NCBI GenBank assembly: GCA_903888515.1
Contig: CAISTY010000231.1
Span: 1-64,000 of the forward strand
Direction of reading: 5' to 3'
DNA length: 64,000 nt
From: Akkermansiaceae bacterium
GTDB lineage: Bacteria; Verrucomicrobiota; Verrucomicrobiia; Verrucomicrobiales; Akkermansiaceae
Part shown: positions 1 through 64,000 of the stretch, one piece after another
How the letters are laid out: every line of letters begins with the position of its first letter
Position numbering within the stretch: the first letter of the stretch is position 1
Position numbers and translations under genes: made by a program
Notes under the pieces: generated by a model
Database searches by the model: none
Seen by the model: the letters and a program-made list of their open reading frames with translations, nothing else
What the model was told of the DNA's origin: nothing

Positions 1-1
1 C

Positions 2-295
2 GCCATCTGGCTCTGGCACTGCCACATCCTGCCGCGCGCCTACCACGACGTGATCGTCCGGATCTCGGACGACCCGCAATTCAAGACCGGCGTGACCACC
101 GTGTTCAACAATGACTACGACAACTCCGCACAACTCGGCAAAGCCACGAACAACCCCTACGTCGAGACCCGCTTCGGGATGATCGTCGATGGCAAGGGCA
201 CCAAGGGCCGCTACGTCCGGCTTTACAGCAAAGGCTCAACCTACAGCGAAATGAACCATTACATCGAAGTGGAAGTCTTCGGCAGCCCCGGCTGA
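2..295 (+). CDS. C-terminal fragment of a discoidin (F5/8 type C)-like domain protein, 5' truncated by window edge
   Basis: Open frame from base 2; ...RFGMIVDGKGTKGRYVRLYSKGSTYSEMNHYIEVEVFGSPG* resembles discoidin-like domains. Confidence 0.6.
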   Translation, partial: AIWLWHCHILPRAYHDVIVRISDDPQFKTGVTTVFNNDYDNSAQLGKATNNPYVETRFGMIVDGKGTKGRYVRLYSKGSTYSEMNHYIEVEVFGSPG

Positions 296-460
296 GGAAA
301 ACCAAGCGATCGTCATCGGTCTCAAACTGATCCGCCGTGAAGCGCCCCGAAGCGGCGGAGATGGGCGAACTGGGCATCAGGGCTAAATCGCTTGACCTGG
401 CATGGGCGCTCCTTCAGCCTCCTGATCCTAGAGCCGAAGCACCCTAACTGGAGATTCGCC

Positions 461-1663
461 ATGGACATCGCCACCCCGAAATTTTGTGAGGCCTGCGGCA
501 AGCCGCTTGCACCGGGCAGTCGTTTTTGTGAGGAATGCGGCCACACCGTCGCCGTCGAAACTGCCCCGCCTGCCATGGCATCACCCGCACCGGTGACCCT
601 CCCGCTTCCACCTGCGGGGATTGCCGGGCCCGCGTTTTCAGCACCACCACTTCCGCCGGCCGTCGCTATGCCTGCGGTACCGAGGACGACCGTTACGGGC
701 GGTCCTCCGATCAAGGCGATTCTGATCGCCGCGGTGTTGCTGGTTCTGGTCGGCATGGGGATCCTCTGCTTGCCTGTTAGCAGGCAACCCATGTCGCGTG
801 TCACCAGCAAGCTGCCTGCGGCATCATCCCAAGCAACGCCGCAACCGGAACAACTGAAAACGATCACGGGCGGCAAGGCACCGACCCTCGTGGCGACAAC
901 GTCCGCCCCTGAAGACGATTTCACCACGCTGGCCACGGACATCAAGCCCGTGGAGTTGGCACCGGAAATTCCCCTGCCGGCCCCGACGCCGGAGGATCAG
1001 ACCGCTGCGGCGCAGCCATGGGTGGACCGCGGGTATGCCGCAGAACAAGCGGGCAATGTGAAAGAGGCGCTGGCGGCTTACGAACAAGCGCTGCAACTCA
1101 CCGGTAGCCGCAAATTGGCCGACCACATCCAACAACTGAAAAAAAATTCCAGCAGTGTGGCCGTACCCGATCCTGTGCCAGAGCCTGAACCGGCACCGGC
1201 ACCGGTACCCGCACCCGCACCGGCACCCGCACCCATGCCGGCCAGCGTGCGGGTGACGCCGCAGATGGCACAAGCCGCAACCATTCTGCATGCGACGGGG
1301 AACAACGCTGCCGTCCTGAATGGAGCGACGCAGGCGAACACTTTTGTGGTCGCGGAGCCGATGGTGGTGACTTCCATCATGACCTACCACTGGAACAACG
1401 CGAAGGGAAAGACCCCGGGGATGATTTCGTTAGAGCATGAGGACGGGACCCAATATGGCGAATGGCAGGCGAAGGGAAGCGATGGCCAGGGGGGCGTGCT
1501 CAATGCCAATTGGAACGTCGTTCCGGGAGTGGTCCTCAAGCCCGGAAAATACACTTTGCTCGACAGCCATCCCGCGTCGTGGTCGCAAAACGCGGCCACC
1601 GGCAGCAAGGGCATGTGTGAAATCAAAGGACTGCCATGGCGCCAGGCGGGCGGTGGTCGTTAG
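461..1663 (+). CDS. Zinc-ribbon/TM protein with TPR-like motif, Pro-Ala linker and C-terminal 'YHWNN' domain
   Basis: MDIATPKFCEACGKPLAPGSRFCEECG; TM near aa 80-100; EAGNVKEALAAYEQALQL; C-terminal TYHWNN...GQGGVLNANW...KPGKYTLLDS shared with the giant protein at 2994-11429. Confidence 0.8.
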   Translation: MDIATPKFCEACGKPLAPGSRFCEECGHTVAVETAPPAMASPAPVTLPLPPAGIAGPAFSAPPLPPAVAMPAVPRTTVTGGPPIKAILIAAVLLVLVGMGILCLPVSRQPMSRVTSKLPAASSQATPQPEQLKTITGGKAPTLVATTSAPEDDFTTLATDIKPVELAPEIPLPAPTPEDQTAAAQPWVDRGYAAEQAGNVKEALAAYEQALQLTGSRKLADHIQQLKKNSSSVAVPDPVPEPEPAPAPVPAPAPAPAPMPASVRVTPQMAQAATILHATGNNAAVLNGATQANTFVVAEPMVVTSIMTYHWNNAKGKTPGMISLEHEDGTQYGEWQAKGSDGQGGVLNANWNVVPGVVLKPGKYTLLDSHPASWSQNAATGSKGMCEIKGLPWRQAGGGR

Positions 1664-1765
1664 AAATCGTGCCGACAGAGAAGCTATCCGGCACCTGCGG
1701 CATTTCCTACAGTGCCCGTGGTTTTCTATCAGGTGCCTGCTGCTCCGCCAGCACCCGGCGAATGG

Positions 1766-2854
1766 CTATTCATTTTCCGCAAACTCCTTCGCCCAGGCGG
1801 GTAGATTTTTATCGAAAGCCATCACGCTTTGCACAACCTTGCCGCCTGCGGTTTCACAGCGCTCAATGGTGGCGGGTCCATGCATCGCGCGGGATTTCAC
1901 CAATATGTGTATTCCGTTAGTTTCGAACTTGAATTGTTCGATGAGTGGTTTCGCGGTCGCGATGGTGGCAAGCACCTTGCCGCGTTGGAAGACCCGCAAC
2001 TTCGAGCCCACGGGAATGCCCTTATACAGATCGAGGCTGCCGTCGGGTTTTTGCTCGCACACGATCCAGGCGGCCATGCTTTGAGGGCCCAGCCGGGGAT
2101 CCATGCAGTTGCCACGTGTCGTCCACCGGTCCTTCGTGCCGTCCTCATAATTGGCATACACATCACCCACGGGAAGCCGCCATGCGGGGTTGGTGTGTTT
2201 GGTTTCAAGTCGGACACGGACCGGTGTTTTGGTCGCCGCCGGGTTGTTAGGGTCGGCGGCCGCGGCGACGGGCTCTTGGGCTGCCACTGGCGGGGCGGCC
2301 GCAGCATCCATGTCCGTGGGAGCTGCTAGAGGCTCGGCTTCCGCCGGGGCGGGCGCCTCATCGATGGCGGCGCTCCACTCACCTGTGCTCCAAGTGCAAG
2401 TGCCACTTAGGTGGCGCCGGTCGGCGGAAAACGTGCCGTGGTAGCGTCCTTTGTTGCTTTTACGCAGGAGCACGATGCGGTCGCCGGTGAGCGACTCCAC
2501 CACGATTTCGGTGGTGGTGGTGCGGCGTCCGTCCGGGGTTGGCATTGACACGGCCTTGCCGTTGGGAAATTTCCAGGTGGCGTCAAAGGTGTTGCTATTT
2601 TCCCGGCGCACCCATGTTCCCGTATAGGTGGTGCCTTTCTCGGTCTCGGCAATCGTCCACTTGGAACCAAGATCCGGCGCAGCGGCCTTCTCCGGCGAAC
2701 CGGCCACCTCGTTAACATCGTTAGCCGCGGCGGTGTCCGGTTTCGGCGGCGGCTTGTTCTCCCATGGCAACTTCAACTGCGCCTCGGCGCTCATGGCCAT
2801 CAATAAAAAGACCAGGCAATTGTTAGCAAATGGTTTTTTCGGGTTGGCGTGCAT
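1766..2854 (-). CDS. Secreted protein of unknown function with LKLPWE motif after the signal peptide
   Basis: MHANPKKPFANNCLVFLLMAMSAEAQLKLPWENKPPPK signal peptide plus motif; 362 aa open frame. Confidence 0.75.
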   Translation of the reverse strand: MHANPKKPFANNCLVFLLMAMSAEAQLKLPWENKPPPKPDTAAANDVNEVAGSPEKAAAPDLGSKWTIAETEKGTTYTGTWVRRENSNTFDATWKFPNGKAVSMPTPDGRRTTTTEIVVESLTGDRIVLLRKSNKGRYHGTFSADRRHLSGTCTWSTGEWSAAIDEAPAPAEAEPLAAPTDMDAAAAPPVAAQEPVAAAADPNNPAATKTPVRVRLETKHTNPAWRLPVGDVYANYEDGTKDRWTTRGNCMDPRLGPQSMAAWIVCEQKPDGSLDLYKGIPVGSKLRVFQRGKVLATIATAKPLIEQFKFETNGIHILVKSRAMHGPATIERCETAGGKVVQSVMAFDKNLPAWAKEFAENE

Positions 2855-2993
2855 GATAGTGAGAGAGCGAGAATGGCGAAGGAGGCGCTCAATTCCAAGC
2901 GCTAAAATCCAAACGTATACCCTCGCAAAAAACCGCTGCCAGATGAATTCTTGCCAAGGTGGGGCGGGCGGCTACGCTTACGGCCAATCATCC

Positions 2994-5900
2994 ATGAAAC
3001 CATACCGCACACCACTGCATGTCGTCCGGGTTGTACACATTCTGCTAGGGGTGCTCATCCTGCTTGCCACGGCACTTGCCGCCCCGCAACCGCAACCCGC
3101 GAAGGTCAAGGGGGTGGCCCCGCCGGTTCTCGAGGCGGACCGCAAGGCGCTCGTGCAACCGACCAATCCCACGGAGAAGCAGCTCGGCGACTTTTGGCGG
3201 ACCGTCAAGGAGGAGTGGGATGTCGAACTGAATCTCCACAAAGGCGAAATGGATGCCATCAACAAGATGCCGGAAGGAACGCCGGACGATCGTGAGTTGA
3301 AACAACTGGCACGCACGGAGGAACTGAACCGGCACCGTGACGAGAGCAAGAAGTTGTCCGTGCAGCGCGAGACCATCCAGGGTTTGATTGTTGAGGAGGC
3401 GAACAAGCGGGTCGAAGACAAGATCCAGGCCATTGCCAAAATCGAGGCGGCGATGCCCGCCGAGATTGCAGCCATGCCCGAGGGGACCGAGAAGGAACGA
3501 GCTGAAAAGGCCGCCAGACAAGCGCTGCTGAAGAAAGACACAAGCCAGATCCAGAACCTGACGGACAATCCGCAACTATCAAAGGCGAGCATGAGTAAGG
3601 GGGTGAAGGCTATCGAAAAAGAACACCGGGGGATGGACGGGGACACGGACCTTGGCGCGGGTTCTCAAACGGCACGCGAAATCGAAAAGATCCTCAAGGG
3701 GATGAAGATCGAGACGGTAACGGATGGGGGAGTGCTCAAGACGCCCAAAGAAAGCGACTTCAATCTCGCGGTGAATATCACCGATCCGCCGGGTTCGGAC
3801 ACCGCGTGGGCCAAGATTCAGTTGGAGGTCAATGCGCGCAACGAGGAAACCTACCTTTCCGAGAAGATCAAGAAGACGGCACCCTACTACGACGCCATCG
3901 CGGTCAACGACCATGAAAAGAAGGTCGTGAAAGGGCTGAATACCGCGCCGGAGGCGTTGGTCAATGACAAGGAAAAGTTGCAGCCCATGGCCAAGGGCAC
4001 CCTGAAGGCGCTCGAACAGGCTGCGGCACTCGACTTGAAATTGCCGGCGAACTTCGACAATCTATCCGATGACGAACAGAAGGAACTGAAAACCCTGCGC
4101 GACGATAAGGTGAAGCTCAAGCAGGAGGAACTTCTCACCGGGGTACTCTCCCAGATGTCCGAAGAGGAGCGGAAGAAGCTGGTCGATAAAGGCAAATCCG
4201 CAGCCGAAATCAAACAAATCGAGGCTAACAAGAAAAAGGCAGCCCCGGAAAAAGCCAAGGAATTGCTGGACCGTCTCAAGGCCCTCAAGGCGGACACCCC
4301 TGGGGGGGATCTGAAGGATAAGGATGATGCGAGTGAGTTGCAGAACCAGTGCAAGGAGGTGTTCAAGGAAGTCAAAGCCGTGGTGAAGGCTGACGGGGAC
4401 AAGAAGGCGGCGGTTCTGAGAGAGTCCCAAGGCGATGCCACTCCCGGGGATCCCGAGAATGCGGACGCGCTGATTAAGCAGAGCCAGAAAATCTTGAACG
4501 AGCAGGAACGTGCCAACGCGGAAATTGCGGCGGCGGAGGCGAAGAAGAAAAGCAAGGCCCAGGGCGGACCGGCATCCGGATCCGAAGGCGGGACCGATGT
4601 GGCCTCCAAGAATGCGGAACCACAGAAAAAAAAGCCGGGAAATATCGACCTCGATCTAACACCTGACGGTGCCGCCGACACCGCGGACACCACACCAACG
4701 GCCAAACCGAAGGGGGACGGGGTGCCGGATGCCAAGGCCTCCACCCAAACCACCAGCGCAGCCGACCCGCAGGCGGGCGATCCCAAGAAATCCAAGAAAC
4801 CCGAAACCCCCGCCACGGTGGATCCAAAAACCAAGGAGTCCGCCGCCGTCACGGACGAGTCCGGCACCGCGGGCGCCACCAAGCCAGAGAAAACGAAACC
4901 GGCTGCGGGAGAGACGGCTGCCGCGAAAGCCAAGCCCAAGGTTCACCCTGATAACCAGCAGAAAGTCTTTAAAAAAACGTTCGAGGCCTCCATCGCCAAT
5001 CCTGAGTCCGCGCGCCTGATGCTTGCGATGCTGTTTGCGAAAGCGGGCGCAGACGGAGTTCACGCACTGCTGAATCAGTTGGACACTTCCGTGCTCGTCG
5101 AGATGAACGAAAAAAACATACTCAAGATCAAATTGACTTCAGCAGACGGCAAGGACAGCAACACCCTTTCTATCAATTTCGACAATGTCCCGCTGCGGGC
5201 CTTGACCGACCTGAGCAACCAGGTGGAGGCGAAGATGGAGGCGGTCGTCAGCAAGTCGGGAATGAAACTCGTCGGCCATGCAATGGATGCCTATGGCAAG
5301 GTGGACGAGTATTCGTCCTATTACGATGCGGTGACCTCGGCGGAAACCCCCGAGCAGGCGTTTGAGAATCTGGGCACCGCGCTGTTCCGGGCCAAGGTTC
5401 CGGGCGCGGACATCGTCGAGGGCGCAATGATGGGTGACGCCACCGCCGTCGCCTGGGGATGTGTCAATCTGGCCGGCATGTATTTCCCGCCGCTCGGCAT
5501 GGGCCTGGCGTTGCACGGCATGGGCCAGGCGGCGCTGGCCAAGGGTTACAAATGGTGGTGGACATCAAGCCTGGAACTTTTTGTGGATGGATTTTACGAA
5601 AATGCCGTGTTCACACCCGAAAAAACCGAGAAGATCAACGACAAAGTGGTGGTCGATCGCAAATGGATTTTGCAATCGGTGAAATATAACGGAAAGACGA
5701 TCGGCCGAGACGAGTTGCTCACCGATATGAAGGCTTTATGGATGAGTCATTGGGATGATCTGACGCTGCGTAAGAACCTCGCGGAAACCGATCCGTTCCT
5801 GGCGATCTACGAGGAATGCGAAAAACATCCGAACGCCTCGGCGAAACTTAGCGGACGCTTCAAGGAAAGGTATGAGGAACGCTGGAAGGATGTGCGCAAG

Positions 5901-8900
5901 GAGTTCTTCACCCACATGATCGAGCGGCTGGAAGCCCGCAAACGCGCCGACATGGCCGGCGCGCTGGGACAGGTCGACAAGATGGTGGAGGAACTCAAGG
6001 AACTGACCTCCGCCTTGCAGATCCAACACGAGGTGTTCACGATCAGCCTCGGCAAATCCCTCACCGGCGCGATCCAGGCGCGAGCTAACGAAACCTATGA
6101 CTGGCTGGTGAACATGAAGCGCACCGCCCTTGACCAGCCTCTAACACAGGAAGAGAACCAGCGCCTCACGGAACGGATCGCCGCCGCCCTGGATCAATAC
6201 CGCAAGGTGTCCGCCGCCCGGAAGTCGGTCATGTCCATCCTCACGGGCTTGTTTGACCGCGCCGGTTCCTCCGTTAGAATGGAACCGCTCGATGGCCGGG
6301 AATGGCTCAAGGGCTTGCCGATGTTGACCGGTGATGGAACCCTGGACGGAGCCTTTGCCATCCAGATGGCCCGGCAGGCGCCCGCGGAACGGCGCAACAT
6401 CGAAGAGGAGATGCTCCGCTGGAAGAAGGAGGCGAAAGCGGGCACCAAGCTCAACACCCCCTTGGATGCGAAGTATCTGGCAGAACTCTACTACCTGCAC
6501 CTGTTTGTGGTCGCTTACCGCACCCGGGTCAGCGGGGAGGCTACCTCCGGTGAGTTGTGGAGCATGCTGGACCTGGCGTGGTATGGACCCGAGTTGAGCC
6601 CGGATCGCGGGCCGGTCATCGAGCGTCTCAACTCGTTGTTAGACACCGCGCGCCTGGCCTACACTGCCAAGCTCAAGGAATACCGCGACGCGCTCATCGC
6701 CGCCCTGCTCGTGCGCATCACCTGCGACCCCGGTTCTGCCCGGGACCCGGTCTCCAAAACTATCCGGCTCGGTCCGGAGGATGAGGTGACGCTGCGCATG
6801 GAAATCCTCCCGGACGCGGAGGCCAGGAATCCGGAACTCACGTGGACCGTCAACGGCCAACCCATCCCTGGAGTGCGCGTGCTCACACTGGATGCCGGCC
6901 TGATCCGCAAACTCAAGGATCCTGATGCCGCCACCCTGACGGTCATGGTCGATGTCGTGCTCGATTCTAACCAAAGCGGCGAAGCAACGGCCATCGTCCA
7001 GCGCGTCTTTCCGGATGAGGACAAGGCGAAAGAAAAAGACGAGACGCCCATCCCTGCCACCGAGGTGGCGGATTCCGCGGCACCCGGTAAGAAATCCCCG
7101 CCGGCGGGCAAACCCAAGAAGAAGGGGACCGGGGGAACTTCCGCCCAACCTAACAAGAACCTTCCGCCGGTGACGGGAGTGCCACCGGTGAAGGTGCCGC
7201 CGCCGGGAACCGTCGTTCCTCCGGTGAAGGGGGTGCCGCCGGTGAAAGGAGGGCCGCCGGTGGCGGTCGTGCCGCCCGTGACCGTGCCGCCGCCGGTGAA
7301 AGCCGTGCCACCCGTCGCGCCGCCTCCCGTGGTGAAAAAAGCGCCCGATGTCATTGCGCCGCGGCCCGGCATGTTGCCGGCGCTCAAACTTCCCGCGGAA
7401 GTGGTGTATGGGACGTCGCGGGTCATCAACGAGACGACAGCGATGTTGGTGGGAGGGGTTTCCCAAGATTACAATGCCATAGCCAAGGCGGGTGCGAATT
7501 CCGCCAAGAATGCCACGGGTGCGGCGAACTCCATTTCCGCCGAGGAGAAACTGTATAAGGAACAGTTGGCCGCGTATGACGCGGCGTGGGCGGCCTGGCA
7601 AAAGGAGGATGATCGGCGGGCCGCGGTGATGAAGGCGGAGATCGCAAAAGCAAAAGCGCAAGGAAAAAACTATATCATGGATCCGCTATCGGAGTCCGGA
7701 TACAAGCAGGAGCCAACTCCGACAATCGTCAAGCCCACGTTGATGCCGACACCCCCCCCCAAGCCCAAGCCCGACCCGGACGGGCGGTGCTACTTTTTCA
7801 AGTCAACGCCGGATTTGCGGTTTGAGCCGGTGGAGGCGACCTCGGCCACGACCAAGGTGACCTTCACGCGCACCGGACGTGTGTCCATCTGGATGGAGAT
7901 TGTGGACAAGGACGGCAAGATGACCGGTGAGACCACGCCGGCCGTGGTGAATGTGGTCCCGCCGAAGCTCGCGCTCGTGCTGCAACCGGCGTCGGGTGCC
8001 AAGGTGGGGCAGGAGGTGGTGGCTTCTATCGAAACCACCCCCGTCATCCCCGCCGACCTGCTAGACTATCGCTGGCTGGAGCCCCCCACCGCCAACCGCC
8101 TGGAGAAAACTCCCAATGCGTCGAAGATCGTGTTCAAAGCGACCGCCAAACCGTTAGCATTGCAGGCGCTGGCGCGGGTGCCGTATTTCGGCGATGCCCT
8201 CGGCGAAGTCCGCCAGACATGCACCGCCTCCGCCTTCACCATCGCCGTGACCCCGGTGCGCCGCGGACCCACGCCCAAGGAATGGTCCACGCCTGCGGGC
8301 GGTCTCATCGACGTGAGTCACACGTTTCTGATAGATGAACAATTCTCCCTCAAGGCTCAACTCGAGGGTGAGGGCGCGCCGACCGACGTGCGCTGGCGAT
8401 GGACGGTCAACGAAGGAACCACCTTGGGCAATCCCGCGAGTTCTGACCCGACCGTGTCGCGTCACACCAAAGGGCCTGTCACGGCGAAGGTCGAGGCGCT
8501 TGACGCAGCGGGCGTTGTTCTGGCCACGGGTGCCGCCGAGGTCCAGATTCTATCCGAGGATGATGTGCTCAAGCCGCTGGTGGTGGCCATCGCCCTAGAC
8601 CAGCGCATCCTTGAGCTTGGACAAAGCACGCGGGCAGTGGCCACTGCCAGCGGTGGCAAAGCGCCCTACGAGTATCGATGGAACACCGGTGCCACCGGCG
8701 GTTCACTCGCCCTAACAAAACCGGACGAGGGTAAACTCAGCATCACCGTGACCGCGCAGGACGCCCGCAAGAAGACCGCGACTGCCTCCGCGATGCTCGA
8801 GGTGACCGCGCCGAAACTGACGCTCAGCGTGACGGCGGAACGGGCCGAGGCGCAGGTGGGCGAATCTATCAATTTGAAAGCGGTGGCCGGTGGCGGGCGT

Positions 8901-11429
8901 CCGCCCTATCAGTTCAACTGGACGCCACCGGCGGTGGGGACCGGTGACACCGGGAAGGTGACTCGCATGGAAGCGGGGCCGGTGGATGCGCGGTTATCAG
9001 TGACCGACTCCAAAGGGCGCGGAATGACCGCTTCGACCCGCGTGATCTTCTCGCAACTGGAGGTCGCGTTGCAGGGATTGGAGGAGAACGAGCCGATGGG
9101 CTCGGTGCGGTCGGTCTCGGTGACGCCCGAGGTTCCCGCCGGCATGACCGTCCGCTACCTCAGTGTGCCGGCGTGTCCGGTGGTCGCGAAAGGCAACGCG
9201 GCGGATCTGCGTTTCGACAAGCCCGGAAAATTCGCCGTGCATGCCGAGGTCGTGAAACGGGTAGGCGGGCAGGAGCAGGTGGTCGCAAAATCCGCCGCTC
9301 TAACCGTGACGGTGGCGGCCCCGAACTATCAGATCAGCCTCGCTCAGGCGGAGGTGCCGGTGGGAACCGAGACCACGGCCCAAGTGGTGGGGGACGATGG
9401 CAAGGAGCCAGCGGACGCAATCGTGGAATGGACGATTCCCGCCGGTTCGGATGCCGGGCGGGCCGGTCAATCGGCGCGGTTGGTTTCCGACGCTCCGGGA
9501 TCAGTGGCGGTTTCCGCACGCATCAAGGATCGCAAGACTTCGGTCGTGCTGGGCACAGCGAAGGCTGCGTTGAAGGTGGTGCCGCTGGAAATTACCGTCA
9601 CGATGGACCCTGCCGGCGGAAAAATGTTCCTCCTGAAAGCCAGTGTGGCGGCGAAGGTGACGGGGATTCGGTTTTCCTGGACCGCCAGCGGGGATGCCAT
9701 TGTCGGTCCGCGCTCGGGTGGCTCCGTGAAAGTCCTCGTCAAGGGTGACAAACAAGTCGATTGCGAGGTCATCGCCCGCAATGCCCGGGGCATCGAGATC
9801 GGCCGCTATAACAAAATATCGTTTGCCACCACCCAAACCCGCGACCCCGACAATGATCCGCAAATGCTGGTGGAAAAAGGGTATGCCATGGAAACGGCGG
9901 GAAATCTCGCGGGCGCCTGTAGCGAATACGACAAGGCGCTCGCTCTAACACCAGACCCGAAACTCAAGGCGCATCTGGCAGAACTCAGAGACGGAATCCA
10001 AAAGGCGGCTGATACCAAGACGAAGGAGGCCCAGGCGCAGTCCGTGGTCGGCAAAGGATATGCCATGGAAACGGCGGGCAACCTCGCGGGTGCCTGTGCC
10101 GAATACGCCAAGGCGCTCGCGCTAACGCCCGACCCGAAACTCAGGACGCATCTAGCAGAACTGCAAGCGCGCCTAACTACCGCGAAGGCGCTAACAGTCG
10201 AGGCTCCGCCGCCACCGCAGAAGGTCTTCGAATCGACCAACACAGGCGGTGTGTATAATAAACCAACCGCCCCGACCTTGTTCGAGGCATCCACACCGTA
10301 TGTTGTCACATATATTTCAACCTATCACTGGAATAACGGTCGTGGCACGCCCGCGCCGGGAAGCATCGGCTTGCGACACACTGACGGCACGATGTATGGA
10401 CCGTGGAAGGCTGCGGGAACGCCGGGGCAGGGCGGCGTGGTGAACGCATACTGGGTCGTGGAGCCCAATGCGACCGTGAAGCCCGGTACCTACACGATCA
10501 TCGACAGCGATCCCTCCACCTGGGCGCAAAATGCGGAGTCGGGCGGCCGGGGGCATGCCGTGGTCAAGGGCCATGCCGCGCAAGCAACCGCGACGACCGC
10601 CAGCACCCCGAGCGTGGCCGCTCCTAACAAAACCGTGGCGGGTGCCGGTCCGGTGGATCCCCGCGACCATCCCGTCATCGGCCCGAAAATCCAACAGTTA
10701 GTCGCGCTGGCTCGCGAGAGTGATCAACTGGCCGGCATCAAGGGTTATGCCGACGGCGACGCCCGCATGGCCCGGGTGGAGAAGCTCAGCTCGCAATTGC
10801 AGGCCCTCAACGCGGAGATCAGACAACTTCTCCGGCAAGCGGGCTATGATCCGGCCAAGGACTTCCCGCTCGGCGCGAAAATCGACGAACTCAACCGTCT
10901 CGGCCAAGAGGCGCTGAAACTGGGTAACTCCATCACGATTGACAATGCGACCGAGGGCTTGGCACGCCTCGAGGTCATCAAACTGCGTGTGCCAAAGTTG
11001 AACGCCGAGATCCGCGAATTGGTCGCGCGGGAAGCTGCGGCGGGACCTCCGGCGCAGACCCGGTCGGCAACGGCGCAACCCGCCGATTGGCCGACCATTC
11101 AGGCTCAGGTCCTCCAACTTGAGCGCCAACTTCAAGCGTCCAGCGATGCCTCTTACAAGCAGATGAGAGGCTGGGCGGCGAAGGAGGGACTTGCGGTGGT
11201 GGGGTCCGTGTTTCATTACAAAGTCATGTCGACAAGCCCGGAGTATGACAAGCATGTGGCCGACATGCAGCGCCGGGTGGATGCCGAAAATGCTCAACTC
11301 ATCAAATTGGCAAACGATACCATTGACCAACTGTCGCGCTTGGAGGCGCAATGCCCGCTGCCGAAGAACCGCGCCTACGTCAAGGAGGGTGCCGACGGTA
11401 TTCGGAAAAATATCAATTCGCCAAAATAG
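2994..11429 (+). CDS. Giant exported multidomain protein A (about 2,811 aa): coiled-coil N-terminus, VPPV-rich linker, PKD/Ig-like modules, tandem TPR-like repeats, YHWNN domain
   Basis: ORF 2628..11429; start reassigned to MKPYRTPLHVVRVVHILLGVLILLATALAAPQ (signal-like). GGKAPYEYRW / GGGRPPYQFNW modules; duplicated GYAMETAGNLAGAC-EY-KALALTPDPKL. Confidence 0.85.
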   Translation: MKPYRTPLHVVRVVHILLGVLILLATALAAPQPQPAKVKGVAPPVLEADRKALVQPTNPTEKQLGDFWRTVKEEWDVELNLHKGEMDAINKMPEGTPDDRELKQLARTEELNRHRDESKKLSVQRETIQGLIVEEANKRVEDKIQAIAKIEAAMPAEIAAMPEGTEKERAEKAARQALLKKDTSQIQNLTDNPQLSKASMSKGVKAIEKEHRGMDGDTDLGAGSQTAREIEKILKGMKIETVTDGGVLKTPKESDFNLAVNITDPPGSDTAWAKIQLEVNARNEETYLSEKIKKTAPYYDAIAVNDHEKKVVKGLNTAPEALVNDKEKLQPMAKGTLKALEQAAALDLKLPANFDNLSDDEQKELKTLRDDKVKLKQEELLTGVLSQMSEEERKKLVDKGKSAAEIKQIEANKKKAAPEKAKELLDRLKALKADTPGGDLKDKDDASELQNQCKEVFKEVKAVVKADGDKKAAVLRESQGDATPGDPENADALIKQSQKILNEQERANAEIAAAEAKKKSKAQGGPASGSEGGTDVASKNAEPQKKKPGNIDLDLTPDGAADTADTTPTAKPKGDGVPDAKASTQTTSAADPQAGDPKKSKKPETPATVDPKTKESAAVTDESGTAGATKPEKTKPAAGETAAAKAKPKVHPDNQQKVFKKTFEASIANPESARLMLAMLFAKAGADGVHALLNQLDTSVLVEMNEKNILKIKLTSADGKDSNTLSINFDNVPLRALTDLSNQVEAKMEAVVSKSGMKLVGHAMDAYGKVDEYSSYYDAVTSAETPEQAFENLGTALFRAKVPGADIVEGAMMGDATAVAWGCVNLAGMYFPPLGMGLALHGMGQAALAKGYKWWWTSSLELFVDGFYENAVFTPEKTEKINDKVVVDRKWILQSVKYNGKTIGRDELLTDMKALWMSHWDDLTLRKNLAETDPFLAIYEECEKHPNASAKLSGRFKERYEERWKDVRKEFFTHMIERLEARKRADMAGALGQVDKMVEELKELTSALQIQHEVFTISLGKSLTGAIQARANETYDWLVNMKRTALDQPLTQEENQRLTERIAAALDQYRKVSAARKSVMSILTGLFDRAGSSVRMEPLDGREWLKGLPMLTGDGTLDGAFAIQMARQAPAERRNIEEEMLRWKKEAKAGTKLNTPLDAKYLAELYYLHLFVVAYRTRVSGEATSGELWSMLDLAWYGPELSPDRGPVIERLNSLLDTARLAYTAKLKEYRDALIAALLVRITCDPGSARDPVSKTIRLGPEDEVTLRMEILPDAEARNPELTWTVNGQPIPGVRVLTLDAGLIRKLKDPDAATLTVMVDVVLDSNQSGEATAIVQRVFPDEDKAKEKDETPIPATEVADSAAPGKKSPPAGKPKKKGTGGTSAQPNKNLPPVTGVPPVKVPPPGTVVPPVKGVPPVKGGPPVAVVPPVTVPPPVKAVPPVAPPPVVKKAPDVIAPRPGMLPALKLPAEVVYGTSRVINETTAMLVGGVSQDYNAIAKAGANSAKNATGAANSISAEEKLYKEQLAAYDAAWAAWQKEDDRRAAVMKAEIAKAKAQGKNYIMDPLSESGYKQEPTPTIVKPTLMPTPPPKPKPDPDGRCYFFKSTPDLRFEPVEATSATTKVTFTRTGRVSIWMEIVDKDGKMTGETTPAVVNVVPPKLALVLQPASGAKVGQEVVASIETTPVIPADLLDYRWLEPPTANRLEKTPNASKIVFKATAKPLALQALARVPYFGDALGEVRQTCTASAFTIAVTPVRRGPTPKEWSTPAGGLIDVSHTFLIDEQFSLKAQLEGEGAPTDVRWRWTVNEGTTLGNPASSDPTVSRHTKGPVTAKVEALDAAGVVLATGAAEVQILSEDDVLKPLVVAIALDQRILELGQSTRAVATASGGKAPYEYRWNTGATGGSLALTKPDEGKLSITVTAQDARKKTATASAMLEVTAPKLTLSVTAERAEAQVGESINLKAVAGGGRPPYQFNWTPPAVGTGDTGKVTRMEAGPVDARLSVTDSKGRGMTASTRVIFSQLEVALQGLEENEPMGSVRSVSVTPEVPAGMTVRYLSVPACPVVAKGNAADLRFDKPGKFAVHAEVVKRVGGQEQVVAKSAALTVTVAAPNYQISLAQAEVPVGTETTAQVVGDDGKEPADAIVEWTIPAGSDAGRAGQSARLVSDAPGSVAVSARIKDRKTSVVLGTAKAALKVVPLEITVTMDPAGGKMFLLKASVAAKVTGIRFSWTASGDAIVGPRSGGSVKVLVKGDKQVDCEVIARNARGIEIGRYNKISFATTQTRDPDNDPQMLVEKGYAMETAGNLAGACSEYDKALALTPDPKLKAHLAELRDGIQKAADTKTKEAQAQSVVGKGYAMETAGNLAGACAEYAKALALTPDPKLRTHLAELQARLTTAKALTVEAPPPPQKVFESTNTGGVYNKPTAPTLFEASTPYVVTYISTYHWNNGRGTPAPGSIGLRHTDGTMYGPWKAAGTPGQGGVVNAYWVVEPNATVKPGTYTIIDSDPSTWAQNAESGGRGHAVVKGHAAQATATTASTPSVAAPNKTVAGAGPVDPRDHPVIGPKIQQLVALARESDQLAGIKGYADGDARMARVEKLSSQLQALNAEIRQLLRQAGYDPAKDFPLGAKIDELNRLGQEALKLGNSITIDNATEGLARLEVIKLRVPKLNAEIRELVAREAAAGPPAQTRSATAQPADWPTIQAQVLQLERQLQASSDASYKQMRGWAAKEGLAVVGSVFHYKVMSTSPEYDKHVADMQRRVDAENAQLIKLANDTIDQLSRLEAQCPLPKNRAYVKEGADGIRKNINSPK
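7165..7345 (+). repeat. Pro-Val-rich low-complexity linker (PPVK/PPVT repeats) in giant A
   Basis: VPPVKVPPPGTVVPPVKGVPPVKGGPPVAVVPPVTVPPPVKAVPPVAPPPV. Confidence 0.8.
9879..10166 (+). repeat. Two tandem TPR-like repeats, 177-nt (59-aa) period, in giant A
   Basis: KGYAMETAGNLAGACSEYDKALALTPDPKLKAHLAEL and KGYAMETAGNLAGACAEYAKALALTPDPKLRTHLAEL. Confidence 0.85.
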
Positions 11430-11597
11430 CCCGGCCCCCAATCACTAATATATCACATTATCAAGGACAAGACCCAAGGCCGCCTGATTCAGGTGGAAGG
11501 ACCCGGGTGGCGGACGTTTTTCGATGACGTGGAGGCGACTCTGGCAGGAAAACAAACGGCCCTCCTCGGCGGGCTCAGCACCGACACGGGAACCAGT

Positions 11598-11792
11598 TAC
11601 TGATGAGTTCTTGGTTTGCCCTACAGTATTTTTTGCCGCAAAAATGCGCAAGATACGCAATCAGGTCAAGTTTTCCGGTCTTCTGTCTTCTGTCTTCAAG
11701 TCTTCTGTCTGAGGCGCAGCCTCGCTACTTTTGTGGTTTCTGTGCCTCTTTGCGGCTAACTGAATGTATTCCAACCCAGGGACTGCTCAGTA
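11598..11792 (+). mobile_element. 195-bp MITE-like element, copy 1
   Basis: TACTGATGAGTTCTTGGTTTGC ... CCAACCCAGGGACTGCTCAGTA; ends form imperfect TIRs; near-identical inverted copy at 23226-23420. Confidence 0.85.
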
Positions 11793-12606
11793 TCTATACT
11801 TCCCGGCCGCCGCACTGGTCTATCCGGGAAGGCGCGATGCCGTGTGGGTGTTTCTTGCCGCAGTTTTGGCCTATGCCCTGCTGCCATGGCCGAAATATGG
11901 CCCCCGGACCTTGAGCTATAGCCGGAACCGGGCGGTCATCGTGCCTGACCTGTTAGGCAGGATGGAATGCGCCTATGCGGACATCGAACGCGTGGAACCC
12001 GCCGTGCTGGCCCTGCCCAGGTGGCTCAGGATCGTGATGCTGCTGGCGGCTTTGCTCAACTGGCGCCTGATGGGGGCGATCTGGCTCGGGTCGTCACAGG
12101 AAACCCACGGCATTGCCATCCGCCGCAATGACGGCACGCGCTTCAATATCTGGCTCGACTATCTGGATGGCAGCAGTCATGTGTTTCGCGAACTCCGCCG
12201 TGCCAATGTGCCGATGTCTCCGCAACTAGTGCAATATGTGGACGAATGGCTGGCCGAGTTCCCCGATGCGGAACCATGGCCTAACGCTAACAAGCGGAAA
12301 GGCCGCCTCGGCCCGGTGCTCGTCGTGCTGGCGCTGACGCTGTCCCTCGGCCTCCATTTCTGGCCGGAGCCACCGTGCAAGGTTTACCAGGAAAGCCGCG
12401 CGTTATCCCCCGAGGTGACGGCCCAGCGCGCCCGCCTGTTGGAGGAAATGAATCAGGTCCAGATCGAAATGAATGCCGCCATGCGGCGCTATCAAGAGGG
12501 ACCGCCCAAGAACCGGATGCAGGAACTGGACCATTTCACCGAACTCTCGAATCAATTTGACGAGATCACCAAAGAATACGACGCTCTCTGGAGCGACACC
12601 CCTTGA
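11764..12606 (+). CDS. Membrane protein with PH-like region; annotated ATG lies inside MITE copy 1
   Basis: Open frame with hydrophobic segments (VWVFLAAVLAYALLPW; LGPVLVVLALTLSLGLHF); first codons MYSNPGTAQ are MITE-derived. Confidence 0.65.
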   Translation: MYSNPGTAQYLYFPAAALVYPGRRDAVWVFLAAVLAYALLPWPKYGPRTLSYSRNRAVIVPDLLGRMECAYADIERVEPAVLALPRWLRIVMLLAALLNWRLMGAIWLGSSQETHGIAIRRNDGTRFNIWLDYLDGSSHVFRELRRANVPMSPQLVQYVDEWLAEFPDAEPWPNANKRKGRLGPVLVVLALTLSLGLHFWPEPPCKVYQESRALSPEVTAQRARLLEEMNQVQIEMNAAMRRYQEGPPKNRMQELDHFTELSNQFDEITKEYDALWSDTP

Positions 12607-12610
12607 TCCC

Positions 12611-13045
12611 ATGAAAACACGACTGATAGCGATGGCCTGGTTGTTATGCACGGCGGCACTTTTTGCCAAACCCCACACGCCCGCGCCCGGCACCGCCGAG
12701 CGCAAGGCGATCTGCGATGCGATGCGCGAGTATACCATCGCGGCACAGAAGAAGACGCTCGCCTACTCGTTTCTCTTCAAGGTTGAGTTCATGCGGGTGG
12801 ACGGTGATTACGCGGGATTTCAGGGATTCCCGGTCAAGCCGGATGGTACGCTGGATGATCGTTTCGAGGATTTCGTTTATACGACGTTCCTCAGGAAAAA
12901 AAACGGGGTGTGGCAGGTGATCCGTGATCTGAGCCGGACCGACGTCCCGACCGACGAGGAAGTCCGCGATATCCGCAAAAAATTCCCCGCCGATTTTCCC
13001 ACCGCTGCGATGCCGCAATACTGGCGGAAACTCCTGCGCCCGTGA
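12611..13045 (+). CDS. Small secreted hypothetical protein
   Basis: MKTRLIAMAWLLCTAALFAKPH signal peptide; 144 aa. Confidence 0.7.
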   Translation: MKTRLIAMAWLLCTAALFAKPHTPAPGTAERKAICDAMREYTIAAQKKTLAYSFLFKVEFMRVDGDYAGFQGFPVKPDGTLDDRFEDFVYTTFLRKKNGVWQVIRDLSRTDVPTDEEVRDIRKKFPADFPTAAMPQYWRKLLRP

Positions 13046-13055
13046 GTCCAATGCG

Positions 13056-16000
13056 TCAGGGTTTTCCGGTTTTGCCAGTAGTGGTCCAGGTGCCGCCATA
13101 GGTTCCGACAAAGGAGTCCTTGTAGTTCCATTTTCCCGATGCCGATGTGGGTCCGGCAAAACGCCCCTCGAACAACCTGCTGTTCTGCCCAAGTACCGCC
13201 TGCGCTTTGATATTGCCACCGGCATCCACCTTGCCATACATGTCGCTCATGAGGCTGCTAGTGCTAGTGATCTTCAAATCCCCGTTAGGCTTTATTTCCA
13301 GGGTGCAGGTTTGGCTGGTGATGCCGCTGGGCGTGGCCTTGCTGTAAGTCAAAGTGACCGGGTGCTCGCCGGCATAGGCACTAACACCCGCCTGAACGGG
13401 TGGTTTCACCACGGGCGGCACCTTGCCATTGTCAGCCACGCTGGTGGCGGGATCCTGCGTTGGCGGCGGGGTGACCGGCGGTTTGCTAGGCGGTTGCGGG
13501 GTGGGTGGTTTTGCCGGTGGTCCCGCGGTGGCGGCGGGCTGCACCTTGATCTGGCAGGTGGCGCTTACCGTCTTGCCGGCGCTGTCGCGCACCTCCACGG
13601 TGAGTGACGAGTCTTTCGTGCGGGTCGCCTTGATAGCGCCGGATTTTGCTTTCGTTAGAATTCCGTCAGATGTCCAGCTATAGGTATAGGGAGGCTTGCC
13701 GCCTGCGGGCTGGGCTTTCAGGCTGAACGACTCTGCGGGCGCGACTTTGATGAGGTTCTGTGAGAGAGTGACCGCGAGAACCGCAGCCACCGGTGACTTG
13801 TCATCATTCTTTGCAGGCACCTTGACGGCGGGATCCTTGGTTGGCGGCAAGGTCACAGGCGGTTTTTTTGTGAGATCCGGTGCGGGTGGGGGAGTGGGTT
13901 TTTCCGGAGGATTCACGTTGGTGGCAGGCTGCACTTTGACCTGACAGGTGGCGGTGGCGGTTTTGCCGTCGCTGTCGCGCACGTTCACGGTGAAAGTCGT
14001 GTCCTGTGAACGGGTCGCTTTAAGTCCGATGGTTTTGATCTCTGTTAGAGAACCGTTAGAAGTCCAGCTGTAGGTATAGGGTGGCTTGCCACCGGCAGGC
14101 TGGGCCATCAGGCGGAACGACTCCGCAGGTGCCACTTGGATGAGGTTCTTGTTGAGGGTGACCGAGAGAGCCGCCGCCACCGGCACCTTGTCATCATTCT
14201 TTTCGGGCACCTTGGTGGCGGGATCTTTCGGCGGTGGCAGGGTCACAGGCGGCTTGGGCGTTGGAACCGGGGTGGGTGGGGTGGGTGGGGTGATGAGAGG
14301 CGGCGTGGCGGTGGCGGGCAGCACTTCCAATTGACAGGTTTGACTTTGCATCTGCCCGGTGGCATCGACGACTTCCACCTTCATTGAGGCGCTCTCTCTG
14401 GCCGTCCCCTGTCCATCGGCGGACGCCAGCTTGAGTAGCATTCCGTTACGATACCAGCGGAACGTGTAGGGTGGTTTGCCGCCCACCACTTGAGTTTTCA
14501 AAGAGAATTTTTCACCTTGGGGTACCTGCACGCGTGCCGGCAGCGAGACATTCAGGGGGACTGCGGGCACCGCCGCGGGATTGCTTTCTGCGCCGACGAC
14601 GCCGAAGGTCACCGTGCCCGCTCCGAGGGTGCGGCCTTCCTTGTCACGGGCGATGACATTGACTTCCGCGGATCCCGGTTCGTGACGGGATGCGGTGTTT
14701 TCGTTGCCGCCATCCGCTGTTAGATTGGTGCCTTCATTCGGTTTCCATGCCCAGCGCACCTCGTCCACTTTGGGCACGCCCACCAACTCGGCGCGCAAAC
14801 GCACGCGTTCATCGACCACAAAGGTGCCTTTGGGTGGAGAAACGTGCGCCTTGCGGACCGGATCCCAATAGGTGGCACGCGTGGTCTCGGGGTCTAACAC
14901 CTTGACCGTCACCTGGTAATTGGAGCCGGAGTAGGTGCCTTTGACTTCGCCGATGGTTTCGCCACTTCCCGGCACGCGCAGCACGGCATGGAACGCGATG
15001 GGTTTGCCCGGTTCGGGTGCTTTGAAGGAAATTTGGGTGCCCGACTTGTTCAACTCCAATTTTTGTGAGGTTGCGGGTTCGAGCCAGACGATGCGCAGCA
15101 GTTCCTCGGGCACCAGCGGAGCAGTCTTGAGGGTTGCCTTGACTTCCTCGCCGATTTTGGCCCCGGACGACGGGGAAAACTCCAGGGAAATCCGTGGCGC
15201 GACCACTTCACATACGGCTTGGTCGGCCTCGCCAACCGTGGAGCCATCCTTCGCATGCAGCGTCGCCCAGATTTTGATTTTGCCCATCTCCGAGAAGGTC
15301 ACATGCGTGGTTGCTCCCTGCGGTGGGTTGAATGTTAGATTGGGAGTGGCATGCCAGACTGCATGGCGATCGGACGCCACTTCGCCATCCAGATCGGTGA
15401 CGGCACCATGTGATGGATCGTTGGCCGGAATGTTGGTAGAGATTTCGGCAGACTGCCCATAGACGATTTGCGCGGGCAGTCCCTTGATGGTGGTGTTGGT
15501 GGCTTCCACCGTCATCACCACCTCACCCAAAGCGGCATTACCGGTGGCATCGGTGACCTTGACGGAAAGTTTTTGATTGCCAGGCATTCTGGAAACAAAG
15601 GTGACTTTGTTGCCCTTGCCTGCATGATCTCCGGTCCATTCATATTTATAGGGTGCCGTGCCACCGGTGACCGTGGCAGTAACATCGACGGCTTGCGCAT
15701 ACTTCGGTTTGGTGGTGGCTGCGGTCAGCGTGACCTTCATTTCCTTCGGTGTCTCGACTTTCGCAGAGGTCCAGGGAACCACTTTGATATTGCCATCCGC
15801 GGTCACTTTGAGCCCGTCAAGAATGGCCCGCGCCTCGTTGCGGGCTGCCGTTCCCTCCGACTCATAGGGGGCCTTCCCGATTTCGACGCCGGAGGCCGTC
15901 CCGCTTGATACACTATATTTGAAATGGATGGCGGCACGCCCTTTGACCACCGCGCCGGCTCCCCCTGCCATGATTCCCTCATGGGCCGTCCAACCGACAT

Positions 16001-19000
16001 CGCCGCTGTAGGCAGCTTGCTTATAAGTCAAGGGTTCCTCCACGATATATCCTTTGAAATCCCCGATGGAAAATGACTTCATGTTGGGTTTCTCGATCCT
16101 TATCTTTGCGAGCCATGCATCCACCTCTTCCTGGCCGGAACGTAGAGCCCATCCAGCATGGACGTTTGCAGAGACGGTTCCAGTGCCGGCGTTGCCCTTC
16201 AGCACCACATCCTTGCGTTTCATATCCAAGGCATTCCCCTGATTGCCGCCTTCCCAGTTGCCTCCGGCGGTGGTGGAAAATCGCGCGGGCCTCACAAGGA
16301 TCGCCTGCGTTGCCTTATCCACCTCGTTGCCTAATGCGTCGGCCAAGGCCACCGTAATGGTTGTGGGTTTCAGTTCGGGTTTGCCGTCCGCGCCGGTGGA
16401 TGTCATGTGGTCGTCCGGAACAAACTGCATTCTAACGGACGAGTTTTTGGTGGCGCTTGGGTTACCGTCAAGCGTCGGGGAAATCAATGTTCCGCCATAC
16501 CATGAGTAATGATCCATCAAGGGAACGATGAGCGGGTCGGGAATGGCACTCATCTCGAAAATCTCGCTGTAGAGCACTTCCGCAGGAGCGGTGATCTTCG
16601 TCTTGAACAGCACCACCGCATCACAGACACCACGCGCCGCCAAATACTCTTTGCCCGCTTTGTCCTTGCCGAAATACTCAACTTGAACCTGGAACTTGCC
16701 CCCTTCCTTGGCGGGGATCGTGCAGGAACGATGATTTCCCACACCGTGGCTCCAAACCACGCGACACGCCCCCAAATCTGGAGTTTGCGGCAATGTGACG
16801 TTCACCCTGATACTCTGCCCGATGCGGGCCGGTCGCGAATCCACCTGCAAGATGACTTCCGTCACTCCCTGGGCAAGACCGGCTTTGGTGTTAGGATTGG
16901 TGGCGGGGTCCTTGACAGGCTCCTTGGTCGGGTCCTTGGTCGGGTCCTTGGTAGGGTCCTTGGTAGGGTCCTTGGTAGGGTCCTTGGTAGGGTTCTTGGT
17001 AGGGTCCTTGGTAGGGTTCTTGATAGGGTCCTTGATAGGTTCCTTGATAGGTTCCTTGATAGGTTCCTTGATCGGGTCCTTGGTTAAATCATCCAAGTCG
17101 GGGGGCTCATAGTCCGGCGGCAAGGATGCGAGTTTTTGCAAGTTCGGCCCGCATTTGCCAGTGAGATAAAGCTCGCGGATGTCTTCAAATCGCACGCGGA
17201 AGCCGGTCAGGTTTTCCAGATCTGAATCCGGCGGGACTCCATCGGACGCGCTGCCCGCCCGCATGGCGCCGAGTTCCTGCTCTAAAAACCGCAAATGCTT
17301 CACATAATTGGGGGAATATTTGTTATCCTGGATCTGCTGTTCGGTATCAGCCCACTTTTTCAACTGGTTGACCACCATATCCTGATAGTTGGTATTGCGT
17401 TCCGAGTGGGGTTTGGTCTTTGTTTTGACGTTTGCCAGCCATTCGATGTGATGTGTCATTTCATGCATCATGGTCTGGCGTTGCTGGTAGCGATCCTTGT
17501 TGGCCCCGCCGAGCTTGCGCGGATCGAAGGGGAAAACGATATCGGCGGTCAGTCCGATATAATCCCAGGTGGCATGATATGCCCGACTATCGGGCCGGGC
17601 ATCCACCAGTTTTTTGCCTTCTTCCCCGACAATGAACCGGTTCATGTTTTTATCAGCGGCTTTGCGGAAAATTCCCGGATCACCCAGGCAGATGGCCGCG
17701 CCGAAGCCGGTCTGGTCAAACTGTTTCTGGTAGATTTGTATTTCAGCAAGGATGGCGGCTTTGACATCGGATTCCGGTTTTCGTGTGTTATAGTGTTTAC
17801 GGATTTCATTCAGGATCTCCTCACGTTCCTTGGCCAACCCTGACGCACGCGCCCCGGTGCCCGGATGCAGCAAACGCAGCGACACGTTCTGCAGCCGCTT
17901 CCATACATCCGCGTCAAATGCATCCTTGGCATTCACCGGCCCGCCCTTTGCCATTTTAAAATCCTCCACGGCTGTCAAGAAGACGCCATTGAATGTTTCA
18001 TAGGCTTTCTGGATGTTCGGTGCGTCTTTGGCTTCCACACCTATCAACCCGAAAAACGCGGTGCCCTCCGGCACATCCAGTCCGGCATCCTCATACACCT
18101 TGGCGACACGGTCATTCAGGTATTTCAATGCGTCCCCGTAGGTTTTCAGATAGCGTTTCCAGAGGTTGGCGAGCTGCTCGGTGCGGGTGTTGCTGGTGGC
18201 TGCCGCCTCGAGCATCCCGCTCACAAAACTCGTCTCCTCCGCCGTGGCCGCAAGCACCAGTTGGTCACCCGCATGCAAGCCTTTGTCAATTTCGGCGAGT
18301 TGTTTGGCCCAGTCCGCGCTTTTGCCGGACGAACTCCGGATCGTTGCGAGCCGCCCTGCGATCTGGCGCAGCGCCGCCTCTGTTAGAAAATCCCGTTCGT
18401 GAACATACCGCCGCACCAAGTGGGCGCCGGCACGGAATGGTTTTCCCGAAACCGAGACCGCCTGCTCCGCCACCGCGGAAAAATTCCATGCTTCCACGGC
18501 ATTGAGATCCAGATCGGGGAAATACCGGCGCACTGCGGCTTCCCACAGTGCCAGATTCGGGTTGCCCTCCCAGAAATGACGTTGAGCATAGCTTCTCAAG
18601 GCCGTGTTCAGGGCCATGGGATACGGCTCTTTTCCGCCCAGAGGTTTCAATTTCACGGCACCTTTCGGCGTGTAGCAATCGTCGAAAGCCGGGGTATGGC
18701 GCATGACCACCCGTTTGCCATCCTCGGACTTGCCAATCTCTGCCGGAGGCATGACCGCAAAGGAAAGCACCGGGCCGTCCACGGTCTGCAATTCTCCATT
18801 GGCATCCATCGCGGCATAGAGAGCCTGGATGAATTGGCGCTCGTCCGCATTGGCAGAAATCGCGCTGCCACCCGTGAAGCCGAGATACCCGACCAGAGCC
18901 ACCGCACCCACCTCCGGGAATGCCAGGCCCAGCGCCTCTAACAAAGCCATCCCGGTCTGGCCGGCGAGCTTCTTGCCATCCGCGTCCATGCCGCTGGCCA

Positions 19001-21137
19001 GCGCCTCGGGCAAGCCTTCGGTAAACAGCCCGAAAATAGGAAAGGAGCCATAGACCGCCTCCTCAAAGGCCATCTCGGGTGAGTTCGGATCATTCGCAGC
19101 CTGGATCATCTGATAGAGCGTAATGCCGCCGCCCACGCCGATATAGAGTACCGTGGCACCCCAGCTTTTCGGCGACCCTTTTTGGGCGATTTCACCGACT
19201 TTGGCGGGGTTCAATCCGGCGGCTTTGGCCTTGGCCAATTGCCGCAGCACTGCCAGTTCGCTTTCGCGGAAGCCCATCCGCAGGAGTTCCACATCCGCAA
19301 CCGATGAGATCCACTGGACGAGCGCATCCAAATCCGTGGCCATCTGCAATGTGGGCCCCTTGCTGCGGTATTGGCTGAGAATGCGCAGGCTGTCCTCAAG
19401 CGTGGTGCCCGGAGGTGCCATCGAATGAAAGCTGGCCAACTCCGCCAAATCCCGCCGCAATCCGGCGACTGCGGTTTTCATTTCTTCGGTAAGTTCCTTC
19501 TCCGCCTGGGCCATTGCGATGGCTTCGGCGACCGCCTTGTCATTCATGCGTCCCTGTTTTCCGGCCATATCTAACAGGCGAACAAGCATATCCTTCGCGC
19601 CATTCATTTCCTTTTTCGCGCCCTCCGCCATATACTCCAGCAAGGCCGCGTATTCCGCACGATAGGGAATTTCATTGGGCAAGTCCTTGGACAACTGGAG
19701 CAACTGGTTCTGATTGAGCTTCGCGTAGCCGGCCAGTTGTTCCTGGCTCATGAGATAGTCGTAAATCCGATGAAACTCCACATCCAGTTCACGACCTTTG
19801 AGCTTCGCGGCCTGGGACATGATGGAATTGGCATGAATCTGCTCCATCACCTCGACATTGGACATCTTGACGGCTTCCCACAGGATTTCCTGCCCCGCGC
19901 GACTGAACGCGGCTTCATCGGTGCCGAAACGGAGGAGGATTTCCCGCACCGCCGCCAAATCCTCGCGTGACGCCTTGGCAATGACCTCGGCAGTGGTGAT
20001 GATGTTTTCATACGCGGCATGGTTCATCAGGGTCTGCGCATCCGACGGCTTCAATGCCTTGAGCATCCGTTCCAAGCCCTTGGCTTGCTCACGGGCACCA
20101 CGGCTGTCGCGCTGAAGCCACTCGGCATATTCCGTGGCCACCCGTGAGAAATTGAACACGCACTGCAACGGCTCATCCACGGCGAGCCCCAGTTCCTTCA
20201 AAATGTCATCCGACAATCCGCTGATCACGCGTTCCTGTCCGCCTTGCAGGGAGCCCACCTTGTTGACCGACCAGACACGGCCTTTTTTCGTGGCGTAGTC
20301 CGTGGCAAACGCACGGCCCGACTCTCCCGGATAGACTTCAGGATTCAACACCGCCCGCTGCTGCGCCCTGAGATTGCGCAGCAGCAATTCGTTGCTGCTC
20401 TCCCGTAGCAAAGCGGCCCCCTTCTCGGTCGGCAGCTTCCGCGCTTCCTGCAGCAACGATCCTAACTGTTTATATCCGAAATCATCCAGCGTGGAGACGA
20501 AAATCTCGAAGCGTTCGACTGTTAGGCGCACCTGTCTGCCCATGGTGGAAAACACATCATCGCCTTCCACCCCCAGAATCCGGTTGATCTCCTTGTCGAG
20601 CATTCCGTTGAACTCGCGAGCCGCCTCCGGGCCTCCATGCACGATGGCATCCATGTCCCCGGCATTGAGTTCCGTCGCCCATGAGCCCATGGCAATCACG
20701 GCCTGTGTCCGCGCCTGTCCGCCCTGACTGCGCAACATGGCAAGCACGCGTTTCACCACCCGCTGCCGGGCACCCAGAATCTTGTTCACCAACTCCGACT
20801 GCTTGGCGCCTTTGAGACGCCATGCGGCAATCAGTTTGTTAAAATCCTGCGGTTGTGACATCAGATAGAGCATGTCCCGTTCGCTCACTCCGTCCAGGCC
20901 CCGCTTGAGGACAGCGTCCGCAAATTCCAGATAAGTCTTTGGGATGCTTCCTTGATTCAAGACGCCCGCGACCACGTTCGCTCCGGACGGCACGCCCGCT
21001 GGATCCGGTTGGGTTTCCGCCGGACCGGTTTTCGGCGGCGGGGTTTTTTCCCAAGGCAGTTTGAGTTGCGCCACGGAGGTGGCGGCACTGAGCAAGATGA
21101 TGAGGCACGAAACAAGGCGTAGAAACATGGGTTTCAT
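13056..21137 (-). CDS. Giant exported multidomain protein B (about 2,693 aa): LKLPWE motif, helical N-terminus, HEMTHH zincin-like motif, KDPT repeat, PKD/Ig-like modules with Pro-rich linkers
   Basis: ORF 13056..21440; start reassigned to MKPMFLRLVSCLIILLSAATSVAQLKLPWEKTPPPK at 21137; MMHEMTHHIEW; GGKPPYTYSWTS repeated. Confidence 0.85.
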   Translation of the reverse strand: MKPMFLRLVSCLIILLSAATSVAQLKLPWEKTPPPKTGPAETQPDPAGVPSGANVVAGVLNQGSIPKTYLEFADAVLKRGLDGVSERDMLYLMSQPQDFNKLIAAWRLKGAKQSELVNKILGARQRVVKRVLAMLRSQGGQARTQAVIAMGSWATELNAGDMDAIVHGGPEAAREFNGMLDKEINRILGVEGDDVFSTMGRQVRLTVERFEIFVSTLDDFGYKQLGSLLQEARKLPTEKGAALLRESSNELLLRNLRAQQRAVLNPEVYPGESGRAFATDYATKKGRVWSVNKVGSLQGGQERVISGLSDDILKELGLAVDEPLQCVFNFSRVATEYAEWLQRDSRGAREQAKGLERMLKALKPSDAQTLMNHAAYENIITTAEVIAKASREDLAAVREILLRFGTDEAAFSRAGQEILWEAVKMSNVEVMEQIHANSIMSQAAKLKGRELDVEFHRIYDYLMSQEQLAGYAKLNQNQLLQLSKDLPNEIPYRAEYAALLEYMAEGAKKEMNGAKDMLVRLLDMAGKQGRMNDKAVAEAIAMAQAEKELTEEMKTAVAGLRRDLAELASFHSMAPPGTTLEDSLRILSQYRSKGPTLQMATDLDALVQWISSVADVELLRMGFRESELAVLRQLAKAKAAGLNPAKVGEIAQKGSPKSWGATVLYIGVGGGITLYQMIQAANDPNSPEMAFEEAVYGSFPIFGLFTEGLPEALASGMDADGKKLAGQTGMALLEALGLAFPEVGAVALVGYLGFTGGSAISANADERQFIQALYAAMDANGELQTVDGPVLSFAVMPPAEIGKSEDGKRVVMRHTPAFDDCYTPKGAVKLKPLGGKEPYPMALNTALRSYAQRHFWEGNPNLALWEAAVRRYFPDLDLNAVEAWNFSAVAEQAVSVSGKPFRAGAHLVRRYVHERDFLTEAALRQIAGRLATIRSSSGKSADWAKQLAEIDKGLHAGDQLVLAATAEETSFVSGMLEAAATSNTRTEQLANLWKRYLKTYGDALKYLNDRVAKVYEDAGLDVPEGTAFFGLIGVEAKDAPNIQKAYETFNGVFLTAVEDFKMAKGGPVNAKDAFDADVWKRLQNVSLRLLHPGTGARASGLAKEREEILNEIRKHYNTRKPESDVKAAILAEIQIYQKQFDQTGFGAAICLGDPGIFRKAADKNMNRFIVGEEGKKLVDARPDSRAYHATWDYIGLTADIVFPFDPRKLGGANKDRYQQRQTMMHEMTHHIEWLANVKTKTKPHSERNTNYQDMVVNQLKKWADTEQQIQDNKYSPNYVKHLRFLEQELGAMRAGSASDGVPPDSDLENLTGFRVRFEDIRELYLTGKCGPNLQKLASLPPDYEPPDLDDLTKDPIKEPIKEPIKEPIKDPIKNPTKDPTKNPTKDPTKDPTKDPTKDPTKDPTKEPVKDPATNPNTKAGLAQGVTEVILQVDSRPARIGQSIRVNVTLPQTPDLGACRVVWSHGVGNHRSCTIPAKEGGKFQVQVEYFGKDKAGKEYLAARGVCDAVVLFKTKITAPAEVLYSEIFEMSAIPDPLIVPLMDHYSWYGGTLISPTLDGNPSATKNSSVRMQFVPDDHMTSTGADGKPELKPTTITVALADALGNEVDKATQAILVRPARFSTTAGGNWEGGNQGNALDMKRKDVVLKGNAGTGTVSANVHAGWALRSGQEEVDAWLAKIRIEKPNMKSFSIGDFKGYIVEEPLTYKQAAYSGDVGWTAHEGIMAGGAGAVVKGRAAIHFKYSVSSGTASGVEIGKAPYESEGTAARNEARAILDGLKVTADGNIKVVPWTSAKVETPKEMKVTLTAATTKPKYAQAVDVTATVTGGTAPYKYEWTGDHAGKGNKVTFVSRMPGNQKLSVKVTDATGNAALGEVVMTVEATNTTIKGLPAQIVYGQSAEISTNIPANDPSHGAVTDLDGEVASDRHAVWHATPNLTFNPPQGATTHVTFSEMGKIKIWATLHAKDGSTVGEADQAVCEVVAPRISLEFSPSSGAKIGEEVKATLKTAPLVPEELLRIVWLEPATSQKLELNKSGTQISFKAPEPGKPIAFHAVLRVPGSGETIGEVKGTYSGSNYQVTVKVLDPETTRATYWDPVRKAHVSPPKGTFVVDERVRLRAELVGVPKVDEVRWAWKPNEGTNLTADGGNENTASRHEPGSAEVNVIARDKEGRTLGAGTVTFGVVGAESNPAAVPAVPLNVSLPARVQVPQGEKFSLKTQVVGGKPPYTFRWYRNGMLLKLASADGQGTARESASMKVEVVDATGQMQSQTCQLEVLPATATPPLITPPTPPTPVPTPKPPVTLPPPKDPATKVPEKNDDKVPVAAALSVTLNKNLIQVAPAESFRLMAQPAGGKPPYTYSWTSNGSLTEIKTIGLKATRSQDTTFTVNVRDSDGKTATATCQVKVQPATNVNPPEKPTPPPAPDLTKKPPVTLPPTKDPAVKVPAKNDDKSPVAAVLAVTLSQNLIKVAPAESFSLKAQPAGGKPPYTYSWTSDGILTKAKSGAIKATRTKDSSLTVEVRDSAGKTVSATCQIKVQPAATAGPPAKPPTPQPPSKPPVTPPPTQDPATSVADNGKVPPVVKPPVQAGVSAYAGEHPVTLTYSKATPSGITSQTCTLEIKPNGDLKITSTSSLMSDMYGKVDAGGNIKAQAVLGQNSRLFEGRFAGPTSASGKWNYKDSFVGTYGGTWTTTGKTGKP
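16909..17088 (-). repeat. 12-nt tandem repeat encoding [D/E/N]-P-[T/I]-K tetrapeptides
   Basis: DPIKEPIKEPIKEPIKDPIKNPTKDPTKNPTKDPTKDPTK...; DNA unit like ggtccttggtag repeated about 15 times. Confidence 0.95.
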
Positions 21138-21362
21138 CAATTCTTTTCCGGTTGTGGTGAGTCGGGATGCCTGGCATCCGGGTCTCTGGCGATGGCAATT
21201 CGCCGGGATCCGGGCATGAGATTTGCATCCATCTTGTGCAAGGATGCTGCAGATACCCATCGCGGACCGAACTGTCAAGTTTGGAATGGCACGCTGGAAT
21301 GGCACACCATATTTTTCAGGATCGTAGTTGCACAGGCGCATGGAAATGGCTAAGTCACACCA

Positions 21363-22055
21363 ATGAGCTTGCAGGCATTTTGCTCCCAGTGCGGCGCGTC
21401 CCTCGGGGAGGCCGCGAAATTTTGCAGCAAGTGCGGACATCCGTCCGGCAAATCCACAGACGCCGGCGGGAACGCTGCCGGCGGGCTGGCTTGGCAGGCC
21501 GACATGACACTGCTCAATAACCGGTTTTTTCTAGCGGATTTTGCGAAGTGGCTGGGTTGGACCTTGGTGATATCCCTGGCGATTTTCCTGCCGCTTTTTG
21601 GGATTCCCGGAGGGGTGGACGGGGTGTGGACGGCCTTGTTGATCACCGGCATCGGAGCGGTGTTATTGATATTCAGCACGCTGTTGTTTGTGCTGATCAT
21701 GGGCAACCGGGTGCCGATGGAATTCACACTCAACAGTGACGGCATCCAAATGCGGACGGGGTCCAGGCGCATGCAGGGCATCAACCTGATCGCCATCATT
21801 TTCGGCGTGCTGGCACGCAAGCCCGGTGCCATCGGTGCCGGGGCCCTCGGCCTGTCCGGGCAAAACACCCGCATCGCATGGAACGAATTGCGCAAAATCC
21901 AATTCCATCCCGCCCAGCGCGTCATCTTCCTCAAGGGCGGCATCTTGTCGCGCATCCGGCTTTATTGCATCGCGCAAAACTATCAGGCGGTCGCCGCGAT
22001 GGTCGAGGAAAGGGGACTCCAACAATCGCCCCAGGCAAGCATCCTGCGCTGTTAG
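21363..22055 (+). CDS. Zinc-ribbon/TM protein with PH-like C-terminal region
   Basis: FCSQCGASLGEAAKFCSKCG, two TM segments, FTLNSDGIQMRTG...IAWNELRKIQFHPAQRVIFLKGG. Confidence 0.75.
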   Translation: MSLQAFCSQCGASLGEAAKFCSKCGHPSGKSTDAGGNAAGGLAWQADMTLLNNRFFLADFAKWLGWTLVISLAIFLPLFGIPGGVDGVWTALLITGIGAVLLIFSTLLFVLIMGNRVPMEFTLNSDGIQMRTGSRRMQGINLIAIIFGVLARKPGAIGAGALGLSGQNTRIAWNELRKIQFHPAQRVIFLKGGILSRIRLYCIAQNYQAVAAMVEERGLQQSPQASILRC

Positions 22056-22080
22056 TCAAAACGATCACCCTGTATTTCCC

Positions 22081-22455
22081 ATGAACCCTCCAAATCCAAT
22101 CTGTGAGAATTGTGGTGTGCCGGCCAATCCCGGCGCGTGCTTCTGCAAATCATGCGGCCAACCGATAGGGGAGGAGCCAGCCGCCACGCGTCCCAACATG
22201 ACATTCTGGCTGATAGTTCCATTCATCCCCTTCGTGAACTTCCTTGCCTGCTGGTTCGCACCGATGCGCATCGGCCACAAGTTTTTCATGCTCGGCATTG
22301 TGATCGTCTTCTGGACGTGCGTGCTGGTGCCGGAAATCTGCAAGTCCGCGGCTTATTGTTTTGTGGGTTGTTTTTTCGTGGTGTTCTACTATGTGGCCCT
22401 TATCTGGACAACGCCGCCACCGCGTTCATCACGCTGCTCACCCACCTCCCCCTGA
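22081..22455 (+). CDS. Small zinc-ribbon/TM protein
   Basis: MNPPNPICENCGVPANPGACFCKSCGQPIG followed by TM segments. Confidence 0.7.
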   Translation: MNPPNPICENCGVPANPGACFCKSCGQPIGEEPAATRPNMTFWLIVPFIPFVNFLACWFAPMRIGHKFFMLGIVIVFWTCVLVPEICKSAAYCFVGCFFVVFYYVALIWTTPPPRSSRCSPTSP

Positions 22456-22505
22456 CTTTCAAGATCTTGATCGATAAAACAGAATTCAAATTGAAATAAA
22501 CCGCC

Positions 22506-23183
22506 ATGAAACCGCTGCCGATCCGCCTCCTTCCGTTAATCCTCCTGTTTCTATCAGCCACAGGTTCCCAAGCCCAGTTGAAGCTGCCATGGGAGAAATC
22601 ACCGCCGCCCAAGGCGCAACCCGCCCAGCCTAACACACCGCAACCAGCCGATGACGAACCGCCCGCCCGGATCAATTCCCCGGATGGCAATACCGCAGTG
22701 CGCATCCAGCAAAAGGCGATGCCCGGCACCGATGGTGTCACGGATTTTTTCACGCTTGAGATATTGCAGGAAGGCAAGGTGGTGGCCCGCGTTCCGACCG
22801 AAGGATATTTGATCTCTGCTTACTGGAGCGCCGACGGCCGCCTGCTCGCCGTGAACAATCGCCGCGGCAATTCGGGCGATTATCTATGGGTCTTTTCGCT
22901 GCCGGACGGCGCCTGCCTCAAAAAGGCTGACGACGATACAGGCACGCGCTGGTTTGAAACGGCAACCCAGGCAATCGCAGCCAAGATCCAGAACGCCAAG
23001 GCAGATGACGTTTATAAGAGCTGGCTCACCGCGGGCGGATGGTCCGCAAACGGCGAACTGTTACTCAACGTCCGCATCCGTTATCGCGGCAAGGGTGTCG
23101 GCGTTTTCAATTTCTCCGCCCCGGCCGCTTTCAAGAACGGCAAGTGGACCACCATGCCAGGCACGATCCAGGCAGACCCGTGA
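22506..23183 (+). CDS. Secreted protein with LKLPWE motif; WD/beta-propeller-like sequence
   Basis: MKPLPIRLLPLILLFLSATGSQAQLKLPWEKSPPPK; YWSADGRLLAVNNRRGNSGDYLWVFSLPDG. Confidence 0.75.
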   Translation: MKPLPIRLLPLILLFLSATGSQAQLKLPWEKSPPPKAQPAQPNTPQPADDEPPARINSPDGNTAVRIQQKAMPGTDGVTDFFTLEILQEGKVVARVPTEGYLISAYWSADGRLLAVNNRRGNSGDYLWVFSLPDGACLKKADDDTGTRWFETATQAIAAKIQNAKADDVYKSWLTAGGWSANGELLLNVRIRYRGKGVGVFNFSAPAAFKNGKWTTMPGTIQADP

Positions 23184-23225
23184 CGGCCCGTGTATCATGG
23201 CTGCACCACGCGAATGCCATGAACC

Positions 23226-23420
23226 TACTGAGCAGTCCCTGGGTTGGAATACATTCAGTTAGCCGCAAAGAGGCACAGAAACCACAAAAGTAGCGCGGCT
23301 GCGCCTCAGACAGAAGACTTGAAGACAGAAGACAGAAGACCGGAAAACTTGACCTTATTGCGTATCTTGCGCATTTTTGCGGCAAAAAATACTGTAGGGC
23401 AAACCAAGAACTCATCAGTA
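23226..23420 (-). mobile_element. 195-bp MITE-like element, copy 2 (inverted relative to copy 1)
   Basis: Same length and nearly identical sequence to 11598-11792 in inverse orientation; TA at both ends. Confidence 0.85.
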
Positions 23421-23562
23421 GGCAGGGACGCCTTTGCCCTCGCTTCGCTCACGCCATGCCAGAGTGCGCTTCGCGATCCAGTGACCGCCGTTTTGTAAAC
23501 GGCTACCACGTTCCGTGGCGTCCGGGAGAATGGTTAGTGAATGACCGGGCCGGAACGTCATC

Positions 23563-23943
23563 TCATTCCCACCTCATTCTCACGGACCGTTCGGAAAACA
23601 GTTGGATTTCAATGTTGGATTGACACTGTCGATGGACATTTCGGGCGGCGCGTGGTGTGAGGGGGAAGACCATGGGAAGAGGGAGAGAATGGAGAATGAC
23701 GAATGACGATTGTTGATTTTTGATTGGGAAGAGGAAGACCTGGTTGCCATCCACTTCAAAAAGCGCCCGGTAATCCCCGGCCCGCATGCGGTATTCCGGG
23801 AAATGATTGCTGAGGCGTTTCACATCGCCCCGCAAATTCTCTTCCAACCAGCGCAAACGTTCCACCACCCGGGCGAGCTCCGCCTTGGGTAGGCCCTTGA
23901 GATCCTTCTCTGCCTTGGGTTTGAGCTCGATGCGGTAGGTCAT
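23563..23943 (-). CDS. RelE/ParE-family toxin-like protein with divergent/decayed C-terminus; no antitoxin visible
   Basis: MTYRIELKPKAEKDLKGLPKAELARVVERLRWLEENLRGDVKRLSNHFPEYRMRAGDYRALFEVDGNQV. Confidence 0.65.
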   Translation of the reverse strand: MTYRIELKPKAEKDLKGLPKAELARVVERLRWLEENLRGDVKRLSNHFPEYRMRAGDYRALFEVDGNQVFLFPIKNQQSSFVILHSLPLPMVFPLTPRAARNVHRQCQSNIEIQLFSERSVRMRWE

Positions 23944-24148
23944 GGAAGTTCATGCGATGGGGTCAAATATGCGGAGGGTCCGGACGGCGGCCCTGACTGG
24001 GGCCTGCGCTTCACGCCCGCCAGGAAGAATTTCCTGGAAGAATTTCCTTGCGATCTGCCAAAACAATCCCTATGTTTCATTCCGATAGCCAGCCCTCCGG
24101 GTTTCTATCAGATTAACGGAAAATTGAACGCCCCCAACCCCAACCCCC

Positions 24149-24323
24149 ATGGAGTAATGGAGTAATGGAGTAGTGGAAGAGGGAGTGATGGAGTATTGGA
24201 GTAGTGGAGTAATGTGCGAAACGTCATCTCTTCCACCACTCCAATACTCCAATACTCCACCACTCCAATACTCCAATACTCCAATACTCCAATACTCCTC
24301 TCTTCCACCACTCCACCACTCCA
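24149..24323. repeat. Octanucleotide repeat in inverted arms, (GGAGTANT)n then (CCANTACT)n, ending at the next start codon
   Basis: ggagtaatggagtaatggagtagtgg ... ccaatactccaatactccaccactccaatactcc. Confidence 0.9.
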
Positions 24324-25154
24324 ATGAAAAACAACCATCACGCCCACCGTCCATACACTTCGCTTGTCCGCTCCGCTCTTGGCCTGATATTCATCGCCAC
24401 GTCCATCGGGTGCGCTCCCAAATCCGCCTGGGATGGCAAATACCGTGCCGACCGCAAGGAGCGGCTGACGCGTGGATGCACCTTCTACTTCGATGGTGCC
24501 GGTGGCGGCACCACAAAGTCTAACTACGCGGAGGGTGTCGTGGAGGGCATGCTTGCGGCGGGATACCGTGGCGCGGGTGAGCTTGTCTCCTGGGAGACCG
24601 GCAAGGGCTTGATGGCGGATCAGTATGCCAGCGTCGCCTACAAGCGGACCAAGGCGCAGGCGGGTGCCGTCCGCATCCGGAACTATCAGAAGGAACACCC
24701 CGCCGCGCCGGTGAACCTGCTCGGTTTCTCCGCCGGCACGGCCGAGGCCATCTTCGCACTCGAGGTGCTGCCGGAGACGGCGCCGGTGGATCAGGTCGTC
24801 TTGTTAGGCACATCCATCAGCCGTGACTACGACATGACCGAGGCGCTCAAGCGGGTGAAATACAAATTGTATATCTTCACCTCCACCCACGACCAAATGC
24901 TCGGGACACTGATGCCGCTCTCAGGAACCGCCGACCGGAAGTTCCACGACCCCGGCGCGGGCATCAAAGGATTTGTCCTCCCCGCCGGTGCCTCCGCCGC
25001 CACCCGCCAGCTATATGCTAACAAGATCGTCACCATCCCCTACTCCGGGGATTTCCGCAAAGACAAGGACATGGGACACCACTTCGACAATGTGAAGATG
25101 GAATTCATCCGTGACCAGGTGGCTCCCCTGCTCATCGGCCGGCCCGCCCGTTGA
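24324..25154 (+). CDS. Lipoprotein alpha/beta-hydrolase-like protein
   Basis: Lipobox-like ...ATSIGCAPKS; nucleophile elbow GFSAGT. Confidence 0.65.
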   Translation: MKNNHHAHRPYTSLVRSALGLIFIATSIGCAPKSAWDGKYRADRKERLTRGCTFYFDGAGGGTTKSNYAEGVVEGMLAAGYRGAGELVSWETGKGLMADQYASVAYKRTKAQAGAVRIRNYQKEHPAAPVNLLGFSAGTAEAIFALEVLPETAPVDQVVLLGTSISRDYDMTEALKRVKYKLYIFTSTHDQMLGTLMPLSGTADRKFHDPGAGIKGFVLPAGASAATRQLYANKIVTIPYSGDFRKDKDMGHHFDNVKMEFIRDQVAPLLIGRPAR

Positions 25155-25300
25155 CCCATCACCCCGCCGCGCGGACCATCGGTCACGAATCTTTCACACG
25201 TGTGGATGGTATTTCCTCGCCGCGGCTATTTTGATTCGTTAATCTTTCGTTTGTCTGTGAAAAATCGAGATAGGCACGACCCACCCCGCAAACCAACCGT

Positions 25301-27703
25301 ATGAAAACACCACCATTCCGCCAGTCACTGCTGGCAGCAGCCGGAGCATTGCTCGGCACCCTTTCATCAGCCCAGGCCCAGCAGGCTGGCGCCAAGGGCG
25401 TCACCACCGTCGCGCCGGAAACGAGCGCGGTCCTTCCCTTCGAGGATTTCCACTACAAGGGCAACGTCGGTCGCACCATCAATGAGAGCGATCCACCGCA
25501 ATTCCCGAAGCTGGTGCGTCCGCCCAAGGGCGCGCCTAACATCGTCCTCATCCTCATCGACGACGCCGGCTACGGCCAGTTCGGCACCTTCGGCGGCCAG
25601 GTGAAGACACCCGCGCTGGACCGCGTCGCCGCCGACGGTCTGCGCTACACGCGTTTCCACACCACGGCCCTGTGCTCGCCGACCCGCGCCGCACTGCTAA
25701 CAGGCCGCAACCACCACTCGACCGGCAACGGCGTGATCACCGAAGCGGCGACCGGCTATGACGGCTACACCGGCATGATTGGCAAAAACGTCGGCACCAT
25801 CGCCGAGGTGCTGCGCCAGCACGGATACGCCACCTCGTGGTTCGGCAAGAACCACAATACCCCGGACTGGGAAACCAGCCAGGTGGGCCCCTTCGACCGC
25901 TGGCCAAGCGGGCTCGGGTTTGACTATTTCTATGGTTTCATGGGCGGCGACGCGGACCAGTGGCAGCCGACGCTTTATGAGAACCATCAGCTAGTCCCGC
26001 GTTCCACCGATCCGAACTATATCATGACCAAGGACCTCGTGGACAAGTCGATCTCATGGCTGCGCGGCACCCGCTCGATCGACGCCGAGAAACCCTACTT
26101 CCTCTACATGGCCACCGGGGCCACCCACGCGCCGCATCACGTGCGGCCGGAGTTTATCGCAAAATACAAGGGCCAGTTCGACATCGGCTGGGATGTCTAT
26201 CGCGAGCAGACTTTCGAGCGCCAGAAGAAACTCGGCGTGGTGCCTGCGAATGCAAAACTCACACCGCGTCCCAAGGAACTGCCCGCCTGGGATTCCCTGT
26301 CCGCGGATCAGAAACGCTTGTTTTCCCGCATGATGGAGGTGTTCGCCGGCTTCACGGCCGAGACCGACTACGAGATGGGCCGCCTGTTGGACGTCGTCCG
26401 CGCGCAGCCGGATGCGGACAACACGATCATCCTCTATCAGGTGGGTGACAACGGTTCATCCGCCGAGGGCGGCCTCGTCGGATTGTTGAACGAGAACTCG
26501 TTCTTCAACGGTGTGCCGGAATCGCTGGAAGCAAATCTCAAGGCCATGGATGAACTCGGCGGACCGAAACATTTCAACCACTTCCCCGCCGGTTGGGCAT
26601 GGGCGATGAACACGCCGTTCCAGTGGGCCAAACAAATCGCATCGCATCTCGGTGGCGTGCGCAATCCACTCGCCATCTCGTGGCCCGCGAAGATCACGGA
26701 CAAGGGCGGCGTGCGCCCGCAGTTCCATCACGTCATCGACATCGCGCCGACGATCTACGAAGCGTGCGGCATCACCTTTCCGAACGTGCTCAACGGTGTG
26801 CCGCAAAAGCCGATAGAAGGTGTTTCCATGGCCTATTCGTTCGATTCCGCGAAAGCCCCGGACCATCGCCGCAGCCAGTATTTTGAAATGTTCATCAACC
26901 GCGCCATCTACAGTGACGGCTGGTGGGCCGCCTCGCGCACCGGCATCCCGTGGGAAAGCAGCCCCAAACCGGCCAATCCGGACACTGCCACATGGGAGCT
27001 TTACAATCTCGACGAAGACTTCAGCCAGGCCGACGATCTCGCCGCGAAAAATCCGCAAAAGCTCCGTGATCTGCAAGACCAATGGTGGGCGGCGGCGGCC
27101 AAATACAACGTGCTTCCCATGGATGGTCGCAAGACGGAGCGCCTCAGCGCGGAATTGCAGGGCCGCCCGTCTCTAACCGGTACCCGCACCACATTCACTT
27201 ACTACCCGGGCACGCTCGCAGTGCCCTCCGGCAGTGCGCCGAAGATCTTGAACAAATCCTTCGCGATCACGGCGGACATCGAAATGAGTGCGGACTCGAA
27301 AAACGGAGCCATCCTCTCGTTCGGCGGCTCCGATGGCGGCTACGGACTCTACATCAAGGAAGGCAAACCCGTCTTCGTCGGCAATTTCCTCAACCAAGTG
27401 CTCACCCGCGCGACATCGACCTCTCCACTTCCTGCCGGTCCGGCGAAAGTGCGTGCCGAGTTTGCCTATGATGGCGGCGGCCTCGGCAAGGGCGGCAACA
27501 TCTCGCTCTTCGTCAACGACAAGAAGGTCGGCGAAGGCCGCATGGAACACACCCAGGCGATGACCCTCGGCTTGGGCGGTACCCTGGACATTGGCGAGGA
27601 CACCGGCTCCGCCGTGGACGAGAGCTACACCCCGCCATTCCGCTTCGGCGGCACGATCAAACAAGTGACCGTGGACCTGAAACCAAACCTCCAACCAAAA
27701 TAG
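25301..27703 (+). CDS. Arylsulfatase (formylglycine-type sulfatase)
   Basis: CSPTRAALLTGR signature, NIVLILIDDAGYGQFGTFGG metal-binding start, signal peptide. Confidence 0.95.
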   Translation: MKTPPFRQSLLAAAGALLGTLSSAQAQQAGAKGVTTVAPETSAVLPFEDFHYKGNVGRTINESDPPQFPKLVRPPKGAPNIVLILIDDAGYGQFGTFGGQVKTPALDRVAADGLRYTRFHTTALCSPTRAALLTGRNHHSTGNGVITEAATGYDGYTGMIGKNVGTIAEVLRQHGYATSWFGKNHNTPDWETSQVGPFDRWPSGLGFDYFYGFMGGDADQWQPTLYENHQLVPRSTDPNYIMTKDLVDKSISWLRGTRSIDAEKPYFLYMATGATHAPHHVRPEFIAKYKGQFDIGWDVYREQTFERQKKLGVVPANAKLTPRPKELPAWDSLSADQKRLFSRMMEVFAGFTAETDYEMGRLLDVVRAQPDADNTIILYQVGDNGSSAEGGLVGLLNENSFFNGVPESLEANLKAMDELGGPKHFNHFPAGWAWAMNTPFQWAKQIASHLGGVRNPLAISWPAKITDKGGVRPQFHHVIDIAPTIYEACGITFPNVLNGVPQKPIEGVSMAYSFDSAKAPDHRRSQYFEMFINRAIYSDGWWAASRTGIPWESSPKPANPDTATWELYNLDEDFSQADDLAAKNPQKLRDLQDQWWAAAAKYNVLPMDGRKTERLSAELQGRPSLTGTRTTFTYYPGTLAVPSGSAPKILNKSFAITADIEMSADSKNGAILSFGGSDGGYGLYIKEGKPVFVGNFLNQVLTRATSTSPLPAGPAKVRAEFAYDGGGLGKGGNISLFVNDKKVGEGRMEHTQAMTLGLGGTLDIGEDTGSAVDESYTPPFRFGGTIKQVTVDLKPNLQPK

Positions 27704-27708
27704 TCCCA

Positions 27709-28063
27709 TGAAAACAGTATCAGTGATCCCTACCGCGATCTCAAACGCCGCGTGACAGGTGTTTCCTACCTTGGCAAAGGCACCGTGCGCGAAAGTGGCG
27801 GCGTGATCCAGTGCCACCGCATCGGCATGCACGGCACCCACGCCGACGCCGAACTCTGGATCGGTGTTGCCGACGCGCTGCCACGCCGGCTCAAGGCCAC
27901 CAAGACCGGATCCGCGGGCAAGGATCTGCTCATCGATGTCGATTTCCTCACTTGGGATTTGAATCATCAGGCAAGTGCTTCGGCATTCCGCCATCAACCT
28001 GCATCCGGTGCCATGGAAATCCCCATGGTCACCCTCGAAGAAGCGAACCAACCGCGCCGCTAA
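27709..28063 (+). pseudogene. DUF2092-like protein, C-terminal remnant
   Basis: RESGGVIQCHRIGMHGTHADAELWIGVADALPRRLKATK...DVDFLTWDLN... resembles DUF2092 C-terminus; N-terminal part missing after a short MKTVSV-like start. Confidence 0.6.
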
Positions 28064-28088
28064 CAAAAAACCACTCACCATCATTCCC

Positions 28089-28511
28089 ATGAAAAACAAT
28101 CACATTCTTTTCAATCCATCAAGAGTCGGCTCCATGCTCGCTCTCACCCTCTGCCTAACCACTGGAGGCGCCCTCGCGAGAGGTCCTGGCGGGGCCGGTG
28201 CGGGTGGCGGGAGGGCCGGAGTTGGCGCGGGTGGAGCAGGCAGACCCGGTGTAGGCGCGGGTGGCGTGGGTGGCGCAGGCGTGGGAGTCGGCTACCACGG
28301 TGCCGGTGCGGGTGCCCGTGGAGTGGGAGTCGCACCCGGTGTCGGCGTCGGCGCACCCGGTGTCGGTGCCTTGCCGGCTGGTTACCACGCGGCCGTGCCC
28401 GCCGGATACGCCACCGTAGCTTACGGCGGCTACACCTGCCGTTTTGTCGGCGGCGTTTATTATCGGGCCGTAACTTACCAGGGTCAAACCGTGTGGGTGG
28501 TCGTGGCGTGA
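28089..28511 (+). CDS. Gly-rich secreted protein
   Basis: Signal peptide then GGAGAGGGRAGVGAGG...; YATVAYGGYTCRFVGGVYYRAVTYQGQTVWVVV. Confidence 0.65.
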   Translation: MKNNHILFNPSRVGSMLALTLCLTTGGALARGPGGAGAGGGRAGVGAGGAGRPGVGAGGVGGAGVGVGYHGAGAGARGVGVAPGVGVGAPGVGALPAGYHAAVPAGYATVAYGGYTCRFVGGVYYRAVTYQGQTVWVVVA

Positions 28512-29482
28512 TGCAAACACTCAACTTCTCGAAACCGTCCCGGTCGCTCGGCTTTTTCCGCTGGTTCTTCGAGTTGGCATCCTGCCGAGCGGTTTACGCC
28601 CTTGGTTTGTTGCTGGCCCTGCCCTGCCACGCCCAGGACATCGAACCGCGCCGCTGGAGCCATCTGCCGCTCGACACCAACTTCCTCGGTGTCGGCTACG
28701 CCTACACCTCCGGTGACATCTTCCTCAACCCGGTGCTCCAAATCGAGGATGGCGAGTTCGACCTCAACTCCTGCGCCCTGAAGTATATCAGATCCTTCGA
28801 ACTCTTTAACAAGTCGGCCCGCATCGACATCACCCAGGAATATGAGAGTGGCGATTGGTCAGGGCTGCAGGCTGGCCAACCTATCAGCACCGCACGCGAC
28901 GGCTGGGCCGACACCACCGTGCGCTTTGCGATCAACTTGCTGGGAGCACCGCCGCTGGCGGGCAAGGAGTTCGCGGACTACCGCGCACACGCCGATTGTG
29001 AAACCATCATCGGCGCGGGCCTTGCCGTGGATCTTCCCACCGGCCAATACTTCGATGACAAGCTCATCAACCTCGGCAACAATCGCTTCGCCTTCCGGCC
29101 GCAACTCGGCTTGGTTCACCAACGTGGCAAGTGGACGGGCGAACTCACCACCTCGGCCAGATTCTTCACCGACAACGAGGATTTTTTCAACGGCAAGCGA
29201 CTGGAGCAGGATCCGGTCTATTTCGCCCAAGGACACCTGATCTATAACTTCACCCCGAGCCTGTGGCTCAGTGCCAGCATGGGCTATTTCTTTGGTGGTG
29301 AATCCACCATTGACGGCATATCCTCAGATGACCGCCAGAGCGACCTTGGTTGGGCGCTTTCGATGGGGATCCCGATCACCCGCAACTTCGGCTTGAAAAT
29401 CACCTACATCGGCATCCGGACCCTAACAAACATCGGCACCGATACCGATACCTTCGCGCTCGGTTGTTCCGTGATGTGGTAG
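28511..29482 (+). CDS. Outer-membrane transporter-like protein (phenol meta-degradation/SphA-like)
   Basis: QDIEPRRWSHLPLDTNFLGVGYAYTSGDIFLNPVLQIEDGEFDL...SLWLSASMGYFFGGESTIDG... Confidence 0.7.
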   Translation: MQTLNFSKPSRSLGFFRWFFELASCRAVYALGLLLALPCHAQDIEPRRWSHLPLDTNFLGVGYAYTSGDIFLNPVLQIEDGEFDLNSCALKYIRSFELFNKSARIDITQEYESGDWSGLQAGQPISTARDGWADTTVRFAINLLGAPPLAGKEFADYRAHADCETIIGAGLAVDLPTGQYFDDKLINLGNNRFAFRPQLGLVHQRGKWTGELTTSARFFTDNEDFFNGKRLEQDPVYFAQGHLIYNFTPSLWLSASMGYFFGGESTIDGISSDDRQSDLGWALSMGIPITRNFGLKITYIGIRTLTNIGTDTDTFALGCSVMW

Positions 29483-29927
29483 ATATTCCTTGCCTTCCCT
29501 ACGGTCTGCCAGTCCGCTAGACTCTGTCCAAACCCATGGCAGTCGAATCCAAACCACTCTACCGCATCAATGAAATCATGAACACCGAAGGCATCATGCG
29601 CTTGGCAATTCTCGAAGATTTTTTTCGCGCAAAGGCGCAAAGGTTTTCAAGAATGGCTGAATGGGTCCCACTCACAATGCGTCAGCCTTCCGCTGACAAA
29701 TGAACTCCATCTCAGTACAATCTGTCCTTTGCTGGAAACGGTTGTCGTCATGCCGAAGACCCTACGGCTCCCACTAGAGTTTGTCATACAGCAACTACAA
29801 GCCAAAGTTTAAATTCGTGGATCATTCACACCCCGGGCATTAACCTCGACAACGTAACCACTTGCCTGTCTTCTTGCGCTGGTTCTGCTCCAATCCAATC
29901 CAACCCGCAACCAACCACCATCCGATC

Positions 29928-30692
29928 ATGAAAACCACATCCACCATCCTGTTAGTCATGTGCCTCGCCAGCCTGCCCGCCATGGCAGGCACCACCATCA
30001 CCGCCATCCAACCGGCACCCGCCGCCGCGTCGTGGTCGTGCCAGGTCTCCCTCTACGGTTGGGGGGAATCCCTCAGCGGTGACACCGGTGTCCGCGACTA
30101 TGAGCTACCGCTGGACATCAGCTTCAGTGAACTCGTCCAATGCATCGACTTCGTTGCCATGGGCTCGCTGGAACTCAACCATGGCCGCTGGAGTTTCGTG
30201 GCGGACATGATGTATGCCAAACTTGGCGACAGCATCTCAGGCAATCACAATGATTCAGTCGATATCGATATGCAACAATTCCTCGGCAATTTCGTCGTGG
30301 CCTATGAACTGGTGAAAACCGATACTTACAAGCTCGACGCCTATGCCGGTGTCCGGGTGAATTATCTCAGCCTCGACCTCAATGTCACAGGCCCACTGGG
30401 CAATCATTTCAGCCCTTCTGGCTCCGCAAGCTGGGTGGATCCCATCATCGGCGCCCGCTTCCAAGCCGAACTTCCCCATGACTTCTTCTTCCGTGCGCCC
30501 GGCGATATCGGCGGCTTCGGCGCCGCCTCCGAGTTGACCTGGCAGGCCTCGGGCGGCTTCGGTTATCACATCACCCCGTGCAGCTCGGTCATGTTAGGAT
30601 AACGCGCCCTGGGCACCGACTACACCAGCGGCGGATTCACCTGGGACATCATCACCCAAGGCTTTATCCTGGGATATGAACACACGTTCTAA
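29928..30692 (+). pseudogene. Outer-membrane beta-barrel protein with in-frame TAA near its C-terminus
   Basis: ...SSVMLG*RALGTDYTSGGFTWDIITQGFILGYEHTF*: same frame resumes after TAA and ends with OMP-type C-terminal Phe; intact homologue at 32415-33203. Confidence 0.8.
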
Positions 30693-30693
30693 T

Positions 30694-30849
30694 AGATCCA
30701 GCGACGGGGTTGTGCCCTACTGGAGCAGCCACCAGAAAGGCGCGAAGTCGGAACATATCGTGCCATCCCATCATGGCGCGCATCAGACGAAGGAAGCCAT
30801 CGCCGAGGTGGATCGCATCCTCAAGGAAAACCTCAAACAAACCAAATAA
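30694..30849 (+). pseudogene. C-terminal remnant of an alpha/beta hydrolase
   Basis: RSSDGVVPYWSSHQKGAKSEHIVPSHHGAHQTKEAIAEVDRILKENL* without upstream domain. Confidence 0.6.
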
Positions 30850-31574
30850 TGGAAACCACCGCAATCCAGCCCCGCCGGAAACTCCCGCTATGGGGCAAAA
30901 CCGTTCTGGGCCTGCTCTCTATCTATCTGATAGTTGCATACTTTGTCATCCCGCAGATGGATGCCATGAAGTCCCGGCGGCATCCGGACATGGCGGCGGG
31001 CGAACACCTCACGCAAACCAAGACCGGCCTTCCCGGCGATCCCCTCAACATTGCCCTGGTCGGCAGCGAGGATGAGGTCATCGGCGCGCTGCTCGCTGCG
31101 GCATGGGTTCCCGCCAACGCGCTGAGCATCCGCAGCAGCGTGCGCATCGCGGTGGATACCGTCATTGCCAAACCGGATCCCAACGCCCCGGTGAGCAACC
31201 TCTACTTATATGGCCGCAAGGAGGATCTCGCATTTGAAAAACCCATCGGCCACAGCCCGCGCGAACGCCATCACGTCAGACTCTGGCGCTCCGCTCAGAC
31301 CGACCATGGCCGACCGCTGTGGATGGGCGCGGCCACCCACGACCTCGGCGTCGAACTGAGCCGCACCACCGGCGAGGTAACCCATCACATATCACCGGAG
31401 GTGGATGCGGAACGCGACCTGCTGTTAGACGATCTTGCCCGGGCCACCCCGGGGCTCGCCACCCGCTGGCTGGCGGATTTCCATCCCATCCTGCAAGGCC
31501 GCAACGGCGGAGGCGACCCGTGGCACACCGATGGCCGTCTGCCCGTCGCAACGCTCGCGCCCGCGAACCCATGA
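30849..31574 (+). CDS. LssY C-terminal domain membrane protein
   Basis: PLNIALVGSEDEVIGALLAAAWVPANALSIRSSVRIAVDTVI...APVSNLYLYGRKEDLAFEKP...RHHVRLWRS...LWMGAATHDLGVELS. Confidence 0.85.
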   Translation: METTAIQPRRKLPLWGKTVLGLLSIYLIVAYFVIPQMDAMKSRRHPDMAAGEHLTQTKTGLPGDPLNIALVGSEDEVIGALLAAAWVPANALSIRSSVRIAVDTVIAKPDPNAPVSNLYLYGRKEDLAFEKPIGHSPRERHHVRLWRSAQTDHGRPLWMGAATHDLGVELSRTTGEVTHHISPEVDAERDLLLDDLARATPGLATRWLADFHPILQGRNGGGDPWHTDGRLPVATLAPANP

Positions 31575-31664
31575 AAACTTATGTGGATAACAGACAGGCG
31601 ATCCAAATCGCCATAGGCTCACATGGGTCCTGATGATCATGCTTGCTTGCCGGTGCCAAAACCC

Positions 31665-32334
31665 ATGCTTGCCGCCATGTTCCTGATCTTGCAATCGGCC
31701 CGACCGAGCGGTCTTTCCCGCTGGCGGGGGGCGCAGGCATCATCCCGGGCGTTGTGCCTCCTTGGCCTGTTGCTGGTGGCCCTGCCGTGCCACGCCCAGG
31801 ACATCGAACCGCGCCGCTGGAGCCACCTGCCGCTCGACACCAACTTCCTCGGGGTCGGCTACGCCTACACTTCCGGAGACATCTTCCTCAACCCGGTGCT
31901 GCAAATCGAGGATGGCAAGTTCGACCTCGATACCTATGCTTTGAACTCATCTATAACTTCACCCCGGGCCTGTGGCTCAGTGCCAGCATGGGCTATTTCT
32001 TCGGCGGCGAATCCACCATCGACGGCACATCCTCGGATGACCGCCAAAGCGACCTCGGCTGGGCGCTTTCCATGGGTATCCCGATCACCCGCAACTTCGG
32101 CGTGAAACTCACCTGCTGAGCAGTCCCTGGGTTGGAATACATTCAGTTAGCCGCAAAGAGGCACAGAAACCACAAAAAATGAATACCATCAGGCTTATTG
32201 CGTATCTTGCGCATTTTTGCGGCAAAAAATACTGTAGGGCAAACCAAGAACTCACCTATATCGGCATCCGGACCCTAACGAATACCGGTAGCGATACCGA
32301 TACCTTGGCGCTCGGCTGTTCCGTGATGTGGTAG
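31665..32334 (+). pseudogene. Truncated duplicate of the 28511-29482 transporter, internal deletion plus MITE insertion
   Basis: Near-identical start (HAQDIEPRRWSHLPLDTNFLGVGYAYTSGDIFLNPVLQIEDGKFDL), large internal deletion, IYNFTPGLWLSASMGYFFGGES...NFGVKLT, interruption by repeat, then TYIGIRTLTN...LGCSVMW*. Confidence 0.9.
32114..32254 (-). mobile_element. MITE-like element, copy 3 (internally rearranged)
   Basis: ctgagcagtccctgggttggaatacattcagttagccgcaaagaggcacagaaaccacaaaa ... ttgcgtatcttgcgcatttttgcggcaaaaaatactgtagggcaaaccaagaactca. Confidence 0.85.
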
Positions 32335-32414
32335 CGACTTGCATTTTTTCATGCTTGAAAAAAACCTCACTGAGGCCAACATCGTCATCGCCTAACCGAA
32401 AACATCTCCCTATT

Positions 32415-33203
32415 ATGAAACACAACACCACATCAATCGCAGCGCACCTCATCCCCGCCGCTCTCTGTGCCGCCCCGCTGCTCGCCAGCGCCGGACAAAC
32501 CGTCGCCGAACCCATCATCACCGCTCCGGCACCCAATCCATGGGAATTCCGCATCACCCCCCTCTACAGTTGGCTCACCGCGCTTGACGGCACCACCGGA
32601 CCGGATGTCTTGCCCGCCAATGTGGATGAGAGCTTCAGCGACATCCTCGACGTGCTCAAAATGTATGCCTCTCTACAAATGGAAGCCCGCTACGACCGCT
32701 GGGGCTTCCTCGCCGACGGTTTCTATGCGTGTCTGGGCACATCCGCACAATCTACTGGACCGTTGCGCGAGAATGTCAACCTGAGCCTCAAACAATTCCT
32801 CGGAGAATTCGAGGTTCTCTACCGGGTTTCCGAAACCCCTACACACTTCCTCGACGTGTATGCGGGTGTGCGCTATAATTCGCTCAAGCTCGATCTCGAT
32901 GTCACGGGACCGTTCAGCCGCTCGGCATCACCTGAAAAGAGCTGGGTCGATCCCATCGTCGGTCTCCGTGGCCAGTGGAACATCAATGACCGCTGGTATC
33001 TTGCCGGCAAAGGAGACATCGGCGGTTTCGGAGTTAACTCGGATTTCACCTGGAACCTTCAGGCAACCGTCGGCTACAACTTTACCAAAAATTTCTCTAC
33101 CGAGGTTGGCTATCGCTACTTTGATACCAACTACGACCAAGGTGGATTCACCTATGACATGGCCGAGAAAGGTGCCCTGATTAACTTCATCCTCAAGTTC
33201 TAA
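32415..33203 (+). CDS. Outer-membrane beta-barrel protein
   Basis: Signal peptide, alternating beta pattern, C-terminal ...LINFILKF; homologue of 29928-30692. Confidence 0.75.
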   Translation: MKHNTTSIAAHLIPAALCAAPLLASAGQTVAEPIITAPAPNPWEFRITPLYSWLTALDGTTGPDVLPANVDESFSDILDVLKMYASLQMEARYDRWGFLADGFYACLGTSAQSTGPLRENVNLSLKQFLGEFEVLYRVSETPTHFLDVYAGVRYNSLKLDLDVTGPFSRSASPEKSWVDPIVGLRGQWNINDRWYLAGKGDIGGFGVNSDFTWNLQATVGYNFTKNFSTEVGYRYFDTNYDQGGFTYDMAEKGALINFILKF

Positions 33204-33427
33204 CAATAAATGTCCAGTTCCAGATTCACGGTTTTCACCCCGTCATCGAGAAACAAGGCGGAAGCGCCGATGGCGGAGATCACCCGTTGTGACGACTCCC
33301 TAACCGCGGCATCCGGGAGACCCACCACGATGATCACCGGTTTGTCCGCGCCGCAGGCATTGACCTCGACCTCCACTTCCTGCGCTGCCACTCCGCGCAA
33401 CGCCGCTGAAAATAGACGGGTAATCAT
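33200..33427 (-). pseudogene. comM: N-terminal fragment of comM/yifB (Mg-chelatase-like)
   Basis: MITRLFSAALRGVAAQEVEVEVNACGADKPVIIVVGLPDAAVRESSQRV. Confidence 0.85.
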
Positions 33428-33742
33428 GTGAACAGGCTAACCTGGCACATTTCCTCCACCGCCGGCAAGCGGAAAGTGACGGAAACACGCAGGCAATGGT
33501 CAGCTTTTCGGAAACAGGAAAGTGAATACGAAGCGGATGCCCCAATCGGGTGCGCCGGACGGGGCCTCGGCATACCAGGTGGTGTGACTGATGGGAGTGG
33601 TGTTCATGGTGTGTTTTTGGATTTTCACAGGAGGTAATAGTGTTTTTGGATTGGGTTCGGACTTGTGTTAGAATCTTGGTATCGTTTCGCTGGTGAAGTC
33701 ACGGGCCGCCCCTGCGGACAACCCGTGCGTTTCACAATCGAA

Positions 33743-34120
33743 TCATTTCACCTGTTCGATGTCCGGCAGTCGCCATGATTTGTCGTAGTAGGCCTCGGTC
33801 GGTCCATACCAGCGGAAGTAGGCAAACCATGCACGACCGGGAAGGGTCTGAATTCAGTTAGACTCCTTGCCAGCGGGAGCTTTGGGACCGAAGAATAGGT
33901 CAACCGATCCGTCGGTGTTGGTTTGGAGTTTCTGGACGTTCGGATTGATTTCTGCAACGTGCTGGGGTGCCTCGATGAGGGCACGCGTCTGGATGTCATA
34001 AACGGTGAGTGCCCAGAAGTCCTTGACCGGAACCTTGGCTGGCACATGCAGGCTGTAATTGTTTTCGCCCTTGAGCCAATCATCCGTTTTGTCCTTGTAC
34101 TCAAGAGTGGGGAGTTCTTC
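33743..34120 (-). pseudogene. DUF1214/DUF1254-like protein remnant with in-frame TGA
   Basis: VPAKVPVKDFWALTVYDIQTRALIE...NTDGSVDLFFGPKAPAGKESN*IQTLPGRAWFAYFRWYGPTEAYYDKSWRLPDIEQVK*; TGA where family members usually have Trp. Confidence 0.8.
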
Positions 34121-34205
34121 GGCTCATGATTCGCTGGAATGAAGCCCGAGGCGGGTCTTGAGCTGGGAGAGTTTTAGCGCCGCATCGGCCCATTGATCAA
34201 CCAGT

Positions 34206-34821
34206 TTGCGGAAGCGCTTAAAATTCGCCACCTCCACCCGGACCGCCGCGAGGTTCTCCCGCCGCAGGTATTCTGTTCGGCTCTTCATCTGGTGGGGGAT
34301 CGTCTCTCAGTTGTGTCCGGCCTTCACCAGATCCAGCACTTTTCTTTGGTTTGCCGTCGCCCTTGCCGCCACCTGCGCGCGCTCGGACTTGCGCGGCGTC
34401 ACCAGCTTCGTGCGGGCGCTTGGCCTCACGGAGCGGTGCTATTGGCGATTGCTCGACATGTTCCACAGCACGGCCGTCCGGCGCGACGCATTGCCGGCCC
34501 TCTGGTCACGGTTGGTGCTGTCCCTGCTCATGCGATTCTTGTTTTGCGTCAACAACAGGATCGTGCTGTTGGCTGACGGCATCAAGGCTCCCAAAACCGG
34601 ACGCAAGATGCCGGGCGTCAAAAAGCTCCACCAGGAGAGCCAGAACAACTCCAAGCCGGAGTTCATCTTCGGCCATTCCTGTCAGGCGATCGCGGTGGTG
34701 GCCCGTGCGGCGGCGGGATTTTTCGCGGTGCCGCTGGCCTGCGCCATCCACGAGGGCGTAGTGTTCTCCAATCGCGACAAGCGTGTGGGTGAAGGCCGTT
34801 GGAAGAGCCGGTGGCCGGACC
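34206..34821 (+). pseudogene. IS4-like DDE transposase fragment
   Basis: NRIVLLADGIKAPKTGRKMPGVKKLHQESQNNSKPEFIFGHSCQAIAVVARAAAGFFAVPLACAIHEGV; truncated downstream. Confidence 0.7.
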
Positions 34822-35146
34822 CTGGTCTTTATACACATTTATTGGATCTCCGATCACCCTCTTGGTCGCGGAGCGACCGCATGATGGTAGCCGTGGGTTT
34901 CAACCCACGTTTTACGGCATTCCATGAGGGATCGCGTCGCGGAGCGACGCCTGAAACCACGTTCGTTGTCCTGTGGCACACGCCCACATCAAGCGTCGCG
35001 ACGCGACGCATCATTCATATCACCCTTGGAACCGTGGGTTGAAACCCACGGCTACCCTCCAGGGTCGCTCCGCGACCTTGGAAAACCAACCCGCGCTGAA
35101 CACCAAGCGAGGAATCGCTCCCCTGAATTGTGTATAAAGATCAGGG
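34822..35146. mobile_element. About 325-bp MITE/BIME-like element with about 20-bp TIRs and internal palindromes
   Basis: ccctggtctttatacacatt ... aattgtgtataaagatcaggg; internal gtcgcggagcgac and ccgtgggttt(c/g)aaacccacg palindromes. Confidence 0.75.
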
Positions 35147-35163
35147 CAGGACCGGAGGGCGGG

Positions 35164-35331
35164 GAAATGGGGGTTGGTTTTTACGGCGATGTCAAACGCC
35201 AGTGCCGCTGCTCACCTAGGCAGATCGAACAATACCGGCAGCGCATATCTGGGCCGTTGTTAGACAGGATCGACATTTACTGCGAGCTTCCTCTGGTGGA
35301 CTTCCGGGCGGCAATCCTTGTCTGGGGTTAA
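35164..35331 (+). pseudogene. comM: Internal/C-terminal fragment of comM/yifB
   Basis: [43 protein letters not shown]. Confidence 0.85.
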
Positions 35332-36702
35332 GGGAGAACCGCCCGCACCCGGAAGAATCGCCGGGGCTCGCCCGGGGTGATCGGGATGGTGAAATGGAAC
35401 AGCCCCGCTCCGGCGTCGGTGGGAGTGATCGCGATTACATCCCAGGCCCCGAGTGGCAATGTTAGATCGGTGGTCGAGAGCAGGGTGAGGGTGGCATTCG
35501 CGTCGCTGCAAAGGACCGACATCTGCAACGACTTCTGGCCGCCTCCATTTTCGATGACCGAGGTTCCCGCCAGGCTGATGAGATCGCCGGGTGGCGTGGC
35601 CTGGGGATCCTGGATGATGGCGATGGTCTGACCTAACAAATTGATGTGGGCGGTGCGCGTCGAAGTGGTGGCGGAGTAGGAGAAACCAACGATCCCGTTG
35701 TCAACGCTGGTGATGGTCAGCCACGGTTGATCGCTGGTTGGGGCAAAAGGGACACGGAGGTTCTGGCTGGCGGGCAGCACCTGCGACAATGTCCCGCTGC
35801 CGGCGGCAAGTCCGACCACTCGCGGAGTGGGATCCACGAATGCGCGGACCTGCTCCTTGACCGCGTAATTCATGGTGTCGGCGATATAGATATTGCCCGT
35901 GGAATCCACCGCCATGCCATCGGGATAGTTCAGCCCCGATGGCACCAATTTGGGGCTGATGGTTTGGGTGGCCGCGTTCCACCTGCGGATATTTCGGTCA
36001 TCGGTGGTGATGAAATAATGGTTGCCCGAACCATCGACGACCGCTGCGTTGTGTCGCTGGTCTGTGGCGATCCGGCTCACCTTTCCGCTACAGGCATTCC
36101 ACTTCGAACTGCCACCAGGCGACGAGGTTGGCCTCCGTGCCGAGCAACGGCTGTTGGAGTTCGGCGGCCGCGAGGGCACGGTTCCAGATCCGCACATCGG
36201 CGATGCTGCCAGGCCAGTATTCACCATCGAGAGAGCCGTATTGTCGTCCGAAACGCAGGCCGGTGGATGCGGCTGGGTTGGATATGGCGGATCCCCTGTC
36301 GCCCTTCAGCACCCCATCCAGATAGAACAGGGTGTTGGTGCTGGATTTGGCGAGAGCGAAATGATGCCAACCGCCGATGGGCATCGGGACAGCGGGATTG
36401 GGATTACTCCAAGTATCGCCGAGTCGGATGTTGTTGGAGGGATTCGTGCCGATGTAGAATGCATTGCCCGAGCCGCCCTGGGAAATGATCTCACGGTGGA
36501 AATTCGGCGCGGCGGGGCATTCCGCCCAGAATTCGACGGTGAAATCGCCGCTGCTTGGTATCACTCCTGCGGACGTCTCCACATAGTCGTTCACCCCATC
36601 GAAGGTCAGCCCATGGTCTGGCGCGGCTTGTGCTGGCGTGGCTGGCAGAAGGCCGAGAGCGGCGATGAAACACAGGAATCCTGATCGATGGGTCGTGGTC
36701 AT
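35328..36702 (-). pseudogene. LamG-like plus NHL-repeat secreted protein split by a frameshift near 36085-36110
   Basis: MTTTHRSGFLCFIAALGLLPATPAQAAPDHGLTFDGVNDYVET (LamG) in one frame; RIATDQRHNAAVVDGSGNHYFITTDDRNIRRWN...LNYPDGMAVDSTGNIYIADT (NHL) in another. Confidence 0.7.
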
Positions 36703-36820
36703 ATTGACTTTGCAGTGGAATGTGGGAGATATGCGACTGGCTAAATACCAAGGCTGGCCCGATTTTTATTGTTATCCAACAGATGAGAAAGGAAAATATG
36801 CGGAATGGGAGATCGGCACG

Positions 36821-37141
36821 TTAGCCGATGCCCGGTTCGTTCCGAATCACTTCGCCAGCCAGGCCTGCGGAGCGGAGTTTGCGCCGGAGGTGGGCGAAGT
36901 GGACGCGGAGATAGTAGGCTTGATCGGTGGCTTTGGGTCCCCAGACTGCGTTGAGAAGGTGGGCGTGGGTAAGCACCCATCCGACCAGTTGGATCTCAAA
37001 CAGGTTGGCCGAACGGAAAAGAAGTGCCGAGCACAGGATCGCTCCGACATAGACCGTGAACATCACGGGATTGCCCCATTGGATGCGGGGCGACGCATAT
37101 CGTTGAGCGCTCCTTGGAGATCCCGGCTGAAAATGCGGCAT
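36821..37141 (-). pseudogene. Fused kdpB N-terminal / kdpE C-terminal remnants
   Basis: SPRIQWGNPVMFTVYVGAIL (KdpB-like) ... LLNAVWGPKATDQAYYLRVHFAHLRRKL...NEPGIG* (KdpE-like winged helix). Confidence 0.7.
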
Positions 37142-37172
37142 CCTGCTTCTTTCCGGTCAGTCGCGCCGTCAT

Positions 37173-37192
37173 CGTGACAGCACGCTGTCACG
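37173..37192. promoter_or_regulatory. Perfect 9-bp inverted repeat upstream of the antitoxin gene (putative operator)
   Basis: CGTGACAGC-AC-GCTGTCACG, ending 11 bp before GTG 37203. Confidence 0.55.
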
Positions 37193-37202
37193 CTGTAAGA
37201 CT

Positions 37203-37478
37203 GTGGGCGTGACCAGAACGCAAATCCAACTCTCCGAGGAGACCTGCGCCCGTGCCAAGAAGCTGTGCGAAGCCCGCGAAATTTCCCTGGCCGAACTCGC
37301 CCGGCGTGGCATCGAATACATTCTCAGCGTCTATTCCACCGAGCAGGAGGCGAATCAGGAATGGCATCCGCCGACACCGCGTAACCTCGGATGGATGGGA
37401 CTGAGCCACGAGGAAATCAAAGCGCAGGCCCAGTTGACGAACACCGAAATCCGCCTCACCCGGCGCAAGGAGAGGTAG
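37203..37478 (+). CDS. VapB-like (RHH) antitoxin
   Basis: RTQIQLSEETCARAKKLCEAREISLAELARRGIEYIL; followed immediately by a PIN-like start. Confidence 0.65.
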   Translation: MGVTRTQIQLSEETCARAKKLCEAREISLAELARRGIEYILSVYSTEQEANQEWHPPTPRNLGWMGLSHEEIKAQAQLTNTEIRLTRRKER

Positions 37479-37482
37479 TCCT

Positions 37483-37674
37483 ATGCTCTCCATCGATGCC
37501 AACATCTTGCTCTACGCATTCAATACCGCTTCTCCTTGGAACGAATCCGCCGCTGCCTGGCTGACCGCGATCAAGAAGGACGAGGCCAGCCGGATGACCA
37601 CTGAAGAATTGCTCGCGCTCGAACAAGAAACCCTGCTCCGGGAGGATCTCCAACGTGTCGGCCTTGCTCTATGA
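37483..37674 (+). pseudogene. VapC/PIN-domain toxin, truncated after about 30 residues
   Basis: MLSIDANILLYAFNTASPWNESAAAWL then non-PIN sequence, 63 aa. Confidence 0.65.
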
Positions 37675-38137
37675 TTCGAATCTGTGGGTGGCCGCACCCG
37701 ACTCCGTCCTCAAACTCTGCGAAACCTTCGCCGAACACCGCGAACACTTCCGCTCGGGAAATTACAACGAGTTCCAGCTCCGCAAACAGTTCCTCGATCC
37801 GCTCTTCGAAGCGCTGGGCTGGGACATGGCAAACTCGCAGGGCCTCGCACCGCAATACCGGGATGTCATCCATGAGGACGCCATCAAGATCGGGCCGCAT
37901 GTGAAGGCTCCGGACTATGAGAGCGCTTCGAATACTGCCGATCATCTGTTGCCCTTCCGCGCCGCCGCACAAAAGCGTCAAGACCATGGTGATTTTTGGT
38001 GGGAGCTTCGCCCTTGCGATTACTACCAAGTGTTAGAGCGCGCGAAGATTGTGTTTCCGGACATCTGCAAAGGTCCCCGCTTTCATCTCGATACTACCGG
38101 GGCATACATCCTCAAGTCCTCCAGATCTGAGTTCTGA
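37655..38137 (+). pseudogene. Collapsed type IIG (Eco57I/TaqI-like) restriction-modification gene: N-terminal and C-terminal fragments joined
   Basis: FLDPLFEALGWDMANSQGLAPQYRDVIHEDAIKIG...KAPDYE then [44 protein letters not shown]. Confidence 0.75.
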
Positions 38138-40279
38138 TCCATGGCCCGGGCTTTGCTCCTGCAGGAGATTTCGCAGCACGGCGGGGTCGTTGGTAGGGAG
38201 CTGGCAGACGAAGTTTTCGCAAACGTATGCGGTGGCTTTGCCGTCGATGGTGGTGATGGATTGATAGAATTCCGCGTGGCTGCCAAGAAATTTCTGGCCG
38301 GGTCCGCCGTCGGCGAGCAGCACGACTTGGTGCGGGCGGGCGTGGGCGCGGACAATTTCCAACAGGGCGAGGGTGTCCGGTGCGCCGGGTTTTCCCGCGA
38401 TGACGATCTGGGCGGGCGTGGCACGGGCGGCATCAAGGGCGACGAGCAATTGCGGGGCGGAGGTCGGCGCTTGTTCGATCCGGGTGGCAATGGCGCGGAG
38501 TACTGTTCCGCTTTGTTCACGGCGCTCGGGCTGGTTGAGCATGGAGCCGAGGCGGAGCAGATTGAGGGCGGCGATGGAGTTTTCCGATGGCTCGGCACCG
38601 TCGTACGCTTCCTTGACACGGAGCAGGACACTCGGGTCCGTGCCGATGGAGGCGAAGTAGCCACCGCTGATAGAATCCTGGAAAAGCTCGTCCTGCTTGG
38701 CTTGGAGCGCGTCGGCCCATTGCAGCCAGTCGGTGTTGAAATCGGCCTGATAGAGGTCGATGAGGCCTTGAATGAGGAAGGCATAATCGGCGGCGAAACC
38801 ATCAATGGCGGACGGGCCGTCCCGGTAGCTGCGGAAGAGAACGCCGCGCTTGGCATCGTAGAGGGTTCTTTTGAGAAATCCGGCGGCGCGGGTGGCGGAT
38901 GCCAGATAGGCGGGATCGCCGAGGTCCTGATAGGCGCGGGCGTAGGCGGAAATCATCAGGCCGTTCCAAGCGGTGAGGATCTTATCATCCAGGTGGGGAT
39001 GCGGGCGCTTCTCGCGCGCGGCAAACAGGCATTCACGGGCGGATGTTAGATCGGCGGCGGCCTGGGCGGCAGAGATCTTGAATTTCGCGGCGGCGTCCGC
39101 ATCGCTGTAGCGGCGGATGAGGGTGTTGGTACCTTTGAGATCACCGTGCGGATCGCTGCCTGCGGGGGCGTTGCCTTGCGTTTCAATGCCGAAAACGTAG
39201 TGGAAAAACGGGGCCTTTTCGCCGAGCAAGGCGTCGATTTCCGGCTTTTTCCAGATATAGAATGCGCCTTCGGTCTTATGCGCGGCGGCGGGTGATTGCA
39301 GGCTGTCGGCATCTTCGGCGGAGTAGTATCCGCCATCGGCATGGGTCATGACACGGGTGACGTAGGCGAGAATGTCGCGGGCGGTTTCACGGTGAAATTC
39401 CTCGCGGGTGAGGCGGGCCGCATCGAGATGGGCGATCACAAGCTGCGCTTGGTCGTAGAGCATTTTCTCATAGTGCGGGATGTGCCAATAGCGATCCACG
39501 GAATAGCGGTGGAAGCCGCCGCCGAGGTGGTCGTGAATGCCGCCGGCGGCCATTTTCCGCAGGGTTTTGGCGCTCATGGCGAGTGCCCTTTTCCCATGGG
39601 TCGAGGCGAGACCTTCGCGGATGGCGAAGTGGTGGAGGAAATTGAAAACAACCGGTCTGGGAAACTTCGGCGCGGAGCCAAAACCGCCGTGGATTTCATC
39701 GAATGAGGCCGCGATTTCATGGAATGCCCGCATGGAAACATCGGCGTCGGGTAGTTTGTCGGCTCGCCGGTTGGCGTTGCTGGCGACTTGGCGCAACTTG
39801 TCAGTCATGTCGCCGGCGAAAGCGCGAATGTCTTGCCCATCCTTCTTCCAAGCGGCGGCTAGTTGTTCGAGCACGCTCATGAAGCCGGGGCGCCCGAATG
39901 CGTCCGCGGGCGGAAAGTAGGTGCCACCAACGAAGGGCGTCAGCTCGGGCGTGAGCCAAACGCTCAGCGGCCAGCCACCGGAGCCGGTCGTGGCCTGAAC
40001 GAATGTCATGTAAACCTGATCGACATCCGGGCGTTCCTCGCGGTCGAGTTTGATGTTGATGAAATTTTCGTTCATCACCCCGGCGATCCGCGCATCGGAG
40101 AATGACTCGCGGGCCATGACGTGGCACCAATGGCAGGTCGAGTAGCCGATAGAGAGAAATACGGGTTTGTTCTCCTTGCGGGCCCGGACGAACGCTTCCT
40201 CGCCCCACGGATACCAATCGACCGGATTGTTGGCGTGTTGCTGAAGGTAGGGGGATTTTTCGTTAGCGAGGTGATTCAT
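38033..40279 (-). CDS. Thioredoxin-domain protein of the YyaL/DUF255 family
   Basis: [30 protein letters not shown]...[14 protein letters not shown]. Confidence 0.95.
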
Positions 40280-40505
40280 GGTCGGAATCTCGATCATGAA
40301 TGAACCGCACGCAAGAAGATCAGGAAATGCCTGTGGCCGTGCCGTGCCGCAAAACCGGCCCGCCCCAACCACCACAATACAGTCTCCCCTTCGACCAGTG
40401 GCAAAAACCCGCAACCGGCGGCTTTCCAACGAACAATCCCGAATCCATGCATCAGGTCAATTCCGGTTCCATGCAAAACCGCCCGTCGGGCATGGTCCAT
40501 GGAAT

Positions 40506-41075
40506 CTATTTCCATTTCGGATTGTCCACAATCGCCGGCCGCCCATTCTGCTCGATGATGAGCTTGCGAAACCCCTTGCTTTCGATGGCCCCATAATCAT
40601 GCCCGGCATCGGCGCGAAAGGCGAAAAACGTGATGAATGGTTCGTCATCGGAGATATTGACGCTGCGGTGCGCATACCGCCCGGGCACATATACGGACAC
40701 GCCGGCCTTCAATTCGCGCGCTTCCCAATCACCCTCCGGATTCTCCATCAGCAAATATCCGTTCCCGCGCAGGCAATGATACACCTCCGCCGTGTCAAGA
40801 ATCGTGTGGAAATGCCCTTTGGTCATGAAATACTCATGACCGACCTTGCCTGGATATGTGATACTCGTTCCAAAGGCGATGTCCCCCGCTTGCTCCGGAA
40901 GGTGCATGTCATGAAACTCATAAACAAGCACGTCATCGGCCGCTTCCATCAGTGACCGCGCACCTTCGTCGGCATACATCCCCTGCATTTGTGATAACTT
41001 CCGCTGGATGGATTTCACATCCGGCGACAATCCCGTCTTCATGTCGAATTGTACCAACTTTGATTGCATATTCAT
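40506..41075 (-). CDS. Cupin-type glucose-6-phosphate isomerase
   Basis: GTSITYPGKVGHEYFMTKGHFHTILDTAEVYHCLRGNGYLLM. Confidence 0.9.
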   Translation of the reverse strand: MNMQSKLVQFDMKTGLSPDVKSIQRKLSQMQGMYADEGARSLMEAADDVLVYEFHDMHLPEQAGDIAFGTSITYPGKVGHEYFMTKGHFHTILDTAEVYHCLRGNGYLLMENPEGDWEARELKAGVSVYVPGRYAHRSVNISDDEPFITFFAFRADAGHDYGAIESKGFRKLIIEQNGRPAIVDNPKWK

Positions 41076-41097
41076 CGGTTTGCTCCTGTTAATGATG

Positions 41098-42048
41098 TTA
41101 TTTCGCCTCTGCCGCTATGCGGCACAATGCATCGAAAGCCGGGCCACGCGCTGGAATTTCCACATGGAACACTTCGGATATAACCGATAACCAGCCATGC
41201 ACAAAATACACCCACCCGTCTTCTATCGTTAGATTCCTGCTTCCCTGTTGGGCCTTCGCCTGGTCCAGGAATACCAGTTCACCCCGATAGTTGAACTCCC
41301 AAACAATGCCGTTCATGGGAAATTCGACATTATCGGTCAGGGGCGATCCCGGCGCATCCTTGCCCAATCCGGTGGCATTCACCACCATCGAGCCGTTCTT
41401 CAACCTGGCCACAACCGCATCATTATCCTCCGCCGCGGGACAGAGGAAATATTCCACAGGAATGGGCGCCTCCATTTTCGCATGAACCTTCTTCATCTCA
41501 TCCAGCCGCTGCTGACTCCGGTTGGTGACATATATCTTCGCCGGCCTGTTTCCTGCTGGCAGTTTCATCAGGTGGATGGTCAAGGCCAGTGACGAGCCCC
41601 CGGCACCGAGCAAACACACCTCGCCGCCGGACTGGCCCCAGTATGCACCTGGTACGATGGCATCAAATGAGAGCCCGCTCGAAATGGGATCCTTCGCATG
41701 TCCCAGCAGCTTGCCGTCACGCTTCGATATGGAACTGACCTCGTCAAGTTGGGTGGCATAAGGGTCCAGCCAGTCAAACATGTCCCGTGCCGCCTTGAGC
41801 AGGTCCAGCTTGTGTGTGGTCACCAGTGCGCCCATCGAATGCCGGTCGGTCTTCAGGAAGTTCACAACTTTACGGTACACTTCCGGATCATCGTGCCACT
41901 TGCAGTCGATGCCGCGAATCGGGCAATCACCCAACCCGAGATGCTTCGCCCATGCGGGAAAAACCCTCATGATCGACGATTGGGTCGTGGTCACTCCGAT
42001 GAAATAAAACGTGGGCTTGTCAGCCGGTTTGAAATCAAACGATGTCAT
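41098..42048 (-). CDS. Shikimate dehydrogenase-like oxidoreductase
   Basis: GALVTTHKLDLL...GAGGSSLALTIHL...VNATGLGKDAPGSPL. Confidence 0.8.
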   Translation of the reverse strand: MTSFDFKPADKPTFYFIGVTTTQSSIMRVFPAWAKHLGLGDCPIRGIDCKWHDDPEVYRKVVNFLKTDRHSMGALVTTHKLDLLKAARDMFDWLDPYATQLDEVSSISKRDGKLLGHAKDPISSGLSFDAIVPGAYWGQSGGEVCLLGAGGSSLALTIHLMKLPAGNRPAKIYVTNRSQQRLDEMKKVHAKMEAPIPVEYFLCPAAEDNDAVVARLKNGSMVVNATGLGKDAPGSPLTDNVEFPMNGIVWEFNYRGELVFLDQAKAQQGSRNLTIEDGWVYFVHGWLSVISEVFHVEIPARGPAFDALCRIAAEAK

Positions 42049-43547
42049 TTGCTCTTTTCCCCCATCCAGAACCCGAGCATATGCTCGTAGATCCTGATAT
42101 ATTCTTTTTGAATTTCACGGTATGTTTTCATCATCGCCTTGTCTGGCAGAACCGTCCGTGTTTTCGTCCTGCGCTCCACCGCTGTTTGCACCGGATCACC
42201 GATCAAACCGACGCCTGCGGCACCCAGCAATGCCGCGCCCTTCAGTCCGGCCTCGGGTTCTTCCGACAGCTCGATGGGCACACCGGTAATACTGGCCTTG
42301 ATCTTGTTCCAAAGCTCGTTGCGCGTCCCGCCGCCAACGCTCATCAGGTGACTGATTCGATGCCCCTGATGCTTGAAATCAGCGAGGTCCTTGCCCATGG
42401 TCAGGGCCACGCCTTCCATGACAGCACGAACAAAATGCGGCGCGGTATGCTGCAATGTCAGACCAAAATACCCACCTCGCGAAGTGGTATTTTCCCGCCT
42501 CCGCTCGCCGAGCATGTAGGGATAGAATATCAAGCCCTCGCTGCCCGCCGGTGCCTTGGCCGCCATCGCTATCAGTTGGTCATAGGAAACGCTCCTGCCC
42601 CGTATCGATGAGACCAGGTCCCGGCACCACTTCATGCTCAAGCCGCCGCAATCCAGAATGGTGAAAGGAATCCATCCCGGCACCACATGCCGCAAATTCT
42701 GGATTGCCGGATCCAGCAACGGCATCTTCGTATGGGCCGCCAGCAAGGTGCTGGTGCCCGTCACATCCGCGGTCACGCCTTCACCCGCGATGCCAAACCC
42801 GAGCATCGAAACGGGGAAGTCCCCCCCCCCGGCAACCACCGGGACTCCGGCTGGCAAGCCGGTGAGTTTCGCCGCCTTGGCAGTGATTTCTCCGATCACC
42901 TCATGTGATGGATGAACCGGCGCGAATTTTCCAACGTCCACCCCCACGGCAGCCGCCAGTTGGTCCGAGTATTCCTCTTTTCCACAGTCCCAGATATATG
43001 AGCATGACGCCTCGCTGGGGTCCGCAGCCGCAACACCGGTCAACCGGTAATTGATGAAATCCTTGGGCACGAGAAACCAGCGTGTCCTATGATAGGTCTC
43101 CGGTTCATGGTCCTTGTGCCAGCGCACCTTGATCCCCGTCCATGCTGGTAAAATGGAATTCCCGGAAAGTCTGCGAAGGTCCGCTTCATTGTGATGTTTC
43201 CTGATTTCCTCACACTGTTCGCCACAACGTTTGTCGCACCACAACTGAACCCATGGCGTGGTCACCTTGCCAGCATCATCCACACCCACCGGCCCGTGCA
43301 TCTGGCCGCAGGTCGAGACCGCGGCGATCGATGCCTTATCCACACCTGTTTCCTTGAGAACATTCCTGAGCGCACGGCAGGTCTCGGTCCACCACAAATC
43401 CGGATTCTGTTGGGCCCAGCCGGGATGCGGACTATCCAGATCATGCTTGATCTGATGGATGCCAAGGATGTCACCATCGCACGTCAGCACCGCCGCCCGC
43501 GAACTCTGGGTGCCGATATCTATCGCTACAAGGTGCTTGGATTTCAT
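42045..43547 (-). CDS. FGGY-family carbohydrate kinase
   Basis: AIDIGTQSSRAAVL...GVTADVTGTSTLLAAH...GGGTRNELWNKIKASITGVPIELSE. Confidence 0.9.
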   Translation of the reverse strand: MKSKHLVAIDIGTQSSRAAVLTCDGDILGIHQIKHDLDSPHPGWAQQNPDLWWTETCRALRNVLKETGVDKASIAAVSTCGQMHGPVGVDDAGKVTTPWVQLWCDKRCGEQCEEIRKHHNEADLRRLSGNSILPAWTGIKVRWHKDHEPETYHRTRWFLVPKDFINYRLTGVAAADPSEASCSYIWDCGKEEYSDQLAAAVGVDVGKFAPVHPSHEVIGEITAKAAKLTGLPAGVPVVAGGGDFPVSMLGFGIAGEGVTADVTGTSTLLAAHTKMPLLDPAIQNLRHVVPGWIPFTILDCGGLSMKWCRDLVSSIRGRSVSYDQLIAMAAKAPAGSEGLIFYPYMLGERRRENTTSRGGYFGLTLQHTAPHFVRAVMEGVALTMGKDLADFKHQGHRISHLMSVGGGTRNELWNKIKASITGVPIELSEEPEAGLKGAALLGAAGVGLIGDPVQTAVERRTKTRTVLPDKAMMKTYREIQKEYIRIYEHMLGFWMGEKSK

Positions 43548-43557
43548 ATCATCCCGG

Positions 43558-44595
43558 CTAATACCGCAACAGCACCTTGATCACCTTGCCAGACTTTACC
43601 GCCTCCAGCGCATCATTCACCTTCTCCATCGGAAACTCATGCGTGATAAACTCGCTGGCTTTGAGCTTGCCTTCACGAATCCACTTGCAGAGCGGTTTTT
43701 GCGCCGCCGCCTCACGGTGGCGCGTCGGCCACTGATGCATATACAAATTGAAATTGTAGGGGCCTTTGTTCTTTTCAAGCGTGATACTCCCGGCAGCAAT
43801 CACGCCGTAAACCCCGATGGTGCCACCCATCCTGATCAACGGCAGCGCCGCATTGACAATCGCCCCGCTGCCGACCGCGTCAATCACCGCATCCAGCGCC
43901 TTGCCGCGCCGCTTCGTGAGACTCGCCAGCTTCGGTGAATCAGGCGTGAAAACCTCGTCCGCCCCCATCTGGATCGCCCGTTTCCGCTTATGAGCCACCG
44001 GATCCACCACTCCAACATAGCCAAGTCCTAACAATTTCGCGAATTTGGTGAAGCTGAGCCCCACCGGTCCCGCGCCGTACACCAGTATGTCGTCACCCTT
44101 CTGCAGGTGGAAATCGCCGAATCCGCCATAAACCTCGCGCCACGTGCATAACAGGGCGGCGGTTTCAACCGGTATATCATGCGGAACACGGCGCTGGATC
44201 TCGTAACATTCGAACCAGCCGTGCCGCGCATCGGCAACGCCATCCCGCACCATCGCGTCATGGTCATTCACCAGCGTGTATTCACAAAAACCGCCCCATC
44301 CGGTTGCATACTTCGCCCCGCCGAAATCAAATACCAACCCGCCGATGGCACGGTCCCCCACCTTGAAGTTGCGGACCTTCCTGCCAACTTTCTGAACGAT
44401 GCCGGCAGATTCATGCCCGAGCACGAGCGGGTACTGATCCACCCCGGGGAAATGCCCCGCAACAAGCTTGCCATCCGTCGCATTGCACAGATAAGCAACC
44501 TCCGTTTGCACCAGCGCCTGGTAGGGCCCGGGCCTGGGCACGGGCAGATCGATAATCCTGACTTGATTGGGTTTGATAACTGCGATCGCTCTCAT
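43558..44595 (-). CDS. Zinc-type alcohol/polyol dehydrogenase (MDR superfamily)
   Basis: VLGHESAGIVQKVG...VGDRAIG...VYGAGPVGLSFTKFAKLLG. Confidence 0.85.
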   Translation of the reverse strand: MRAIAVIKPNQVRIIDLPVPRPGPYQALVQTEVAYLCNATDGKLVAGHFPGVDQYPLVLGHESAGIVQKVGRKVRNFKVGDRAIGGLVFDFGGAKYATGWGGFCEYTLVNDHDAMVRDGVADARHGWFECYEIQRRVPHDIPVETAALLCTWREVYGGFGDFHLQKGDDILVYGAGPVGLSFTKFAKLLGLGYVGVVDPVAHKRKRAIQMGADEVFTPDSPKLASLTKRRGKALDAVIDAVGSGAIVNAALPLIRMGGTIGVYGVIAAGSITLEKNKGPYNFNLYMHQWPTRHREAAAQKPLCKWIREGKLKASEFITHEFPMEKVNDALEAVKSGKVIKVLLRY

Positions 44596-44618
44596 TTTTT
44601 CAACTGGGAATCAGATGT

Positions 44619-45077
44619 TTATTTTACAGCATACGTATAACTGACAAGCCCGACAAGCGCACCTCCGAGAGCCCCGCCGATAATGGCGGAGATCAGGGAC
44701 GGGATCGACTTTCGCCAGCTCGCCCCGGAATAAATACTGCCAGCCCAAAGACCCACGGCAGCGGCCCAGCCCATGTCAATCCATGGCCCCCCGAACATGA
44801 AGCTTTGTTGGATAAGGCCGTGTTGAATGACGTTGCCAGCCGCATCCTTCGCAAATTCGCCTCCAATGCCGACACCTGGCAACGCGTGATTCATCACCCA
44901 GATGCTGCCGACAATCACTCCGGATGCCATCATGCCGCCAATCGGACCAAAATCCTCAACCAGCCGGCCCCAACATATGGAAACAACAAATACAAAAATC
45001 GCCATGCCGAAAAATGTCGTGATAATGGCCGCCGGCGTCATGCCGATTGCTTCAATGGGTGTGCCCAGAAAATTCAT
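44619..45077 (-). CDS. Small membrane protein, possible Lin0368-type transporter subunit
   Basis: Hydrophobic, Gly-rich; adjacency to kinase/dehydrogenases; family name from memory only. Confidence 0.5.
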   Translation of the reverse strand: MNFLGTPIEAIGMTPAAIITTFFGMAIFVFVVSICWGRLVEDFGPIGGMMASGVIVGSIWVMNHALPGVGIGGEFAKDAAGNVIQHGLIQQSFMFGGPWIDMGWAAAVGLWAGSIYSGASWRKSIPSLISAIIGGALGGALVGLVSYTYAVK

Positions 45078-45472
45078 TGCGCGCCCTCCTGTGTCGCCTT
45101 CGCGGCATGTTTCCTGAATGTCGGATGGTGCTTCTTGATGGCTGCGGCCATCACTCCGCCAGCCGTGCCACCACAGATGGCGACGACCAGGGTGGGTATG
45201 CATTTGATGAAATGGACATCCATGTCACGCTTGACCAGTCCCCATGTCACGCCCGCAATGGCAACACCCCAGGCCATGTCGACCCAGGCGGCACCCTCTT
45301 CGTTATGCATCAGACCGCACCAGTGATTCATGTAGAACATCACCGAGACCACCAGCACCGATGCCAGATACCCGCCCATCACTCCAAACGTCTGCCACAA
45401 CACCGGCCATATGGCAAACCCCATGGCTCCTATGATTGCAGCGCCTATCGCTGTTGAAACATGTTTAATCAT
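45074..45472 (-). CDS. Small membrane protein, partner of 44619-45077
   Basis: Overlapping ATG/stop with the next gene; similar topology (TM segments, WVDMAWG / WIDMGWA motif in both). Confidence 0.55.
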   Translation of the reverse strand: MIKHVSTAIGAAIIGAMGFAIWPVLWQTFGVMGGYLASVLVVSVMFYMNHWCGLMHNEEGAAWVDMAWGVAIAGVTWGLVKRDMDVHFIKCIPTLVVAICGGTAGGVMAAAIKKHHPTFRKHAAKATQEGAQ

Positions 45473-45797
45473 ATTTATTGTCTCGCTTGCTATTATTTGA
45501 CTGTGTTAATATCCATGACTGACATCGTGTACGGCTTGTCGTGCTTTTTGTTGACCTGCAAAACCTTCCAACACCCATCCATAGGCTCATCCCGACTTGC
45601 ATGGGGAAAGGCCGTGGCGGTGAAATTAGCCAGCCGCCGCGCTTTGCCAAGGCATTTGTTCGGATGCGTCTGAAATCCTGTTGCGGCAGGCCGTGCCGAA
45701 GGCGATCGGCCTGTCGAGGAAAAAGGATCCGCAGCGCACCAGCACGCCGACCGGCTTGTCACGGTTGGCTTGCTTTTTCAATTCCCGCACAATCCCA

Positions 45798-48533
45798 CTA
45801 TTTCTCCAGGATCGGAAAGACGGTGATCCGCAGTTTGGCAGCTCCGTAGGGGATGAGTGTGATCTCTTCCAGTGGCTCGGAAGATGACACCGGACTGGTG
45901 GGCAACTGGCCCGCGTTCTGGAACTCGTCGAGCTGCCACTCCGGCACGCGGCGACCCTTGACCTTCAGCAACACCGGCGGTTGCCGCGAATCGAAGATAT
46001 ACTTTCCGATGGGGAGCTTTTCAAACGTGATCGAATTCTCCGGCTTTGCGCGGTCAAGCAGCAGGGCATAGTTCCAGGGCGTCGTCGGATGCACCTCGAA
46101 GTCGGCCGCCGCGGCCGGCTGGTTCTTGAAAGCGGGCCATGGCTTGCCTGTTTTGCGCCAGTCCTCGCCAATCCGCAGCGCGTAAACCAGCGGGCCACGG
46201 CGGATGACGTAACCGCCGTCGCTCTCTTCCACTTTGAGTCGCATGGGGAGATCGACTGTCAGCACATCGCCGTTTTTCCATGTTCGTTTGATCGGGTGGT
46301 ACTGGCCTGCCCTGGATGCCGTTTTGCCCTCGGGTGTGGAGACGCTGGCCCCATCGGCCCAGGCGGGGATTCTCACATAGAGCGGGAATTCGACCGGTTC
46401 TTGTGTTGCCACGGTAAACTTGATAGTGCCATCGAAAGGATATTCGGTCTCCTCGGTCACTGTGATCCGCCGCCCATCCGCAACCGCAGCCGTGACTTCC
46501 GACGGTGCGTAAACGACGGCCACAAGACCCTTGTCCGGACTGGCCATCCACACGTTGGCGGCGAACTTCGGCCATCCCTGCGGCAGGTTCGTGGTACAAC
46601 ACGGGAAGTTTGGATCGAGCCCGAACAAAGTGGATTCCGGTCCGTTAGACGTCAGGGGACGTTTGCATCGGCTGCACACGACCTGGTTGACCTGCTGGTC
46701 GTATTGGTGTGTCCAATTCGTGGCGTCGAGGGTGGCGGGCCAGGCGTTATAAGTGATCAGTTCCAGCCTGTCGGCCAGTTCGGAATCGCCGAGGACCGCA
46801 AGCAGAACCTCAAGTGAAAACATCTCGTCGATCACCGCGCAAAGTTCGGTTCCCTGGACGGGATTGCGGCCAGCCAAACACTCGTCGGCCGTGAAGATCC
46901 CGACCGGTGTGCCGTGATACTTGTCCAGATTGTCGAGGCCCAGCTTGATGGCATTGCGATCATATGGGTCCCCGGTCAGCAAGTAAGCCATACCAGGCGA
47001 TTTGATGCCCATGGCAATATTGACGCCGTGTGTGGTATGGCTCCAGCCCTTGCTCTTGTTGCGGTAAGGCAGCTCGGTTAGATTCTTGCTCCAGTCGCGG
47101 CCGTGCTTCTTGAGTTGTCCGATCACGTCAACCAGGAATTTGTCACCCGTCCGGGCGTACAGCCATGCGGCAACGTAAGCATGGTCGCCCCAGCGCTGTA
47201 CCGCCCAATCCGGATAGAGTCCGCCCTCGATCATCGGGTGTATGCCGTCGTGATCGACGACTTCTTTGCCGTCGATGTAGAGCTTGCTGCCGTCGTCGGA
47301 GACCAGGAAGAAGCGATACGAGCCGTCTTTGGGAATCTTGATCTTGCCGGAAAAACGGAGGGCGAAAGCATCCTTGCGGCCGGCCAGCGAGATGTCGAAG
47401 TTGGCGGCTTGGCCATCACCGGCCACCGGGAGCGAGTCCAGATCGGGCATTTTCTTCCACGGTTCGGTGGTGGCATCCGGTTCCAGCAGGGCGGTGTCGC
47501 CCGTCTTTTTCCATATCCCCTCGAAGGCCTCGTATTTCAGTGACGAGAGGGCCTCGTCAGGGATCAGGCGGCGCTCGAAGTCCGGGCCTGCGTAATAGAC
47601 CTTGAGTCCGCGCGGGCCGACGAAGTTGAAATAGGTGACCTTGATATCGTGAGCGCCTGCGGCAAGTGCGACTTCGCCGGAAGCAGGTCCTTGCATGCGG
47701 CGTTGCAGGCATTTATAAAAATTCGTCATGACGGGAAGAACGCGCTGGTCGCCGGTTGCTTCGTAATACTGTACGTAGGCCTTGAGCATCGGCGTTGGAT
47801 ACCACATGTCCCCGGGACGATAGAGTTTCTCAACAGGAGGGCCGATCCAGCCGTCCCCGCGCGGATGATCGAGCGACCAACCAAGCCACTTGTGGGCCTT
47901 CTTGATCAGCTCGGGGTCGTCCAGGAGATACGCCAGTGGGACGATCCCGTCGGCGTAATAGGGTCCCCATTGGTAGCCTTCACCGTTGCCACCGAGCCAG
48001 GCGCTGTCATGCAGCAAGCGATGAAACTCGTCAAGGCGTCCGACCAGGCTTTCGGACTGTATCTGAAGCTGTTGCCGCAGCCATCCACGGGGCTTGACGC
48101 TTCCCAGAGGCATCATGGCGAACGCGCCGGGTTGCAAGGGTGCGCGGTGAAACAACGGCCCCGCCAGGGAATGGTTAGACGTTACCTGAGCGGCGGCCAC
48201 TTTCTCATCGAGGTTTTCCGCCCCCAAACAGCAACACATCCCGAAGAAACAGCACATGCCGCTTGCCAAAGACGAGATGGTATGGCGCAAGAGCCTCTTG
48301 CCCAACCTGGCATGCGCATCAAAATTCCCCGTGTCATCGATCGCACAAACGCCTGCGCCGGAAAACCGTGCAATAAAGCCGCGCGGCACCTGCTTCTGAA
48401 TTGCAGACGGGTCTGCGACGCTCGTCACGAGTTGATGTTTCTCCAGCGGATTGTTGGGCTGCATTGGACGAGATTTGGTTTTTCCCCGCCGCTTGTCCAG
48501 AGGATATCTTCGAAATACTGTAGGGCAAACCAA
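45798..48533 (-). CDS. GH127/DUF1680-like glycoside hydrolase with inserted PA14-like domain; start uncertain
   Basis: VKPRGWLRQQLQIQSESLVGRLDEFH...YADGIVPLAYLLDDPEL...FPCCTTNLPQGWPKFAANVWM; PA14-like ALRFSGKIKIPKDGSYRFFLVSDDGSKLYIDGKEVVDHDG. Confidence 0.85.
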   Translation of the reverse strand: MVCPTVFRRYPLDKRRGKTKSRPMQPNNPLEKHQLVTSVADPSAIQKQVPRGFIARFSGAGVCAIDDTGNFDAHARLGKRLLRHTISSLASGMCCFFGMCCCLGAENLDEKVAAAQVTSNHSLAGPLFHRAPLQPGAFAMMPLGSVKPRGWLRQQLQIQSESLVGRLDEFHRLLHDSAWLGGNGEGYQWGPYYADGIVPLAYLLDDPELIKKAHKWLGWSLDHPRGDGWIGPPVEKLYRPGDMWYPTPMLKAYVQYYEATGDQRVLPVMTNFYKCLQRRMQGPASGEVALAAGAHDIKVTYFNFVGPRGLKVYYAGPDFERRLIPDEALSSLKYEAFEGIWKKTGDTALLEPDATTEPWKKMPDLDSLPVAGDGQAANFDISLAGRKDAFALRFSGKIKIPKDGSYRFFLVSDDGSKLYIDGKEVVDHDGIHPMIEGGLYPDWAVQRWGDHAYVAAWLYARTGDKFLVDVIGQLKKHGRDWSKNLTELPYRNKSKGWSHTTHGVNIAMGIKSPGMAYLLTGDPYDRNAIKLGLDNLDKYHGTPVGIFTADECLAGRNPVQGTELCAVIDEMFSLEVLLAVLGDSELADRLELITYNAWPATLDATNWTHQYDQQVNQVVCSRCKRPLTSNGPESTLFGLDPNFPCCTTNLPQGWPKFAANVWMASPDKGLVAVVYAPSEVTAAVADGRRITVTEETEYPFDGTIKFTVATQEPVEFPLYVRIPAWADGASVSTPEGKTASRAGQYHPIKRTWKNGDVLTVDLPMRLKVEESDGGYVIRRGPLVYALRIGEDWRKTGKPWPAFKNQPAAAADFEVHPTTPWNYALLLDRAKPENSITFEKLPIGKYIFDSRQPPVLLKVKGRRVPEWQLDEFQNAGQLPTSPVSSSEPLEEITLIPYGAAKLRITVFPILEK

Positions 48534-48546
48534 GAACTCATCAGTA
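48513..48546 (-). mobile_element. Solo end of the MITE-like element (copy 4)
   Basis: aaatactgtagggcaaaccaagaactcatcagta identical to one terminus of copies 1 and 2. Confidence 0.75.
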
Positions 48547-48866
48547 ACCTGGCGCCAGGGAAATTGCCGCGGGGGGCGGGATTGGCGCGTATCGAAAAAA
48601 CCTCTGCGCCGGTGTGCGGAGCGGCCCGGCGTCCAGACCCTCTCGTGGTTGAAACCGTGACATGCATATCACAAACAGGCATTCTATCCATACTGCCCGA
48701 AATCGCCCATAGTTTCCACCTCGGCTCACCCATGACCTTTTCCGCCACCACTCTCCGAGATCGCCCGGCCAAGCGCCAGAACATGAACAACTGCCACTAC
48801 GCCGGGCTTTCTCCCTCAGACAAAACACACAACACACAAAACACACACACAAATAGAACACACGAT

Positions 48867-49289
48867 ATGAAACTGACTAACACAATGACAATGAAGCGCA
48901 AGTCCGGTATGACCCTGCTCGAACTGACAGTCGTCATCCTCGTCCTGCTCTCCCTCATCTCCATCCTCTTCATCGGCGCCCGCGCCTGGAAGAAGGGTGC
49001 CGACCGTGCCGGCTGCATCATGAACATCCGCAACGTCCAACAGGCCGTCCGCGGTTATATAAACATGCACCCGGAACTTGCTAATACTCCTGCAGTCGGT
49101 GTCATCTACGACGACACTGGAAACCTCTACATGAAAACGCCGCTTTGCCCTGCGAAGACCTCCGTCCCTTACGTTTTCAAAGGGTCTGTCGTTGTGGATA
49201 CGGTGGCAGTGCCGGGCTACATCTTTATGACTTGCGGAAATATCGGGGCCGAGAGCGACCACGTTCCTCAGAATACCTCAGCCTGGTGA
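48867..49289 (+). CDS. Prepilin/pseudopilin-like protein (type IV N-methylation motif)
   Basis: KRKSGMTLLELTVVILVLLSLISILFIGARAWKKGADRAGCIMNIRNVQQA. Confidence 0.85.
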   Translation: MKLTNTMTMKRKSGMTLLELTVVILVLLSLISILFIGARAWKKGADRAGCIMNIRNVQQAVRGYINMHPELANTPAVGVIYDDTGNLYMKTPLCPAKTSVPYVFKGSVVVDTVAVPGYIFMTCGNIGAESDHVPQNTSAW

Positions 49290-49548
49290 TCCCATCAGGA
49301 TCTCCTGAGAACGAAATCTGACAAATTCAACTGGCTCGTCCGCCTCTGGCGGGCGGGCCGTTTTGGCTTCCAGGAAACGTCTTGGGGAGTTCCTCACGCA
49401 CCAGCCGGCACTGCGCGTCACCCGCAGACTGCGGACCTTCCCGGTGCTCGAAACCCCCGGATTCCCGGCAAATCCGCTGAAAATTCGTGGAATCACGACT
49501 TTTGGCTTGCAACCCGCCACCAATCCCTTATATTCCGCGTCCCGAATT

Positions 49549-49818
49549 ATGGCTAAGAAAAGTTGGATTGCCCGCAACGAGCGCAAAAAACAAACCGTTG
49601 AGAAATTTGCCGAACTCCGCCTCAAGCTGAAGGCTCAGAAAGACTACATCGGTCTTTCGATGTTGCCGCGTGACGCGAGCCCGACACGATTGATCAATCG
49701 TTGTGAGATCACCGGTCGCCGCCGGGCCTTCCTGCGCCGCTTCCGCCTTTCCCGGATCACCTTCCGCGAACTGGCATCCGCAGGCATGCTGCCCGGCGTG
49801 ACCAAGTCGAGCTGGTAA
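49549..49818 (+). CDS. rpsN: 30S ribosomal protein S14
   Basis: [24 protein letters not shown]...[33 protein letters not shown]. Confidence 0.95.
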
Positions 49819-49879
49819 ACTGCCGGGAATGCAGTTATTTTCAGCGTGGGACGGAAACCGCCCGGACCACGCATTTGTC

Positions 49880-50140
49880 ATGCCTATTTACGAATACGTT
49901 GCCGAAGCCCCGGATGATTCCGGACATTCGTGCCGCGTCTGTGCCCGGGGATTCGAGCTCAGACGTCCGGCGGACCGTGCCCCGCTGCGGGTTTGTCCGC
50001 TGTGTAAAAACCCGGTCAGGAAGGTGATTTCGCGCATTAACACGCCGTCAATCACCAAGCCGCTCTCGGTCAGCGACGCCAAAAGGGCTGGCTTCACCGT
50101 CCTCGAACGACGCGACCAAGGCGTTTACGAAAAACTCTAA
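49880..50140 (+). CDS. FmdB-family zinc-ribbon protein
   Basis: MPIYEYVAEAPDDSGHSCRVCARGFELRRPADRAPLRVCPLCKNPVRKV. Confidence 0.85.
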   Translation: MPIYEYVAEAPDDSGHSCRVCARGFELRRPADRAPLRVCPLCKNPVRKVISRINTPSITKPLSVSDAKRAGFTVLERRDQGVYEKL

Positions 50141-50144
50141 CGCC

Positions 50145-51548
50145 GTGACCGACTGCTCCACCATTCATCTTCTTGCCGTCACGGGAGAGTTGGCATTCCC
50201 TTCGTTGGGAGAGTCATTGTTGTATATTTCCGGGATCGTCTTCTTTCTGCTGCTCAACGCGTTTTTCGTCGCCTCCGAGTTCGCGATTGTCAAGGTGCGG
50301 CCCAGTCAGATCGAAGCCCAAGCCAAGGAAAAAGGCAATAATCCCCAACTGGCGCTGCATGTGGTGAACCACCTCGACGGTTATCTATCGGCCAACCAGC
50401 TTGGCATCACGATTTCCTCGCTGGCGCTCGGCTTTCTCGGTGAACCCTTCGTCAAAGCGCTTGTTAGTCCGCTGCTGCTGCTCATGCACATTCCGGAAAA
50501 GGGCATCTACTGGTGCTCTCTCATCCTTGCCTATTCTTCGTTCACATTCCTCCATGTGGTGATCGGCGAACTGGTGCCCAAGTCGCTCGCCATCCGCAGG
50601 TCGCTGGCCATAACCATGGCGTTGGTCGGCCCGCTGCATCTGTTTTTCAAGTGTTTCCAGTGGGTGATTGTGTTCTTCAATGGCACGGCCAACTGGTTGC
50701 TGAAAAACCTGTTCCGCATCAATCCGATCAGTGAGAGCGAGCACATCCACTCGGCCGAGGAACTGGCACTGCTCGTCACCCAAAGCGGCAAGTCCCAGGA
50801 GGTCACCGAAACCGAGCGTGAGATTTTGATCAACGCCCTTGGCCTCAACGAACTCTGGGTGCGTGATGTGATGACCCCACGCAACAAAGTGATCATTCTG
50901 GATGCCGACGAACCGTTCGAAAAAACCCTCGAGATCGCGTTGCGCAGCATGCACACGCGCTTTCCGTTAGTGAAAGGCCACCTCGATCACGCGATCGGCC
51001 TGATCCACATCAAGGATCTTTTCAAACTCATCAACGATCCCGATCCGGACCTGACACGCATCAAACGCGAACTGAAAATCGTGCCGGACACCATGCCGCT
51101 CGACACCCTGCTCAAGTTCTTCCTGCGCGAGCACGCCCACCTCGCGATGGCGGTCAATGAATTCGGCACGCCGGTGGGCGTCGTGTTCCTCGACAACATC
51201 ATGGAGGAACTCGTGGGCGACATCCAGGACGAGTTCGACAACGAAAGCTCGGCCTTCACCCGCATCACCGAATCCGAGTTTGTCGTCGAAGGGACGATGA
51301 CCCTCAACGATCTGGGCGGCTTCATCCCGGACCTAGAACTCGATAGCGGCGAGGTCACCACCGTCGGCGGCTACGTCACCCAACAACTCGGACGTTTCCC
51401 GGAAGTCGGTGAGTCCCTCGAAATCCTCGGCTACGAAGCCCGCGTCACCAGCACCGACGGCCGCAGCGTCGGCCAAGTCCACTTCCGCAAACTCACCCCG
51501 TCCCCAGCGGCTAACGGGGAAGATGAGGAGGATCTAACACTCCGCTGA
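50145..51548 (+). CDS. CNNM/CBS-domain hemolysin-family (TlyC/CorC-like) membrane protein
   Basis: FFVASEFAIVKVRPSQIE...VRDVMTPRNKVIILDADE...AHLAMAVNEFGTPVGVVFLDNIMEELVGDIQDEFD. Confidence 0.95.
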   Translation: MTDCSTIHLLAVTGELAFPSLGESLLYISGIVFFLLLNAFFVASEFAIVKVRPSQIEAQAKEKGNNPQLALHVVNHLDGYLSANQLGITISSLALGFLGEPFVKALVSPLLLLMHIPEKGIYWCSLILAYSSFTFLHVVIGELVPKSLAIRRSLAITMALVGPLHLFFKCFQWVIVFFNGTANWLLKNLFRINPISESEHIHSAEELALLVTQSGKSQEVTETEREILINALGLNELWVRDVMTPRNKVIILDADEPFEKTLEIALRSMHTRFPLVKGHLDHAIGLIHIKDLFKLINDPDPDLTRIKRELKIVPDTMPLDTLLKFFLREHAHLAMAVNEFGTPVGVVFLDNIMEELVGDIQDEFDNESSAFTRITESEFVVEGTMTLNDLGGFIPDLELDSGEVTTVGGYVTQQLGRFPEVGESLEILGYEARVTSTDGRSVGQVHFRKLTPSPAANGEDEEDLTLR

Positions 51549-52108
51549 TGAAATCACTCCCACTGGTCGCGCTCCTCATGCTTGGCGGGCTTTCCGCCTG
51601 CGAAAAAATCCGTAACAAAATCAGCCTGCCCGGGAAAAAACCTCCAACGGGCGCCAAGGTGTCGTTCGCCGGGCCGCTGGTGACGGAAATTCCCGAAGGA
51701 GCGTACGACGAATTCACCGCGCAGCCCGACAAGGTGGTCATCATCGATTTTTACGCCAATTGGTGCGGCCCGTGCCGCCAACTCGCACCCATCCTGGATG
51801 AAATCGCCGCTGAAAACGGCGGCACCGTCCTGATAGGAAAAGTCAACATCGATCAATTCCGCACGCTCGCCACCCGCGAGGGGGTGCACGGCATCCCTGA
51901 TGTTAGAATTTACCGCGATGGCAAAAAGGTGGACGGTTTTGTCGGCCTGCCCGACGCAAGCGAGGTCCGGCGGCGGATTGAAACCCACGTGAAGGGACTC
52001 CCCGCGCCCGTTCTGGAAACCGCCGATGCCGAACCATCCAAACCCAAGGAACCGGCCATCCAGCCGATGACCAAGGATTGGCTGCCGCCGGGCATCAAAC
52101 GCCGCTGA
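51548..52108 (+). CDS. Thioredoxin-domain lipoprotein
   Basis: GLSAC lipobox; [23 protein letters not shown]. Confidence 0.9.
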
Positions 52109-52275
52109 GACCCCCTGCGTCCGCGTCAGTGCGGCGGCCAATCACCGCTGTGGTGGCGGTGTGGGCCTGGGTTTCCGGTGTCGGACTTTGCATCCAGCCC
52201 TTTACAAGCGGCGGATTCCCTGCCAAACCCTGTCCAATTGAGCCGCCATGCCGCGCGGTCATCCCGCCTCCAACC

Positions 52276-55200
52276 ATGCCCAAAGACACATCCATCCACA
52301 AAATCCTTGTCATCGGTTCCGGTCCCATCGTGATTGGCCAAGGCTGCGAGTTCGATTACTCCGGAGTCCAGGCCTGCAAGGCGCTCAAAGAAGAAGGCTA
52401 TCAGGTCATCCTCGTGAACTCCAATCCGGCCACCATCATGACCGACCCGGAGTTCGCCCACCGCACGTATATCGAACCGATCACGCCAGAGGTCGTGGAA
52501 AAAATCATCATCCGCGAGCAACCCGATGCGCTGCTGCCCACGCTTGGCGGCCAGACGGCGCTCAACACCGCGATGGCCCTCTTCAAGTCCGGCGTCCTCG
52601 ACACCCACAAGGTACGCATGATCGGGGCTAATGCCGACGCCATCGACAAGGGCGAGAACCGCCTGCGCTTCAAAGAGGCCATGCTCAAAATCGGCCTCGA
52701 CCTGCCGCTTTCCGGTATCGCCCACACTCTGGAAGAAGCCAAAAAAGTGTCTGCGGAAATCGACCGCTTTCCGCTGATCATCCGTCCCGCATTCACCCTC
52801 GGTGGCCAGGGCGGCGGCATCGCCTATAACCGCGAGGAATTCGACGAAATCATCATTCGCGGCCTCGACCTCTCGCCCATCTCGGAAGTCCTCATCGAAG
52901 AATCCCTGCTCGGCTGGAAGGAGTTCGAAATGGAAGTCATGCGCGACTGCATGGACAACTGCGTGGTCATCTGCTCGATCGAAAATCTCGATCCCATGGG
53001 AGTCCACACCGGCGACTCGATCACCGTCGCCCCCATCCAGACTCTAACGGACAGGGAATACCAGATCATGCGCGACGCCTCGTTTGCGTGCATCCGCGAA
53101 ATCGGCGTGGAAACCGGCGGCTCTAACATCCAGTTCGCCACCGATCCCAAGACCGGCCGCATGATCATCATCGAGATGAACCCGCGCGTCTCGCGCTCGT
53201 CCGCGCTCGCCTCCAAGGCCACCGGTTTCCCGATCGCAAAAATCGCCGCCAAACTCGCCGTCGGCTATACCCTCGACGAGCTGCCTAACGACATCACCCG
53301 TGAGACGCCCGCCTCCTTCGAGCCGACCATCGACTACGTGGTCACCAAGGTGCCGCGCTTCACCTTCGAGAAGTTTCCCACCGCCAATCCGGTGCTGACC
53401 ACCTCGATGAAATCCGTGGGTGAGGCGATGGCCATCGGTCGCACCTTCAAGGAGTCCATTCAGAAATGCCTGCGCTCGTTGGAAACCGGCCGCTGGGGTT
53501 TTGGCTTCGATCCCAAGGATCCGCCAAACCCGACCCGTGACGAAATCACCCGCAAACTCCAGATCCCCAATGCCGAACGCATCTTCTGGCTGCAATCCGC
53601 CTTCACTAACGGCTGGACCATCGCAGAAGTCAACACCGCCACCGGCATCGACCCGTGGTTCCTCACCCACCTCCAAGAAATCGCCGAGGAGGGTAGCCAT
53701 CCTGGCTGCCTCGGAGGACAGGCTTCCAGCCTGCCCGAATGCACACCCTCACCCACCGACTTCCACCCCTTCACTCCAGACGAGCCGGAAACCGAAAAAT
53801 CCCGCCGCCACCTCCCACACTGGGAGCAGGAGAACGGCACGTATTTTGTCACCTTCCGCCTCGCCGATTCCATTCCCGCCATCGAACTCGCGAAACTGCG
53901 CGAAGACCTCGCCACATGGAATCAGCACCACCCTCAACCATGGGACTACCAGACCTATCAGGAATACCAACTCCGCTTCCACGATGGCCCCGAAAAATGG
54001 CTCGATGAAGGCCATGGCGAATGCCTGCTCGCCCGCCCCGAACTCCGCGCCATCGTCGCCAACGCCCTCCACCACTTCGATGGTGAGCGGTACGTGCTCG
54101 ACGCCTTGGTGATCATGCCCAACCACGTCCACGTCGTTTTCAAGCCGCTAGCCGGTCACAAGGTCAGTGAAATTCTCCATTCCTGGAAATCCTTCACGGC
54201 AAAGGAAATCAACAAGGCCGCCAATCGCACCGGCACCCTTTGGCAAGCGGAGAGCCATGATCGCATCATCCGTGATTGGGAAAATCTCGTCAATGCCCGC
54301 GCCTACATCGAACGTAACCCGGCAAAACTGCGTGATGGCACATTCACCGTCGAAATCAGCGGGAGAATAGGCGGGGGGATAGGCGGGGGGATAGGCGGGG
54401 GGATAGGCGTCCCGCCTGTCTCGGAAGACGGGCGTCCCGCCTGTTCTTCTCCACAGCAGGCTGGAAGCCCGCTGTCCGAGTCGGACGAGACGTCCAACCT
54501 CCGCCGCCGGAAGATAGGCGTCCCGCCTGTCTCGGAAGACGGGCGTCCCGCCTGTTCTTCTCCACAGCAGGCTGGAAGCCCGCTGTCCGAGTCGGACGAG
54601 ACGTCCAACCTCCGCCGCCTCAAGAAGCTCGGCTTCTCGGACCGCCAGATCGCCAAGGCCCGCGGCACCAGCGAGGACGCCATCCGCGCCCGGCGCAAGG
54701 CCGCCGGCATCATCCCGACCTACCGCCTGGTCGATACCTGCGCCGCCGAGTTTGAGGCCTGTACCCCGTATTTCTACTCGACCTATGGCGACGAGAACGA
54801 AGCCCGCGAGTCGGACAAGAAAAAAATCATCATCCTCGGCGGCGGTCCTAACAGAATCGGCCAGGGCATCGAGTTCGACTACTGTTGTGTGCACGCAGCC
54901 TTCGCCCTGAAGGAACTCGGCTATGAGACGATCATGGTGAACTCCAACCCGGAAACCGTCTCCACCGACTACGACACCTCGGACAAGCTGTTCTTCGAGC
55001 CGCTCACCCTTGAGGACGTCCTCAACATCTGCGATCAGGAACAACCCCACGGCGTCATCGTCCAGTTCGGCGGCCAAACCCCGCTCAACCTCGCAGCCGA
55101 CCTCGAACGCCACGGCGTACCCATCATCGGCACCTCCCCCAAATCCATCGAACTCGCCGAAGACCGCAAGTTCTTCTCCGCCCTGTTAGACAAACTCCAC

Positions 55201-56364
55201 CTCAAGCAGGCCGAGGCCGGCACCGCCACCAACGGGGATGAAGCGCTGCAAGTGGCCGACCGCATCGGCTACCCGGTGCTGGTCCGCCCGTCCTTCGTGT
55301 TAGGCGGCCGCGCGATGATGATCGTGTACAATGACGCCGAGCTTTCCCGCTACATGCGCGAGGCCGTCACCGCCTCGCCCGAACGCCCGGTGCTGGTGGA
55401 CCGCTTCCTCGACAACGCCACCGAGGTGGATGTCGATTGCATCAGCGACGGTGAAATCGCGGTGGTCGGAGCCATCATGGAACACATCGAGCAGGCCGGC
55501 ATCCACTCCGGCGACTCGGCCTGCGTGATCCCCTCGTTTTCCCTATCAGACTCTATCAAGGCGGAGATCACCCGCGCGGCAGGGGATCTCGCCCGCGAAC
55601 TCAAGGTCAAGGGCCTCATGAACATCCAGTTCGCGGTCAAGGACGAGGTGCTGTATGTCATCGAGGTCAACCCGCGCGCCTCGCGCACCGTGCCCTTCGT
55701 TTCCAAGGCCACCGGCGTTCCCCTCGCCAAGCTCGCCGCCAAAATCATGGTCGGCCACAAACTCAAGGATCTCGGCTTCACCGCAACCATCGTGCCGCAC
55801 CACTTCGCGGTGAAGGAAGCCGTCTTCCCGTGGAACCGCTTCCCCGGCATCGACATCGTGTTAGGCCCGGAAATGAAATCCACCGGCGAAGTCATGGGCA
55901 TCGATGCCGATTGGGGCATGGCCTATGCCAAAGCCCAGATCGCCGCCTTCAACCCGCTGCCCACCGCAGGCAATGTCTTTCTATCAGTCGCCGATTTCGA
56001 CAAAGACCGCGCCGTGCCCGTCGCCCGCGATCTGCTAGCCCTCGGCTTCACGCTCTTCTCCACTGGCGGTACCCACGCCCGCCTTGCCGCCGATGGCATT
56101 GTCAGCACACGCTTGTTCAAGCTCCACGAACAAGGCCGCCCCAACGTCCTCGACATGCTCAAAAACCAAGCGATCCACTTCGTCATCAACACCCCCAGCA
56201 CCCACGAAACCCGCGAGGACGAAATCCGCATCCGCTCCCTCGCCATCACTCGCAAAATCTCCCACGCCACCAACCTGTCGGCCGCCGAGGCCTCGGTCAA
56301 AGCCATCCGCTCGCTCAAAACCCGCGAACTCACCGTCATGAGCATCCAGGAATATCATGCATAA
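52276..56364 (+). CDS. carB: Carbamoyl-phosphate synthase large subunit, interrupted in frame by a RAYT insertion (1,362 aa total)
   Basis: [37 protein letters not shown]...; second half [31 protein letters not shown]; one continuous open frame with Y1-transposase sequence in the middle. Confidence 0.97.
54364..54412 (+). repeat. 12-bp G-rich tandem repeat (ataggcgggggg) encoding IGGG
   Basis: agaataggcggggggataggcggggggataggcggggggataggcgt. Confidence 0.9.
54403..54621 (+). repeat. Tandem direct duplication, 111-bp (37-codon) period, REP-like palindromes inside
   Basis: [35 protein letters not shown] occurs twice, nearly identical at DNA level. Confidence 0.95.
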
Positions 56365-56478
56365 GGCGTTGTTTTTGAAAAAACCGACCGAAATTGACGT
56401 TTTTACAAAAATGTTCAAAAGAACAAATTACTTGCCAATTTCCCTGGATTTGCCAATCTCAATCTGAATTTCAACGGC

Positions 56479-57888
56479 ATGAGTGAAAGCGAGCCAGCTC
56501 TCAAGGAACGAGGCAAGGTCATCCGTGATCCGGTTCATGGCTTGATCCCGCTTCGCCCAGATGAAACCTATCTCCTCGCCCTCATCAATACACCCGAGTT
56601 TCAACGCCTAAGGCGCGTCCGCCAGCTCGGCGTTAGCAATATCACTTATCCAGGTGCCGAGCACACCCGCTTTGCCCACAGTTTGGGCGTTATGTGCTTT
56701 GCCGGGCGGATTCTCGACCATCTCAGGTTGCGTTACAGAACTCACGTCGAAATCATTGGCCTTATCAATGACCACGAAAAAACCATAAAGGCGGCGGCGC
56801 TCCTTCACGATACAGGCCATGGACCGTTTTCTCATGCAATCGAACGTGCATTTCGCGCCACCGCCAGCCACGAACGCCGGACCGCTTTGATTATCACTGA
56901 TCCCGCATCGAAAGTGAACGAGGTTCTCAGGTGCCAACAGATCGATCCAGACCAAGTTCGCGCCGTAATCGACGGAACATTTCCCGTTCACTTCCTTCGT
57001 GACATCGTGTCGAGCCAACTCGATGCGGACCGCATGGACTATCTCCTGCGTGACACTCTCATGACGGGTGTGGAATACGGGCGTTACGATGCCGAGTGGA
57101 TCATCCATGCCCTCTGCCTCGGCCTTGATCCGATCCAACCACGCGACTTGAGGAATCCCCGTCACCTGCGTCTTTGCCTCGACCGCTCACGCGGGGTGCA
57201 TGCAGCGGAACAACTCATCGTGGCCCGCATGCACATGAGCTATCAGGTTTATTACCACCGCGTGACGCGGGGATGGGAGGCTCACCTGCTCTGCATGTTC
57301 CGCCTCGCTCACGAATTAGCTGTTAGCGGGCTGCTCCCCGTATCCACTCCAAAGGTAGTTTCCGCCTTCTTCCGGCAGGATGGTGCGTTGGAACACTCCG
57401 CTTTTCTCGCTTTCGATGAACCTCAAATGATCTCCGCATTCCATGCATGGGCGGATCATGTAGGGGCTGATGAAAACACCCGAAAACTCTGTGAACTCGC
57501 ATCCGCATTCCTGCGACGCCGAAAACTTTTCGGGACCACGGAAATTCCCGGCTCGGATCCCATGCAGGCATCCTACGAAAAACTGCTCAGCCTCAAAGAC
57601 TCTGGCAAAATAGAAGGAGTGGATTACTACCACGACAATGCCCGTTTCAAAGGCTACAAAGATTTCGGCAGTTCCGTGGTCCACGAGGGAACTGATGAAG
57701 ATCCTCTGGTGGATGGATCGGAAGGAATTTTCCTAGCGGATGGCGAACCCTATTCCCATTCCACCATTCCCGTAGAAAAAGACAGCAGGGCGCTCATCGC
57801 TCCCGCGCTTATCAGACGTGACATGGTACCTCTAAACCGGGTTTTCGAACTCATCCACCCTTCCTGCCAAATGGCCCCTTGTAATTAA
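56479..57888 (+). CDS. HD-superfamily phosphohydrolase (YwfO-like)
   Basis: KVIRDPVHGLIPL...LINTPEFQRLRRVRQLGVSNITYPGAEHTRFAHSLGVM...AALLHDTGHGPFSHAIE. Confidence 0.9.
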   Translation: MSESEPALKERGKVIRDPVHGLIPLRPDETYLLALINTPEFQRLRRVRQLGVSNITYPGAEHTRFAHSLGVMCFAGRILDHLRLRYRTHVEIIGLINDHEKTIKAAALLHDTGHGPFSHAIERAFRATASHERRTALIITDPASKVNEVLRCQQIDPDQVRAVIDGTFPVHFLRDIVSSQLDADRMDYLLRDTLMTGVEYGRYDAEWIIHALCLGLDPIQPRDLRNPRHLRLCLDRSRGVHAAEQLIVARMHMSYQVYYHRVTRGWEAHLLCMFRLAHELAVSGLLPVSTPKVVSAFFRQDGALEHSAFLAFDEPQMISAFHAWADHVGADENTRKLCELASAFLRRRKLFGTTEIPGSDPMQASYEKLLSLKDSGKIEGVDYYHDNARFKGYKDFGSSVVHEGTDEDPLVDGSEGIFLADGEPYSHSTIPVEKDSRALIAPALIRRDMVPLNRVFELIHPSCQMAPCN

Positions 57889-57920
57889 TCAAGAAACCCC
57901 AATAAATCCTTCTGACCGCC

Positions 57921-58439
57921 ATGATCGACCACCCCATTGTCCGCATCGGACTTCTGCTTCGGCGGTTACAAGCCATCGAGACGCGCAAGAAGTTCCAGAA
58001 GATCGTCCACATTCTCCAAGTGATGGGTGCGCCGTTTCCGGAAAGCTACGATTTCCATCACTATGGCCCTTTCTCTTCCGAGCTTCGGCGTGAAATTGAA
58101 GCATTCGAGTCCGAGTCTCTCATTGTCGAGACCGCTTTGCCGGTGAGCGGTCTGCCATCCTATAAGGTTTATCCGACGGACAAACTGTTATCTCTCCTCG
58201 CTAAAGCCCCCGATCTCATCGAAGAGGAATGGGTGGATTGGGCGGAAGATCTCAACGGAAAGTCCCCGCGCGATCTGGAAGGTATTTCCACTCTGCTCTA
58301 CCTCCATCAGCGCCTGTGGTCACAGGATACCTGGCGAAAAAAATTCGAAGAACTCAAACCACAGCTTGCCGCGCAATACGACTGGTATGAGTCCGAGGCT
58401 TTGCGTTTGCTAGAACTTGCAGGAAAGCAAGCTGCTTGA
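57921..58439 (+). CDS. YwgA-like protein
   Basis: LLLRRLQAIETRKKFQKIVHILQVMGAPFPESYDFHHYGPFSSELRREIEAF; paired with HD gene. Confidence 0.65.
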   Translation: MIDHPIVRIGLLLRRLQAIETRKKFQKIVHILQVMGAPFPESYDFHHYGPFSSELRREIEAFESESLIVETALPVSGLPSYKVYPTDKLLSLLAKAPDLIEEEWVDWAEDLNGKSPRDLEGISTLLYLHQRLWSQDTWRKKFEELKPQLAAQYDWYESEALRLLELAGKQAA

Positions 58440-58813
58440 ATTTTTTCACCGTGTTCGCGCCAAGAAGAGCGCCTTGTCCGGGCTCCATGGTCCAAAGAAA
58501 AGATCCACAAATGCCGCAGTCGAACACACGCACCGGCCTAATTGGAGCGTTCCGCGGCTGCGCCTCATGGCAGGACATCCAGGCCAAGTGGCGGACTTTG
58601 CCGGAAAAACAAAAAGGCGATCTCTTCGAGGAACTCGTCAAAGCCTACCTCCATCTGCCATGCGCCGTCAGGATGTCCCGGTGGTTGTGTTGGGATGGAG
58701 ATCGGTTCTTTATCCCGGAGGGATTCGAGCCGCCGATAACCCGGGGGCGGTCGAGTTCAGGTGGATTTTTTGCTCCACCACGAGAATTCTTGTTGCAATC
58801 CATTCTCAACTAG
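58436..58813 (+). pseudogene. N-terminal remnant of a restriction-type DEAD/DEAH helicase
   Basis: FRGCASWQDIQAKWRTLPEKQKGDLFEELVKAYLHL then divergent tail, 125 aa. Confidence 0.5.
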
Positions 58814-58871
58814 TGATCTTAGGGGCGGGATGGAACACTCGCTGGCAGCCGATTTTGGAAATGAGAGCGCC

Positions 58872-59084
58872 ATGACCTTGAATCAGGTCGGGGTGGGGAG
58901 GGATGTGAGGATACGGGTTTTGAGAGGGCCGGGTTGTGATCGTCTGCGCGATCTCGGGTTTTGCGAACAAGTGCAGGTCCGCAAGCTCACAGGCGGACGG
59001 AATCCGATTTGTTCGGTGTGCGGCACCCGCCTGGCCATCAGTCGCGAACTGGCCGAACAAGTGCTGGTAGCTCCGATGCATTGA
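58872..59084 (+). CDS. feoA: FeoA-like ferrous iron transport protein
   Basis: Small SH3-like sequence VRIRVLRGPGCDRLRDLGFCEQVQVRKLTGGRNPICSVCGTRLAISRELAEQVLV directly upstream of feoB. Confidence 0.8.
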   Translation: MTLNQVGVGRDVRIRVLRGPGCDRLRDLGFCEQVQVRKLTGGRNPICSVCGTRLAISRELAEQVLVAPMH

Positions 59085-59099
59085 TTTGCCACACAGGTC

Positions 59100-60989
59100 A
59101 TGCATACCGCCTCTGACTCACCATCGACGATCGCCCTGATTGGCAATCCGAACACCGGGAAAACCACGCTTTTCAACGCGTTGACAGGGGCGAACGCGAA
59201 AGTCGGGAACTATTCCGGCGTCACGGTGGAAATCAAATCCGGTGAAACCTTCACCCCCCACGGGAAGAAACTCCGGGTGCTTGATTTGCCCGGTTGTTAT
59301 TCGTTGCGTGCGCCGTCACCTGACGAACAAGTGGCCGTGGACGCGCTCAAAGGCGATCTAACAGGATATGCCAAACCGGACCTCGTGGTTTGCGTGTTGG
59401 ATGCCTCGAACCTCGAGCGTCATCTTCAACTCGCGCTGCAAGTCATGGCCTTGAAAATCCCCACGATCCTCGCGCTGAACATGGTGGACATGGCGGAAAA
59501 ATCCGGGTTGCGCCTTGATCCTGCGAAGCTTTCCGAAGAACTCGGCGTGCCCGTTGTGCCGATGCAAGCCAGAGCGGGCAAAGGAATCATCGAGTTGAAA
59601 CAGGCACTGAGATTTCCGTTTCCCACGGCAGCGCATGCCACATGGCTGCCCGGCACGGACGATACGGAAGACACGCGGCGCACCTTCATCCGGAAGCTGT
59701 GCGAACTGGCCGCCCGCCGCCCGGATGCCCACCAGCTAACATTTGCGGACCAACTCGATGATTGGCTGCTGCATCCGGTGTGGGGTTGGGTGGCGTTTTT
59801 CGCCATCATGTTCGCGGTTTTCTGGGGGATATTTTCCTTCGCGCGAATTCCGATGGGTTGGATCGAGTCCGCGCAGGGTGCGGTAGCCGGCGGAGTGGAA
59901 TCCCTGATGCCGGCGGGTGATCTCCGTTCGTTGTTAGTCGATGGGGTGCTGGGCGGGGTGGGCGGGGTGGTGGTGTTTCTGCCACAGATCGTGCTGTTGT
60001 TTTTTTTCATCGGTCTGCTGGAAAGCTCGGGATACATGGCCCGTGCCGCCTATCTGATGGACGGGGTGATGGCCAGGACGGGTCTCAGCGGCAAGGCCTT
60101 TCTGCCGTTGTTCAGTTCGTATGCGTGCGCGATTCCAGGCGTGATGGCCACCCGCACGATCGACTCGGCCAAGGAACGCTTGGCCACCATTTTCATCGCG
60201 CCGTGGATGAGTTGTTCGGCCCGCCTGCCGGTGTATTTCCTGATCGTTCCGTTGCTGCTTCACGAAAACGAAGGTTCGTGGAAACAAGCGTTCGTCTTGT
60301 TCGCCATTTACACGCTTGGCACGCTGAGCGCGTTCGTCGTGGCCCGCGTGGTGCGCGGCAAACTCGGCCCGGATCCTACGGCGCATCATTTCATGTTAGA
60401 GTTGCCGCCCTATCGTTGGCCGCAGTGGAGTTACATTTGCCGGCATGTATTGGAACGCGGCGGGTCGTTTGTGGCCAAGGCCGGCACCCTCATCCTCGGG
60501 CTTTCCATTCTGTTATGGGCGCTCAGCACCTATCCGAAGGCGGATGGCGACGGTGAGGACGCCCTGGCTGCGAGTGCCTTGGGCCGGCTTGGCACGGTAA
60601 TCGAACCGGTGATGAAACCGCTCGGGTTCGATGGCCGGGTTGGCACCGCTATCCTCACATCGTTCGCCGCCAGGGAGATTTTCAATTCCTCCATGGCGGT
60701 ACTCTTCCGGGTGGACAAGGTGGACGGCGACGAGGAAACCCGCAGTTCCTTGCGCGACCGGCTGGCACTGGCGAAATGGCCGGATGGCAGGCCGCTGTTC
60801 ACGCCGCTCTCGATGATTTCCCTGCTGGTGTTCTATATTTATGCGCTGCAATGCCTGCCGACGTCCGTTGTTGTTGCCAAGGAAGCGGGCTCGTGGAAAT
60901 GGGCGCTCGCACAACTGGCATTCATGACCGGCTTCGCCTATGCTGCCTCGCTATGCGTTTTCCAAGCCGGCAAACTTCTCGGATTCTAA
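59100..60989 (+). CDS. feoB: Ferrous iron transporter B
   Basis: IALIGNPNTGKTTLFNALTGANAKVGNYSGVTVEIKSG; DLPGCYSL; C-terminal permease. Confidence 0.97.
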   Translation: MHTASDSPSTIALIGNPNTGKTTLFNALTGANAKVGNYSGVTVEIKSGETFTPHGKKLRVLDLPGCYSLRAPSPDEQVAVDALKGDLTGYAKPDLVVCVLDASNLERHLQLALQVMALKIPTILALNMVDMAEKSGLRLDPAKLSEELGVPVVPMQARAGKGIIELKQALRFPFPTAAHATWLPGTDDTEDTRRTFIRKLCELAARRPDAHQLTFADQLDDWLLHPVWGWVAFFAIMFAVFWGIFSFARIPMGWIESAQGAVAGGVESLMPAGDLRSLLVDGVLGGVGGVVVFLPQIVLLFFFIGLLESSGYMARAAYLMDGVMARTGLSGKAFLPLFSSYACAIPGVMATRTIDSAKERLATIFIAPWMSCSARLPVYFLIVPLLLHENEGSWKQAFVLFAIYTLGTLSAFVVARVVRGKLGPDPTAHHFMLELPPYRWPQWSYICRHVLERGGSFVAKAGTLILGLSILLWALSTYPKADGDGEDALAASALGRLGTVIEPVMKPLGFDGRVGTAILTSFAAREIFNSSMAVLFRVDKVDGDEETRSSLRDRLALAKWPDGRPLFTPLSMISLLVFYIYALQCLPTSVVVAKEAGSWKWALAQLAFMTGFAYAASLCVFQAGKLLGF

Positions 60990-60996
60990 CACCAAC

Positions 60997-61122
60997 ATGG
61001 ACTGGCAAACCCTCATCGCAGCCTGCATCGTGATCGTCACGCTCACGATCTTTCTTGTGAGACTTGCGCGACCGAAGCAACGCGGCAGTTGCGGCCACGA
61101 CTGCGGTTGCGGGAAAAAGTGA
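60997..61122 (+). CDS. FeoB-associated Cys-rich small membrane protein
   Basis: Single TM then SCGHDCGCGKK; 7 bp after feoB. Confidence 0.75.
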   Translation: MDWQTLIAACIVIVTLTIFLVRLARPKQRGSCGHDCGCGKK

Positions 61123-61125
61123 TCT

Positions 61126-61392
61126 TCAATCTTCCTCGAACTTGCGGGCGATCAGTTCTCCGAGCGCCTCGATGGCGGCATCGGCGTCCGGACCGTCGGA
61201 GCTTACGTAAATCACCGATCCATGGCCCGCAGCCAGCATCATCAATCCCATGATGCTCTTGCCATCCACTTCCTCGCCGTCCTTCTCCACGAACACATTC
61301 GCTTCAAAACGATTCGCCATTTTGACGAATTGCGCGGCCGGACGGGCGTGGATGCCGAGTTTGTTGAGAATGGTAAATTCCTTCTTTGCCAT
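61126..61392 (-). CDS. ptsH: HPr-family phosphocarrier protein
   Basis: LGIHARPAAQFVKMANRFEANVFVEKDGEEVDGKSIMGLMMLAAGHGS. Confidence 0.92.
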   Translation of the reverse strand: MAKKEFTILNKLGIHARPAAQFVKMANRFEANVFVEKDGEEVDGKSIMGLMMLAAGHGSVIYVSSDGPDADAAIEALGELIARKFEED

Positions 61393-61526
61393 GGGAAATC
61401 GGCTGGTGCCGGGGGGAGCTTAGAAACTCCGCCGCCTGTCTCCAAGGTAAAAGTTCCACCTTGTGCTCGACCTCCTGTCTACCGGAACTTGACGCGTCCG
61501 TCATCGCCAGTGAAACTAGCCGCGCC

Positions 61527-62804
61527 ATGCTTGATATCCGCGTCATCCGCGAAAATCCCGCCGCCGTCCGAGAACATCTCAAGAACCGGGGCGGCGATCA
61601 CTGGAAACTGGTAGACGCCGTGCTCGCCTGCGACGAGGCCCGCCGCAAGGCCGAAACCGATAAACAACAACTGCAGAATTCCCGCAAAACCCTTTCCAAA
61701 CAAATCGGCATGCTCAAGGGCCGAGGTGAGGACACCGCCGCCATAGAGGCCGAAGTTCGCGGCATCAACGAACAAATCTCCGCGCTTGATGCCGTGGCCG
61801 ACAACGCCTCCAGCGAACAAGCCCGCCTGCTTCTCAACATCCCGAACCTCACCCACCACGCCTGCCCGGTGGGCGCGGATGAATCCGCAAATCCCGTCAT
61901 CCGCGAGTGGGGAAGCAAACCGGCCATCGCCAACCCGCAAGACCACGTCGTGCTCGCCCTCAACCACGGCCTGATCGATTGGGACGGCGGCATCCGCGTG
62001 GCCGGCTCCGGCTTCGTCGTCTATCGCGGCAAAGGAGCCCGCCTGGAGCGCGCCCTGATCCAATTTTTGTTAGACACTCAGGTTGCCAACGGCTACGAGG
62101 AGGTGAATGTTCCGCACCTTGTCAAACGCGAGTGCATGGAGGGCACCGGCCAACTCCCGAAATTCGAGGACGACATGTATGGCACGGACGCCGGCGCGGA
62201 CGGCATCAACAATCTGTTTCTCGCGCCCACCGCCGAAGTGCCGGTCACCAATCTTTATCGGGACATGCTGCTGGCGGAAAGCGATCTGCCGGTGAAGATG
62301 GTGGCCTACACGCCGTGTTTCCGCCGCGAGGCGGGCTCCGCCGGGCGCGACAACAAGGGTATCATCCGCATGCATCAATTCGACAAGGTGGAACTCGTCC
62401 AAATCGTCCATCCGGACACCGGCTTCGAGGTGCTCGAGCAACTCACCGCACATGCGGAATCGATCCTGCAACAACTCGGCCTGCACTACCGTGTCGTCGA
62501 ACTGTGCACCGGCGACGTCGGGTATTCCTCGGCCAAGACCTATGACATCGAAGTCTGGGCACCCGGCCACGGCAAGTACCTCGAGGTGTCGAGTTGCTCG
62601 TGTTTCACCGACTATCAGGCGCGCCGCATGCGGTTGCGCTTCAAGGACGCCGAGGGCAAAAACCGCTTCCCGCACACCCTCAACGGCTCCGGCACTGCCT
62701 TGCCGCGCCTCTACGTAGCGCTGTTAGAGCAATGCCAGCAGGCAGACGGATCCATCCGCATTCCGGATGCGCTTGTGCCGTATTTCGGCGCCGCCGTCTT
62801 GTGA
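61527..62804 (+). CDS. serS: Seryl-tRNA synthetase
   Basis: MLDIRVIRENPAAVREHLKNRG...TAEVPVTNLYRDML...CFRREAGSAGRDNKGIIRMHQFDKVELV. Confidence 0.97.
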   Translation: MLDIRVIRENPAAVREHLKNRGGDHWKLVDAVLACDEARRKAETDKQQLQNSRKTLSKQIGMLKGRGEDTAAIEAEVRGINEQISALDAVADNASSEQARLLLNIPNLTHHACPVGADESANPVIREWGSKPAIANPQDHVVLALNHGLIDWDGGIRVAGSGFVVYRGKGARLERALIQFLLDTQVANGYEEVNVPHLVKRECMEGTGQLPKFEDDMYGTDAGADGINNLFLAPTAEVPVTNLYRDMLLAESDLPVKMVAYTPCFRREAGSAGRDNKGIIRMHQFDKVELVQIVHPDTGFEVLEQLTAHAESILQQLGLHYRVVELCTGDVGYSSAKTYDIEVWAPGHGKYLEVSSCSCFTDYQARRMRLRFKDAEGKNRFPHTLNGSGTALPRLYVALLEQCQQADGSIRIPDALVPYFGAAVL

Positions 62805-62826
62805 CCGGTGTGGACAGTCGGTGCGG

Positions 62827-63663
62827 CTAACCTCGCACGGCCTTGAGGGCGATGAACACGGGGATCTCCTCCGCCGCGCGGTGTTCGGCCTTGCTGAACG
62901 GGCCGGAGGCTTGGGACCGGCGGTGGCTGTAGAGTTCCTCGCAGGCTACCACGGACAAGCCGCCGTGGCCCAGCGCAGTCAATAATTCCGCCAGGGGACG
63001 GTGGTGAAAAACCGTTAGTTCGCCGGTGTTTTTCCCGGGATGGATGGTGATGGGGATTTCCAGCGGCGTATGGTAGCCGTCAATGCGCCGGTATTGGATT
63101 TTCTGGTCGCCGTCCCATCCCCAATGGGTGGTGCGCGGAATGCGGAAACACGGGTGCAGCAACACGAACACCGCCCGCCCGCCGGATTTCAACGCACGCG
63201 CGATGTTGGAAAACAAGGCAGCGACGTCCACCACGTCATGCACCGCCATCAAACAGGCCGCCGCATCGTGACTCGCATCCGCCCACGCTCCGGTCTTGCA
63301 CACATCCGCGCGCACCCACACCACGCGCGGGTCATTGCCGTGGCGGGATTGCGCCGCCGTTAGAAGCCGCGGGCTGGCATCCACCCCGGTGAAGCGCCCA
63401 ACCCCCACATCCAACAACGGCCTGACAAGCACGCCCTGGCCACAACACACATCGATGACCGACTCGCCCGGCTGGGCATCCAGCAGCCGCAACGCGGCGG
63501 GAACTATCAGATTCCGATGGTAATCCGAACCGGCCTCGCCCACCAACTTGTCATACCACGCGGCCACCGGATCCCAGCCGCACCCAACCCCCGCCGCTTT
63601 TTCGTTAGATCGCGGTGGTCCGGGTTTCCGGCCATGGGGGTGCTGGATCGGACGGCGTGGCAT
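62827..63663 (-). CDS. Class I SAM-dependent methyltransferase
   Basis: VIDVCCGQGVLVRPLLDVGVGRFTGVDASPRLL. Confidence 0.85.
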   Translation of the reverse strand: MPRRPIQHPHGRKPGPPRSNEKAAGVGCGWDPVAAWYDKLVGEAGSDYHRNLIVPAALRLLDAQPGESVIDVCCGQGVLVRPLLDVGVGRFTGVDASPRLLTAAQSRHGNDPRVVWVRADVCKTGAWADASHDAAACLMAVHDVVDVAALFSNIARALKSGGRAVFVLLHPCFRIPRTTHWGWDGDQKIQYRRIDGYHTPLEIPITIHPGKNTGELTVFHHRPLAELLTALGHGGLSVVACEELYSHRRSQASGPFSKAEHRAAEEIPVFIALKAVRG

Positions 63664-63723
63664 CGGTATGATGGAGCGTATGCGGGAAACGAGATACCGG
63701 ACAAGTTCGGCGTGGCGCGAGGA

Positions 63724-64000
<277 letters not shown>

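Follow-up and report, generated by a model that had tools for sequence, protein, structure and literature searches.

A REP-associated tyrosine transposase nested in frame within carB of an Akkermansiaceae bacterium, with related inserts in other housekeeping genes

We analyzed a stretch of 64,000 nucleotides from contig CAISTY010000231.1 of an uncultured Akkermansiaceae bacterium of the Verrucomicrobiota (hereafter, the window), in which a whole, apparently functional REP-associated tyrosine transposase (RAYT) of the Y1 type lies in frame inside carB, the gene for the large subunit of carbamoyl-phosphate synthase. A sequence-only reading had claimed this nesting, and the sequence, profile searches, predicted fold and uninterrupted alleles of relatives all agree with it. 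The same reading offered a tolerated insertion or a domesticated fusion as its explanation, a choice that misses a recurrent, host-gene-specific, REP-flanked element with rapid turnover at fixed sites. The insert is probably a genic REP-RAYT element, intein-like and non-splicing, that is translated within a functional host enzyme which guards its frame and supplies its expression.

The carB gene was confirmed as a single open frame of 1362 aa with a nested RAYT. The frame, the insert and the encoded domain are as follows.
52276 to 56364, plus strand: carB open frame, carbamoyl-phosphate synthase large subunit (open frame, Pfam and NCBIfam domains).
52276 to 53694, plus strand: host part 1, the N-terminal synthetase half and the start of the oligomerisation domain, to ...LQEIAEEG (Gly473) (uninterrupted-carB alignment; Pfam CPSase_L_D3 at 427-471).
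53695 to 54609, plus strand: in-frame insert of 915 nt (305 codons), where alleles without it have roughly 8 other codons (xxLAxLD) (comparison with relatives).
53803 to 54327, plus strand: RAYT (HUH-Y1) core domain (profile match, E 5.4e-89; fold match 4er8).
54115 to 54132, plus strand: HUH motif MPNHVH, residues 614-619 (sequence; H columns invariant in the RAYT profile alignment A1).
54304 to 54306, plus strand: putative catalytic Tyr677, in AYIERNP (sequence; Tyr column invariant in A1).
54610 to 56364, plus strand: host part 2, the remaining oligomerisation domain, the second synthetase half and the MGS domain (Pfam; uninterrupted-carB alignment).

The insert was bounded by alignment with uninterrupted carB of relatives. 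It follows Gly473, whose codon ends at 53694, and is followed by the Leu codon at 54610, in agreement with the coordinates first proposed and with the estimate of about residue 473. The uninterrupted allele reads QIAEEG and then about 8 residues (xxLAxLD); the window reads EIAEEG and then 305 residues. The proposed location in the oligomerisation domain was also correct, as the PF02787 match ends at residue 471 of the frame and the equivalent point in E. coli CarB lies between residues 470 and 488. Both junctions preserve the frame, without a frameshift or stop at either, and the 915-nt insert has zero in-frame stops. Across the 933-nt stretch 53686-54618, the other five frames carry 2-11 stops each, and 18 of 5000 Markov resamples of this stretch remained open. 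No in-frame ATG, GTG or TTG was found from 60 codons upstream of the RAYT domain to codon 607 inside it, which rules out a separate start ahead of the domain. Thus, the window RAYT has neither a translation start nor a stop of its own.

NCBIfam models detected two CarB stretches in the 1362-aa frame (PRK05294.1, 1660.8 bits; TIGR01369) with NF047646, the model for REP-associated tyrosine transposases, between them. The RAYT core has 176 residues and carries HxH and a downstream Tyr within a Y1 fold family; the motifs MPNHVH and AYIERNP had already been recognized correctly from the letters. Its assignment to the RAYT/Y1 profiles held for Pfam Y1_Tnp (PF01797; 27.3 against a cut-off of 23) but not for NF047646, where it scored below the curated cut-off, so the window domain is classed as RAYT-like, without equivalog status (62.9 vs 80 bits). 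Nested RAYTs elsewhere exceeded that cut-off (L010, 116.3 bits; L221, 81.4 bits).

We predicted the structure of residues 395-853 with AlphaFold, using these residues plus 38 relatives (alignment A2). The RAYT core had a pLDDT mostly above 90, the right linker was at about 30, and the flanking oligomerisation helices were intact at 80-95. The first-ranked PDB match of the RAYT in Foldseek was 4er8, a RAYT on a REP hairpin (E 1.2e-5), and the flanking helices matched CarB structures in the PDB. The RAYT is thus predicted to be a pendant domain that leaves the flanking helices undisturbed. Its linkers are variable, low-complexity translations of REP sequence that are unconserved among the relatives in A2.

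The ends of the insert are formed by REP sequences, with these features.
53683 to 53734, plus strand: left REP; it pairs at 71% complementarity with the right arms as a 52-nt inverted repeat and contains GTAG at 53693-53696 and two hairpins.
54359 to 54406, plus strand: 12-nt G-rich tandem repeat, encoding GGGI repeats.
54395 to 54505, plus strand: right REP unit, first copy, 111 nt or 37 codons.
54456 to 54507, plus strand: right inverted-repeat arm, first.
54506 to 54616, plus strand: right REP unit, second copy, a 97% identical in-frame tandem duplication.
54567 to 54618, plus strand: right inverted-repeat arm, second.

The left arm pairs with two right arms because the right REP unit is tandemly duplicated. 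The three REP pieces of the window that we tested folded into hairpins better than shuffled sequences (z -2.2 to -3.8), and the right unit had 27 matches across its own genome; flanking REP hairpins and dispersed genomic REPs, both typical of RAYTs, are therefore present. The carB of G001 has the same end anatomy, with a 49-nt inverted repeat at 78%, and the leuS inserts of G010, G018, G030 and G031 end in inverted repeats of 25-32 nt (97-100%). GTAG adjoins a hairpin at the left end in the window, and CTAC occurs at the right end in the carB of G001 and G010; the window's right end is CTCC, and the leuS REPs begin TCAAGGAG. In a further carB (L095), 123-nt REP units are spaced 726 nt apart, a multiple of three. 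REP unit lengths and spacings were multiples of three at all four sites measured, and loss or gain by REP exchange would therefore keep the host frame.

REP sequences were also translated in other frames, and the 27 genomic matches include in-frame REP-only inserts in mutS and in a purL-like gene. On contig C135 of the window's genome (G000), mutS (L014, 1564-4425, minus strand) has an in-frame REP-only insert (GTGVPPVTDDGRPAS...ETSNLR) that matches the right REP unit from carB at 82% DNA identity. On contig C96 of the same genome (L267, about 1976-2018), a REP is translated in frame in an apparently purL-like gene, judged by peptide inspection. In the leuS of G036 (L068), the right REP of the RAYT has grown by in-frame 30-nt tandem repeats (VGGTPTLLEH).

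Of 58 other relatives, five (G001, G010, G016, G055 and G058; three of the same genus and two of another family) had a RAYT at the identical carB site, as did four named MAGs (L095, L096, L097 and L151), Chthoniobacterales included. REP-only inserts of about 10-36 residues occupy the site in G014, G015, G017, G018, G019, G023, G029 and G036, and others have the uninterrupted loop. The carB genes of G028, G009 and G027 (L057, L060 and L039) hold an insert of another, non-REP kind, about 33 residues long, that lies a few residues beyond the RAYT site on its downstream side. In the single-contig genome G004, carB (L065) is split into two frames of 711 and 474 aa, by a frameshift or a sequencing error. 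The genome bin of the window contains a second, uninterrupted carB on contig C33 (L016, 3081-6296, minus strand), a 1072-aa frame with 51-53% identity. The GC content and tetranucleotide make-up of C33 resemble those of the window, and this carB type was found in no other member of the genus; it may be a real paralogue, or it may be of foreign origin or mis-binned.

We searched 41 genomes of the genus with the RAYT profile (A1). The 127 matches fell into two size classes, 63 in frames of 400 aa or more and 64 in frames of 320 aa or less, with none between. Grouping of the fetched genus and order frames by their flanks gave ispG (19), metH (18), leuS (13), carB (6), alaS (6) and smaller groups. 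NCBIfam confirmed metH, ispG, alaS, recG, leuS, valS, xseA and the CCA-transferase gene as hosts, together with genes for a DinG/YoaA-type helicase, a TsaC/Sua5-type protein and adenosine deaminase; flank similarity or inspection added hsdR-like, Eco57I-type methylase, NUDIX, glycosyltransferase and other genes. In an even sample of the phylum, 21 of 96 genomes had a match at E<=1e-40, and the RAYT group is therefore patchy there. Named genomes widened the spread to Chthoniobacterales, Planctomycetota, Kiritimatiellota, Bacteroidota, Ignavibacteriota and Chloroflexota.

The hosts were commonly the only copy detected, which in these mostly draft MAGs is what single copy means. A single leuS was detected in the leuS-RAYT genomes, and a single ispG in the ispG-RAYT genomes checked (the ispG of G000 is broken by a contig end). 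Since a missing aminoacyl-tRNA synthetase in a dozen genomes is not credible, RAYT-bearing single-copy genes would most simply encode functional enzymes. The suggestion that enzyme and nuclease share one polypeptide gains from the same architecture in single-copy leuS, ispG and carB and is the most economical reading; the chain would then be uncleaved.

Several further frames were unusual. On contig C107 of the window's genome, metH (L010, 2715-7070, minus strand; 1452 codons) contains two in-frame RAYT domains from different branches of the RAYT tree. A record titled Gammaproteobacteria bacterium (L098) has an adenosine-deaminase-type frame with a nested RAYT near the verrucomicrobial ones, through either transfer or a mis-binned contig. 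The leuS genes of G015 (L291) and G005 (L292) carry unrelated non-REP inserts at the RAYT site, and this loop is therefore a general hotspot for length change.

We built trees of the RAYT domains and of the hosts by quick searches, with SH-aLRT as the only support values. RAYT domains clustered by host gene far more than chance: the numbers of rows and changes were 21 and 2 for ispG, 19 and 2 for metH, 14 and 3 for leuS, and 10 and 3 for carB, with one change each for adenosine deaminase (ADA), hsdR and cca, against chance means of 3-20. The four carB RAYTs of the genus formed one clade (support 96), and at least two RAYT lineages occupied the leuS site. Two NUDIX-associated RAYTs fell within the carB group, which suggests that RAYTs may occasionally move to a new gene. 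In the host trees, RAYT-bearing alleles were scattered, with 8 changes in carB (AU p 2.4e-10 against one clade) and 9 in leuS (AU p 3.1e-30), the latter no fewer than with shuffled labels. The presence of a RAYT in leuS differed even between the very close sisters G007/G031 and G015/G017. The leuS alleles of G001 and G030 align at 93% and 87% on the two flanks of the site; G001 carries just a REP pair there and G030 a REP-RAYT-REP pair. The G030 allele contains a direct REP repeat spaced 627 nt (209 codons), and deletion between its copies would remove the RAYT without a frame change and yield what G001 has, unless the change ran the other way.

Nested RAYTs are under selection. In same-genus carB pairs, pN of the RAYT was 0.17-0.23 against a saturated pS of 0.71-0.82, so that the ratio is a bound, and host codons had a pN of 0.04-0.05 against a pS of 0.37-0.69. 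The picture was the same in leuS and ispG, with median RAYT pN/pS of 0.37 and 0.39. HxH was intact in 123 of 123 nested domains and the Tyr in 122. The exception, in the ispG of G029 (L238), lacks the catalytic Tyr while its host frame is open, and is a natural inactivated passenger. Host selection can purge stops and frameshifts, not missense changes of a passenger, and the conserved HxH and Tyr therefore point to selection on the chemistry of the RAYT itself.

An old vertical insertion is the strongest rival, though we regard it as unlikely. One RAYT would have entered each host gene long ago, and patchiness would reflect losses, by deletion leaving REPs or by replacement with the uninterrupted allele of a relative; the RAYT would be a passenger with no homing now. 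Between genomes, RAYTs have diverged at synonymous sites no less than their hosts: the saturated RAYT pS (about 0.77) is not below the host pS (0.37-0.73) in any carB pair, and no recent carB RAYT transfer was seen among the sampled genomes, at synonymous sites that are saturated. The single carB clade of the genus and the resemblance of REP-only alleles to deletion products also favor this history. However, uninterrupted carB retains the approximately 8 ancestral codons that the insert replaces, and simple excision cannot restore them. The chance-level clustering of RAYT-bearing leuS alleles on the host tree and the multiple lineages at the leuS site likewise argue against an old single insertion.

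RAYTs elsewhere are considered domesticated, and a host could have recruited one for a useful property of CarB, LeuRS, IspG or others, such as regulation or DNA binding. That background, the purifying selection on the RAYT and its persistence in housekeeping genes fit such a fusion, which we nevertheless judge very unlikely: leuS RAYT presence flips between close sisters, the hosts are unrelated and include restriction enzymes and helicases, so that a common host function is hard to see, and the linkers are variable, low-complexity and REP-encoded.

Removal of the insert before the enzyme acts, through protein splicing or cleavage, RNA splicing or ribosomal bypassing, is more improbable still. 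The intein-like distribution and the REP hairpins that would sit in the mRNA speak for it. Against it, no Hint or intein domain matched the insert in Pfam at E<=1, and a Rfam search of 52000-56500 gave no group I/II intron or other credible match, with two weak microRNA-model matches on a REP hairpin far under the cut-off; an intein or intron was rejected on these grounds. The unconserved linkers and the predicted pendant position beside undisturbed helices agree with that rejection. A decaying allele buffered by a second carB, or an assembly chimera, can practically be set aside: the uninterrupted C33 copy partly bears out an earlier worry about a second intact carB, but the host codons of the window copy are under strong purifying selection (pN 0.05 vs pS 0.37-0.69) and are not those of a decaying pseudogene, no other carB was detected in the five other carB-RAYT genomes, and the same architecture recurs in many independent assemblies, including the metH of the single-contig G004.

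For the genic REP-RAYT element, we propose the following. The ribosome would translate straight across the insert, and CarB would be a single polypeptide of about 150 kDa. Its HUH-Y1 nuclease would fold separately and hang by disordered, REP-encoded linkers off a loop of the oligomerisation domain that the enzyme tolerates. Because the RAYT has no start or stop, carB would supply its expression. Selection on the enzyme would purge frameshifts and nonsense mutations from the RAYT, and element-level selection would keep it functional. The RAYT presumably nicks and rejoins single-stranded DNA at REP hairpins and so mobilizes both REP units and its own gene, and REP-REP exchange could remove or add it with the host frame intact. 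Like inteins that do not splice, RAYT lineages would each keep to a single host gene and a fixed position in it (carB, leuS, ispG, metH and alaS, among others) and would have been gained or lost repeatedly. More tentatively, and with somewhat less than even confidence, these RAYTs may be mobile elements of a class of their own, intein-like but free of splicing. Such elements would settle at fixed essential-gene sites through REP-directed, frame-locked allelic homing, would rely on the host enzyme for a promoter, a start codon and protection of their frame, and would give rise from there to non-autonomous REP pairs.

The element shares with known RAYT/TnpA-REP systems, REPtrons and REPINs the HUH-Y1 core with HxH and Tyr, inverted flanking REPs, dispersed REP copies, non-autonomous REP pairs and a fold nearest 4er8. 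Known RAYTs are free-standing genes, whereas here the RAYT lacks a start and a stop, lies as a domain inside housekeeping enzymes and falls into lineages that follow the host gene. IS200/IS605 TnpA has the Y1 HUH superfamily and terminal hairpins in common with it, but sequence and best fold match lie on the RAYT side, the REP repeats are inverted, and no TnpB was seen in the insert. Like inteins with homing endonucleases, the inserts occupy fixed positions within the reading frames of conserved and often essential genes; they cluster by host gene, are patchily distributed and carry a nuclease. Unlike inteins, they have no splicing domain, are flanked by REPs, encode HUH-Y1 rather than LAGLIDADG/HNH, and are apparently carried permanently; the likeness is one of way of life only.

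Intragenic REPs and Rickettsia palindromic elements are likewise in-frame palindromes in ORFs, but here a whole transposase lies inside. The carB insert is neither short nor transposase-free, and G019, G023 and further genomes have short REP-only forms at this site. In the parts consulted of the report on intragenic GTAG/CGTC REPs, palindromic repeats lie in frame inside ORFs, their inserts encode 20-30 aa (up to 82 aa) without a transposase, the verrucomicrobium Opitutus terrae is the richest case on record (uvrA, DNA ligase), and whole-RAYT inserts are not mentioned (Di Nocera 2013, PMC3733652). Our literature search, in which subscription papers and preprints were thinly covered, turned up short intragenic REPs but no housekeeping gene with a whole RAYT in its frame.

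Mobile elements that land in housekeeping genes normally kill the host or decay. Across this phylum, a transposase with conserved active-site residues has lasted inside genes for LeuRS, IspG, CarB and other enzymes of which no second copy was detected. Host genes of this kind may be misannotated as transposases, split genes or chimeras, and they form a natural catalogue of essential-enzyme loops that accept a folded domain of 180 residues. If the proposed reading is true, an essential gene would be a shelter for a selfish element, in which loss-of-function mutations are purged without protein splicing, and the finding would connect RAYTs with intragenic REPs and inteins.
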